NCBI RefSeq assembly: GCF_009727055.1
Contig: NC_052350.1
Span: forward strand, 1,961,340 to 2,025,339
Length of the DNA: 64,000 nt
Direction: 5' to 3'
Source of the DNA: Benincasa hispida
Taxonomy: Eukaryota; Streptophyta; Magnoliopsida; Cucurbitales; Cucurbitaceae
Every line of letters starts with the position of its first letter. Position 1 is the stretch's first letter. The notes beneath the pieces are model-generated. The model ran no database searches, was not told the DNA's origin, and saw nothing but the letters and a program-made list of their open reading frames with translations. A program made the translations under genes and the position numbers. Below are positions 1 to 64,000 of this stretch, in pieces.

Positions 1-1756
1 ATGAGCAGCGGAAAGATCATTCCAAATTACAATCATATATGAACTTTACAATTACAGTCATAAACATAAACACACGGTTATATATTCATTATAGAAATTA
101 TAGCATGATACTACAAATGATCAAGGAGAAATGCTACACACATTTGTAGACTCATCGCCAAGCTCCTTGATCACAAATGCTCGAACACTCGTCCAACACG
201 ACCCCTATACTGCACGAACACTGTGCACTCGAACTCAGCGATCGCCTCGGTCACGAATACCTCAACAGCACGAACAACCTCCACAGAACCACGACGGTTT
301 CGAGTTGAGTATGACACCACCAAGAAGGCTACCTTGGTATTCTCGGTGTGAGAATCCAGAGGGTGGGCTTTGTGTGGACTTGGTTTGAGGCAGAAGACGG
401 AGGAAACAACAATCGTGTAAACGATTGAGCAAGTGGGAGATGGCAGAACCTATCGTATAAGTCAATGCCCAATCATTTAGGAAAAGCTAAGCGATCGTCT
501 AGCAAAAGCTATGCGATCACTTAGCTAAGTGCCTATCGCCTACAAACACTACACGATTGTTTACCTTGATCCAAGTTGTCACTTAGTAAATCCTATTTAC
601 TTGACAACTTCCATGAAATTCTGAGAGAGAAAAATCTCAAATTCACAAAAACTCTTTTTTACAAAAACTTACTAAAATTAGGAAAACAAGTTTCCTATTA
701 TCTCACGGTTACCATGAAACCACCAATAACCTCCCACTCAATTGGTTATTAGAGAAAAAGATTTAATTATCCAATAATTAATATTATTATAAATATAAAT
801 GATAACCAACTTATCATACTATATTTATAACCTATAGTTTTAATATTTCATCTCATAAAACATATAAACCATAGCTCTTTTTCTATTCCATGGTACTTAA
901 TGAAAATATCATTTACATTAATCCTCCACTAGATATATCTCATACACCATACTGATCATATCATATATAATCAAATTACCTCTTGTCAATTTGAACATTT
1001 CAAATCAACACCAAGAACTGATCCTTAATTTAATCCATTGTACTACCAATGGGACCTTATGGACCTGTAGCTCGAAGCTCCAACGATACGTGAATAACTG
1101 ACTAAACTCTTTAGTCACGAGATCCACCATCCGTTAACTACCAAGCATTCCACTAAAGAGCAATAGTTGAACTCTCCTTATCACAGATATATTATATGTC
1201 CATCTTAATCAATCAATAATACAACAACCCTTCACAGATCGTTCGTAAGTACAGCTCGGCCAATAACCGTTATACCTCTGCAGTTACGTCTAACTCCTTA
1301 AGTACCACTGGTCCCTCTAATGAACATAAGTCATAATCCTACTATGACTATTAGGACTGAGTTCTCTTTTCCAAAGAGAAGTTGTGGCCACTATGTTCAA
1401 GCCCTGAAAGCAGCTCTTAAGGGAGCAATCTTTCTACTTATCCCTGCTTCGGAAAAGGAGTGAATTCCATCTTGTGTATGTGAGTTCCCAACTCCCAGAT
1501 CAGACAAGTCCCCAAAAAGGTAGGCATTTTAGCTGGCAATCTGGTCACTCCCACCCATACTAATCACAAGATCGCACTCAAAGGCAAGAGTTCCCAACAC
1601 ACTCAGGATTGAGGTCGTGTCACCTATGGTCGTTTAGGTGAGATGTAAGTCTCTAGTATCAATGGCGTTATATACAGAGTCTAGTCATCTCGTGGTCCAG
1701 TCTTATACAAACTCTTTGTATAGGACACCTCTGCTCGCACGTCTTCACATGAATGG
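1..1756 (-). mobile_element. LTR-retrotransposon LTR fragment, reverse orientation
   Basis: Read on the minus strand, this stretch matches the LTR-like repeats at 38358-39655 and 39656-41059. Shared landmarks include the block around 1070-1262, which is the reverse complement of sequence near 38400-38580. The window opens about 30 bp from the expected 3' end of the LTR, and the fragment stops at about 1756 in the middle of the LTR, so it is truncated. The part at 480-560 carries several GATCG-type motifs also seen in the other copies. Short open frames here have no coding character. Confidence 0.75.
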
Positions 1757-2131
1757 TTGGGATGAAGTGTTGCGATGCTTCTCATCCCAACTCAGTTCGC
1801 GCACACGCCAAACGTCTAGCGGTTTGGTTGAACCGGTTTAACCGGTTCAAGTCTTGGAGATGTATTTGACTATCCCTCGGTAGCATCTGTTCTGACTCAC
1901 TAAAGTATCGCTACAAATAAATAATGGAATTTGGGTACATTATTACCTTGCTAGAATTTGTTTGGATTTAAAAGAAATTTACTTATTAGGATTTGTTTAT
2001 ATTTTCAGCATGTCGAACTCTTCTAAATAACTCACTTCCGACAAGTTTAACGATCTTAATTTTTCAATAATGAATTTAAACTCACTACTAGCAGATGATG
2101 ATTTAAAATTTGTTTTAATAGAGGAATGTCC
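1757..2131 (+). pseudogene. Copia element A: leader remnant and first part of gag
   Basis: Positions 1757-1860 match part of the untranslated leader of the other Copia copies here (GGTT/CCGGTT-rich, compare 4400-4500). The rest matches sequence just before gag (compare 5905-6060), with a leader deletion between the two. From about 2010 the frame reads MSNSSK, a stop, then a decayed gag N-terminus ending near DDLKFVLIEECP. Gag is cut at 2131 by insertion of element B and resumes at 10261, where the reading continues as CPPS. Confidence 0.8.
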
Positions 2132-4030
2132 TGTTGGGAATGCCCTAAAACTCGCAGTTTGTAAACACTAAACATATTCTATTCACAATAAAGTGATTAT
2201 TGAAATTTCTTTCAATAAATGTGTCATTGAATAGCATTATTTTATAAATCCAATAAACTAACCCATGGCTATAATATGAATACTTAAACTTTATGTAGAG
2301 ACATAAAAGAGAATCAAGTTTTAGTATATAGCCAAAAAGGTCTATAAGTATATGGATAGAGTTGGGTACCTTGTCCTAGGGACACTATGAATTCAGCCCT
2401 TTTTGTATATTGATACAAATGATGTGATCCCAAAATTTTTCATGTGGAGACATGCGAGTGGGTGCATCCTATGCCAAAGATGTTTGCATAAGACCAGATC
2501 ACAAAATAGTCACTTTTTTTTATAATGACCGTTTACTATTAAAACTGGCTATTTCAATTAGATAACTTAAGGTAACTCTATCTTAATCCTAAGCTAACTA
2601 TTAACTCCTGTTTATTTGGGATTATCCTTTAATCTTTATAGGTGATAGTGATTCAACATCACTGCTCAATAAACCTCCCATTTTAGGGGTAAGACCAGAT
2701 AGATAGCTGGGGACATAGTCTTGCAAGACAGAATTCACTCATACTCATCTTAGGGTTAGCAAATAGGTTGTTTCCTTAAGTACCGATTCCTAGTCTTGAA
2801 CAAAAGAACCCCACTCTCTCGTGGCAGAGAGGGACTCGGTTTATTGGTTAGACCATAAACCAATTGTTCAATAGAGGATCAGTGGAGACTTACGGAGCAA
2901 GATGTATTATAGGGTTAAAATGGCAGTTTTGACCTAGCTGTATATACGAACGACCTGTGAAGGATCGATTTACTGATTATGGTTAAATCAAGTGGATAGA
3001 AATATATCTAAAGTGAAGAGAGTGCAACTACTAAGCTATAGTGGTATGTCTCGATAGTTAACGAATAGTGATTAATTCAGTTTAAAGAGTTTAGCCAATT
3101 AAACTCAAATCGTGTGAGCTCATGATCTGTAGGTTCATTAGATCCCTCTACTAGCTCGTAAAAGGATTAAACCTTATAATAGTGTGTTGAGAGAATTTGG
3201 AATGTTCAAACTCGATTTAGGGTTTGAATTATTATATTTGATACGAATTTTAAAGAGTCGATAATATTTAAATATGATTTAAATATTTGATGAGGTGTTT
3301 TAAGTAATGTAATATTTGATAATAAATTAAGTCAATTAAATTGGTTTAATTAATTATTCAAAATTAAAATTTTGAATTTATAAAATCATGAAATTAATTT
3401 ATTAAATTTTGAATTTTTTGAAATTTAAAAAATTATAAAACTTGTTTAATTAAATTAATTTGAGAAAATCAGTTTTTTAAAATTAGATTTATTTGTCAAA
3501 TTAATCAATTTCAATTTTAAAATTCAAATAAAATGGAAAGTGGGTTATTCCCACATTTTTCATTTAGATAAACACCTCATGCCACTTCAATCTAATGGAA
3601 TTTTGAAGTGACACCTTCAAATTTGATCTCATATTCATGGTTTAGTACTATATAATGAAGGTTTGAGATCAAATTGAGATTGATGAAAAAGAACAAAATC
3701 AAAATATTACAAAAGGAATAAACCTGTATTTTTCCACTACAACTCTAAAAAACCCATAGTAAATTTCTCTTAATTTGAGTTTCACCAGTTAATCTAAGGC
3801 CTGAAGATAGTAGAGAAGAATTTGGTGGTGATCTACTACTGAGATTGAAGAAGAAATCAAAGAAGATCAAACAATTTGGTGGAATCTACAAAGGTTGGAT
3901 TCTATAAACCCTATTTCTGGTTTTTTTTTTTTTTTTTTTTTATGAACATGCATGTTTTTCCTTTAAAATTGACGTAGTTAGAGTGCTTAGATCCTTAATA
4001 GCTTATATTTATTAAATGTCAACTCCATCA
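2132..4030 (+). repeat. 5' LTR of Copia element B
   Basis: This 1899-bp LTR begins TGTTGGG and ends ACTCCATCA directly before the primer binding site. It has an AT-rich 3' half with a poly-T run near 3921. The reverse-strand LTRs at 16241-18156 and 44395-46345 and the solo LTR at 47182-49118 are of similar length (1916, 1951 and 1937 bp) and share internal blocks, so they form one family. Confidence 0.88.
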
Positions 4031-4032
4031 AT

Positions 4033-4044
4033 TGGTATCAGAGC
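4033..4044 (+). other. Primer binding site for initiator tRNA-Met (element B)
   Basis: TGGTATCAGAGC follows the LTR end after two bases. It is complementary to the 3' end of plant initiator methionine tRNA, the usual minus-strand primer of plant Copia elements. Confidence 0.9.
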
Positions 4045-6056
4045 ATGTTTTAAGCACTTAATTTACGTTATTTTTAGTATGGTTGGTGTTTTTCATGAGT
4101 TGCATGAAATGGTTGCTAAAATGGATATATTGTAGTTTTTGCATCATAATTTCTGTTTAATTTGCATGTAATTGTTGTAATTGGCTCTTTGTTTATGGAC
4201 CTTAATGTGTGATTAAGAGTCTGTAAATTTATTAGAGTCAAGAAAGTTGCAATTAGGTTGTAATTGAAAGAAATCCAGGACAAGCTCAGCAACAGAAGTT
4301 CAAAATTGAAGCCTCTGTGAGACAGCGTTGCAACGCTACCCTCATAATGTTGCAACGCTGTTCTTCAGCTAGCCCAGAAATAAAGAACAAAACTCGTGGC
4401 GTTGCAACACTGGGATGAGGCGTTGCGACATTGTTCATTCTAGCCCAATTCGCGCACACGCGCCATTCATCCAGCGGTTCAACTAAACTGGTTTGACCGG
4501 TTCAGGCCTTGGTGGTCTGGTTCAGCTTGATTATAATTGGTTCAACTTTTTTTGAAGCCATGGAAGTCCGATTCAGGCAATTTGGGTCTGGTTCGGTTCA
4601 GTTCAAGTGGTCCAGAGGCTTTGGGAAGCTGTTTTTTATTTATTAATGTAATAATTAGTTTGTTTGCGTGTTTAGTATGCCTAAACCAGTCCATTTCAAT
4701 GTATGTTTAATTATTTATGCATTATGAATGTATGTTCAATTAAATTAAATCTTGTATATGCATAAAGTATGCCATGTAGACTTAAAATCTCACCATAGGA
4801 AGCATGTATCATGCATTGAAAGTATGTTCTAAAATGTTATAATATATAGTATGCATGCTTAGGGTTTCATGTGTTTAATATAATTGTTATATTGAAATGA
4901 AAAATTCTTGATGTATGTTATAGTATGTCTATAGTTTTATAAAGTGTTATAAAATGGATTAGGCATTTAAAATTTATAACAAAGATAAAAAGCATGCTCA
5001 CTTAGGGTTAACAAATAACAACTTATTTTAATAGTTAAAATAGGTCGTTATCTTGTAAAACTTTGGTTACAAACTCAATCGATCTATAATCCTGTCTAAG
5101 GCTGGAGGTACTTAAGTTGACGGTTTACGAAACACTTGTTACCTGGGGATTATAGTCAAATTATTGAGTGTTGATAACTCGATTTTATGAGCATGCATGA
5201 GCGATGTGAGGTAATAAAATAGTTTTATCACTTAAAATATCATAGATTAAAATCCAAATATAATCGTTATACTTGGATAAACCATCTAGACATAGGTTTT
5301 TTTTTTTTAGCCGGAATATACTTAAGTAAGAACATACCCAAACAATTAGAACACTTCAATGGGAAACTAATAGCATATATGATATATTATTTTTAGCTCT
5401 CACGTTCCTAAGAGTTCATACCATGAGATCCATGCTCGACTTCGTGTCGCTTTTACCACGACTATTCCATTCAGAAAGTGTTTGCATGGGTCAATAACAA
5501 GGTGAATAGAGGAAGTAGTTCATGGTAAGTGGGAGAAGGAAATGTGTCAACATATCCTACGGTCTCTTCCATTAGTTTAAACGACGATATTCTTATGTTA
5601 CGCCTGCAGTCATTCTTAGGCGACATTAGCTAGTTATTTCCTACGGCTATCCCCTTAGAGGGTTATAACATAGGATTCGGTACAAATCAAACTTCATATA
5701 TGAATAAAGTTTTCTTAGTTCTGTCTTCATCATTGTCTTCCACTTCGAGGGCCTGTTGATACCCTTCTATGATATCTGAAAATGGAGGGTCAAAATTACA
5801 AGGGTTACTAAGTGTTAGTAAGTTCTTGACCGAAAACGGTAACTAAATAACTAATTGTAAAGAGTTATTCTATAATTAGTGTTTAGTCAAGAATGTCTTG
5901 CTTTAGTAAATGAGTATTTGACTGCCCCTCGGTAGCATCTATTCTGACTCATTAAAGTATCGTTGCAAATAAATAAAAAAATCTGAGTGCTTTATTATTT
6001 TTGCTAAAAATTGGATTTAGATGCAATTTTCTGATAGAATTTGTTTATGTTTTGGC
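4045..6056 (+). other. Untranslated leader of Copia element B
   Basis: About 2 kb lies between the primer binding site and gag with no credible coding frame. It includes GTTGCAACGCT-type repeats (4320-4440), imperfect CCGGTTCA repeats (4480-4620) and blocks shared with the leaders of elements C (14231-16226) and E (41939-44380). Confidence 0.75.
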
Positions 6057-6935
6057 ATGTCAAACTCGATAATTCGACTCTTAGCTTCCGATAAATTCAA
6101 TGGTGAGGGTTAATGGAACTAGAGAACAAATATAAATACGATACTAGTTATTGATGACCTAAGATTTGTTTTAACAGAGAAATATCCTCCTCTTCCTAGT
6201 TCAAATGCAAATCGAAATGTTCAGGATGACTATGACAGGTGGGTCAGAGCTAATGAAAATGCCAAAGCTTATGTTTTAGCGAAAATATCTTATGTGCTTA
6301 CTAAAAAGTATGAAACCATGGTCACCGGTAGGAAGATCATAGAGTCGTTATAGGCGACGTTTGGACAGCTGTCCTCATCAGTACGACATGATGCTATTAA
6401 ATATGTTTATAATTCCCACATGAAAGAAGGGACCTCTGTTAAAGAACATATTTTGGATATGATGGTCCACTTCAACATAGCGAAAGTAAACGATGCTGTC
6501 ATAGATGAAAAGAGTGAAGTTAGTATGATCATGAAATCTCTTCCGAAGAGTTTCCTGAACTTTCGCATAAATGTTGTGATGAATAAGATTGAATACAATT
6601 TGACAACTCTTCTAAATGAACTCCAGACTTACCAATCATTGATAAAAAAAAAATAATAATAAAAAAAAATCAAGAAGAGGAAGCAAATGTTGTTACCCAA
6701 AAGAAGCTTCAAAAGGGATCGACATCTGGTATAAAATCTTCTGAAAAGAAGTTTAGTTCTTCCATGGATAAAAGTATCCAAATGAATAAAAAGGAAAAAT
6801 GGAATAAGAAGGCTTCTGCTAAAAAAAGCAAGACGAAGATTGCAAAAAAATGTTTCCACTATAATATAGATGTGCATTGGAAACGAAATTGCCCTAAATA
6901 TCTTGCTGAAAAGAAGGCTGAAAAGGAAAAATAAG
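6057..6935 (+). pseudogene. Copia gag (element B), UBN2-type with degenerate zinc knuckle
   Basis: Gag starts at the ATG at 6057 (MSNSIIRLLASDKFNGEG) and is soon broken by stops. It continues through IDDLRFVLTEKYPP and a 78-codon open part at 6420-6656 with HMKEGTSVKEHILDMMVHF, typical of the UBN2/Retrotran_gag_2 domain. A lysine-rich stretch follows. The nucleocapsid knuckle near 6848-6895 reads CFHYNIDVHWKRNC: the second cysteine of the CX2CX4HX4C pattern is tyrosine, so zinc binding should be lost. There are in-frame stops near 6111 and 6350. Confidence 0.85.
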
Positions 6936-7420
6936 GTAAATCTAATCTGCTTGTAATTGAAGCATGTTTAGTGAAAAGTTCTCATTTAACTTGGATACTA
7001 GATTAAAGTGCCGCTAATCATATTTGCATTTTCACTCATGAAACTAGTTCCTGGAGGCAGCTAACAGAGAACGAGATGACTTTTAAGGTGGGAACATGTG
7101 AAGTCATTTTGGCTCAAGTAGTGGGAAATCTGAAATTAGTTTTTGGTCAAGCTTACATTTTACTTGAAAATGTATACTATGTACCAGACATGAAAAGAAA
7201 CTTAATCTCTGTCTTCTATAGATTAGAACATATATACAAAGTTACTTTTGATAAATGAAGTGTTCATTAATTCAAGAGTTGTTCAAATATGTTTTGTTGA
7301 ACTTGAAAATAATTTATATGTGTTAAAACCACCGAGGCAAAAGCTATTTTAAATATAGAGATGTTTACGAAACTCAAAATAAGAAAAGAAAAAATTGTCC
7401 TAAGCCTATCTTTAGAACTT
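6936..7420 (+). pseudogene. Copia protease and GAG-pre-integrase region (element B)
   Basis: The frame reads LVIEACLVKSSHLTWILD, then a stop at the position of the active-site serine or glycine, then SAANHICIFTHETSSWRQL. This is the aspartic protease motif (normally D-S/T-G-A) of Copia elements. It continues through YVPDMKRNLISVFYRLEH in the open frame 7076-7258, which marks the end of the protease domain. The active site is interrupted, so no protease is expected. Confidence 0.82.
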
Positions 7421-8156
7421 AAGACTTGGACACATAAATCTCAACAGGATTGAGAGGTTAGTAAAGAATTGATTACTAAATCAGTTAGAAGATAATTCTT
7501 TACTTCCATGTGAGTCATGTTTTGAGGGAAAAATGACCAAAAGATCTTTTTCAGGAAAAGGTCTTAGAGCCAAAGAACCCTTAAAGTTAGTATAAGGCAG
7601 AGGTTGAGAACTTATTAGGTAAAAAGATTAAAACACTTCAATTAAATCAAGGTGGTGAGTATATAGATTTACAATTCCATAACTATTTAGTAGAACATGG
7701 AATTAAATCCCAACTTACTGCACCTGATACACCACAACAAAATGGTGTAGCAGAGAGGAGAAAAAGAACCTTGTTAGATATGGTTTGTTCATTGATGAGT
7801 TATGCTCAGTTACCTTAGTCCCTTTGGGAGTATGCTGTGCCGATTGCAGTATATATTTTGAACATGGTTTCCTTAAAAAGTGTTTCAGAAACACCATGTG
7901 AGCTATGAAGAGGACGTAAAGGTAGTTTAAGTCACTTTAGAATATGGGGATGCCCGACACATGTGTTAGTGCAAAACCTTAAGAAATCGAAACGACGTTT
8001 AAAAGTATACCTGTTTGTAGATACCCCAAAGAAACAAAAGGTGGTCTATTTTATGATCCTCAATAAGACAAAGTACTTGTGTCAACAAATGCTACATTCT
8101 AAGAGGAAGACCACATAAGAAATCATCAACCTCGCAGTAAACTGGTATTAAATGAG
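7421..8156 (+). pseudogene. Copia integrase remnant (element B)
   Basis: The GAG-pre-integrase histidine/cysteine region is followed by a deletion near 7590 that joins KEPLKLV directly to AEVENLLGKKIKT. This removes the part of the core that normally holds the first catalytic aspartate. The second catalytic region reads QLNQGGEY where intact copies have RSDRGGEY, so that aspartate is also lost. PDTPQQNGVAERRKRTLL with the glutamate is still readable, then SHFRIWGCPTHVL. Several stops follow. Confidence 0.82.
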
Positions 8157-9480
8157 ATGTCCAGAGAATCTACAGATAAATCAACAAAAGTTGTTGATCA
8201 GGTTGGTCCTTCAACAAAAGTTGTTGATGCAACTAGGCCATCACATCCTTCTCATGAATTGAGAATGCCTCAACATTGTGGAAGGATTGTTCAACAGCCT
8301 GACCGATACATGGGTTTAACAGAAACTCAAGTCGTCATATCGGATGATGGCTTAGAGGATCCATTGACCTTTAAACAGGAAATGGAAGATGTAGATAGAG
8401 ACCAATGGATAAAAGCCATGGGCCTTAAAATGAAGTCAACATATTTCAATTATGTCTGGGAACTTGTAGATCAACCAGATGGGGTAAAACCTATTAGTTG
8501 TAAGTGGATCTATAAGAGAAAATGAGACCAAGCTGGTAAGGTGTAAATCTACAAAGCTAGACTTGTGGCAAAAGATTTTACTCAAAGAAAGGGGATAGAC
8601 TTTGAAGAACCTTCTCTTCTATTGCCATGATTAAGTCTATTAAAATAATTTTATCCATTGCTGCCTTTTACGATTATGAAATATGGTAAGTGGATGTTAA
8701 GACAGTTTTTTTAAATGGTCATCTTGAAGAAAGTATTTATATGTCTCAACCAGAAGGGTTCATTGAACAGGGTCAAGAACAAAAAGTTTACAAGCTTAAA
8801 AGATCCATCTATGGATTAACACAAGAATCTCGGTCATGGAATATAAGTTTTGACATTACGATCAAATCATACGGCTTTTAACAGAATGTTGACAAACCTT
8901 ATGTTTACAAGAAAATAGACAACAAAACTGTAGCTTTTCTGATACTTTATATTGATATCTTGCTCATTGAGAATGAGATAGGATCCCTTGCTGACGTAAA
9001 AAGATGGTTAGAACCACAATTTCAAATGAAAGATTTAGAAGATGCATAGTATGTCCTTGGAATCTAAATAGTTCAGAATCGCAATAACAGAATGCTAGCA
9101 CTACCTCAAGCATCTTATATTGATAAAATATTGTCAAGATATAATATGCAAGATTCAAAAAGAGGTTTATTACCTTTTAGACATGGAATTCATTTTTCTA
9201 GAGAACAATGTCCTAAGACACCTCAAGAAGTTAAAGGTATGAAAAGAATTCCTTACCTATCAGCAATCGAAAGTTTAATGTACGCTGTGTTGTGCACACG
9301 TCCAGACATATGCTTTGTAGTCGGAATAGTACAACAGGGTCCAATCCAATCCTGGGTATAATCATTAGACTTTCGTTAAGAACATACTCAAGTATCTTCA
9401 GAGAACGAGAGACTATATGCTCGTGTATGGATCTAAGGATTTGATCCTTACTAGATACACTGATTCTGACTTTCAAACTG
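8157..9480 (+). pseudogene. Copia reverse transcriptase remnant (element B)
   Basis: Frames at 8157-8525 and 8690-8881 read WELVDQPDGVKPISCKWIYK, MDVKTVFLNGHLEESIYM and QPEGFIEQGQEQKVYKLKRS, typical of Copia reverse transcriptase. The catalytic motif near 8948 reads LYIDILLI; the related copy in element A at about 12745 has LYIDDILLI. One aspartate codon has been deleted. Frameshifts and stops separate the pieces. Confidence 0.88.
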
Positions 9481-9850
9481 ATGTGTGGATTCTAGGAAAT
9501 CTACTTCAAGATCAGTATTCAATCTAAACGGAGGACTTATAGTATGAAGAAGCATAAACAAAAGTTGTATTGCTGACTCTACCATGGAAGCTGAATACGT
9601 AGCTACATGTGAAGCAGCCAAAGAAGCAGTGTGGCTCAGAAAGTTCTTAATTAATTTGAAAGTGGTTCCAAATAAGCATTTGTCAATCACTCTATATTGT
9701 GATAACAGTGGAGCAGTTGCCAACTCAAAAGAACCAAGAAGCCATAAACGAGGAAAGCATATCGAACGAAAGTCCATTTCATCAGGGAGATAGTACATAA
9801 ACAAGATATGATCGTCACGCATATAGCCTCTAAAGACAACCTAGCTAATC
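9481..9850 (+). pseudogene. Copia RNase H remnant (element B)
   Basis: The open part 9584-9793 reads MEAEYVATCEAAKEAVWLRK and LYCDNSGAVANSKEPRSH, characteristic of Copia RNase H. Reading continues to about SKDNLANP at 9850, where the normal C-terminus is missing because a deletion runs straight into LTR sequence. Confidence 0.88.
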
Positions 9851-10260
9851 CACCTTTAAATTTGATCTCACCTACATGGTTTAGTGCTATATAATGAAAG
9901 TTTGAGATTAGATTGAGATTAATGAAAAAGAAAAAATCAAAATATTATAAAAGAAAAGACTTTATTTTTCCACTAGTTCAACTATCAAAAACCCATAGTA
10001 AATTTCTCTCAATTTGAGTTCCACCACTCAATCTAAGGCCTGAGGATAGTAGAGAAGACTTTGGTGGTGGTCTACTACTGAGGTTGAAGAAGAAATCAGA
10101 GAAGATCAAGCAATTTGATGGAAACTACAAAGGTTGTATTCTATAAACCCTATTTCTGGTTTTTTTTTTTTTTTAATATGCATGTTTTTCCTTTAAAATT
10201 GATGTAGTTAGAGTGTTATGATCCTTAATAGCTTTCATTTGTTGAATTTCAACTCCGTCA
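9851..10260 (+). repeat. Truncated 3' LTR of Copia element B
   Basis: The sequence matches about 3612-4030 of the 5' LTR, including the stretch with TGGTTTAGTGCTATATAATG and the poly-T run. The first 1.5 kb of the LTR, the polypurine tract and the end of pol are missing. The LTR ends at 10260 and is followed by TGTCC, the target-site duplication. Confidence 0.88.
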
Positions 10261-11034
10261 TGTCCTCCATCTCCCAACTCATCAGCAAACTAAAGAGTTT
10301 GGAATGCATATAATAGATGGATTAAGGCAAATGAAAAGGCCTGAATCCATATCTTAGCAAATATGTTCAATATACTAGCTAAGAAATTCAGTAACATGGT
10401 TTCTGCTAAAGAAATCATGGATTCGTTATAGACATTGTTTGGACAATTAGTTAACAACAATATTCTTGAAAATGTTTATAACCATGACATAAAGGATAAA
10501 ACCTTTGTTAATGAACGAGTTCTAGATATGTTAAAAGTAATAAACACAAATGTCATAGATGAGAAAACTAAGAAAGCACAACAAAGCAAATATGATTTAC
10601 TTGTCATTGAGACATGTTTAGTGGAAAATGATAAATTAACCTGGATATTAACTTCAGGTGCCGCTAATCATATTTGTGCTTTCGCTCAAGAAACTAGTTC
10701 CTGGAGGCAACTTACAAAAGGCAAAAGAGGTAGGGACCGAAAGGTTATCTCAGCTAAACCAATGAGAGATATGAAGTTATTTATTGATGATAGATTCATT
10801 TTACTTGAAAATATTTATTACATTCCTTCCATAAGGAGGAATTTAATATCTATCTCATATTTACTAGAACAAAAGTACAAAGTCTCTTTTGAATATAATG
10901 AAGTGTTCATGATTTCAAAAGGTATTAAAATATATTCTACAAAATTGAAAAATAAATTATATGTGTTAAAACCAACTGAGATAAAAGTTGTTTTAAATAT
11001 AGAGATGTTTAAAACAACTCAAACTCAAAATTAG
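10261..11034 (+). pseudogene. Copia element A: gag remainder fused to protease region
   Basis: Gag resumes from 2131. A 199-codon open frame (10435-11034) reads MFGQLVNNNILENVYNHD, then VLDMLKVINTNVIDEKT, then jumps to YDLLVIETCLVENDKLTW and the protease region ILTSGAANHICAFAQETS. Most of gag, including the zinc knuckle, is deleted between the two parts. The usual catalytic aspartate position reads ILTSGA, so the protease is not intact. The frame ends after the GAG-pre-integrase boundary. Confidence 0.85.
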
Positions 11035-12150
11035 AAACGAAAAATTTCTCCTAATGCCTATCTTTGGCACTTAAGACTATGCTACATTAATCTCAATAGA
11101 ATTGGGCGATTGGTTAAGAGTGGACTCCAAAATCAGTTAGAACACAACTCTCTGCTACCATGTGAATCTTGTCTTGAGAGTAAAATGACCAAAATATCTT
11201 TTCTGGGAAAAGGTTTTAGAGGCAAAGAACCCTTAAAGCTGATACATTTAAACCTTTGTGGTCTGATGAATATTAAAGCACGATGAGGGTATGAATGTTT
11301 CATTAGTTTTATAGATGATTGTTCTAAATATGGCTATATTTACCTAATGTATCATAAGTCTGACACCCTTGAAAATTTCAAGGAATATAAGGCAAAGGTT
11401 GAGAACCAATTAAGTAAAAAGATTAAAATACTTCGATCAGATCGAGGTGGCAAGTATATGGACTTAAAATTCCAGGATTATTTGATAAAACATGGAATTC
11501 AGTCTCAACTCAAAGTACCAGTACACCTCAACAGAATGGGGTAGTGGAAAAGAGAAATATAACCCTGTTGGACATGGTTCGTCCAATGATGAGTTATTCT
11601 CAATTGCCTAACTCTTTTTGGGGACATGCAGTAGAGGTTGTTGTGTATATTTTGAACATGGTTCCCTCGAAAAGTGTTTCAGAAACACCTTACGTGTTAT
11701 GGAGAGGACATAAAGGTAATTTACGTCACTTCAGGATTTGGGGATGTCCAGCACATGTGTTGGTGCAAAACACAAAGAAACTGGAACGCCGTTTAAAAGT
11801 ATGCCTATTTGTAGGCTACCCTAAACAGATAAAAGGTGGTCTATTCTATGATCCTCAGAAAGATAAAGTATTTGTATCGACAAATTCAACCTTCTTAGAG
11901 GAATATCACATAAAGAATCATCAACCTCGCAGTAAGCTAATATTAAATGAAATTTCCACAAAAGTTACAGACAAGTCAACAAAAGTTGTTAACCAAGTTG
12001 GTCCTTCAACAAGAGTTGTTCATGAAACCGGTACTTCACATCCTTCTCAACTGTTGAAAAGCCTCCATGTAGTGGAAGGATTATTCAACAGCCTGACCGT
12101 TACATGGTTTGACAGAAACTCAGGTTCTCATACCTGATGATGGCTTAGAG
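11035..12150 (+). pseudogene. Copia integrase (element A), frameshifted
   Basis: The region reads KEPLKLIHLNLCG (first catalytic aspartate replaced by asparagine), a stop near 11284, FISFIDDCSKYGY, then KIKILRSDRGGKYMDLKFQD (second aspartate kept). A frameshift near 11540 leads into a 197-codon frame (11544-12137) with MEKRNITLLDMVRPMM, SFWGHAVEVVVYILNM and HFRIWGCPAHVL. It is better preserved than the copy in element B. Confidence 0.88.
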
Positions 12151-13335
12151 TATCCATTGACTTTTAAACAGGAAATGGAAGATGTGGATAAAGACTAATG
12201 GATAAAAGCCATGAACCTCAAAATGGAGTCTATATACTTTAATTCAGTCTGGGAACTTGTAGATCAACCTTTTAGGGTAAAACATATTGGTGCAAATGAA
12301 TCTACAATAGAAAACGAGACCAAGTTGGTAAGGTATAAACCTACAAAGTTAGACTTGTGACAAAAGGATTTACCCAAAGAGAGGGGGTGGACTACAAAGA
12401 AACTTTCTCTTTAGTTGCCATGATCAAGTTTATTAGAATACTCTTATTCATAACTACTTTTTATGATTATGAAATATGGAAAATGGATGTCAAGATAGCC
12501 TTTCTGAATGGCTATCTTGAATAGAGTATCTATATGTCTCAACTAAAGGGGTTTATAAAGCAGGGTCAAGGGCAAAAGTTTTACAAGCTTAAAAGATCCA
12601 TTTATGGGTTGAAACAAGCATCTCGATCCTAGAATATGAGATTTGACACTGCGATCAAATCTTATTTCTTTGAACAGAATGTTGACGAACCTTGTGTTTA
12701 CAAAAAAATTGTCAAGGTTGTAGCTTTTTTGGTATTATATATTGATGATATTCTACTTATTGGAAATGAAGTAGAATTTCTAACTGTCGTTAAGAGAAGG
12801 CTGTCATTGAAATTTCAAATGAAGGATTTGGGAGATGCACAGTATGTTCTTAGGATTCAAATAGTTTGAAATTGTAAGAATAGAACGCTGATGTGTTATC
12901 TCAAGCATCTTATATAGACAAGATGTTTTCTAAATATAAAATACAAAATTTCAAGAGAGGTATGTTACTTTTTAGGCATAGAATTTATTTGTCTAAGGAA
13001 CAATAACTTAAGACACCTCAAGAGGTTGAGATTATGAAACGAATTTCCTATGCATTAGTAGTTAGAAGTTTGATGTATGCCATGTTGTGTACATGCCCCG
13101 ACATATATTATGCAGTTGGAATAATCAGCAGATATCAGTTCAATCCTGGATATGATCTTTGGATTGTTGTTAAGAACATCCTCAAATATCTTCGAAGAAC
13201 GATGGACTATATGCTCGTGTATGGTGTTAAGGATCTGATCCTTACAGGATACACTGATTCTAATTTTCAAGCCGATGTGGATTCTAGAAAATCAACTTTA
13301 GAATCAGTATTCATTCTGAATGATCTCGTTTAGGT
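12151..13335 (+). pseudogene. Copia reverse transcriptase (element A), 3'-truncated
   Basis: Pieces in several frames read KMDVKIAFLNGYLE, KLKRSIYGLKQASRS, and in 12636-12869 EPCVYKKIVKVVAFL with an intact LYIDDILLIGNE catalytic motif. The frame at 13034-13333 covers the end of the domain (YFRRTMDYMLVYG-like). The element ends at about 13335 before RNase H, where it abuts inverted element C. No 3' LTR of A is present. Confidence 0.87.
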
Positions 13336-14230
13336 GATATCTGCTGAACCTTTTTGCCAGAGTCTAGCTTTGTAGGTCTGTACCTTTCCAGCTTAGTCTC
13401 GTTTTCTTTTGTAGATCTATTTGTAATCAATAGATTTTTACCCCTTTTAGTTGATCTACAAGTTCCCAGACCGAATTAAAGTACATAGAATCTATTTTGA
13501 GGTCCATGGATTTTATCTATTGGTCTCTATCCATATCTTCCATTGCATGTTTAAAGGTTAATGGATCCTCTAAGCCATCATCAGGTATGATGACCTTAGT
13601 TTCTTTCAAATCCATGTAACGGTCAGGCTGTTGAACAACCCTCCCACTACGTTGAGGCATTCTCAACTGTTGAAAAGGACGTGAAGTACCAGTTTCATCA
13701 ACAACTCTTATTGAAGGACCAACTTGGTTAACAACCTGTGTACATTTCATTTAATACTAGCTTATTGCGAGATTGATGATTCTTTATGTGATTTTCCTCT
13801 AAGAAGGTTGCATTCGTGTTGATTACTTTTAACATATCCAGAACTTGTTCATTAATAGAGGTTCTATCCTTTATAGTTATAAAAATTTTCAAGAACATCA
13901 TTGCTAACCAATTGTCCAAACAATGTCCGTAACAAATCCATGATTTCTTTAACAGAAACCATCTTCTTGAATTTCTTAGCTAATATATCATATATATTTG
14001 CTAGGATATGGATTCGGGACTTTCCATTGCCTTAATCCATCTGTCATATACATTCCAAACCTTTTGGTTTGTTGGTGAGCTGGGAGATGGAGGACATTTC
14101 TCTATTGAAACAAATTTCAAATCATCATCTACTAGTTTTGCATTTATATTTGATGTTGAAAAATTAAGGTCGCTAGACTTATCGAAAGCAAGTAATTTAG
14201 AAAAATTCGACATGTTGAAAATTTAAACAA
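13336..14230 (-). pseudogene. Copia element C: gag fused to reverse-transcriptase start
   Basis: On the minus strand gag begins MSNFSKLLAFDKSSDLNF near 14213 and runs to NEQVLDMLKVINTNA. It then switches without a break to TFLEENHIKNHQSRNKLVLN, which normally follows integrase, and on to EDMDRDQ and the first part of reverse transcriptase. About 2 kb of gag, protease and integrase is missing. The reverse-transcriptase piece stops at 13336, tail-to-tail with element A. Confidence 0.85.
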
Positions 14231-16226
14231 ATTCTAATCAGTAAATTGCTTTTAAATCCAATCAAATTTTAGCAAATTAATAATGTACCCAAATTTTATT
14301 ATTTTATTTCCAACTATATTTTAGTGAGTCAGAATAGATGCTACCGAGGGGTAGTCAAATACTCCTTCACTGAAGCAAGACATTCTTGACTAAATACTAA
14401 TTCCATAATAACTCTTATTCCTACAGTCATTTAGTTACCGTTTTTGTCTCAAACTTACTAACACTAAGTAATTCTCGTATGTGTAACCCTCCATTTTTAG
14501 ACCTCAGAGATCAGCCCAACGGTGCTATCGAATTGGAGACTCAAGGTTGGGAATGGACCTAAGAAATACTATCCATTTCTGGAGTTTGAGTTATTTTGAA
14601 TCCCATGTTACAACCCTCTAAGGGTATAACCGCCACAAAACGACTAGCTTATGTCGCCTAAAAACAACAAACAAGTACAACATAGTAATCTCACGGTCTA
14701 AACTAATGGAAAACACTGCAGGATATGTTGACACATATCCTTCGTCTACTTACTATGAACTACTTTCTCTATTCACCTTGCTATTGACCCATGCAAGCAC
14801 TTTCCAAATAAAGGTCACTTCCAGAGTGACACGAAGCCGAGCATGAATCTCACAGTGTGAACTCCAAGGGACGTGTGAAAGCTAAGAATAATATATCGTA
14901 TATGTTATTAATTTTCCACTGAAGTGTTCTATTTGTTTTGGGTAAATATTTACCTAGGTATATTCTGGCTAATAAAACAACCTAAGTCTAGATGATTTTT
15001 CAAGTATAATTATATTTTGATTTAATCTATGATATCTAGGTGATACACCAATTTTAAAACTTCATACCACTCACGCATGCTCATAAAATGGGGTTAAAAA
15101 CGCTCAATAATTCAGCTATAATCCCTAGGTAGGAGGTGTTCCGTAAACCGTCAACTTAAGTACCTTCAGCCTTAGACAGGATTATAGACTAGTTTAGTTT
15201 GTAACCAAAGTTTTACAAGATAATGACCTATTTTAATTATTAAAAAAAGTTGTTTCTTGTAAACCTAAGTGAGCACGCATCTTATCTTTGTTATAGATTT
15301 TAAATGTCTAATTCATTTTATAACAATTTATAAAATATAGACATACTTACAATCCATAACATACACCAAGCATTTCAACATTTAATATAACACTTTATAT
15401 TAAACATGAAACCCTAACACATGCATACTATATATTATAACCATTCATAATATACTTTTAATGCATGCTACATGCTTTCTATGGTGGGATTTTAAATCTA
15501 TATGGCATGTTATATGCACATACAAAATTTATTTAATTATAACATACATTCATAATGCATAAATAATTAAATACACACTGATATAGACCAGTTTTGGCAT
15601 CCTAGACAAGCAAACAGCCTAAATTATTATAATAATAATTAAAAACAGCTTCAAACAGCCTTTGGACCGCATGAAGCTACCCGAACTAGACCCAAATCAC
15701 TTAAACTGGACTCTAAGGCTCCAAAAAGGGTTGAACCCACCAAAACTGGACTGAACCTACCAAAATCGGGCTAACCCGGACCTCCAAGACCCAAACTGGC
15801 TAAATTGATTGACTTGAACCATTGGTCGGTCCGTGAGCGCAATTTTTGGTTGGAATGAACGACATTACGATGCTTCATCCCAGCGTTGCAAGCCATGGGT
15901 TGTTTGAAGAACAGTGTTGCAATGCTCTACAGGCAGCATTGCGGTGCTATATTCTAGTAGCTTTAAACCTAGCTTTCTGCAGCTGATCTTTCTTACTTTT
16001 TTCTTCAATTACAACTTAACTGTAACTCTATTGGCTCTAATAAATTTACAGACAATTAATCACACATTAAGACCCATAAACAAAGAACCAATTATAACAA
16101 TTATTACTAAATTGAAGAGAAATCTAACGCCAAAACTAAAATTATCCATATCAACTCTCATTTTCATACAATCTACGAAAATCACCTACCAAACTAAAAT
16201 TAACATGATTTGAGTGCTTAAGTCAT
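14231..16226 (-). other. Untranslated leader of Copia element C
   Basis: This roughly 2-kb stretch matches on the minus strand the leaders of elements B and E, including the block with the CCGAGGGG/GGTAGTC stretch near 14341 and the block 14755-14940. Several short open frames occur, including 15914-16213, but none resembles a protein. Confidence 0.75.
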
Positions 16227-16238
16227 GCTCTGATACCA
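16227..16238 (-). other. Primer binding site of element C
   Basis: The plus strand reads GCTCTGATACCA, so the minus strand has TGGTATCAGAGC, complementary to initiator tRNA-Met. It is identical to the site in element B. Confidence 0.88.
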
Positions 16239-16240
16239 AT

Positions 16241-16500
16241 TATTGGAGTTAACATGCAATTAGTGGAAGCAATTAGGATCTTAAGCACTCTAATTCCATC
16301 AATTTTAGCATAACATAGAAAATAGGGTTTTGAAGTTATACCTTTGAAGAACTCTTCAATCCCCAAATACAGCTTGAATTTCCTCAGTAAATCCTTGTAG
16401 ACCACTACTTGATCTTCTCTACTATCCTCTAGAGCCTTAGATTGGATTGTAGGATCCAAAATGAGTTAGAATTGAAGGAAATTTTTTATGTGAACTTGGA

Positions 16501-16532
<32 letters not shown>

Positions 16533-18156
16533 TTGGTATTTGGAAGTTGAAGAATTTCTTCAACTAACTCAGAATTTCAGCCAAATTAGCCAAATTCATC
16601 CTGCCCAAATCAGCTGAATAAAACCAATTTTATTCAATAAGTTCATGCACGTGCATTTCATGAAGAGGTGATACCCATCAATCTTAATAGGTGGTGGATT
16701 TTGGGTGGAAGATGTGTGTTGAAAGTGAAACTCACTAAACACAATTTTCAAATTTTTAAATTAAAAAAAAATTAATTTTTAATTTTCAAAAGATAAAATT
16801 AAATTAAAACAAAAATTGAATTTTATATTTGATTTTTCATAAAATTCAAACTTCTAATTTTTAAATAAAATTAATTAAAATAATTAATTAATTAATTTAA
16901 TATCCAATATTAAATTATTTACACCACCAATCCACAATCATGAATCCCTATTCTTGTATTTAATATTTAAATCAAATTTAAATATTATCCAATTCTCCAA
17001 TTTCGTTTAATTTGATAATTAAACGTGTAACTATATCGTATATAATTAATAATTCTCTTAATTCGTATTTGAACGCTTCAAATTTACTCATCGCGCTATT
17101 CTAATGTTTAGTTCATTTGTGAGCTAGTAGGGGATCTAATGGATCTACAAATCATGGGCTCCAACGATCTGAGATTAATTGGCTAAACTCTTTAAACCAA
17201 ATTAATCAACATTCATTAACTACCGGGTCACTCTACTAAAGCCCGTAACTGCACTCCCCTCACTGTAGATATATTTCTATCCTCTCGATATAACCATAAT
17301 CAGTAAGTTGACTATTCACAGGTTGTTCGTAATAATGATTAGATTAACAATTGTTTTACCCCCGAGATTACATCTTGCTCCTTAAGTCTCACTGGTCCTC
17401 TCATGAATAATTGATTTGTGATCCAATCACCAAACTGAGTCTCACTCGGTCCAATGAGAGGGTGGGGCATCTTATTTAAGACCCGAAGTCAGTACTTAAG
17501 AGAACAACCTCTTTATTATCCCTAAAAATGGGTAGGAGTGAATTTCTTCTTGCACCCTATGTCCCCAGCTATCTACCCAGTCTTACCCCTGAAATGGGGT
17601 GCTTATTGAGCCAACACTGTTGAGTCAACCCTCACCCATGCCAATATAAGGATAATCTCGAATAAACAAGAGTTCATAGTTAGCTCAAGATTAAGGTCAA
17701 TTTACCTAGGTCAACGCTTTGAAATAGTCAGTCTTAAATAGTAAATAGTGTTATAAAGTAAGAATGACTTTATTTCTTGGTCCGGTCTTATATAAACTCT
17801 TTACATAGGATGCCCCTATTCGTATGTCTCCACATGAACGATTTAGGATCACATCGTTTGTACTAAATACAAAATGGGTCGCATCCGATAGTGTTTCAAG
17901 AATAAGGTACTGAATTTTATCCGTATACTATAGACCGTTTTGGCTATCTACTCGAACTTCATAGCTATCTACTCAAACTTCATAAAGTCCAAGTACTCGT
18001 GTAATAGTCATGGATCTTAGTTTATTGGATTTAGTTTTTACAAGTGCAATTTACATATTCAACAAGTTTTATTGAATAAACCTCAATAACTTCTTTATTG
18101 CAAATAGAATATGTTTAATTTTATAAAGTGCAAGTTTTAAGACATACAACCCAACA
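16241..18156 (-). repeat. 5' LTR of Copia element C
   Basis: On the minus strand the LTR starts TGTTGGGTTGTATGTC at 18156 and runs 1916 bp to the primer binding site. Its inner end reads CCAATA where the canonical end is CCAACA, a point change in the terminal dinucleotide region. An (ATT)n microsatellite lies inside it at about 16508-16543. The flanking 5 bp at 18157 are ATACC; the partner duplication is not in view because C is truncated. Confidence 0.87.
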
Positions 18157-18714
18157 ATACCTAAATGGGTTATTCCATTTGAAATGCCACAATGTTATAT
18201 ATATGTATTATGTATATATATGTATGTATAATAATGTTACCTATGTTTTTAGGTTAAGTTGTGATTTAATAAGTGTGTGTTTGAGTACACGCATTTCTAA
18301 TTAATTATAAAGGGCTAAACATGTTTGTTCTTTTTTTTTTTTTTTTTAATGTCTAGAATCTGTTATCCGACGCTTTGAAAACTCAATTTGTATTTTTATT
18401 TATCTTACTTATGACTTGTGCACTTAGAAGAGTGTGCTATGTAAATTCTTCAAATCTACTAGTGCTTCTAAATTTGTAATATGATATTTTCTTCTCTAGT
18501 AATAACTTTGCTATCTTTCTCTGTTCATGGATGTAGCTAATACACTATTAGGGAACCATGTAAACCTTTGTGTCAATTTTCTATTGTTTACCTTTTTTGT
18601 TTATGTTCAATTATTGTTGGTTTCATAACATGTTTTTCCAAAACATTATAGTGTTTGGCTGAGAAAAATCAAATTTGGTTCATTGGATTAAGAAATTTAA
18701 ATACACACTTTTAT
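18157..18714. other. Non-coding stretch with TA-rich microsatellites
   Basis: Beyond the LTR there is AT-rich sequence with TATATG/TATGTA repeats at about 18195-18235 and a poly-T run at about 18331-18348. I see no gene or recognisable transposon in it. Confidence 0.5.
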
Positions 18715-18930
18715 TAATCAAGCCTATTTCAAAATCTATTGGAATATAATCTCATATCGGTTAAATAAGAGGATGTCATGGATTTATAAGAGAGTATAAC
18801 TATCTTCAATGGTATGAGGTGGCCTTTTGGGGTGAAACTAAAAGTAAAGTCATGAGGGTTATGCCTAAAGTGGACAATATCATATCATTGTGGTGATATA
18901 TGGAGTTCCATTGTCTCTAACATAATCATT
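18715..18930. repeat. Possible dispersed plant repeat
   Basis: The stretch with TCATATCGGTTAAATAAG, GGTATGAGGTGGCCTTTTGG and GTGGACAATATCATATCATT is close to a repeat I remember from many dicot genomes. I cannot name the family or see its ends. The identification rests on memory. Confidence 0.4.
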
Positions 18931-19189
18931 TAATCTCTGTTTAGTAACTATTTGAGTTTTGTTTTTATTTTTTTTCTAAATTAAGCATATTAGCACCATT
19001 TTCATCTATTGATTATTATGTTTTGTTGTGCGTGTGAAACATTTAAAAACTTATTTTTGTTTATGAAATTTGGTTAGAGTTCAAATTTTTGCATAGAAAA
19101 TATTTAAACCATGATTGAAAAATTATATAAAACAAGTACAATTTTCAAAAATCAAATGGTTATGGGCCTTAATTTTTTGTTTGTAAGGA

Positions 19190-19347
19190 AAAGTCCAAAG
19201 AAAAATAACCTTAGGTCGACATTAGCATGTTTAATTTGCATCAAAAGAACTTCTAACGAAGTGATGTCTGCGTCTGCATAAGGTCCCCCGATGTATTGTT
19301 AGGATAACTTTTTTCTTGTATCGGGAAAACTATAAATTCTTGTAGTG
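19190..19347 (-). mobile_element. CACTA (En/Spm) transposon terminal fragment
   Basis: Read on the minus strand from 19347, the sequence starts CACTACAAGAATTTATAG and continues with short subterminal motifs (CGGGGGACC, GCAGACGCAGAC). CACTACAAGAAA-type ends are diagnostic of CACTA transposons. No matching opposite end was found within about 1 kb, so this appears to be a solitary end or a decayed element. Confidence 0.6.
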
Positions 19348-20559
19348 GATTAGAGAGTAGATAACAAAATAAAGAAATTCATAAGTAAAAATAATATTTA
19401 TAAATTTAATTTTAAAAAATAAAAATAAAAAACCAAATAATTATACCTAGACTAGACTATACTTTGCCTTAGCATTAGTCGGTGGAAAATTGTTTTTGAG
19501 ATTTGTTTTTTTCTAGAATAACAAATAATTTAATTAAATAGAAGGAAAATTATTTTAAATGATAAGATTTGTTAAAAATATTTACAAATAATGGTAAAAT
19601 ATCGTAGTATATATACGATATACCGTGATAAACTACTAACTGTGTCTATGACACAGATAAATACAAATAATAGTCTATCGCGATCTATCACGTATAGACA
19701 ATGAAATTTTACTATATCAATACATATTTTGATTCATTTACTTACCTTTAAAAACCGCCCTAAATAGAAAGGTTCCAACCAATGGGTTCAGATCACCTTA
19801 ATGACAACGTCTTGTCATTCGTTGAGTCTTGTAATAAGTTGCAAATTAAATATGTCGAAGTGATTTCAAATTTATCTTAAACCCTCATATTATTGAGGGA
19901 ATGATTTAACAAGACATTCCCCACTAATATTTCTTTTGAAAGCATATAATTTGAGTATTATTCCAGGACACTATTCTTAAGGTCTCCACTCGTCACAAAG
20001 AATATTTATAAAAATAAAATAATAAAAATAATCAACCACAAAAACTTAGAACCAAAAAAAAAATGAAAAAATGACATAGGGTAACAAATTTAGCAGTTTA
20101 GCTAACCATTCACATAGTTTTTTAACTTACATATATACTTATAACTATATATATATGTGAGAATTTTATGATTAAAATTGGGTAGTCTTTTTCTAATCCT
20201 ATGTTGGAAAAAACAATTAAGAAAATAAAAACTTTATGATTAAGGTGTATCAATTAGTGGTTATGATGTGATTATGATGATAGTGACTAGTCGAACCATC
20301 CAATTAAATATGACAGTTGTGTGTGTTTTGTGGGTGATAGAATGTGGCTGGATCCGACGTCTAAAGTTGATTTACATCTTTGCTTTGCTCAAATAAGGTG
20401 CCTTCCTCTTCTTTGAAGGAATAAATTCAAACACAACATGTCACATTATACCTCCTACCTTTCACTCCCCCTTCCCTTTTGTTTTTTGGAATAATATTCA
20501 CGTTATTTCCAACAGTAATATAGCTTTTTTATAACACGAGGGAAAAAGATCAATAGGCT
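19348..20559. other. Non-coding AT-rich stretch
   Basis: No open frame with protein resemblance and no clear transposon ends are visible. The sequence has poly-A runs near 20055 and short TATATA runs near 20125-20155. Confidence 0.5.
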
Positions 20560-20890
20560 CAATCGAGCATCTTAATTAGGTTGACACATCCTTAGCGCTC
20601 TCAACATATCCCAAAGTCAATTATATTCATCAAGAAAGAAGTGCAAATTACATAGCAAGAAGTTTAATATCCAAACATACAAACAAGGATAGGCTAGCTA
20701 GGCCTCCAATTAAGAGCAATAATAGATACATCATAGCTACCAAAAAGTGAGGATTTAGAACACCTAAGAACAATTAAGTACAATATATGTCTTCCCACAA
20801 CTTATTAGGAGAAGATTTGTCACCACCATGAAACGTACGGTCATTTTGCTTGAGCCATAGACACAACAATAATATAGCTTAACATAAGCT
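20560..20890 (-). pseudogene. LINE-type (non-LTR) reverse transcriptase C-terminal fragment
   Basis: On the minus strand 20880-20780 reads CLWLKQNDRTFHGGDKSS followed by LWEDIYC and a stop. This W-x-x-R/Q-N-x-R-x-F pattern is typical of the zf-RVT domain at the C-terminus of plant LINE polyproteins. After a frameshift SYDVSIIALNW can be read, again typical of this tail. It is only a 3' fragment and has stops. Confidence 0.6.
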
Positions 20891-20937
20891 GAAATGATTA
20901 TTGTAAATTTAATTATATATCAATATTATCTTTTTAT

Positions 20938-20960
20938 AATATATATATATATATATATAA
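20938..20960. repeat. (TA)n microsatellite
   Basis: An uninterrupted alternating AT run, likely polymorphic. Confidence 0.9.
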
Positions 20961-21866
20961 ATTTTCTCATATGTGTATGTTTTAAGATGGGGATTTCAAT
21001 GTATACAAATATTTTAACATGAAAAAGGAGGCTTAAACATACAAATTTTTAAAGTCGGATGTTCGATTGATTCAAAACAAACCCAGGGTTTCTTCTTTTT
21101 AGACTTAAAAACATAAAGTGCCGTACCAAACCAACCAACCCCGTTCCCAAACTGAGGGATCAAATAAAAGCTTTACCCAAGAAAGCTTCAAAGAAGGTGT
21201 CAAAGTTTGCTACATATATATTATATTATGAGGATGAGCTTTATTTTCTCTTCTTTAGGGATTTTACAAAAATGAATAATATTAATAGAATTAACAAGGA
21301 GAAGGGACTCCTTCATAAAAAAATCAAGGATCGAAAAACCTAACAACTTCACTCGAATCTATCTCAAGCTAAAACCCTAGGTTTGGTTTGTGATTGAAAA
21401 TGTGGGAACTTTGATTTGTAAACCCTAAATTAACATATGGGTTTTGTTGCTGACTGCATTAATTCAAGTGGGTCTCACTCACTCCAAAGAATGAGTCAAT
21501 AGAAAAAGAAAGAAAAAACAAGATGAGAATCATAACAAACTATCTTGGACCAGATTTTATAGCAACAATCATCAGTCTGTACATTCACAGTACATTTTGA
21601 AGATTTTATTACTGTTTTTTCAGCTGAATTGTTCAAATCAAATTAAACCCTTTTCTCATCTCGTCTTCTGTGACTGCCTAATTTGGAAATTATTTTCTTC
21701 TCTACCAAATTATTGACGAACTGAAATAACTTAATTAGAGAGGGAAAAAAAGAAAAATGAAAAACAAGGGTTGGTAAGATATAATTTGGTAAGGGAAAAA
21801 AAAAGTTTCTTTTTTTAGAAGATTTTGTTCTCGTGAGAAACGGTTAGAATTTGCAGGGTTTTGGTA

Positions 21867-21872
<6 letters not shown>
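20961..21872. other. Non-coding region upstream of the MIR156/157 locus
   Basis: The sequence holds no credible open frame. It may contain distal regulatory sequence of the microRNA gene downstream, but I cannot identify specific sites. Confidence 0.4.

Positions 21873-21903
<31 letters not shown>
21873..21903 (+). repeat. Poly-A tract, 31 bases
   Basis: An uninterrupted run of 31 A residues lies at the left edge of the foldback element. It could be a retroposon tail or a slippage-grown tract. Confidence 0.9.
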
Positions 21904-21905
<2 letters not shown>

Positions 21906-21906
<1 letters not shown>

Positions 21907-22600
21907 AAAAGTTAACTTTTTGGTAGATATATTTTAGGTCTAGTTTTTATTTATTCTTTGAATTTCAAAATATTACCGTTTATCATTAAGTTTTGAGTTT
22001 GATTTTAATTTAGTTCTATGTTTTAAAATGTTGTCATGTTTTTTTAACAAATTATAAAAGGAGAAAGGTATCACTCCCATATTTTTATTCAACAACTTTT
22101 TGGGTAGATATTAAAATTTTACAATGTTAATTTGATTTGTGTTTCAATTTGGTTTTTAAATTCAAATATTTATATTTTTACCCTTGATTTGTTACTAAAT
22201 GCTTATTTTCAGCCTTTAGCATAAATTTTTATAAATTAATTTTTTAAACATTATGAAAGAAAAAATTTTAAATTAATTTTAATAATGATGAAAAATAGTA
22301 GAATTTAATTAATTATATTATTTTAATTCTTTTGAATTAATTAATAGACATTGACACGAAACACTAAAATTGATTATTTAATAAAAAATCAAGATTAAAA
22401 ATGTAAACAATGAAATCCTCGGGAAAAATTAAAACAAAACTCAAACTTCAAGATAAAATGTGTTAGGCTGTAAAATTTATGGATTAAATTGAAATCAAAC
22501 TTAAAATTTAAGAACTAAAAGTGTAACATTTTAAAACTTAGGTACCAAATAAATCTTAACCTAAAATCTAAGAATAAAAAGTATTTTTCTCCAAACAAAA
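21906..22600. mobile_element. Foldback/MITE-like inverted repeat element
   Basis: The first about 130 bp (GTTAACTTTTTGG, TTTAGGTCTAG, AAGTTTTGAGTTTGATTTTA) reappears in inverted form in the last about 190 bp (22420-22600). The arms are imperfect and AT-rich, with an A/T-rich middle. This looks like a non-autonomous foldback element. Its right end lies only about 75 bp before the TATA box of the microRNA gene. Similar word patterns occur at 54540-54660. Exact ends and a target-site duplication are not clear. Confidence 0.5.
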
Positions 22601-22673
22601 AAAAAAAATCTTTTAAGTATCTTTTTTTTTAATTTTACCATTTTTCTTTTTCCCAAATTCTTCTCAAAGTTTC

Positions 22674-22683
22674 CTATAAATAG
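22674..22683 (+). promoter_or_regulatory. Putative TATA box of the MIR156/157 gene
   Basis: CTATAAATAG matches the plant TATA consensus. It lies about 190 bp upstream of the mature microRNA, so transcription would start near 22705-22715, before a pyrimidine-rich leader. This is a typical distance for plant MIRNA genes. Confidence 0.65.
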
Positions 22684-22824
22684 TGACCATTTGTATGGAG
22701 TCCTTTGATCATAGGCTCTCATTAATCATTCTCTTCTTTCTTTTCTTTCAACCAATATCTCCTCTTTCTTTTTATTTTATATTTTCTTTTTATTTATTTA
22801 TTTATCTTTTTTTTTTTCCCTAAA

Positions 22825-22869
22825 ATGAAGTTGGGGGCAAAAGGAGGAACATATGTGATATGTTGTTGA
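22825..22869 (+). other. Short ORF in the MIR156/157 primary transcript
   Basis: An ATG at 22825 opens a 14-codon frame, MKLGAKGGTYVICC, whose TGA stop overlaps the first bases of the mature microRNA. Some plant pri-miRNAs encode short regulatory peptides (miPEPs) from their 5' region. Nothing here shows that it is translated, and it could be chance. Confidence 0.2.
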
Positions 22870-22996
22870 CAGAAGATAGAGAGCACAGATGATGATATGC
22901 AAAATTCATTATTATTTGTTTTTATTTTTAGAAATTTAGAGAGCCACTATTATGCATCTCACTCCATTTGTGCTCTCTATGCTTCTGTCATCACTA
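22862..22996 (+). ncRNA. MIR156/157: MIR156/miR157 precursor hairpin
   Basis: The 5' arm at 22866-22886 is the complete 21-nt miR157 sequence as I know it (begins TTGACAGAAGATAGAG and ends GAGCAC). The 3' arm at 22972-22992 (GCTCTCTATGCTTCTG and on) pairs with it along its length with about one bulge, as in a miRNA/miRNA* duplex. Pairing extends outward of the loop with AGATGATGATATGCA against TGCATCTCACTCCATT, as in known MIR157 precursors; the loop is about 22903-22945. miR156/157 represses SPL transcription factors and controls juvenile-to-adult phase change. A TATA box lies upstream. The open frame at 22897-23091 overlaps the hairpin and is not considered coding. Confidence 0.93.
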
Positions 22997-25515
22997 TCTT
23001 CACCCTTCCTTTAATTTCCCATCCTTCACTTTTTTTTTTTTTTTTACTTAATTTTCTAATTTGTTTCTTCTTCTTTTTAATCTTCTTTTAATTCCTAATT
23101 AGTTTTAATTACTTATATGCTCTCAATTTTATGTTTTATTCTATGTTCAAGTGTTTCAAAACCCTCCAAACATCATATGATCTTATAGATTAATGTTGTC
23201 AATTTGTCTCTCTCAATCTTTAATTACATAAATATATGTAATACATGTGCAAATATTTAAGCTAATTAACTATAGCCCTAAGAAATGTGTTGATTTTTCT
23301 ATGTTTTAGGTTCTTTGTGTTGCAGTCCAAATAGCTAGCTAGGGCAAGGGGATGAGGAGAATTGAGAAATATGCAAATTTTTAAGTCTTTATTTGGTAAG
23401 GGTTTTTATATTTAAATTTATAATTCTCTTGCTACCTTTTTTTTCTTTAAATTGGGGGTTTTTCATTCTCACATTCTTTTTTCAAAACTTTCCTTTTTGA
23501 TTCAACTACTCTCAAAAACTAAACCTTTAATCAAAGGACTCTTGATAAATTTCTTTTTACTTTGAATTGTTTCAAAATTTTAAGGACCCATTTGATTAAA
23601 AAAAAAAAGAAAGAAAGTTTCAATTTTAGAAGATGTTGAAGAAAAAAAATACTAACTTTTTGGGTAAATTCAGCAAAGAAATTCTCATAGATACACTTGA
23701 TATTTTTGTATATATCAAAAGTGAGTGGAATATAAGATTAAACATGCAAGAAATGACCAAGAATTTTTCCTTCCAAATGAGTTATTGATAAAATAATGTT
23801 CTTCTTATTCTTCTTCTTCTTCTTTTTTTTTTTTTTTTGGAAATTAATACAGGAAATTATCATATGATCAAGAGTTGCAACAAAATCATAATTACCAAGA
23901 TGCTATATGCCATGAGATATTGAAAGAGTAAAGTGAATATTCCTCAAAAGGGGGGAAATGAAGGCTCACAATGCCACTTGCTTGATTGATTTGTGGGTGA
24001 GAATTGTCATTCATCTTGCAAGGATATGTGTTGGGTTTTATTGTGATAAATAAAAAGAAAAGTTTTGGAGGCAAAGAAGGAAGGGACAACTAAGAGAAGG
24101 GATTTGGAATAAATCCTCACCTAAAAATGAAGCCATTATTTTTCATCCATTCTAATAGATTATTCCATAATTTTCAGCACATTCCACAAATTCTCTCTTC
24201 TCTAACATTTTAGTCCATTGGGTTCGAAAATTAACAAGATTAAAGGAACAAAATTAGGTTTTTTATGGTACTAAAATTGTATTCAATTTTGTATATGTTA
24301 TTTGGAGCCAAGATTAAATGATAATGTCGTACTTGTTATGTATGTGGAATTAAGAGATGCAATCTAATTATTCTTTGTTTAGTGAAATTGATATTATATC
24401 CAATTGATTTTCTAATGAATCAGCAGCTTTGGCAGCTTTAGCTTGTGTTATATTGTAGATTTTGATTCACATATATACTAATTCTAAAACATTAGTTAAT
24501 ATGATTATCATAAAAAATGTGGTTTTTTGTTGTTTTTTTTATGTTATAAAAAGTACCAACTAAAAATATTAGGGCTTTTATGGGCAAAGTCTAAATAAAT
24601 ATACATGTAAATTTGGTGACATAAATACTCTTGTCGAACACAAAGGTTTGAATCATCTACCTTACATATATATCCAAATTTAGAAAATGGAGCATTTCAT
24701 GTTGAGAAAGGGCTAAAAAAAGGTTTTTATCTTTCCCTTGCACATAATTAAAAACCCTAGAACATACATGACCAAACATGGTGTTGTGATTATAGGGAGG
24801 GAATTCCTGAATGTGAGTTGTTATGGAGTTAATAGCTGATTAACTTAATCAAATCTTTCAACCATATGGCAAAAAAAGAAAGATGAGAAAAAGGTAAAAA
24901 TGATCCAAAATGATTGGATTGGAATGATGGGAAAATATCTCCATTTGGAGAGGAGAGATTGAGGTTGGTATTTGAGCATTGGAGTGGGTGGGCAAGTGGA
25001 GCAATATAGTATCTGTTTCTTCAATTGTGTGCATAAAATGGTGTAATATTTGAGGTTTAAATTACAATTTTTTTTTTTTTTTTTAAAGCTAACAAAGAGA
25101 AAGAAACAATAACCTTCCCGTTTGTCACGAATGATCGATTGAGATACAATTGAGAAATAATCTTTTGAGTTTTTAGATCAAAGATTAACTTTGAGAAGAA
25201 AAGACAAAACTGCAATAACGTGAAAGGATTTTGTTTTTCTCTCTACGACTATGAAAAAAATAGAAATATTAACAAAGCTCCCAACAAAACTAACATCTTT
25301 GATGAAGACCTCAATTTTCTATATCAACGTCCACCTCAATCGACAGATTAATTTCCGACCATTCTCGTTTAATCGCAATCAGCCCCTCCAGCACTGCTGA
25401 GGTTTCACAAGTTTTGGTTGGCTTGATAAGTAATTATAAGTGAGACACCGACAGCCCATGTCTTGTTGAAGCAAACACACAAAAGAGGAAAGATTCCACA
25501 TGGCCCTTTGCCCGC
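22997..25515. other. Downstream region of MIR156/157, non-coding
   Basis: The microRNA transcript presumably ends in the first part. The rest is AT-rich with poly-T and CTT runs (23030-23045, 23803-23839) and no open frame that resembles a protein. Frames at 23892-24089 and 25379-25567 are low-complexity or lack homology signals. Confidence 0.5.
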
Positions 25516-25540
25516 GCCCCTGCCCCTGCCCCTGCCCCTG
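25516..25540 (+). repeat. GCCCCT hexanucleotide repeat
   Basis: Four tandem copies of GCCCCT stand out in an AT-rich neighbourhood. They cause the glycine/glutamine-rich appearance of the reverse-strand frame, which is not considered a gene. Confidence 0.85.
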
Positions 25541-27292
25541 TGGTCTCCCCCTTCCTCCCACTTTCAACCAGCTCCCTTAGATGCACATATACCCTTTCCA
25601 ACTTTATACCCACATTAAAATTCTTATTATTATTTTCTTCTTTTTTTTCTGTTTTTGGGAAAATGATGCTTTATATAAAGCATGTACAAAAGGATACAAC
25701 AAAACAAAGTTACGAGAATAAAGTTAAATGAGGGTGCGTTAAGGGCAATATAAGGATATATATAATCGATAATAAGAGAAGATTTTGAAGACCAATACAG
25801 TGTACACTTACAAATAACGTTTAAGGATCTTTAGTCCTTATTGAATATGCATGTGGTTGTTTTGAAAGAATTGTCCACTTGGAGGGATTTTTTTACTTGA
25901 TTGCAAGTATAGAGATATCGGAGATATGTCAATGTTATGAATAATACCTGTGTTTAATTTATTATTTTCAATCATGTTACACTCTACCCCAAATAAAAAA
26001 GTCGTTCAAGAAGTTTTTTTGTCAATGTAAAGAATGAATTAAACTGTTTTTAAAACATTCATGCCACACATGTGTCACATTGAGCAACTTGACAAATTAA
26101 CTTAAAAGACACTTGTCTTTAAATAAGCTAAACATGATTCAACTTCAACTTCAAGTAATTTAACTTTATTCCTTCCTTTCTCGCTCACTCCCAAATTTGA
26201 ACTCCTTTCACCATCGTTTCACTTCATGATAATCAAAGAAAATTGCAACAACCCAATCGACAATTTCTGACAAGTACTCTTCATTTTTCAAGCCAGAAAC
26301 ATATCTATAGGAATGATCTGATAATGAATCTCTAGCCTATATGTACAAGATCTTTATGAATTCATTATATGGTCAATTTGACGTTTAACCCTAAAAGCAC
26401 CACAACCGAGGTATTTGAAGAAAGTCAATACAAAGCCTTAATCAAAAGTTGCAGGTAGCATAGTACCTTAAAAGCTAAGATGGCAAATTTTTAATAATAG
26501 TAAAGATATTTTTTTATGAAAAAAAAGATCTAGAGATGGGCTACATATGTAGGCTCATCAATTAACAAAAATTTCAAGTCTGAAAATAGCGTCCCTTGGT
26601 TATCCCATTTCTTCAATTGCCAAATATCTAAAACATCTACATTAACTGCCAGTCGAACCCTAATGAAACATCTAGCAAAATAGCACATGGTCTTACTCAA
26701 AAGTTCTCATTTGAGTTTCCATATTTAACCTAAAAACAATAAGTGCTCCACTATCTAGGCAAACACCACAAAAACAACCCTCAATATCAGAGTTCCACTC
26801 CAAACTTACGCACACTAGAATTATACCTATCATGCAATACATTCAAGAACTGGGGCCACTCCATGAAAATAGCTTGGAGATGATGATAAGAGCGACAGCC
26901 CCAAATGGACTTTGTCGAGTCAGAATCACAGAGAATGTGTTTGATTCAGCAGAAAAAGATGAAAAAAAGCTCGACTATTTGGCTCTGCGCAGGGGCTTGT
27001 CAACGCCACCTTATTGGCTCTGCCAAAGCTGGCTACAGTGCGCTGTGGCACACTGTTGTCAACCACAAAGCCTGAATGGCTACATTTGGCCATATTAGGC
27101 AGTTGGGTAACTTTATGGAAATGAAAAATGAGAGAATTCAAAAGGGTATTTCTGAATTCCAATAAAAGAAAAAGGGAGAAGCATCCAAATTGACTTCCAC
27201 ACATTTCATCATTGCACTGTGTTACTCACCCAGTTATGTCCTTTAAATCATAAACAAACACATTCTGTTGTGTTATTTTCAGCTTACCTGGC

Positions 27293-27335
<43 letters not shown>

Positions 27336-28092
27336 TGCTTTGACAAAGAAAAGCAGATGTTACTGTTCTGTACAAATAAAGCTTGGCCATTAGTGAATGT
27401 CTTCTACAATATAAACCAGAATTCAATGGGACAAATGCTACCAAATTACAGCCACAGCTTTACCTGTAATGGAAGCACGATAAAGATGAAGAGGTAATTA
27501 CAATCTTATGAGTCATCGACTGTACACGAACGGTATTCATTTTATAGAGATATTGGGGGGAGGTTCAGGAGGTTACTAGTGAGTTTGACTTTGTTTAACT
27601 TAAGGTGTGAGAGTTTGAATTCATATCGTAGGATGAATTTAAGACTTATAAAATTAGTGCATGACTTGAAAGGTAGATTCTAAATTTATTAAGTTTGGAC
27701 ACACAGAAATGTCTTTGCAGGGCAATGAGCTTCCTTTGATTGATGACGAAGGGAGTGATAGCAGAAGAAAGGGCCAATAATATTTTACTAAATGGAAAAA
27801 TGAATTATAGAAACAATACTAGTAAGTGCGATTTGAATAGAAGCATTATGAAGAAATGCATTCTACAATTCCAATTTGAAGGATAAAACTAGCCATTCAA
27901 CTATTGGTACTTCTTCCAAACTTGTTATATAGAAAGTTAATCTATAGTGTCTTCAGCAGTCAGGAATTCAGCTGAAGCAATCATATTTAATGACTATATA
28001 TTAGACGATGTTGGATATAGGTTTGAAAACATTGAAAAATATATACTCATAGGACTGCCTAGATCAAGGGTATTATGAGACTTCAACATTAC
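25541..28092. other. Intergenic region downstream of the DUF599 gene
   Basis: No recognisable gene is seen. A relatively GC-rich block at 26830-27100 is open in one frame on each strand (88 and 92 codons), but neither translation resembles a known domain and codon bias is unremarkable. The part near 27720-28092 probably includes the 3' UTR of the DUF599 gene. Confidence 0.45.
27299..27332 (+). repeat. (CT)17 microsatellite
   Basis: Seventeen uninterrupted CT units, likely length-variable between individuals. Confidence 0.95.
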
Positions 28093-30793
28093 TTACGATG
28101 CTTGACGAGGCGATTCCAGATCAACTTCCTGGTCCTCCTTCAATGAACGACTGTGGAGATGCCGCGTAAAACTGGTAGTTGTGTCCAAGAAATAAAGAAT
28201 ACATAACATAATACAGCAACAAGCAAACATAGGAATTGGCCCAAAAATCCAGAGAAAGAGAGGGAATGAGAAGTAGAATGCCCGCAATCCAACGGACCAG
28301 AAGTGGCTACCTCGATTCAAGTTTCTGGCAACATACTGAATAGACTCTTTTTGATCTCTCCATGTAGGAACAGTGGCCAAGAAACTTACATGAGCATAAT
28401 ATCTTATTGACTGCACATTGCATAGAAAAGCAATAAGGAAGCACAGCAAGATTGAGAAGTACTTGATTGAAGTACAAAGGGCAGACTTGTTGCCATAAAT
28501 TAGATGCAATTTTGCATTACTCATGTCTGATGAGCTGCTCACGAAAACACCAATTAACGAACTGAGAGTTATTGCTGTTGTTGCTAAAAGTGTAGATGCC
28601 ATTATGTTGTTTCGTATTGTCTGAACGGTTAAAACACCATTCTTCAATGGATCCTGAAAATCAAACATCGCATCATATTCAAGCCTCAAGCATACAGAAC
28701 CAAAACCTTGAACTGAAGAAAATAAACTGTCGTTATCCAACATACAAATATGTATTAGTTATATAAAAACAACATTGCAAACAGTAGCTGCAAAGATAAG
28801 TGATCCATTTAATGGTGAGCATCAAATTGGGTGATCTACTTTAAAGGAGTCATGGACCCTCTGTCAAATAGTACAATTGCTGCACAAATAGAGGTACATC
28901 TAAACATCTGGATTGTTGTTGTAGAACTGAACTTAGAAGGAGGCTAAGAATTGCATTGAAGAACTTTTCAGTTTTCACATGAACTTGTTTTACTAAAGAA
29001 AGTATCCACGCTTGGAGATGATTTTCCAATGATATCATCTGTATTTCATAAAGTTATGACCTTATGAAGCTTGTTTGCTTGAAAGTACCCATAGTTTCAT
29101 CTTTTATGTGTATATTGCTACAAGGGTAACAAAAAAGAACCAGAGAATGAAAGTAAAAGAAAATTAAACTATGCAAAATAGATTATAAAAAGAATATGGA
29201 ACAACAAGAAATAAATTGTGAAATATAGAAGCTCCACTACATCTCAACGAATTGTATATTCTATATTTCAATAAAAAGAAGCTTAGCGGGATGTATTTCT
29301 CTAATTACACCACTTGTGTAATTTAACCAAAAAGAGAGCCATAAACAGCTACCTCAAAGAAAAAAATAAAATAAGACCTCCATTAACATAAAAGGATAAA
29401 GGTGGTATACTCTCTTCCATACTACTCTGCACGTCACAAAAGGAGATAAAAACATTCTTCGTCTTAGCTTATAAATTGAACATATGACCAAAGAAATTGC
29501 ATAGATCGTCAAAAAATCCAAATCAAGTCACTTTTCTCACTTCACTGGAGCACTCTGCATACTGAATACTGGAAACCTGAGTTTTTCTAAATGGCCAGGT
29601 TGACCTGATTGGAACTTGTATCATTAAAGTTAGTGGCAGTTCACAGGGAGATCCTCTATGATAATTAAACCAGTAAACCATCATGAGGGAGAAACATATT
29701 TAAACCTCTATGCAAGATATCCTTCAACTTGTGTTGCTGTCTAATTAAAAATCTAATTTGCCTGGGTCTTCACCACGATGGATTTGAATTGTCAAAATGA
29801 GCATAGCTCAATTGACATAATATTTGTACTATCAACCTCGAGGTCAGAGGTTTGATTCTCCCACAACAATGGATTTGAGTTCAAATTAAGCGATGAAAAA
29901 ACGAGGTTGAAGTTCATGTTCTATACATTTTGGGAGTTAGGGGGATCTCGAGACTATTTGGATAAGGATAATAGACACTCATGGCTTCAACACAGCTTTA
30001 TGTCATTTCCAATTTAATATAAGTCACATGGAGGAACGGTCCTAGCTAAAGCAAGCATGCTAAAGAATTGAAAACAATGTAGCATAATTTTGGAAAACTC
30101 TGCTGATGGCGACATAAAAGGACAATTATCTTCATGTTTTAAAAAGCTATCTATCATGGGATAAAGACTGGTCAAAACTGGAGTTCGTTTAAAGTTCCAA
30201 GCTGACTCAACTTAACAGCTAACGAGATGTTGAACTCAAATAACGAAGAAGACTGTGTTGAAACAATACTGCTACAAAGAGGACATTCATCTGTCTTTAT
30301 CTCAAATACAATTCCATCACTAACTATAACAGTGACCACATGAGCATGAAAAGAACCACTGGGAAATTATAGTCATTCAAGTGATAAGTTTTCCATTTGC
30401 TAACCGTCCAAGGAATTCTAAGTACATGCTCAGTACCAATGTCCCACCACAAACAGAATCAAATCATTAACCAGCAGATTATATACAGTTTACCCATCAC
30501 AATTCAATTGACAAAGCACCTAATTCTCGCATAATTGTCTAATTAGATAAAGATAATAATGTTCATAAACCCACAATTGCCAATAACAATTCCCACCCTC
30601 CAAAGAAATTTTTGAAACTCAGGGAACTTACAGTCATCATGCAAAACACCCATTGGCGGCGGGACTCGGCGTTCAGGCCAATGACCGTCCGTCTGGGATT
30701 CCGATATATGGTAAGAACAAACCATAAGTGATAGATGGCCAACAAACAGAGACCTAAAGGCACCAGCAGGAAGTCAATGGCAGCCTCCTCCAT
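28093..30793 (-). CDS. DUF599-family membrane protein
   Basis: Two coding exons on the minus strand: exon 1 at 30793-30632 and exon 2 at 28653-28093, joined through a 1978-bp intron with GTAAGT donor and TTTTCAG acceptor, in phase 0. The product is 240 residues, a usual length for plant DUF599 proteins. Exon 1 begins MEEAAIDFLLVPLGLCLLAI with a membrane segment (about 8-29) and has the family-typical YHLWF. Exon 2 holds NGVLTVQTIRNNIMAST and further hydrophobic segments at about 72-93, 117-137 and 176-210. The C-terminus is polar. The family is predicted to be membrane-bound; its biochemical role is unknown to me. A GTAAGT next to the stop codon could in principle be a donor, but the length argues against another coding exon. 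Confidence 0.88.
28654..30631 (-). other. Intron of the DUF599 gene
   Basis: This 1978-bp intron has a consensus GTAAGT donor and a TTTTCAG acceptor on the minus strand. It contains the tRNA-like SINE at 29791-29868. Otherwise it is AT-rich and holds no open frame of note. Confidence 0.85.
29791..29868 (+). mobile_element. Short tRNA-derived SINE-like insertion
   Basis: The 78-bp unit has an A-box-like TAGCTCAATTGACATAAT and a B-box-like GAGGTTTGATTCTC at tRNA-like spacing, with CAACCTCGAGGTCA between. It is flanked by near-identical 13-bp repeats, ATGGATTTGAATT (29778-29790) and ATGGATTTGAGTT (29869-29881), consistent with a target-site duplication. It lies antisense inside the DUF599 intron. 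Confidence 0.6.
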
Positions 30794-31295
30794 TGAAGCT
30801 CAACACTCAACTTTCTCTTCTCGTTTTTGATACTCGCTATCTCAAAATCATGGAAGCTAAAGGCCCGAATAGAATAGACTGAGATTGAAGCAAAGCCCAG
30901 GCAAAGCAAAGCCTTGCTGGAAAAGCCAGTCGAATAGTTCCTATCGAGAGGCTTCAATTCACAGACAACGGAATCAGATCCAGCTCGCTCGAACAAGAAT
31001 CGCCTATTTTAAATTGGAAAGAAAGGTGTGCAAAACGATTTAGTTTTAAAACCGTGATGATGAAATTGATCCTGTCGACTCATTTATCCAGTAACGAAAT
31101 GACTAAAGATATCCTCTCCTAAGCTATCAACAACTGATGGAGATATTTCATATTTGCACACAGCAAGTATCAACGTTGATTCTCACACCATTTTTAAGAA
31201 GTAAAGAAGTTGATACTGTTTTTATGGCGAAACCCTACTGTTGATCTTCTTCAACGATTACAATGAAGGAGAAGAAACGGAGAGGGACTCCACAA
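30794..31295. other. 5' flank of the DUF599 gene
   Basis: This is the presumed promoter and 5' UTR on the minus strand. An 80-codon frame upstream of the start lacks a conserved domain and is taken as UTR. No convincing TATA box is seen. The Mutator-like element begins at 31296, about 500 bp from the start codon. Confidence 0.5.
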
Positions 31296-31426
31296 GGAAA
31301 ATTTCACAGAATCATCAGAAACTCCCAAACTTTTCAAACAATGATCTCTTTCCTAAAAACTTTAGGAATACTTTAAGCGAGCATTTAGACATTACTAAGT
31401 TATCCAAAATAGATAGAAAATACTAA

Positions 31427-31925
31427 GCGATTGTTTAGATATTTATTATATGATCGTTTGGTTAACTATTATGCGATCATTTAGTTTTTGTTCTATGATC
31501 GTTGAGATATCTATTATGCGATTGTTTAAATATTTGTTATGCGATCGTTTAGGTTTTGTTAAACGATCATTTAGATTTTGTTATGCTATCATTTAGAGAA
31601 TACTAAATGATTTTAGCTAACTGTTTCGCGATCGTTTAGATATCTATTGCGATCGTATGGCTAACTATTACGCGATCGTTTATTTTTTGTTATACGATTG
31701 TTGAGATATCTATTATGCGATCGTATAGTTTTTGTTAAACGATCGTTTAGGTTTTGTTATGCAATCATTTAGAGAATACTAAGCGATCGTTTAGTTAACT
31801 GTTACGCAATCGTTTAGTTTTTGTTAAACGATCGTTTAAGTTTTGTTATATGATCGTTTAGTTTTTGTTAAACAATCGTTTAGGTTTTGTTATGCGATCG
31901 TTTAGATTTTGTATGCGATCATTTA
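31427..31925 (+). repeat. Left CGATCG array, 22-bp period
   Basis: About twenty units of the type GTTAAACGATCGTTTAGGTTTT, varying to GCGATCATTTAG or CAATCG. Core positions 31807, 31829, 31851, 31873, 31895 and 31916 show a regular 22-bp step. The core CGATCG is a palindrome. Confidence 0.9.
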
Positions 31926-32210
31926 GATAAATTTGTGCTAAATTTGTAGAATACAATTGGTGTTGTACATTTAACTAAGCGATTGTTTAGATAAATTTGT
32001 GCTAAAATTACATATTGTACGATATAATTGATGTTGTACAAACTATAATTGGCGCTAAAATTATATATTGTACAGTATAATTGGTGTTAAAATTACATAT
32101 TGTATAGTATAAATTTGTACAGTATAATCGATGCTAAAATTACATATTGTATAGTATAATTGGTGTTGTACAGAAAAAATTACATATTGTTTAGTCTAAA
32201 TGGGCCAGTG
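31926..32210 (+). repeat. Minisatellite with about 32-bp unit
   Basis: Six or so imperfect units of the form TATAATTGGTGCTAAAATTA then CATATTGTACAG follow the left CGATCG array directly. Units vary in length and some are fused or truncated. Confidence 0.8.
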
Positions 32211-32494
32211 CCAAGTTTATCAACGTTCTACATGTTTTCTCGTTATGTCCTCTCTAACCACATCGTGTACACTTGTGTATTTGTCGTGGCTCCTCTCTAA
32301 TTGAAGGTATCCTGACGATTTGACGTCAACCTACACTTACTACTTTTTGCGATGGTAGAATTGATTCAAAATCTCCAACATCTCCAACCCATTCTTGACT
32401 GTGTCCGATTGGGAAGTTTGGTTCGGCGTTGCTATTAACAACATCTCCAACCCATCCATCGACCTACACCTATGTTGTTATATCTATCGATACA

Positions 32495-33640
32495 CATTAC
32501 TATTAACAACATACCTTTGTATTTCTCACGCAAATGGGTCCTATCAACAATGATTACTGGGCGGATGCAGTTTAGAAAACCCTGATAAACGGACCAAGTG
32601 CCATGAAGACGTACTTAAAGTATTGTCCATCCTCTACTTTAACCTCAAATATGGTACCTAAATTTTCAAGCTTAAGTGCCTCGTTGTATGCCCTAACAAT
32701 AACATATGATCCTTCTGGCGACCCTCATGCATACACCAATCCGTACTCTCTAGCGCGATAAGCCCGTCCGTAAGTAATTTCACTCCATATTCTTGTCGGA
32801 CGTCCTCAATTATAGGACCCAACTCTCTAGCATACACCAATCGGTTCAGCCAACTTGTTCGTATTTGGACTTTATTAGGTGTTCAATAACCCAACTTTTT
32901 GCTTGTCGATGATTACCAGTTCTCATTTCAAGAGAACATGTATGTTTGTTGGGATATTTTGTCACTTTGAAAGAATCACTTTCTTTCATTTTTTTACACG
33001 GACTCTCCACTTGCATTCCTCCACCAAACACCAGACAATTAGCAAGCTCTTCGTTGACTTTTTTACACAATAGTCAAAGTTCTTTCTTATTGCAGGCATC
33101 GATAATTTAGCTAATAAGTCATATTTCGAAAAGAAAATTTGACCGACCTTTATATCCTCGTCATTCAAACAGTCATGAGGTATTGTGACGAGATTGTCAT
33201 ATAATGGACCCTCTGATGGTCCGGGTATATCAACAAATGGTTCGGTTGGAACGGTGGAATACATTATAACCGAAGGCATCACAATCGGTGGAACGGGAGC
33301 AAGTGGGGTTGGAACATGGATTTTAGGTGTTGGAGAAGTTTATAGACCTGAAGATTGTCCATATGCATATTCAGTATTGAATTGTAAAGTACATCTGGGT
33401 TCACTGTTCCGACCAAACCAAGCTTTACTTCGGTCATCTCTCAAGTTACATGGCTCAATATGATCATCAAGTGAAGACATGGTATGAATTGGATTGGGTT
33501 GATAGGTTGGATTACAATGCTGATATACTCCATGACCGTCACAAGATATAACTGATATAAATAATGACATCTGGGATGCCTCATTGCCTTCTAAAAAGAA
33601 GTTAAGATCTTCATTGTCAACTATGTCAATTGGAAGAGCC
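32495..33640 (-). pseudogene. MuDR/MULE transposase remnant
   Basis: On the minus strand, frames from 33282 read VGQIFFSKYDLLAKLSMPAI, then NFDYCVKKSTKSLLIVWCLV and ECKWRVRVKK. In another frame (33070-32846) it continues FKVTKYPNKHTCSLEM and HRQAKSWVIEHLIKSKYEQ. This is the C2HC-like DNA-binding domain at the N-terminus of plant Mutator transposases. Sequence to about 32500 matches the region leading to the MULE catalytic domain, with frameshifts. The DDE core and C-terminal SWIM zinc finger are not present, so no active enzyme is expected. Confidence 0.78.
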
Positions 33641-33877
33641 TAAACCAACAGATTATAGCAACATTTGATGTGTATATCAAACATATCTGGATCGATATTC
33701 AGTCATTGGTGCATCATGCTCACTAATTCACTGATTATTATATCATTTCTGACTTTCAGACATTTCACATGACCACCAACATAATTTCTTCCGGACTCAT
33801 CCCAATCCCCAATAAATCGTACAAAGATGCGAAGTAGCGTCATTGATCTACAATTATATAAACAACTCATTGATAAG

Positions 33878-34390
33878 TGAACGATCGTGTATAAATTACT
33901 ATGCGATCGTGTATAAATTACTACACAATAGTGTATAAATTACTACACGATTGTGTAGTAAATGATTGCATAGTAATGTTTAAATGATCGCATAGTAATG
34001 TATAAACAATCGTATTGTATAAATTAGTACGCAATCGTTTATAAATCACTATACAATCGTGTATAAATTACTACACGATCGTTTATAATTTACTATACGA
34101 TCGTGTATAATTTACTACACGATCGTTTATAATTTACTATACGATCGTATTGTAATTTATGAACGATTGTGTAGAAATTTATACACGATCGCATAATAAA
34201 CGATTGCATTGTGATGTATTGACGATTGTGTATATATTACTAAATGATTGTTTATAATTTACTAAACGATCGTGTATAAATTACTACACGATCGTTTATA
34301 ATTTACTATATATGATCGTGTATAATTTACTACACGATCGTTTATAATTTACTATACGATCGTATAGTAAATTATAAACGATTGTGTAGT
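33878..34390 (+). repeat. Right CGATCG array, 22-bp period
   Basis: About twenty units such as ATAATTTACTACACGATCGT. Core positions 34032, 34054, 34076, 34098, 34120 and 34142 are exactly 22 bp apart. Spacers alternate between ...TACTACACGATCGTTT and ...TACTATACGATCGTGT. Spacers differ from those of the left array although the core and period are shared. Confidence 0.92.
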
Positions 34391-34883
34391 AATTTAATGC
34401 TAAACGACACTTATTATGAAAGCAATATGGGAGAAGAAATCGTACATTGAATGAAAGGCTGAAGAAATCGTTGAAGGAAGAAGAAATGTGGACTAAATCC
34501 GATGATGAAAGCTACGAGAGAATCCAAAGATGTTGGGCTGAAACTCTGAGAGTAAGCTATGAGAGAAGTTCGCGCGAAGTTCGACGACAGAAAGTGAATA
34601 ATGAGAGTGACGTTCCATTCTTTTCAGAATATTAGTTGGAAATAAATATTTTGGTGGAATGTTGGTGGTATATTAAATGCACATTGAATGAATGGTTGAA
34701 GAAATCGTAGAAAAAAAGAAGAAATGTGGTGCGATCTGAAGGCTTTTTAAAAATTGAGGCTTTTTAAAAATTGAGGGTAATTTTGAAATTTCGCATGGGA
34801 AAAGGTCGGTGGTAGAAAAGTTTTTAGGAAGAGATCATTGGTAGAAAAGTTTTTGAGTTTTGGGTCATTTTATGAAATTTTCC
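34391..34883. repeat. Right subterminal region of the MULE with direct repeat
   Basis: Two copies of a roughly 47-bp segment (34444-34490 and 34681-34728; CATTGAATGAA... AAGAAATGTGG) lie between the array and the terminal inverted repeat. The frame at 34447-34635 covers one copy and has no recognisable domain. Confidence 0.65.
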
Positions 34884-35435
34884 CTCCCACAATTGGTTCA
34901 ACAATGACTGATCTTTAGCGGCCATATTGGATAATCAACCATGAAATTCTCGAAGAAAGCTAGTATTATTTTGTAAAAATTATCTTTTCTTTTTTTTTTT
35001 TTTTAGAAAAATTGGTTTAAATCATATTTTGCCAAACGAAAGTTCGAAGTATCGTTGTCAATATAAATATTGAGTTTTCAGTTTTATAGAAATATTGATA
35101 GAAATATCGATAGTGATGGGAATTTCGAAAATATGAAAATTGTTATAATTAGTTAATAAACTATAATTGACTACTTTTAATCACAATTTCTATAAAGTAA
35201 GACAATATTTAAATATCTATTGTAAATGTTTGTGTAAGTATTTATGAGAGTGTAGAAATTTAAAAAGATAAAGAAAAATAATTACGAAATAATATAAAAT
35301 TTAGGAATATTTTAAGGTGAAATGATGTGAAAATTATGAAAGTTTTGGATAGTTAAAGAAGAAAATCACATCAATTCAATTTTGAGGTGAAATGATATGA
35401 ACATTTAATGAAAAAGTTTGAATGAAGTGAAAATT
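34884..35435. other. Non-coding stretch between MULE and SINE
   Basis: AT-rich sequence with several imperfect repeats of AATTTAATGAAA-type words. No gene is seen. Confidence 0.5.
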
Positions 35436-35446
35436 TAATGAAAGGA

Positions 35447-35618
35447 CCTTGGGATTCGTGGCGCAAGCGCGTCTGACTCCAGATCAAAAGGTTGCCTGTT
35501 CGATTCACGTCGAGGTTCAATTTCCATGTAATTAAATGCTAGTGGAATTACCTTACCGCCGAGATCTGAGGTTCGATTCCCCCACCCCACATTTTAATTA
35601 CAATACCTCTTAAAAAAA
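35447..35618 (+). mobile_element. tRNA-Trp-derived SINE with 11-bp target-site duplication
   Basis: The head (35452-35520) matches plant tRNA-Trp as I know it, including GTCTGACTCCAGATCA with the CCA anticodon and TGTTCGATTCACGTCG, but lacks about five bases of the D loop. A second tRNA-like part has GAGGTTCGATTCCCCCAC (B-box type) at about 35572-35590. The unit ends in TAAAAAAA. It is flanked by perfect repeats TAATGAAAGGA at 35436-35446 and 35619-35629. It therefore looks retroposed, not a resident tRNA gene. Confidence 0.85.
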
Positions 35619-35629
35619 TAATGAAAGGA

Positions 35630-36259
35630 GTTTTTGCCCTGGAAAATTGACAAATGACCTTTTTGGAGTTTTATTTTGTATTTTTGACATATTTTTGAAT
35701 AACAAGTTTGTTTGACCCTCTTGATGATGAAAATGAGTAAACATGGTAAATTTTGGTTGTACAATTACTCTTATGCCCCTTATTGAACTCTCACTCTTAA
35801 TTTCAATAACCAACCTACCAAATTAATTCACCAAAAATTCTCCACCACAAACATTTATTCACAAAAAATTAATTCATCCAAAATTAGTTGACAAAAAATT
35901 CTTCATATTCCAATACAAAAAATTATCCACCAAAATTGATTTTCATGTTAGAATCACTTGCTTGTATTTATGCTTGTTTGGTTGATTTTTTCTTATATAT
36001 ATATATATATATAGTTATATAGTTATATATATATATATATAGTTATATATAGTTATAAAAAAACATTAAAAAAAATAGGAATTTTTTTAAGATTCCCGGT
36101 CGGGCTTCACCGGGTATTCACCGGGTACAACAGATGAGTTAAACTTACCTGGTCAGGTTTCACCTGGTACAAAATAGTTTAAGATACTCAGTCGGGCTTT
36201 AACGAGGATGAAGGAAATTGATTGAAATCACCCGACCGGGCTTCACCGGGTCTTCATCG
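35630..36259. other. Non-coding stretch with TA-rich repeats and CCGGGT motifs
   Basis: It contains (TA)n and TATAGT repeats at 35993-36055, and from about 36090 CCCGGTCGGGCTTCACCGGG-type imperfect inverted and direct repeats that lead into the minisatellite. No gene is seen. Confidence 0.55.
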
Positions 36260-36600
36260 GGTATGAAAGAAATTGATTGAACATATTTTGCATGAGACCG
36301 ACCGGGAATTGCATATTTTATATGGCCGCGATCGGAAATTGGTGCATACTTGGCATGGGGCCCGACCGGGAATTAGTGTACTTTGAAGGAACTGACGCCT
36401 GCTTGCATGGGTCCGAGCAAGAATTAGTGTACTTTGAACATATTTTGCATGAGCCTAGTCGGGAATTAGTGTCTACTTGTATGAGCCCAACCGAAAATTA
36501 GTGTACTTTAAACCGATTTTGCATGCGCCTATCCGAAAATTGGTGCATACTTGCATGGGCCCGGCCAGGAATTAGTGTAATTTGAACATACTGGTTTTTG
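36260..36600 (+). repeat. CG-rich minisatellite, about 75-bp higher-order unit
   Basis: Units alternate between a long form of about 42 bp (GAATTAGTGTACTTTGAACA... TTTTGCATGAGCC...) and a short form of about 32 bp (AATTGGTGCATACTTGCATG GGCCC...). Clean alternation is best seen at 36421-36590. The repeats carry GACCGGGAA-type ends. Open frame 36277-36501 is a by-product of the repeat. Confidence 0.8.
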
Positions 36601-37467
36601 GTTCGGTCTCGTGGCGGTTGAAGACCGGGCCAAAAAATAGTATATAACGTTCCTAGTTGCCACCCCGGTCGGGCACCATAACCGGTCAGCCTCGTATGAA
36701 ACCCAATCAGTTAGAGACCAATTTCCAAGGGAAAAAAAAGTCTGATTTTTAAGAAAAAATTAACTTTTAGGCTCTAAATTGTTCAGAAAATGTCAGAAAA
36801 ATAATAATTTTTTTTTTTGCAAAATTTTAGGGGTCAAAAAAATAATATTTTTAAAAAGAATCTACAACAAACTCCAAATATTTTTACCCCAACTTTTCAA
36901 ATCAAAGATTTTACCAGTTGCTTACATGATCAGCAGCCAAAGGTACAAAATTATTCTTAGTTTTATTTTTTCACTTCCTTTTCTTCTCAATTTTTCTTCG
37001 TCCATATGCGTCGCCCAATCTCCATGTTTCTTTTCTTCATTTGTCGGTGACCATCAAAACATTGTAGAGAGGTCGTTGGCCATCAGAATGTCAGATGCAA
37101 TGGAGTGAGAGAGCGATAGGAAACTGTGAGTGAGAGAGAGAAAACCAAATAAGAAAGAGTGAAAGCGAGACTGCGAGAATGAGGGGAGTGAGAGAAAGAC
37201 GAGAGTAAGAGAGAGAAGATCAAGAGAAAGAGGAGGTCAAAAGAGTTAGGAGAGCAAAATCGTGAGACACAAAAGAGTGAGAGTGAAAGGGCAATCTGCA
37301 TGCACTAGGTTCTATTTTGATAATTCCATGTGAATATGATGCAAGTAAAAGGTCAAAACCCCCTCAATTTTAAAAGGTAGGACATATTTCATTTTCCTCC
37401 TCAATTTTAGGTCATCTATCCATTGGACCTCAGTGTGTTTCCTTAAATCCTGTAAATGGAAGATTAA
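36601..37467. other. Non-coding stretch with a GA-rich dispersed repeat
   Basis: Positions 37081-37280 are rich in GAGAGA-type sequence, followed at 37280-37430 by CAATCTGCATG..., AATTCCATGTGAATATGAT and GGACATATTTCATTTTCCTC. The same combination recurs at 61690-61980 inside a PP2C intron. The frame at 36779-37108 is not supported as a gene. Confidence 0.6.
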
Positions 37468-38200
37468 GGGGCCATTTGGCTCGCAGGTTTGGAATCTTAA
37501 ACTTAGGAATGTTAAGCCTAGAGGATTAGACTGAGAGGTTTAGGTAGACTGGGTTTAAGAAAACTGTGTTTGGAGCAGGTTTTGGAAGTCTAGGTTTAAG
37601 AAGTCTATGTTTGGAGTGCAAACTTAAGTAGCATGGGAATGAATTGAGATTTATAAATATTTAGTGTATGAAATATTTTCTTATATTTAATCACTGGTTA
37701 AATTTTAAATTAGTTTAAATTTGTCATCTTAATTATTTTAATAAAGTTAAGTTTAAAATAAACTAAAAAATTTAGAAGAATATTTTCTTAAAAAAAAATT
37801 CAAATTAAGATTTTGACTAAAATTATAATTTTATTTAATCTATTGTTTTAATAATTTTATATTTTAATCTTACTAGATTTTGAAATAAAATTTCATAGAC
37901 TTTCGACACTTTAACTAATTTGAAAATGATCAACTATTTTTTACCATAATACACTAACTTAAAATTGAAATAACCTAGTATTTTAATATTAAATTCAATT
38001 ATTAAAAAACTATACCTTTTTTCTTATCAAATTACATTTGAGAAATAAAAAATCATAAATTTTGAGTTTTAGTTTTTACTTGGTCACTAAGTTGTTTTAA
38101 ACATTTTAAATCTTTACATTTAGAAAATGATTCTAAGTCTTCGAGCTAGTTAAATTGACCAACAAAAAAAAATTAAAATGTTATTAAAATAAATTAGAGT
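37468..38200 (+). mobile_element. PIF/Harbinger-like transposon, left end only
   Basis: GGGGCCATTTGGCTCGCAGG at 37468 resembles the terminal repeat of the MITE at 52300 and follows TTAA, consistent with a TTA/TAA target. AT-rich interior sequence follows. No matching right end is visible before 38200, so this is a truncated copy or the end has decayed. Confidence 0.5.
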
Positions 38201-38204
38201 TGGC

Positions 38205-38355
38205 CAGTGGCGATCGTCGAGGTGGCAACTGAAGTTCGTTGTGGCGGTTGTAGGAGGTTGCGGCCGGAGTTGGTCGGTGGCGGTCGCCAGAGTTAGCAGG
38301 CAGCATTTGCCAAAGGTGGTTGCCGGAGTTAGCCCTTGGCGGTCGCTGGAAAGAC
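38205..38355 (+). repeat. Short GC-rich imperfect tandem repeat
   Basis: Several imperfect copies of GGTGGCGGTCGCCGGAGTT-like sequence make this a GC-rich island in AT-rich DNA. It may be a remnant of a coding or UTR repeat. The frame 38241-38498 crosses from it into LTR sequence and is not considered a gene. Confidence 0.6.
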
Positions 38356-38357
38356 TT

Positions 38358-39655
38358 AGATGTAACTATAGGGGCAAAACAATAAATTGGCCCATCTATA
38401 CTTACGATCGATCTGTGAAGGGTTATCGCACTATTGATTGGTTGATATGGACACAGAAATATATCTATAGTGAGGAGAGTGCAACTGTCAGTCTTTAGTG
38501 GAGTGCCCGACAGTTAACGGATAGTGGATCCCGTGACTAAAGAGTTTAGTCAGTTATTCACGTACCATTGGAGCTTCAAGCTACAGGTCCATAAGGTCCC
38601 CTTGGTAGCTCAAAGGATTCAAGTTAAGAACCAGTTCTTTGAGTTAGTTTGAAGTGTTCAAATTAACATGAAGAAATTTAATTATATATGATACAATTTG
38701 TGTGATGTATGAGATACATCAAGTGGAGGATTATAATTTACATTAAGTACCATAAAATAGAAAAAAGAACTATGGTTTGTATGTTTCATAAGATGAAATA
38801 TTAAAACTATAGATTATAAATATAATATGGTAAGTTGGTTATCATATTTATTTATAATAATATTAATTATTTGATAATTATCTTTTTTTTCTCTAATAAC
38901 CAATTGAGTGGGAGGTTATTTGTGGTTTTATGGTAACTGTGAGATAAAAGGAAAACCGTTTTCCTAAAATAAGAAGTTACTTCATTTGGAAATTCACTCA
39001 CGGACAAGGCTATTAAGTGAAAATGTTTCACTAAGTGATAGCTCATAGAGATTAAACGATCGTGGAGATTGACTATATAATAGTTCATTCAGCTGATCGT
39101 AGCTAAACGATCGTGTGGCTTTGTCTATACAATAGGCTTCCATTTACTACACGATCGAGCACATTGTCTATACGATAGACTGTGTCATCTCCCACTTGCT
39201 CGATCATCTACACGATTGTTGTCCTCTAGTCTCTTCCTCAAGCCAAGTTCATACAGAGCTTACAACTCCTGAATTCTCACACCGAGAATACCAAGGTAAC
39301 CATTGTGGTGGTGTCCTCACTCAATTCGATTGGTTTCGAGGATTTACGAAGGTCGTTCATGATCATTGTGTTCGTTGTGTTCGTGCTGGTGATCGTGTTG
39401 CACCGATCATTGCATTCGAGAGCTGTGTTGCTGTGGACACTTATAGATTGATTGAGGGAGTTTAAAGAATGTTTCTTCAAAGGTATGCATACTCTATCCC
39501 TTGATATTCTTTGTAAGCATGTTATAATTCCATGTTATGCATTACCTGTTTGTTTCCATTTATTGACTGTAATTGTTGGTGTTCAATTTTGAATGAAATT
39601 TGGAACGATCCTTCTGCTGCACATGAAAATCCTCATGTATGATTTCCTTCACCCT
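38358..39655 (+). repeat. LTR fragment D1, forward
   Basis: It begins within an LTR (GATGTAACTATAGGGGCAAAA) and runs to the LTR's 3' end near GATTTCCTTCA. It is nearly identical to 39775-41059 and matches 1-1756 inverted. The part 39058-39215 has several GATCG motifs spaced about 20-60 bp, including TTTACTACACGATCG at 39143-39157. Confidence 0.8.
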
Positions 39656-41059
39656 TAACGACTGATTCCGAGTCTTGAACATAGTTGCCACATCCTCTCT
39701 TTGAAAGAGAGAACCTAGTCGTAGTAGGACTATGACTTATTGTTCATTAGAGGAATCAGTAGTACTTAAGGAGTTAGATGTAACTACAGAGGCAAAATGG
39801 TAAATTCACCCAGCTATACTTACAAGCGATCTGTGAAGGGTTATCGCACTATTGATTGGTTGATATGGACACAGAAATATATCTATAGTGAGAAGAGTGC
39901 AACTGTCGGTCTTTAGTGGAGTGCCTGATAGTTAATGGATGGTGGATCCCGTGACTAAAGAGCTTAGTCAGTTATTCACGAACCATTGAAGCTTCAAGCT
40001 ACAAGTCTATAAGGTCCCCTTGGTAGCTCAATGGATTTAAGTTGATAATCAGTTCTTAGAGTTAGTTTGAAGTGTTTAAATTATCATGAGAAAATTCAAT
40101 TATATATAATACAATTGGTGTGATGTATGAGATACATCAAGTGGAGGATTAATGTAAATATGATTTACATTAAATACCATAAAATAGAAAAAGAACTATG
40201 GTTTGTATGTTTCATGAGATGAAATATTAAAACTATAGGTTATAAATATAATATGGTAAGTTGGTTATCATATTTATTTATAATATATTAATTATATGAT
40301 AATTAATTTCTTTTTCTCTAATAACCAATTGAGTGGGACATTATTGGTGATTTTATGGTAACCGTGAGATAAAAGAAAAAATGTTTTCCTAAAATTAAGA
40401 GTTACTTGATTCGGAAATAACTCATGGATAAGCTATCAACTGAAAGTGTTTCACTAAGCGATAAACTTACAGAGACTAAACGATCATGGAGCTTTAACTA
40501 AGCTGATCATAGCTAGACGATCGTGTGGCAAGACTATACGATAGGCTTTCATTTACTAAACAATCGAGCACTTTGCCTATACGATAGACAACATCTTATC
40601 TCCCACTTGCTCGATCGTCTACACGATCGTTGTCCTCCAGTCTCTTCCTCAAGTCAAGATCATACAGAGCCCACAACTCCTGGATTCTCACACCGAGAAT
40701 ACCAAGGTAACCATCATGGTGGTGTCCTCACTCACTTCATGAATTGAGTATGACTCAATTGGGTTCGTGATCATCGTGTTTGTTGTGTTCGTGTTACTGC
40801 TCATGTTGTACTGGTCGTTGCATTCGAGTGTTGTTCTTGGACGCATGGAATTTGATCAAGGGATGAATGTGAAGAATATTTCTTAAAAGTTATGCATACT
40901 TTATCCCTTGATATTCTTATTAGCATGCTGTAATTTCGTGTTGTGCATGACCTGCTAGTTTCCGTTCTTGTACTATAATTGTTTATGTTCAATTCGAATG
41001 GAATTTGGAACGATCTCTTCCACTGCTCATGGAAATCCTTGTGTTTGATTTCCTTCAAT
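39656..41059 (+). repeat. LTR fragment D2, forward, in tandem with D1
   Basis: It starts a little earlier in the LTR than D1 (sequence CTGATTCCGAGTCTTGAACA) and ends at the same 3' point. The offset between D1 and D2 is about 1.4 kb. Two directly adjacent LTR parts without internal sequence suggest recombination between LTRs, not two independent insertions. Confidence 0.8.
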
Positions 41060-41450
41060 ATCTAATATAACACATGGCTTATAGTTTATATTACATCACA
41101 TATAATATAACCTATAGTTTAACATTCTCTCATTGAACCTATAGTAATCACTATGAATCAAATTCATATAACTATAATATATAGTTTTCATATATGAATC
41201 ATATTCATATAAGTAATATTTGAATCAAATTCAAATATTTATTTTCTCTCAAATAAAACTTTATATTATAATATATCAAATACATTATATTAATTATATC
41301 ATATATAATTAATTCATCAATTAATTTGAACAATTCAAATTAATCCAAAATTAATTCGATTCTCATTAATCCCAGTCGAGCTACTAAGGGGACTTTATAT
41401 ACCTATACATTGAAGCTCCAATAGTACTTGATTAATTAATTAAACTCTTT
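41060..41450 (-). repeat. LTR fragment, reverse, joined to gag of element E
   Basis: On the minus strand this matches the middle of the Copia LTR family (compare 3060-3320). It joins gag of element E at 41442-41450, where AAACTCTTT is shared by both partners. Confidence 0.7.
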
Positions 41451-41938
41451 GGAAAAGACTCTAGAATAAAATCGACTTGACTTCTCTCATCTACGACAGA
41501 TCCATTTACCTCTGCCACATTGAAATGGACCATCATGTCCAGGACATGTTCTCTAACATAGGCATGTTCTTTCATTTGGCAGTTGTAAACATATTTGATA
41601 GCATTATGCCTCAGGGAGAAGGACGATTGTCCAAACATCCCACGTAGAGATTCCATAATCTCTTTGGTAGTATACATATTTTCGTGTTTCTTAGCCAAGA
41701 GATCAGATATGCTGACAAGAATGTAGACACGGGCTTTCTCATTTGCCTTCATCCATTTGTCGTATGGATCCCGAACAGTTCGATTTTCATTTGAGCTTGG
41801 GATGGGAGGACATTCCTTTGTCAAAACAAACCTTAAATCGTCTATCACCAGTATTGTATTCAAATTTGATTTTCATGTAGCATAACTATTCCCAGTTAAT
41901 TTATCCGAAGCTAACAATTGTACTAATGAACTAGTCAT
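41451..41938 (-). pseudogene. Copia gag fragment (element E)
   Basis: On the minus strand from the ATG at 41938 it reads MTSSLVQLLASDKLTGNSYA, a stop, then KSNLNTILVIDDLRFVLTKE and a 143-codon open part with EHVLDMMVHFNVAEVNGSVV. This is the UBN2-type gag. It stops after ILESFPKSL, where LTR sequence begins. Apart from one stop it is the best-preserved gag in the window. Confidence 0.88.
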
Positions 41939-42483
41939 TCTGAAAATATAAACAAGTTCTTTGTTAGGGAATTTCTTTTAAACCAAATCATGTTTTAGCA
42001 AAGTAATAATGTACCCAAATTTCATTATTTTTGCAACGATACTATAGTGAGTCATGATAAGTGCTACCGAAGGGCAGTCAAATACTCATTCACTAAAGCA
42101 AGACATTCTTGACTAAATACTATCTTCAGAATAACTCATATTCTGTTAGTCATTTAGCTATCGTTTTCAGTTAAGAACTTACTAACACTTTGTAATTTCG
42201 TAAGTGTAACCCTCCATTTCCAGACTTCAGATGTCAACCCCAACGATGCTACCGAATTGGAGAGTCAAGATTGGGAATGAACCTAAGAAATCCTATCCAT
42301 TTCTAGAGTTTGAGTTATTCTGAATCCTATGTTACAACCCTCTGAAGGGATACCCATCGTTAAACGACTAGCAAGGGCCGCCTAAAGCTAACTAGCGGGC
42401 GCAACATAGGAATATCATGGTCCAAACCAACGAGAGAGACCACAGGATGGTATTGACACATATCCTTCACCCACTTACTATAA

Positions 42484-42970
42484 ACTACTTTCCCCATTCA
42501 CCTTGATCTTTACCCATACAAACACTTTCCGAATGGAGATCAATCCTAGGGTGAGACGAACTGTCGTATGAATCTCACGGTGTGAACTTTCTAGGGATGT
42601 GAGAGTTGAAATCAATATATCGTATATTTGATTTTACATTGAACAACTTCCCCTCATTCACCTTGATATTGACTCATGCAAACACTTTCCGAGTAGATGT
42701 CACTCCCAAGGTGACACGAAGTGTCGCATGAATCTCATGGTGTGAACCTCTTAGGACATGAAAATCAAAAATCAAAATCAAAACATCACTTTTGATTTTA
42801 CTGCGAACAACTTTCCCTATTCACCATAATCTCGATTTATGTAAATACTTTTTGAATGAAGGTCACTCCCAAGATGACACGAAGCGAAACATGAATCTCG
42901 ATTATGAACTCTTAGGGACGCGAGCGCTAAAAACAACATATTGTATATGTTATTAATCTCTCACTGAAGC
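42484..42970 (-). repeat. Three tandem ~160-bp repeats in leader E
   Basis: Units start near 42484, 42649 and 42811 with TTTCCC.ATTCACC..., contain CACTCCCAAGGTGACACGAA-like sequence and end near TATATGTTATTA or equivalents. Leader C has a single copy at about 14755-14940, so the repeats arose in E or its lineage. Confidence 0.8.
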
Positions 42971-43870
42971 ATTCTAATACTATATCATATACGTTATTAA
43001 ATTACCATCGAAGTGTTCTAATAACATATCATATATGTTATTAAACTCTCACTGAAGTATTCTAACATTTGTTTGGGTATCTTTACTTAGGAATGTCCCG
43101 GCTAATTATACAACCTAAGTCTAGGTGTTTATCCAAGTATAACATTTATATTTGGATTTAACCTACGATGTCTAGGTGATAAACCAGTATTAAAACCTCA
43201 CACCGCTCATGTTGCTCATAAAACTAGTTAACAACACTCAATTATTCGACCATAATCCTAGGTAGGAGGTGTTATGTAGACTGTCATCTTAAATACCTCC
43301 AGTCTTAGACATGATTATATACCGGTTGAGCTTGTAACCAAAGTATTATAAGATAACACCTATTTTAACTATTAAAACAAGTAGTTAGCCTATGCATGCA
43401 ACTTATCTTTGTTATGGATTTTAATGTCTAATCCAATTTTATAACAACTTATAAAACTTTAGACATGATATACATCCATAATATACCTCAGATAAGTCAT
43501 GATTTAATATAACACTTATATTTAAATATTTAAAAACCTAAACATGCATATTGTATATTATAACACCTTATAACATACTTTCAACGCATGTAACATGCTT
43601 CCTATGGTGGGATTTTAAATCTACATGGCATACTATATGCACATACAAGATTTGTTTAATTATAACATACATCATATGCATAAATAATTAAACACAGACT
43701 AATATGGTTTAGTTTTGACATTCTCGAGGAAACAAAGGTTTAATTATTACAATAAAAACCAAAACTGGCTCCAAAACACTTTTGGACCGCTCAAACCGCC
43801 CTAAACCGGACCTGAACCTCTCAAATCGGACCTCCAATGCTCAAAATTGGACTGAACTGGACAAAAAACC

Positions 43871-44140
43871 ATCAAGTACCATCGAGCATCAAGTACCATC
43901 GAGATGCCATCAAGTATGCCATCGAGCATCAAGTATGACATCGTGCATTGAGTATGCCATCAGCATAAGCATCAAGTGTGCCATCGAGCATTGAGTATGG
44001 CATCGTGCATCGAGTATGCCATCAAGCATGAGCATTAAGTATACCATCGTGCATCGAGTATGGCATCATGCATCGAGTATTTACCTAAATACCATCGGGT
44101 AAATGCCATCAAGTATGGCATCGTGCATCAAGTATTTGCC
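43871..44140 (-). repeat. 19-bp minisatellite in leader E
   Basis: Around twelve units of GCATCGAGTATGCCATCGA and variants, mostly 19 bp with some 18- and 25-bp forms. Leaders B and C lack it. Confidence 0.85.
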
Positions 44141-44380
44141 AGGGCAGTGGTTGATAAAACAGTTTCTGCTACTCGACCTTCTTTACTTCTTTCTTCATTT
44201 ACAACCTAATTTCAACTCTAATGACTCCAATCAAATTACAGACACTTAATCACATATTAAGGCCCATCAATCAGGAGCCAATTACAAGAATGCCAAAACT
44301 CAGAAAAATCATATCAGTTCAACATGTTCATACAACTGATGAAAAACACCCACCTAACTCAAATTGAATGCTTGAAAGAT

Positions 44381-44392
44381 GCCCTGATACCA
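44381..44392 (-). other. Primer binding site of element E (one mismatch)
   Basis: The minus strand reads TGGTATCAGGGC; elements B and C have TGGTATCAGAGC. One base has changed. Confidence 0.82.
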
Positions 44393-44394
44393 AT

Positions 44395-46345
44395 TGTTGG
44401 TTTATAGAAACATGCAGCGAAAGAAAACAGGATCATTAAGCATTCTAATTCCTCAATTTTGACATCAAAATAAGCATGTTCATGGGGTATCAAGAGGGTT
44501 TTATTACATACCTTTGAAGATCCTCTTCAAACTCAAAATTCAGCTGCAATCTTCTCCAATTCTTGCTATGAACTACCACTAGAGCTTCCCTACTATTCTT
44601 TAGGAGCCTTAGATTGAGTTGTGGGACTCAAAACAAGCTTGAACTTAGGGAATTAGAGGAGAGGTTTTCTGGTTTTTCAACTTATTGAAGAACAACTTCT
44701 TCAACCTTTAAAAACTCAGCAATTCAGCAATTACATCTCTTTTTCCACTCAATCAAGAGTGGTTTTATTACATGACTCTCATGCAAAACTGGTCGCTTCA
44801 AGTGATTCCAATTACTCCTTGAATTTGGTGGTGGAATTGTGTCTTAGAGGGTGACTAACCTTCTTGCTTGAAAGTGGGAAAATCCCACATTGGGATTTTT
44901 CTTAATTTTCAAGTTCCTTTTTTTACTTTGGCATTGATTTTCAAAATCAAAACTTTTTTCCAATTTTAATTCTTTAATTAAAATTAAAATTTTATTAATT
45001 TTACAAAAATTAATTCAATAATCAATTTTTTTTAATAAAATTAATAATTGATGATTAATTAAACAATTTATTTAATTATATTAATTCAATATCAATTATT
45101 AAATTAATTTGTCACCAATTCCATTACCATGAATCTTTGTTCATGAAATTAATATCTAAATCATATTTATATATTAATCGATTCTCCATTTATGTTTAAT
45201 TCTAAAATTAAACGTGTTATTCTATCACATATAATTACTAATTCCCTTAATTCGAATTTGAACATTTCAAATCAACTTATCATGTTATTCTAAGGCTAAT
45301 CCGTTTGTGAGCTAGTAGGGGGACCTAATGGACCCACAGATCATGAGCTCCAACGAACCAAGATTAATTGACTAAACTCATTACACTGAATTAACCCTCA
45401 TTCATTAACTACCGGGTCACTCCACTAAAGCCCAGTAGCTGCACTCCCCTCACTATGGATATGTGTCCACTTGATATAACCATAATTAGTAAGTTAACCC
45501 TTCACAAGTTGTTCGTAACAATGGTTGGGTCAAAAGGTTGTTTTACCCCTGAGATTACCTCTTGTTCCTTAAGTCTCAATGATCCTCTAATGAACAATTG
45601 GTTTGTGATCCGATCATCAAATCGAATCCCTCTTGGGCCAATGAGAGGGTGGGGCCCCCTGTTCAAGACCTGAAATCAGCACTTAAGGGAACAACCTCTC
45701 TACTATCCCTAAAAGCGAGCAAGAGTGAATTCCATCTTGCACGATATGTCCCCAGCTATCTATCCGGTCTTACCCTTGAAATGGGAGACTTATTGAGTTG
45801 ACGCTATTGAGCCAACCCTCACTTATAAAAATCTAAGGATAATCTCGAATAAACAGAAGTTCATCGTTAGCTCAGGATTAAGGTTAAGTTACCTAGGTCA
45901 TTGTTATGAAATAGTCGGTCTTAAATAGTAAACAACGTTGTAAAGTAAGAGCGACTTATTTCTTGGTTCGATCTTATGCAAACTCATTGCACAGAACACC
46001 CCCACTTCTCATTTCCACTCATAAATAATTAGGATCACTTCGTTTGTAGTACTTTACAACTCTTTGTAACAACTACAGAATGAGCCGCATTCAATAATGT
46101 TACCAGAATAAGGCACCCAACCTTATTTGTATACTATAGATCATTTTGACTATTTACTCGAACCTGATGCACTTTTATGTCTCCACATAAAGTTCAAGTA
46201 CTCATGTAATAATCATGGATCTTTTAGTTTATTAGATTTATTTCTAAAACGAAATAAACAATTCATATATTCAATAACAATTTTATCGATTTACAGAATG
46301 AGTTTATTGTTTACAAACCATGAGTTTAGGATATAAAACCCAACA
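44395..46345 (-). repeat. 5' LTR of Copia element E
   Basis: On the minus strand it starts TGTTGGGTTTTATATCC at 46345 and ends CCAACA at 44395 before the primer binding site, 1951 bp in all. The outer five bases are CCGTT (46346-46350). The opposite end of the element is lost. Confidence 0.87.
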
Positions 46346-46559
46346 CCGTTAGGTCATCTTTTAAACATGATCTACTTGTTTGTCTTCACATACATGTATA
46401 AGTTACACAATATAACCTTGGATCTTAGTTTATTGGTTTTTGGGGTTTATGTTATTAATGTGAAATAAAATACTTCTTAATTTATTAGATAAATAAATTG
46501 TTTGTAAACTGCAATTACAAACTACAAGACCTACAAAATTTAGGTCATCAACCTCAACA
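46346..46559 (-). repeat. Start of another LTR copy, reverse
   Basis: On the minus strand it begins TGTTGAGGTTGATGACC at 46559 and resembles 49119-49320. It is cut at 46346 by element E. Confidence 0.7.
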
Positions 46560-49320
46560 AACATTACCATTTTACCCCTACAATTACATCAAAATCCTTA
46601 AGTACCATTGATTCCTCTAATGAACAATTAGTCATTGTCCAACTATAACTATACTCCTCTCTGGCCAGTGAGAAGGTGAGACACCTCACTGTTTAAGACT
46701 CAGAATCAGCCCTTAAGATAACAATTTATCTACTTATCCTAACAATCGGGAATGGGTAAATTCCTTCTTATGTATCTGTGTTTCTAGCTCCCCAATCAGA
46801 CAAATTCCCAAAATAGTAAGCATATTGAGTCCGCAAATCTAGCCACTCTCACCCATGCAGATCAAAGGACCGTCCTCATAGGAAGGAGTTCACAACTCAC
46901 TCAGGATTAAGGTCAAGTCACCTATGATCATCTTGGTGAAATGTAAGCCTTTCTAGCAATGGTGTTATAAAGAGATACTATTCATTTTGTGGTATGGTCT
47001 TATATGATCTCTTTGTATTAGAATACCTCTGCTCATATATCTCCACATGAATGATCAAGATCAGATCATTTGTAACACTTTACAACAATTATAACAATTA
47101 CAAAGTGGGTTGTATCCGCAGTGTCACTAAGGATAAGACACCCAATCTTATCTATCTATTACAAATCATTCAGGTTATTACTATTGGGTTTTATGTCCTA
47201 AAACGCATAGATAGTAAATATAATTAATTTACCATCATCAATAAAGAGTTATGATATTATTTTCAATAAATGTTATTAATTGTTCAATAAATGTTATCAA
47301 CTATGTTATATTCTATTTGCCTTAATAACCTTAAATCCAATAAACTAACATCCAAGGTTGTCTATGAGTCTTAAACAGTATTTGGGGACATATAAGGATC
47401 AATGTTCAAGATACAGCGTGAAGGGTCTATAGTATAAGGATAAGGTTGGGTACCTTATCCTGGTGACACTATGGATACGAACCACTTTATATGTGATAAA
47501 AACACAAGATCCAACACATTCGTGTTGGTGACATGCGAGTGGAGGTATCCTATGCAATGAGTGTGCATAAGATCGGATTGTGAAATAGTAACCACTAAAT
47601 GTAACATCATTGACTAGATAGGTTTCTATTTCAATAAAATGACCTAGGCAACTTAGTCTTAATCCTGAGTGTATTATGAACTCCTGTTCACGAGGGATTG
47701 TCCTTTGATTTATATGGATGAGAGTGGCTAGTTCGTCGACTCAATAAGCCTATCATTTTAAGAACAAGACCAAGGAAAGAGCTGGGAACATAATAATACA
47801 AGATGAAATTCATGCCTTCTTGATATTAGGGTAAGTACATGAATGTTCCCTTAAGTGGTGTCTCTGAGACTTGAACAAATGGCCCTACTCTCTCACTGGC
47901 CTAAGAGGGTTCTTGTTAAATGGTTGGATCATAAACGAGTTGTTCATTAAAAGAATATTGGTACTTAAGGATACAGAGGTAACCCAAGAGTAAAATGGCA
48001 TTTTGACCTAGTTGGTGTTACGAACACTCATGAAGGACTAACTTGTCGTTATTGGTGTATATCCATGGACACAAAAATATATTTATAGTGAGAGAGTGCA
48101 GTTGTGAGTCTTTAATGAATTGTACCCATAGTTAACGAATATTGATTAATTTGATTAATGAGTTTAGCCAATTAATCTCATATTGTTGGAGATTCTGATC
48201 TATAGGTCCGTCAGGTTCCCTTGTTAGCTCATTAAAGAATATTAATGAGAAATGATTCGAATTGTTCAAATCAATTGAGGAAGTTGTATATTGATGTGAT
48301 TAATATATATTAATTATAGATGTGATTATAATTCAAATTATGTAAAGAGAGATATATTTGAATGAGATTTCAATATTAGATTTATATGGATTGAATTCTT
48401 AAGGAGATGTATACATATAGATATGTGATATTTATACGTTAATTAACTCCATATTAAATATGATTTAATATAGTTACTAAATTGATTAATTAATGGTTAA
48501 TTAATTGATTAAGAAATGATAGAGGGGTGGAAGAATATAAACATGTGATGCTTATATATATTAATTAATTAATCATATATATTAAATTAGATTTAATATA
48601 TGGTTACTTAATTAATGTGTCAATTAATTAAATAAAGGGGTTGTTTAATTAATTGGCATCAAGGGTAAAAAGGGAATTACTTAGAGAAGGGATAAATCAT
48701 TCTCCATATAAATTTATCTTATTAGCTCATTTAAGGCAAACTTTTGATTTTGTGAAAATCATACCCTAGCCACCAAATTATTTCCTCTCTACACTCTTTC
48801 TACAATCTCTCTACCTATTCCTCTTCCAAGGGTTGGAGACAATTCATCCAACTCTTGGAATCCTAAAGAATAACAAGGTTAGTAGTTTCGGTGATCGTTG
48901 ATAAGACGTTCGGTGAAGAACAAGAGGAATTTTGAAGAGCTTGTGAGTCTAAAAAAGTAAGAACCGTTCATCCCTTTATTTCTCCCTTTATAAAGCATGC
49001 TAAGTATGTTGTTTATCCTTTTATTATCTATTTTAGCTTGTTGTTTTTGTTTCATTTAAAATGGAAAAACTAAATGCAAGGCGATCTTAACCATTTCGCT
49101 CGAGATTCGATCCCTACAATTACTTAAACATGATTCACTTGTATGTCTCCACATACATGTTTAAGTTTCATCAAATAATCTTGGATTAGATTATTGGTTT
49201 CAGGTTAATGTAACTAAATGTCAAATAAAATAACACTTATTTTATTAAATAAATAATATATTTATATAAATACAATTTACAAACTACAAGACTATGCGAT
49301 TTAGGGCATCAACCCCAACA
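46560..49320 (-). repeat. LTR G, reverse, interrupted by solo LTR F
   Basis: The parts 46560-47181 and 49119-49320 together form a continuous reverse LTR sequence; its start on the minus strand is TGTTGGGGTTGATGCCC at 49320. LTR F is inserted between them. The LTR abuts reverse-transcriptase sequence of element H at 49321, with GTTCC as the first five flanking bases. Confidence 0.78.
47182..49118 (+). mobile_element. Solo LTR F with 5-bp duplication
   Basis: A forward 1937-bp LTR starts TATTGGGTTTTATGTCC (TG has become TA) and ends CGATCCCTACA. It is flanked by ATTAC on both sides (47177-47181 and 49119-49123). The surrounding LTR G reads through when F and one duplication are removed. No internal region or second LTR is present. 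A solo LTR is the expected product of recombination between the two LTRs of one element. Confidence 0.92.
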
Positions 49321-50238
49321 GTTCCATAAGATGCATAACCAGACTTTTATACACAGTCAGACCAATTAAATATTTAAGTGTAATTGTATCCACCATCAGA
49401 TAATATGTCTCCTCATAATCAATGTCATATCTTTGTGAAAAATCTTATGCAACTAGTTTTGTTTTATATCTTGTGACCTCATTATTTTCATTTCTTTTTC
49501 TCACAAATACCTATTTGTATCCCACAGGTTTTACACCTTCTGGTACTCAGATTATTGATCCAAAAACCTGACATTTTGAATGTGAGTATAATTCTGCCTT
49601 GATTGCTTCTTTCCGCTGAAGCCAATCTTTTCTATGTCTACATTCTTCAACAAATTTTGGTCCAAAATCCTCATTTTCAAATATAATATCATGAACAACA
49701 TTATACGCAAAAATATTGTCAATAACTACATTAGTTCAGTTCCATTTTTTCCCTGTCATGACATAGTTTATTGAAATCTCATTATTATCTTTAAGTATTT
49801 CACCTTCTTCACTAATTCGACTATCAGTCACGTCCAAGGTTTCTTCATAGATATTTGCATCCTTAACCAAGTCTTTTGACTATTAACTATTTTCCTTTTT
49901 CGAGGAGTTTTATTTTTGGAACCTAGTGGTCTACCACGCTTCTGACATGTTATAGGCTCATTAATGACAATTTGCTGTATTAGGATTTCAATTTTCGATG
50001 AAACATTTGCAGCTGGTATATGTGACTTACTTACTTTCTTTGCATCTATAAATGCATATGGTAACTGATTTGCTATATTTTACAAATGAATTATCTTCCG
50101 AACTTCAAGTTCACATTGATTTGTACAGGGATCTAAATGAGATAATAATGATGCATTCCATGTAATTTCTTTTTCCAACTTCATAATTCCTCCCCCTAAT
50201 GTTGGAAAATTTGTCTCATTAAAATGACAATCAACAAA
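49321..50238 (-). pseudogene. Copia element H: truncated reverse transcriptase and linker
   Basis: On the minus strand, with frameshifts, the segment has words typical of Copia reverse transcriptase (KARLVAQGFS-, YEETYSPV-like) near 49400-49560 and the poorly conserved linker after integrase at 49560-50238. It is cut at 49321 by LTR G. It belongs to another Copia lineage than elements A-E. Confidence 0.65.
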
Positions 50239-50930
50239 TCATTCAGTAAATAAATTACCCATTAAGGGTTTAAAATATTTAATAATTGATGAGAAATCAT
50301 ATCCAATATATATTCCTAACCTTCTTTGAGGACCCATATTAGTACGTCGTAGTAGAGCAATTGAAGTATATATTGCACATCCAAAAATTCTCATATGGGA
50401 AACATTTGGCTCATAGCCATAAGCTAATTGTAATGGAGAATACTTACCATAAGCTACTGGCCTAATATGTACAAGTAACGCAACATGCAAAATAGCATGA
50501 CCCCATACAGATGTAGGAAGCTTATCTTTCATAAGAAATGGTCTAGCAATTAATTGCAAACATTTTATAAATACTTCTGCTAAACCGTTTTATGTATGAA
50601 CATGAGCTACGGGACGTTCAACACTTATCCCAATTGACATACAATAATCATCAAAAGCTTGGGATATAAATTCACATGCATTATCAAGACGAATGGTCTT
50701 AATTGTATAATTAGGAATTTGTGCTCTTAACTTAATTATTTGAGCAAGTAATCTTGCAAATGTAAGATTTCGCCTTGATAATAAGCACATGTGTGACCAT
50801 CTACTGGATGTATCTACTGATACCATAAAATATCTAAATGGCCCACTTGCTAGGTTAATAGATCCACATATAACACCATGAATTCATTTTAAAATTTAGG
50901 TGATTCAGTTCTCACTTGAGCTGATGATGG
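50239..50930 (-). pseudogene. Copia integrase (element H)
   Basis: The frame 50826-50590 reads TIKTIRLDNACEFISQAFDD, the second catalytic aspartate region. The frame 50559-50239 reads KLPTSVWGHAILHVALLVHI, then HMRIFGCAIYTSIALLR and MGPQRRLGIYIGYD, typical of the integrase C-terminus in this lineage. A stop separates the two near 50590. Confidence 0.85.
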
Positions 50931-51283
50931 TCTAACGATTAATCTGCCTTGAGAGCCAGCATCACATGATAAATCATTAGATTGAAGAATCTTTTGGCTC
51001 TTCAATGAATGTCCATATAAATTCTCAATAATTCTTCTCATCATTATAGATCCTGAATAACCCAATCGGTCGTGCTAAATTGTAAATATGTTTGGATTGA
51101 TGAACTTCAGGTTCATTGTTGCATATGTTTCAATTACTTATATATGAGTATGATATAATCCATATGATAAAATATACAACTTTTCAGTATATGATTTTTA
51201 TGTGAGACAATAGATATAATATAAAGATATTCTATCTTATTTTTTTATTAGTCTTGATATGATCAACATTGCAACATATATCT

Positions 51284-51500
51284 TTAAAGCTTAGAAGATT
51301 TTTCTTTAATTGTAAACTTTGTTCCTCTAGACAAAATAATATTTTCTTTTCCATACCCTTCAATTAAATTTGCAGAACTTGATGTCGTATTGACTTTTGC
51401 TTCCAACGTTATCAATTTGGAAAAGTATTTTTTACTTGTAAGTATTGTATGTGTACTTGCATTGTCTGTCAAACATAGATCTTCTTTGCTCATTTTTTAA
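51284..51500 (-). pseudogene. Copia protease remnant (element H)
   Basis: The minus-strand frame reads EDLCLTDNASTHTILTSKKY, where the family has D-S-A/G-T-T-H-T-I-L at the aspartic protease site, followed by residues typical of the domain. The active site reads DNAST, so it is altered. Confidence 0.72.
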
Positions 51501-51859
51501 TCACCCAACATATGAAAATGATCCATGTTTCTTCATTAAAGGAAAATAATTACAATAAGAAAAACAACACTTGGAATATACAAAAGTTAACATTAACTAA
51601 GAAAAAAAACATAAAGATAGGAAAAAAAAAACGAAAAAATATTTATACTAAATATTCTCAAAATCAAAAGAAGCACTTGCTATGCCATCACTAGTGCTAA
51701 TTTTCTCTGAGATTCAAAGAAGTCTGCCACATTCAAATTTGTCATATGGGTTGAGTCATATATATTATTATCCTGGTATGAAAATTTTATTTCCACATTT
51801 TTCTTTTTTTCCTTCAGAGAAGCTTGATAAAGATCAACTAAATCTTTTGATGTACGACA

Positions 51860-53760
51860 TATATGTGGCCAATGACTAGTTATACCACATCGAAAATATT
51901 TCTATTCAATATTTCTTGAACTCTTATCTTGTGAAGCTTTTCCTTTTTATGATTATCATTTGTGTGATTCTCTGGAAATTTGGAGGATTATTACGTCTAC
52001 CATGAAAAGAAAAATTATTTTTTCCTCTACCGCGCGACCTCGACCACGTCCACGACCACAACCTCGATCATGATTATTATTAACATTCACTTCAAGGCAT
52101 GGTGTTGTTCTAGTTGGTCGAGATTCATTGAATTATATCAGAATATTGTTTAAAATCTTTTTTCTCAATATTGCTGCTGAGCATATTCGAGACATGAAAT
52201 GTATAAAATGTTTTCTCTAACATATTGACATCGGTAATTTTCTATCCGCATAATAATAATTTTGAATAATTTTAACTAATGCAGAGTTGTAATCACTTAG
52301 GGGCCATTTGGTTGGCAGGTTTTCTGCATGGGAATTGACATAGGTATCCAATTCCCATGTTTGTTTTACAGTTTTCACCTCTTTACCTGGAATAAGGTAT
52401 TCTCATTTCCCACAGATAAGGGTTTTCTATTCCCTTCCAAAACTATAAGTTTTCTCTTTTCCCCTCTCTATATGTTTTTCATTTTACATATAATTTCACT
52501 TTGAATATAGTTAATTAATTATTAATATAATTTAACAAAAATGATATAAATATTATTTTAATAAATCAATAATGATATATTAAAATATTTACTTGGCTTA
52601 AATATATTTAATCAGTAAACTATGATTAGTTAAATTAGTTAGTATTAAACTTCATTTTCAATAATAATAATTTATTACTTTATTGTTTTTTTAATAATCA
52701 AGTCATTTATGGAGATTAATTTTAATTTGATCATTTATTATGAAATATATAATCATCAGTGATTATTTATAAGAAGTTAATTATTTATTGTGATTGTTTT
52801 TTATTATTCCGTTCATTATTAACATATCATATTTACAAAATACTTTTTAGTATTTTTATTAATATATCATATTTTTATCTCATTTTCTTCATCTTTTATA
52901 TAATATATTGTCCATTTAAATATATTTTCTTATATTATTTAATTAAAAGTAAAATTACTAATGTTGAGCTTAATTAATAATAAAAATGATTAAGTGTTGA
53001 CTATAATTAGTTTGATGTTCATTAAATGCATTAACTGGTTAATTTTAATTATAAAATTATTAAAATATTTACAGTTATAATTAAAATATTGAATATTTAC
53101 AATTATAATTATAATCTTCAAAGATTTATAATTAAAATTATTATTGATTCATAATTAATTAATTTTTTAATTGATATATTGAATATTATTTATTCTTTAA
53201 ATTATTAATCTATACAATTATAATAAAATTTTCATGCTTAATTTCATAAATTAAACACAAACACAATTTTTGTTCACAAAATTCTAATAGCATTCTCGTG
53301 CACAACTAAACACAACCATCTTTTATTCATCTTATCTCACACATCTTATTCTCAGGCATCCTTTATTCTCAGACATCTGGAAATCCTTAAACCAAGCGGC
53401 CCCTTGCTGAATTAAAATCCTATTACCTCAAATGCATCCACTCATGACAAATTTAGGAAGAATAACTATTTTTTAGTGATCATACCTCTCTTTCAAAATT
53501 TTTCATAAGATACGCAAGTCTTTTATTGTAAGATACTCAATTTTCAATCCATCATGGAGATGATGACGAAGGAAAGTCATAGTTTTTGTTTTGTTGTGAC
53601 TAGATGTCATATTTCCTTTTTTGATTGTTTCCCCAAGGTTCATAACATCTAGGTGGATTTTGGCATCAACCACTCATGACAAATAATTATGTCATTAATG
53701 TCAGGAGCTGTGAATTCTAATTTCGTAAAGTTTGTCATGGTAACACTTTAAGACCTATTC
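51860..53760 (-). pseudogene. Copia gag (element H), split by a MITE
   Basis: On the minus strand, the gag N-terminus lies at 53404-53760 and the remainder at 51860-52299. Readable parts include SDYNSALVKIIQNYYYADRK, FNESRPTRTTPCLEVN and an arginine/glycine repeat (GRGRGRGRGRGK) before the degenerate zinc knuckle near 51890. The MITE at 52300-53403 interrupts it between a FN(S) region and SDYNSAL. Confidence 0.78.
52300..53403. mobile_element. PIF/Harbinger-like MITE in gag of element H
   Basis: The 1104-bp insertion starts GGGGCCATTTGGTTGGCAGG and ends with the inverted form ...AAACCAAGCGGCCCC. Flanks are TTA on the left (52297-52299) and TTG on the right (53404-53406), consistent with a 3-bp duplication with one change. 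Removing it restores the gag reading frame. It is AT-rich inside and has no transposase, so it is non-autonomous. The end at 37468 is of the same type. Confidence 0.8.
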
Positions 53761-53780
53761 AACAGGGGAACCGAAGCTCG

Positions 53781-53791
53781 TGCTGATAACG
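53781..53791 (-). other. Primer binding region of element H
   Basis: The minus strand reads CGTTATCAGCA right after the LTR end ACAACA. ACACGTTATCAGCACGA is a junction I know from many plant Copia elements, a different priming arrangement from A-E. Confidence 0.65.
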
Positions 53792-54178
53792 TGTTGTAAA
53801 ATCAAGTAGCAAAACAAGGCACAACAAGAACATGGATATCGAAAAATATAATATAATATAAATATTTAAATATATAAAATATATAACTAAAATTAAAAAA
53901 TCAAAAATAGAAAATCAAAAGAAGAAATTGGCTCCAAATTATTTGGATTTCTCACCAATATGCACCATATTACAAAACCCACAAAAAGTCATTATTTATA
54001 GGTAATTTGGCAAATAGAAGGTGAATTACATGAACTATAATGTATAATCTTAAGAGACATTGACAACACATGAAGTAACTTTAAATACCCTTCTGTCCTT
54101 TGACACTAAGAATGGATATCTACTGTACACATGATAGTTATAATAAAACCAAATCTTTGAGCCCTAGAAGCTCTAACA
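53792..54178 (-). repeat. 5' LTR of Copia element H
   Basis: On the minus strand it begins TGTTAGAGCTTC at 54178 and ends TTACAACA at 53792, about 387 bp. A TATA box (TATAAATAAT on the minus strand, 53991-54000) lies inside. The outer five bases are AAACT. The start assignment is by TG...CA logic and carries some doubt. Confidence 0.7.
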
Positions 54179-55924
54179 AAACTATATTAATTAAAATATA
54201 AAACTACCGATTTTTCCATTCCATATTCAGCCCCTCTCCCAAAATATTAGACTCACGCCATAGTTAATCACATAAATATATTTAGAAATGTTATGATCTA
54301 AAGTTTGGAGGTGGTGTAAACAATTTTGTTTTAAAGTTCTTATTGAGTCAAATAGCCCCGCGAAGAGTGCCCAAAGGTAAAGAAGTGGGCGGAGGATCTT
54401 CAAATTAACAGTAACAATATATGACACCGAAATTCGACCCTCTTGTTTACAATACATCAACCCCATAGATACCTTTCCATTCCAAACTAAAGGCACATCG
54501 CAAATCCGTTATCAATAGAGAATTAATGACGACGACTAAATTAGACACTAATTAAGAATTCAAGGATTAAATTGAATATTTTTTAAGTTTAATGACTAAA
54601 ATAGAACAAACATCAAAATTTAACGACCAAAATATGATTTAAACTGAAAATATATTACAAAGTTTATTAATCAATAGGATTATAGCTCAACTTATATCTA
54701 TTAATAATATCAAATTCGAGGTTTGAAATTTGATGATCTTTTGTCAAACAAAAATTTATTTTCCTAGATCTCTAATTGAAGTGAACTTGACTTATATGAT
54801 GTCTATCATTCTATTTGATTTTTTAACTTTAAATAGGAACTATTATATTTTTAAATGTCAATTTTGTGTCTAATAATTATCTAAATTTTCAATTTTCTAT
54901 TGAATAACTATTATCCAATTCATTGTTTTTAAAAATTATTTGATAATTAAAAGTTTAATGTTTTATTAGAAATAAATTTCAAATTTGTATGTAATTCATC
55001 GAACAAATTTTAAACTATGAATATTTTAGAGACCTATAGATTAGACACACAATTGGTAGGTTCATTGACCTATTAGACAATTTTATTTATGGATCTATTC
55101 AAACACAAACATGAAAATTGAAAAACTAATATCCGATTTGGTAACTATTTTATTTTTGTTTTTTTCCCTTAAATTAAGCTTAAAGACACTATTTTCATTT
55201 CTAAATCTTTTCATTTGTTATCTATTTTTTATCGATATTTTAAAAAACAAGCCAAATTTTGGAAACTAAAAAAACTAGCTTTTAAAATGTTGTTTTTGTC
55301 TTTGGAATACGATTAATAATTAAATAATTTAAGAAATAGGGATGAAAATGAGCTTAATTTTTTTAAAAAAAGTGAAATGATTATCAATCGGGTCCAAGTT
55401 TATAGTTTTATTAGTAGTATGCATGGATCAATGACATCAGTTTTGGACTCAAATCAATTTTATATCTATAGATGATATTTGATTTAGAGGTTGTAGCGCT
55501 AAGTGATAGACTATCATAACAGTAATAGTCAATCAATTTTGGTAATTTATGAGATGAGGGAGAAAGAAGGAAGAGGAAAAAAAATCGATATCGTTTTAGC
55601 TTTTCAAATCTAAAAGTAGAGATAGTCGAACCATATGCCTCTTGATCGTAACACATAATATCTTGTTTTGGCATAATTTTTTTTTAAATCACAAGTACCC
55701 CTTTTTTTCTTTTCTTTCTTTTTCTTTTTTTTTTTTTTACAAAAATAAAATGAAATAAACAAAATAAGAAAAATAATAATAAAACGGCCTTCTTCGTCCC
55801 GGAAAGTCACCGTAACAAATGATATCACAATGGCTTCTTTTCCGGTGGGGATCCTGAGATAGGGCATTTTCTTCAGTACAGTAATTATCCACATCTCTTG
55901 AAACTATCTTTGTAGTACAATACA
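54179..55924. other. Intergenic region and 5' flank of the PP2C gene
   Basis: No credible gene is seen. At 54540-54660 there is a dispersed AT-rich repeat (GACTAAAATAGAACAAAC-like) and around 54675 a very degenerate tRNA-like SINE pattern (ATTATAGCTCAACTTATAT). A pyrimidine-rich tract at 55680-55740 precedes the presumed PP2C leader. Two short upstream ATG frames lie at about 55819-55860 and may or may not be in the mRNA. Confidence 0.5.
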
Positions 55925-57563
55925 ATGACCGATAGCGCTAAATCAATTCTCGAAGAGGAGACTTCGAAGCTCGAAACCAAGTCCAAGCGCAGCGCAGATG
56001 TCGAAGATGCTGATGTTGCTGTGAAGAAGTTTAAAACGGAAGCTGTAGCTGATGAAACTGGCGACTGTACCAGTAGAAACTTGGAAGCTAATGGTGATGA
56101 AGAACTTAAGGTCATCAGGAGGGGAGTCCAGTTTGAAATTGAAGCGAATGCGGCCGAGGATAAAGGGTCTAGGCATACAATGGAAGATGCCTGGGTTTTA
56201 CTCTTGGATGCAAGCTTGGATTTTCCTGGGAAATTGAGGTTCTTAGTTGTTTGGGTTGTTTATTACGGTTCTATTGCATTTGTGTGTGCCCTTGTTGAGT
56301 TTATATTATATTATATGCTTCATGGGTATTATCTTGAATTGGCAATCTTTGAGTCTTCACGAGGCATATTTTCACCATCACCGGGTAGTATGATTTGGGT
56401 AATTGGTATTAGGACGATGTTGCTCCTGTTAAACAGTTGAGGGAATTGATTAAATCATGAAAATATTTATTGTTGGCTAAGGTAGTGTTAAGATGTGCTA
56501 CTTATGAACTTCAGCGGTTTATTCTGACAGATTGTGAAGCAATAATTTCAATTAGTTCTTTGTTTTTGTGGTCAGATGTGCACATTTTGCTATCTATGAT
56601 GGTCATGGGGGTCGGTTAGCTGCAGAGCACGCTCAAAAGCATTTGCATAAGAACGTTCTCTCGGCCGGGTTACCACGTGAGTTGGTGTGTTTTGCCTAGT
56701 CTGTTTTTCAGCATATTAGATTAGTACATCATCTAGAAACAAGGACCTCATGGGCTGAACCTGTTTTAAACTGTTCAGATTTGTTCATGCTGAATGGAGG
56801 ATAGTGGCTAACTTCGTCCATCTAGAATGGATATTGGGGAATATAATTAACATATTGATTAATCTTGAACAGATACCATTTTTCCAGTATGACCTTAATT
56901 TAGCTGCAAAATAATTATACTACTCTGATAAATATCTCGAAAGGCACTTTGACTCACATGCTAGTATTGGTCATGGCCTTTTTATCAATCACTAATTTAA
57001 AGGCACTTTGACTCACATGTACATAGATGGTATTGAGATTTTTGTGTCATCTTTTCCTGATGCCCTGCATATTCGCATTTTCTGACTTCTTGCCTCTATT
57101 TTCATTTGTTCATGTCGATCCAGTTGGTGGATGTAAAAGCAACTAAAAAGGCAATACTTGATGGTATGAATGTTTTCTTTACCTCCCATCAATGACTTGG
57201 CATTTGTCGTATTTGCAACTTGATGTATTTAATTGCTTATATATATATATATATATATACATACATACATTGCAGGGTTCCGGAAAACGGATGAGTCTCT
57301 TCTTCAAGAAAGTTCTGCAGGTGCTTCTAATGTTTTAGTTATGATGGCTGGTTACTTTCATAATTATGTTTATACTATAAAAGAAAGCTTAGCTGTTCTA
57401 TTTGTATCCATGGGAGTATAGAAGGGTTCAGTCTAATTGCCTGCTAGTAAATCATATATGAGCAATAATTTTTTGTCTTGTTTTGTTTTTTTTTTCTTAA
57501 TGATAAGAAACAAAACTCATTGAGTAGGAAGATAAGATTACCCACCTCCGAGAAGGCAAGAAG

Positions 57564-57594
<31 letters not shown>

Positions 57595-60500
57595 ATTTCA
57601 TTTGAATAACAAAAAGGTGTAGTTGAGAGAGGCCCCTCTTCAAGTCGAAGAGATTCCATTCACAATCTGATGAAAATTTTGTCTTTCTTATATTTAAGGA
57701 AAAAAAAAAGTTAAAGATTCAATGATCTTTTGATCACTAAAAAACATCTGTCTGTAAGTGTAGGCTAATTGTATACTGGCCGTGCTTCGCAAAGCACATG
57801 TCCATTGACTAGTCTACAAGACTTTTGGTTGATACGAAAACCACGGCCCGAAGGCAAAGGCACTTGCATCAGAAAATCAATTTTATTCTAAGCAATTATT
57901 TTGAAAAATAAAAAACACGCAGTTGCATTGCATTACTGTGATTCCAAGATTGAGATGAGTTCTAATCATATCCAAACTCATGGTCTTTAAATTGTTTCAT
58001 CAGGCTGCTTAACGTTGATATTATGTTTTAAACTGCACTCTCGAAGAGATTACTCCGTCCCACCCCCACCCTATTCACAATAACTAACTCCAGTTCCCTC
58101 TTTATCAAAAAGTATCTCGTGGAGAGGAAATCTAGGTGCTTGAAGATTTCTTAGGCTATGGTTAAGAACCTTAATTACATTTTGTTGTTTGACAAATTGT
58201 TTCAGGGGGATGGCAGGATGGTGCTACTGCTGTTTGCGTTTGGGTCTTAGGTCAAACAGTAAGTTTACTGTTTTATTATTGACCTGCTGGAAATCTAAAT
58301 ATTTTGAAATGAAATCACGTCTTTGATTCAGATAGTTATTTTCAAGTTGAAAAGGGTAGATGGTATGTGTTAAGTTGGTTTGAACTTTGAGCTCTTTGAG
58401 TATATTTTTCAGAACAATTTTCCTTTGATGATTGTTACTACTTGGAGACTTTCTATGTAATCTATCATCTATGTTCTTCTTCTTAGGTTTATTTGGATAC
58501 TTTCATTTTTCAATCAATTTTTATTTTCACATCATCGCAGTTTTTCCCCCTTCCTCACAGAAGAATTTGGTTAAAATAAGTTGATTCAATAAGGATGAAA
58601 TTCAAGTTTTTAACAAGGACGAATTTGGACAATGCCATATATATAAGGGACCAATCTATATAGTGCCTAAATGGTTTACCAAACATAGGACTAATAGACA
58701 CTTGTAATTTTCTTTTGAAGGGCACATTCTTTTGGAACTGCCATTTTTTAATGATCATATATGTTGCTGTCCTTTTTCTTTTAATGCACATGCAGCTTGC
58801 TTAAGTTATTGTTCTTTCTGTCTTTTATTGATTTCCCTGATTTTCAAGATAGTGTTTTTCTGACTAAGGAATTTTATAGGTTTTTGTTGCTAATATTGGT
58901 GATGCTAAAGCAGTTGTAGCCCGATCTTTGACTACTGATAAATCGACGAATAATCCTAATGGTGGAAGCTCTTTAAAGGCTATCGTTTTGACAAGGGAAC
59001 ATAAGGCAATCTACCCACAGGAGAGAGCTCGCATTCAAAAGGTAAGAACCTTTATTCTTTTAAAGAACAGACATTCAAAAGGTAAGAACTATGAAGGTGG
59101 ATTATTTGTGTTACTAAAGAAAAGAACAAGAAAAGAAAAGAAGGCACTAGCTAGAAGGGTAACAGCAAGCAAGACATACGACAAGCAAATGATTTATGCT
59201 TCAATAGCATTATAATCTTTGTGTGGTCAATGAGAGATATCATCTGAAGATTCAGAACTATACCATACTAATAGATAGTTGGAGCGTTGTATGTGATATC
59301 TTATCATTTAAGTTTAAAGGATTCCTTTTATCAGAAATAGGAAAGGTTCAGGATGTCTCTTTCAACAATATATTCTATACATACATCTGTTGGATAGCTT
59401 AGCATATTTAGTGTTTCATTGGCTGGCAACAAAAAAGAGATTAAAAGATTGGAGTAAGGAATTTTTTTTCTATTGCCTCCTGCTCTTTGGCAAATTGCTA
59501 CTTGGCTGATAAGCACCAAGAATCACACTCTTACATTCAAAATGATGATCATTGAAGGAGCAAATAGTCTCAAGTGAACTTTTTGGCATATGCACAGTCG
59601 ATAATGATACTCTTCAACAAGGGGAAGAAATTTGCACTCGAGTAAAGAAATTCCTTTGTGATGCTTACTTACCTTCACTATGCTGTCTATGATATGTGAT
59701 ATCAGACATGCCTACTGCTGAGTCTTGTCTTTAACTAAATTAATGAATATAGTTTAAAAAATTGCATCTGTTGGACTTGGATCAATGTTTGGGTTCTCTC
59801 AAATGGACATTTTTAAGGTTTCGAGGTCCAATGGATCCATGGAAGGGGCATCCAGATCTCCTGTGGAACTTCGAAACAAAATAATTAGTATTAACTTAGC
59901 AGAAATCTGATGTGAATTTCAGATATTCTCATGAAAAAAAAGCCTTAATAAGATGTATGAATGTTTGATGTTATACAATTCTGGATATGTATGCAGCCTG
60001 GTTAGTGCATCACAGAATTGTTGCCGGCATTTATCATTGTACATCAAATTGCACTAGTCTTTGCCATCCTGATTAGAGCTAAAAAAAAAATATGAATTAT
60101 TTCAGGCTGGTGGTGTTGTTGGTTCAAATGGTCGCTTGCAGGGTCGTCTTGAAGTTTCTCGGGCATTTGGAGATCGCCAATTCAAAAAGGTTTTAATGCA
60201 TTGATACATACACCCTTATTGTCCATTAATTCCTGGTTTTAGTTGTTTATAGTTTAAAATCTCATGGCAAAGGTTAAGATGGATGAGAAACATAGCATCT
60301 TGAAAGAAATTATAACAAACTGAAATCTTTTAATTGACGACCTTTTTTCTGTGATAGACCCCAATCTGAGGTTGTCCATTTTCCCTTATGAGCTATAACC
60401 AAATGTTCTCTTTTAAGTTGCCTTTATGCTTTTAGCATTAAGGAAACTATAACCAAACATTCTCTGTTTGCCATTATTTTTTGAACTGAAATCTGAGCCA

Positions 60501-62805
60501 CAACCACATACTACTTGCAGTTGGGTGTTATCGCAACTCCAGACGTTCATTCTTTTGAATTGACTGATAGGGAGCATTTTATCATTCTTGGATGTGATGG
60601 ACTTTGGGGGGTTAGTTTGACTTTCAGTGCTATTGATTCTTTTGTTCCATCGTTCCTGTGATTGTTGTCATTTCCTTATCTCCTTTTCTCTCTCCTTCTT
60701 GATTTCCTTCAAAATTGTTTCAGGTTTTTGGACCAAGTGATGCCGTCGATTTTGTCCAGAAATTATTGAAGGTAGGGGCCATGTTTCTTTTCTCTTTTTT
60801 CTTTTCTTTCTTTTACCAAGAATCTTGCTGAGTGATAACTTCATGGTCATGAAGTACTCCATTTTATTGTTTACCCTTGCTTAGAGGAACCAATTTTCAC
60901 ATTAATCTTATCTTCAAACACAGTTTCCGTTATTCTAACAAATGATATTTGGTTGGCTATGTCAAAATAAAACTATTGGCGCAACTTTGGCATTCTTCTT
61001 TTTCTTACAAAATATATTTTGGCATCCGTTTATGGCTTAGGCTTAAATGAACATTAGGTTGAGTTGTTGCATAGATGAACTTTATTTATTGTTATTGGTT
61101 GTTTTCATTTATTTACTATTTCAGATGTCATATAACTTTAATGGGGAAACAGGAACTCTAGATAGAGGTTTTATTTTTTGTTTTTTCTATTTTTTAGATA
61201 AAGGACATGTGCGGTTGGTATTTTGTTTGAAGACATATTGTTTTTCTCCTTTATCTGAAAATTTTAAATGAGTAGTTGAAAACTTGAAATCCTTTTCCGA
61301 AAAGTTAACAATGAAGGTCACAATAAATGGAAGGGGCCCTATTAGCCAAAAGAGTTGATAAAAATAGAAAACCTCTTTAGTTGACTTGGATATCACAATA
61401 AGAATGTTCATCAAAATTCTTAGAGATTTTATCAAAGAAAAAAAAGAATGTTCATCAAAATTCTTAGAGAGAATACACGACCGAATGGTCCAAGGGTAAG
61501 CGCCATCAAAGGTCTGTTGGGTCGTTGAAATTGTAGAGATAACTGTATAATCAACCCAAATTTTGGGCCCAAAATGAAACATCCCACATTTTGAAACTTT
61601 AGTTTTTGGACCTTTTGCTTGCGTCATCCTCTGCAGAAATTAATATGACCTAATTATGTGTGCGTGATAGACTCGACTCTTGCTCCGCTACTATGGCATG
61701 ACCCAAAAGAAAATAGAGAGAGTGAGGAGTGAAAAAAATTTGAACCCAAAGGAGCGTGAGAAGCAAGAGGAGCGAGAGCGAGAATGAGAACGAGAGAAAA
61801 TAAAGAGTGAAAAACCTAACTCAAAGGAGCAAGAGGAGGGAGAGTAGCGACAGCGAAATCCTAATCTGCATGGACAATTGTCTGTTTTGGTAATTTCATG
61901 CTAATGATGTAAGGTCAAAAAATTTAAGTTTTAAAAAGTGGGGCATATTTCATTTTTTCCAAATTTTGGGTCATCAGTGCCCAAAACCCCAAAATTGTAT
62001 CCTTAATAGTTATTTTGTTCATTCCAGCGAAATAAAGCTGATCATAGTCATCTGAAAGGTCCCCGTCTTGTCAAAGAGAAAAGAAAAGAATCCTTAGCCG
62101 TAGAAGCTTTGAACAAATATTTACTGCTTCGTTGGAGGGGAACACCAGCGAAAATTAGCAGGTTGAAGACAATTGTTCCATATGGACATCACAAAGGGAT
62201 GAGTAAAAAAAATATGATTGATCGATTCCTCCCCTTTTGACAAAGAACTAAGATTGCAAGAGATGCAGACTTGGATTCTTTTATAATCTTATGCTCTGTG
62301 TTAATCTCGTGAGTGAAGAGTCTAAGAATTGAATCCAACTCTTTTCACGATCTTCCATCCAACCCTAAATTAGCTTAGCGATTCCTTTTGGATGCACGCA
62401 AGACATGTCTAGAATATGATGGAATCATCTTCAATCAAATTGCACACGTTCACTGTGTGTCAGTGACTGTGCGCATAAATAAATTTGAGTGTTATGTAGC
62501 TGCAGAACTTCCGTTGCTTTCAATTTTTACTCAGGTCATTTGTTAATTAAATTTTCATGAGAATCATGGTTTACGATGTCAACGTTGTATGTATTCTTCT
62601 GACTTTTGCATGAGGGGCCGACTATGGTAAGTTGTTTTGTCTTATTAAACACTCATGTTGATCAAGAATTACAAAATATATCCTTGTTGAACAGGACGGC
62701 TTGCCTGTAGCATCAATAAGTCGACGTCTTGTGAGGGAAGCAATTCGTGAGCGGCGCTGCAAAGATAACTGTACGGCAATCATCATCGTCTTCAAGCCCA
62801 AATGA
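55925..62805 (+). CDS. Protein phosphatase 2C (PPM family)
   Basis: Ten exons: 55925-56238, 56576-56684, 57124-57163, 57276-57320, 58206-58258, 58880-59041, 60106-60189, 60521-60610, 60724-60771 and 62695-62805. All junctions are GT-AG and in frame, giving 351 residues. The protein is a Mg/Mn-dependent serine/threonine phosphatase. Metal-binding aspartates are visible at 88 (RHTMED), 113 (YDGHGG), 295 (LGCDGLW) and 339 (KDNCT). Other family motifs are DGATAVCVWV (174-183), NIGDAKAV, GRLEVSRAFGD (254-264). The N-terminal 75 residues are charged and hold a lysine/arginine cluster (KSKRS, KKFK) that could be a nuclear signal. It resembles Arabidopsis At1g18030 as I recall it, but I did not align them. 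Confidence 0.95.
57238..57270 (+). repeat. (AT)n/(ATAC)n microsatellite in PP2C intron 3
   Basis: A TA run followed by three ACAT units ends five bases before the acceptor of exon 4. It replaces the usual pyrimidine tract, which may affect splicing of this small exon. Confidence 0.85.
57488..57590. repeat. Poly-T to poly-A flanked segment in PP2C intron 4
   Basis: A segment with TTTTTTTTTTCTTAATGATAAG, an AAACTCATTGAG-type stretch and a 26-base A run at about 57565-57590 looks like a retroposon fragment. I cannot name it. Confidence 0.4.
60772..62694 (+). other. Large intron 9 of the PP2C gene with repeat insertion
   Basis: This 1923-bp intron separates the exon encoding VFGPSDAVDF from the last exon. 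Positions 61690-61980 contain the GA-rich dispersed repeat also present at 37081-37430. At 61440-61530 there is a repeated AAAGAATGTTCATCAAAATT motif and a tRNA-like GGTCCAAGGGTAAGC stretch. The open frame at 61187-61627 (minus) spans this insertion and lacks support. Confidence 0.7.
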
Positions 62806-64000
62806 CAAGGAAAGAAATAATTCCGAGTCTTAGATTTCTGTGTTACTAATGCTGTATAAGCCAGCTCTCAAGATATCAACTTTTTTGCACAAGTGGGCTT
62901 AGCAAGTTTGAATTCCCTCGAGTTAAGAGACATGGAGAATTTGGAAACTGATGTGGAAACAGTAGTGTATAAATTTGTGTGCAACTTCAGTCTCAAGATT
63001 TTGTAAGATACTGATGTTATTACCTTCCAACAATATTGTGCAAGTAAAGATTTCTTAGTTGTTTGTATGTTGGTGGAATATGTATAAACACAACTATAGT
63101 GTTGATTTCATGCTTAGATATGTATTCTTATCTATGACAAACAATCAGGAGTAATGATTTCATGATTGGAACTCAATGATATCCATAACTCAAATCACTT
63201 CAAAGTAGGGACATCTAAATTGCAAATATTGAATTGAACTTGTGTACCTATTTTCCATGCTCTGTTTTAAGCTGTGATTGTCAGATTGTGCCTAAAGTTC
63301 ATGGGCAGTTGAACCAATCGGGATGGCTGAGATTGTTATGAATAGTTTAAAGGGAATCTATTTTTTTTCCTGATTGTATAATGTAAATCAATCTCCTTTC
63401 CATTAACGTCACATTGTTCTTTCTCATATTATGTTGTGTTGATTTAAGTTGCATCATGGTGGAAGAATCTCATGATTGGAAAGGTAAATAATTGGTGGAG
63501 ATTCGTCTGATTTGTATTGTTATAAAGAGATCTATGTGTCACTTACTTGTCATCACATGAATTTATTGTATGCATTTTTCTATTGTATTGTTTGATAATA
63601 TATATATTCAAATAGATGGGCCATTGAGAACCACTCCTATTAATTAAAGGGACATAATTATATACATTTAAACGTCTAGTTTCATATACATGCATCATAA
63701 TTAAAGATGGTTTTCATATTTTTCTATTATTTGGAAGAGAAGCAATAGGAACCGAGGGCTTTCTTAGAAAATTATTAGAAATAATTTTTTTCACTAACAT
63801 TCTTTTTGGCTTATTGTTTTAATGACTCATCTCGGTGTATCTTAAATTAATTCTACGACCAAAACAAAAATTAAACTTCTTTAAATGGTATGTTCAAACT
63901 AACGATTTTTTAGACATTTTTGGTGGAATCTCAGTTAAGACGAAGATTGAGACTTAATATCGTAGATATTATTTGTGAAAGGTGGAACATTTTGAGTGCT
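62806..64000. other. 3' UTR of the PP2C gene and downstream DNA
   Basis: The first 200-300 bp are probably 3' UTR (no clear single polyadenylation signal). After that the sequence is AT-rich without a gene or recognisable transposon. Confidence 0.5.

Follow-up and report, generated by a model that had tools for sequence, protein, structure and literature searches.

Arrays of a 16-bp palindrome in a Mutator-like element and in LTR retrotransposons of the wax gourd, Benincasa hispida

The VANDAL elements of Arabidopsis are related to Mutator-like elements (MULEs) and have anti-silencing proteins, the VANC proteins, which carry the DUF1985 domain (PMC5735166, PMC10398659). VANC21 binds the motif YAGTATTAY in tandem repeats, and VANC6 is also active on AT9TSD1, an element unrelated to VANDAL (PMC5735166). 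High-copy palindromes with a CG core are present in Sirevirus LTRs upstream of the promoter region; according to the cited sections, they have a CGG-CCG core, with the exception of the A/T-rich Tnd-1 box ACAATCGATTGT (PMC2829016). A maize palindrome, CACCGGACNNNGTCCGGTG, is common to the Copia and Helitron superfamilies; the cited part of that work treats it as an RNA secondary structure and does not describe a regular tandem spacing (PMC10760457). Muta1 and other mosquito MULEs, as well as Tm1 from root-knot nematodes, have short motifs that recur close to both ends, and target duplications of 8-9 bp (PMC5225508, PMC3169594). As far as these sources go, subterminal repeats of MULEs, palindrome boxes of LTRs and target motifs of VANC proteins are each known separately, and palindrome boxes (LTRs) and motif arrays (VANDALs) have hitherto been described within single lineages.

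We analysed a window of 64,000 nucleotides from B. hispida (assembly GCF_009727055.1, contig NC_052350.1, positions 1,961,340 to 2,025,339), which contains a MULE with two arrays of the palindrome CTANRCGATCGYNTAG (Table 1). These arrays differ from each of the systems above. The VANC21 motif is no palindrome of the wax gourd type, the wax gourd MULE has terminal inverted repeats (TIRs) and showed no DUF1985 gene among the scanned frames (part of all frames), and the wax gourd array is also found in LTR retrotransposons. Its core is CGATCG, and it occurs at a step of 21-23 bp in gypsy-type elements and a MULE too, whereas the Sirevirus boxes were described for one copia lineage. In the LTR arrays described here, many palindromes stand ahead of the primer-binding site. 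The maize palindrome is another motif. The repeats of Muta1 and Tm1 (9-15 bp) lie within the TIRs, whereas the wax gourd arrays are internal to the TIRs and common to the MULE and retrotransposons. Unlike in a foldback-type MULE of the Muta1 or Tm1 kind, the tandem repeats are no part of the TIR here: the arrays start internal to the 127-bp TIR, and the left and right spacers differ. Neither the motif nor a single operator common to MULE, copia and gypsy elements was found described in the open-licence literature.

Table 1. Positions of the element, its arrays and other palindrome sites within the window (position 1 is its first letter)
Feature	Position	Strand	Basis or remark
Mutator-like element, internally deleted copy	31296..34883	-	TIRs, MuDR DNA-binding domain, many relatives
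Left TIR, recognisable part	31296..31363	+	68 bp, 78% complementary to 34816-34883
Right TIR	34757..34883	-	About 127 bp in common with ends of relatives
Transposase remnant, several frame breaks	32200..33870	-	DBD_Tnp_Mut match; gap compared with relatives
Possible transposase start codon	33868..33870	-	Frame 33703-33939; array site at 33877, 6 bases off
Left array, 3' side of transposase	31423..31990	.	22 sites scoring 9 bits or more; TRF and site scan
Right array, 5' side of transposase	33877..34389	.	23 sites scoring 9 bits or more; TRF and site scan
Three palindrome sites (487, 509, 549), LTR-type repeat	487..564	.	Site scan; similar to array LTRs L026, L028
Single palindrome site	234	.	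Site scan
Palindrome sites in LTR-type repeat	39052..39223	.	Site scan; LTR-like repeat 38350-39651
Palindrome sites in neighbouring LTR-type repeat	40476..40634	.	Site scan; LTR-like repeat 39768-41057

The element is a MULE with an internal deletion. It had been predicted to be a Mutator-like element bounded by terminal repeats, and the TIRs and the MuDR DNA-binding domain confirm this assignment. Relatives have TIRs of about 127 bp; of the left TIR of the window copy, 68 bp can be recognised. Profile searches identified the DBD_Tnp_Mut domain (PF03108, the MuDR DNA-binding domain) within 32986-33339 on the minus strand (E=4e-8), and a MULE domain with no better than E=0.21 within 32435-32614. 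Near 32430-32471, the window copy is short of approximately 0.8 kb of transposase sequence that relatives keep, and its transposase span is 1671 bp versus up to 2488 bp in relatives. Five of eight scanned frames of relatives contained the MULE and Transposase_mut domains and one contained SWIM; no second gene was detected in the scanned parts of the MULE. Target site duplications, about 9 bp long in MuDR-type elements, were sought at 8-10 bp in 12 MULE copies, using scores that are somewhat inflated as the best over many shifts and lengths. By these scores, duplications were good in L007 (10/10), L013 (8/8) and L018 (9/10), good yet A-rich in L004 and L017, had one mismatch in L002, L003 and L020, and were poor in L006, L011 and L012 as well as in the window copy (6/8).

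The two arrays of about 0.5 kb on either side of the transposase remnant, as originally predicted, were recovered by TRF (rows 31424-31929 and 33881-34396), and the site scan revealed one further site of at least 9 bits at 31373, outside the left array. The self-match at lag 22 was 0.48 in the left array and 0.69 in the right array, compared to maxima of 0.42 and 0.39, respectively, over lags 10-50 in 200 first-order Markov chains per array. The element contains 46 sites scoring 9 bits or more versus 16 elsewhere in the window, and ten whole-window Markov controls gave 1 to 5 sites, with a site model whose training set included window units. Successive cores with at most one mismatch in the window copy and 500 bp on each side were separated by 22 bp (22 times), 23 bp (7 times) or 21 bp (twice), so that the step is mostly 22 bp rather than constant as the original prediction had it. 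The run at 34032-34142 comprises six cores and five steps, not six steps, and the run at 31807-31895 five cores and four steps, not five steps. The CGATCG core proposed for both runs is kept in part, several cores being CAATCG (34032, 34054, 31807 and 31873) or TGATCG (31851). A step of 15 bp also recurs, with 38 instances in arrays of the MULE set; in the window it is found at 33943-33958 and 34181-34196, where the spacer orientation appears to flip.

The DNA helix has 10.5 bp per turn. The mean step was 22.18 bp in MULE copies (computed from steps of 20-24 bp), 21.88 bp in the LTR set and 21.6 bp elsewhere, and a step of 22.18 bp corresponds to a drift of approximately 40 degrees per unit. 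Therefore, the cores do not all lie on one side of the helix, as had been suggested, and strict 22-bp phasing on one DNA face was rejected from these three means.

The conserved unit turned out to be longer than the predicted hexamer CGATCG. It is CTANRCGATCGYNTAG, a 16-mer with two-fold symmetry; most copies follow one another at 21-23 bp, and conservation is weak in the intervening spacer of about 6 bp. The same symmetric unit was obtained from separately tabulated sets, namely the MULE left arrays (595 units, 33 loci), the MULE right arrays (584 units, 36 loci), the LTR set (130 units, 13 loci) and the mixed rest (115 units, 6 loci). Spacers of the LTR set carry little information, and those of the left and right MULE arrays differ in the unit tables, in agreement with the earlier observation on the window copy. 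With the tested set left out of training, site models detected 1453 (MULE), 101 (LTR) and 117 (other) sites versus 24, 7 and 0 in one shuffle per set. A single array in the LTR set is gypsy-type, and the other set includes gypsy-type and DUF1985-linked arrays. The commonest step in these held-out scans was 22 bp in all three sets. Among sites defined by their flanks alone, CpG transitions accounted for 400 of 497 one-mismatch cores in MULEs, 13 of 15 in the LTR set and 25 of 27 in the rest. Such transitions would be produced by the decay of methylated CpG.

These unit tables bear on the reading of the array as a neutral minisatellite, a functionless 22-bp repeat captured by or spread between transposons. 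Site numbers range widely (5 to 49 per side among MULE copies with both arrays), TRF also reports higher-order periodicity at 44 and 89 bp in the window arrays, and spacers are slightly more alike between sets than in shuffles (for example 5.5 versus 4.93 of 6 from LTR to MULE), leaving room for common descent. Nevertheless, conservation is symmetric about the core with the spacers free, the CpG-rich core is the best kept part despite visible decay by CpG transitions, and the presumed promoter-side position recurs, which makes a neutral repeat unlikely. Insertion of unrelated satellites, the alternative named in the original prediction, is likewise a poor fit, since the palindrome and step are constant and the spacers change.

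The arrays are kept across the MULE family, mostly at 22 bp. Every one of the 20 copies chosen by overall DNA similarity contains one or more array clusters. Clusters of four or more core sites are likewise present in 10/10 copies fetched by transposase DNA and in 10/10 fetched by TIR; nine of the ten transposase-selected and all ten TIR-selected loci had been chosen as absent from the overall-similarity list. Since all 20 copies fetched by transposase or TIR have a cluster, the arrays are not a by-product of picking by array similarity. Only a single cluster was found in four of these 20 (L035, L039, L045 and L047). Both TIRs were recognised in 25 of 41 sequences, the remaining 16 being left out of the side-by-side site count, and in 22 of the 25 transposase DNA is flanked on either side by four or more core sites. 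L048 has one site on one side of the transposase and 27 on the other, and L041 and L046 have no detectable transposase DNA yet keep 19 and 22 sites. In the window MULE, the right array reaches within 6 bases of the possible transposase start codon.

The original prediction proposed that the arrays are binding sites of the MULE transposase. Their presence near both ends of nearly all two-ended copies, their retention in copies without transposase and the end repeats known in other MULEs, in the cited accounts (PMC5225508, PMC3169594), are consistent with this proposal. However, the same arrays are present in copia- and gypsy-type LTRs, which are not moved by a DNA transposase. A MULE transposase does not account for the retrotransposon arrays, and we consider this role very unlikely.

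The occurrence in retrotransposons emerged from a genome scan (912,946,352 bases in 1791 contigs, the window being on contig C2). The exact 16-mer CTANRCGATCGYNTAG was found at 31,906 places in the 913-Mb genome versus one for the reversed pattern, site pairs numbered 23,671 versus none in the control, and three exact cores at 21-23 bp were found at 4,921 places versus four for the reversed pattern. Core triples at 26-28 bp and 31-33 bp numbered 35 and 214, respectively. The counts 4921/35/214 hint at whole helical turns, with copies within one family not being independent and many of the listed 31-33-bp places representing, by eye, a different 33-bp repeat. In this separate 33-bp family, which bears no relation to the flanks of the palindrome, CGATCG is followed by a TCCAAGAAGATCAACAAGCCCAAAGGC-like unit. 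Genome-wide, sites are also frequently 28-29, 34-35 or 41 bp apart, and overlapping sites 12 bp apart (CGATCGTCTAAACGATCG) are found at C1:376653-376692 and similar places, which suggests other arrangements of the palindrome in further repeats.

On contig C1, the first ten loci that have core triples at 21-23 bp are one MULE (L023), eight members of a copia-type LTR family and one gypsy-type LTR (L029), and an array specific to MULEs was accordingly rejected. This occurrence outside MULEs is of the kind that the original prediction had named as counter-evidence. The copia label of the main LTR family is based on LTR similarity, on copia domains in the vicinity of some copies and on a single junction in L029; at that junction an RNase H end and a purine tract, both recognised by eye, are followed by the LTR start. 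L029 contains two separate LTRs, and the array counted there lies in a gypsy-type one. A primer-binding site of the TGGTATCAGAG type follows the array after approximately 480 bp in L024, approximately 400 bp in L028, 126 bp in L029 and approximately 140 bp in L054. Beyond this site, L029 has a reading frame that encodes a Retrotrans_gag domain (E=2e-12). L026 resembles a solo LTR within another copia gene. Eight additional loci (L051-L058) were hand-chosen and not consecutive; L051, L052 and L055 were labelled gypsy-type by eye only, and L056 is unclassified. In L051 and at the end of L055, the array has flanks in which near-palindromes of the ACTTGACACG...CGTGTCAAGT type are repeated.

The window itself has palindrome sites in LTR-type repeats outside the MULE (Table 1). 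Two further stretches related to the array LTRs (approximately 16.8-18.0 and 45.0-46.2 kb) contain no exact core, though their aligned part may miss the array region. TRF also detected tandem repeats of 160 bp at 42483-42899 and of 62 bp at 43908-44080, near a copia-type gag frame.

Palindrome arrays might act as RNA, with their transcripts forming hairpins that feed or decoy small-RNA silencing. Predicted RNA folding is far above that of shuffles (z -20.5 for the right array and -8.75 for the left), and small RNAs are drawn to palindrome clusters of maize Sireviruses in the account cited (PMC10760457). But such folding is expected of any palindrome array, and the conservation peak covers a short core and the flanking TA rather than the length of a stem, so that this role seems highly improbable.

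We suggest instead that each array may be a row of operators for one dimeric sequence-specific DNA-binding protein, a reading that we regard as on balance probable. The operator array would best be read as a promoter-side regulatory or anti-silencing site of several unrelated transposon classes. In the MULE it borders the transposase frame; in the four LTR loci it is located 126 to approximately 480 bp ahead of the primer-binding site. The two-fold symmetry of the palindrome would suit a homodimer, and in rows at 21-23 bp neighbouring sites could be occupied together and cooperate. From the promoter side, the bound protein would act as an activator or anti-silencer, allowing the element to be transcribed. 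Because unrelated transposons have the same site, the protein is expected to act in trans, and one trans-acting protein serving all of them could account for their keeping the same operator.

Two candidates were considered for this protein. Somewhat more than half of our confidence in an operator row goes to a DUF1985 (VANC-like) protein, with the remainder falling to a host transcription factor. The former would be encoded by an array-bearing element and is, by analogy, the most likely identity of the binder, given the precedent of VANC6 on the unrelated AT9TSD1 and a link between DUF1985 and the array in this genome.

This link was found at L053 and L059 (C1:8216300-8221400), which have 35 and 45 core sites over approximately 2.1 kb. 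A DUF1985 frame (E=5e-23, C1:8220497) lies approximately 1.8 kb from the array end. The array at these loci has a mixed 21/22/26-bp step with higher-order units. A pattern derived from it gave 501 genome matches versus 0 in the control, and 150 DUF1985 matches were scored among 1345 candidates in this genome. The 100 listed places of the 501 fall into 41 clusters, with 25 DUF1985 matches in the same stretch. Three of these 25 lie 2226, 2347 and 2363 bp from an array cluster, on the same side and the same strand (the last two known by position only), which was reached in 0 of 20,000 random placements. With the discovery locus removed, two of 24 matches were linked, a result equalled in 27 of 20,000 placements. 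The three cases are probably copies of one element and hardly independent, and the other 22 of the 25 matches in the analysed stretch are not paired with a cluster. The array is carried by a DUF1985 element, whose protein is a candidate for binding it.

For 38 of the 41 clusters, there was no scored DUF1985 match within 5 kb (150 of the 1345 candidates being scored), and this distance of most clusters from any scored DUF1985 gene is in line with the palindrome being an ordinary host transcription factor site, from which enhancer arrays were built independently, as proposed for LTR repeat boxes. The arrays are located ahead of the transposase frame and the primer-binding site, as would be expected for such enhancers, and, within the cited sections, Sirevirus LTRs offer a parallel in their palindromic repeat boxes ahead of the promoter (PMC2829016). 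For a plain promoter, however, the second array past the transposase in 22 of the 25 two-ended MULE copies would be superfluous, and no host factor with such a motif was found in the open-licence literature. We regard independent enhancers of this type as possible, though well short of probable. Returning to the DUF1985 (VANC-like) protein, it could function as an anti-silencer that has become a common good, the MULE and the copia- and gypsy-type elements having acquired its operator and thereby escaping silencing; we put this forward tentatively, as a rather unlikely scenario when taken on its own.

The wax gourd genome has approximately 20 times the copia length of cucumber, as given in the cited part of PMC6856369, and an array abundant in transposons fits this setting. 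If the operator reading is correct, one 16-bp operator, commonly with the same spacing, is present tens of thousands of times in a DNA transposon and in both main LTR superfamilies. The sharing or parasitising of one activation or anti-silencing factor by unrelated transposons thus becomes directly testable, and the array could be used as bait to isolate that factor. Should the anti-silencer indeed be a common good, it could have helped to drive the transposon expansion of this genome.
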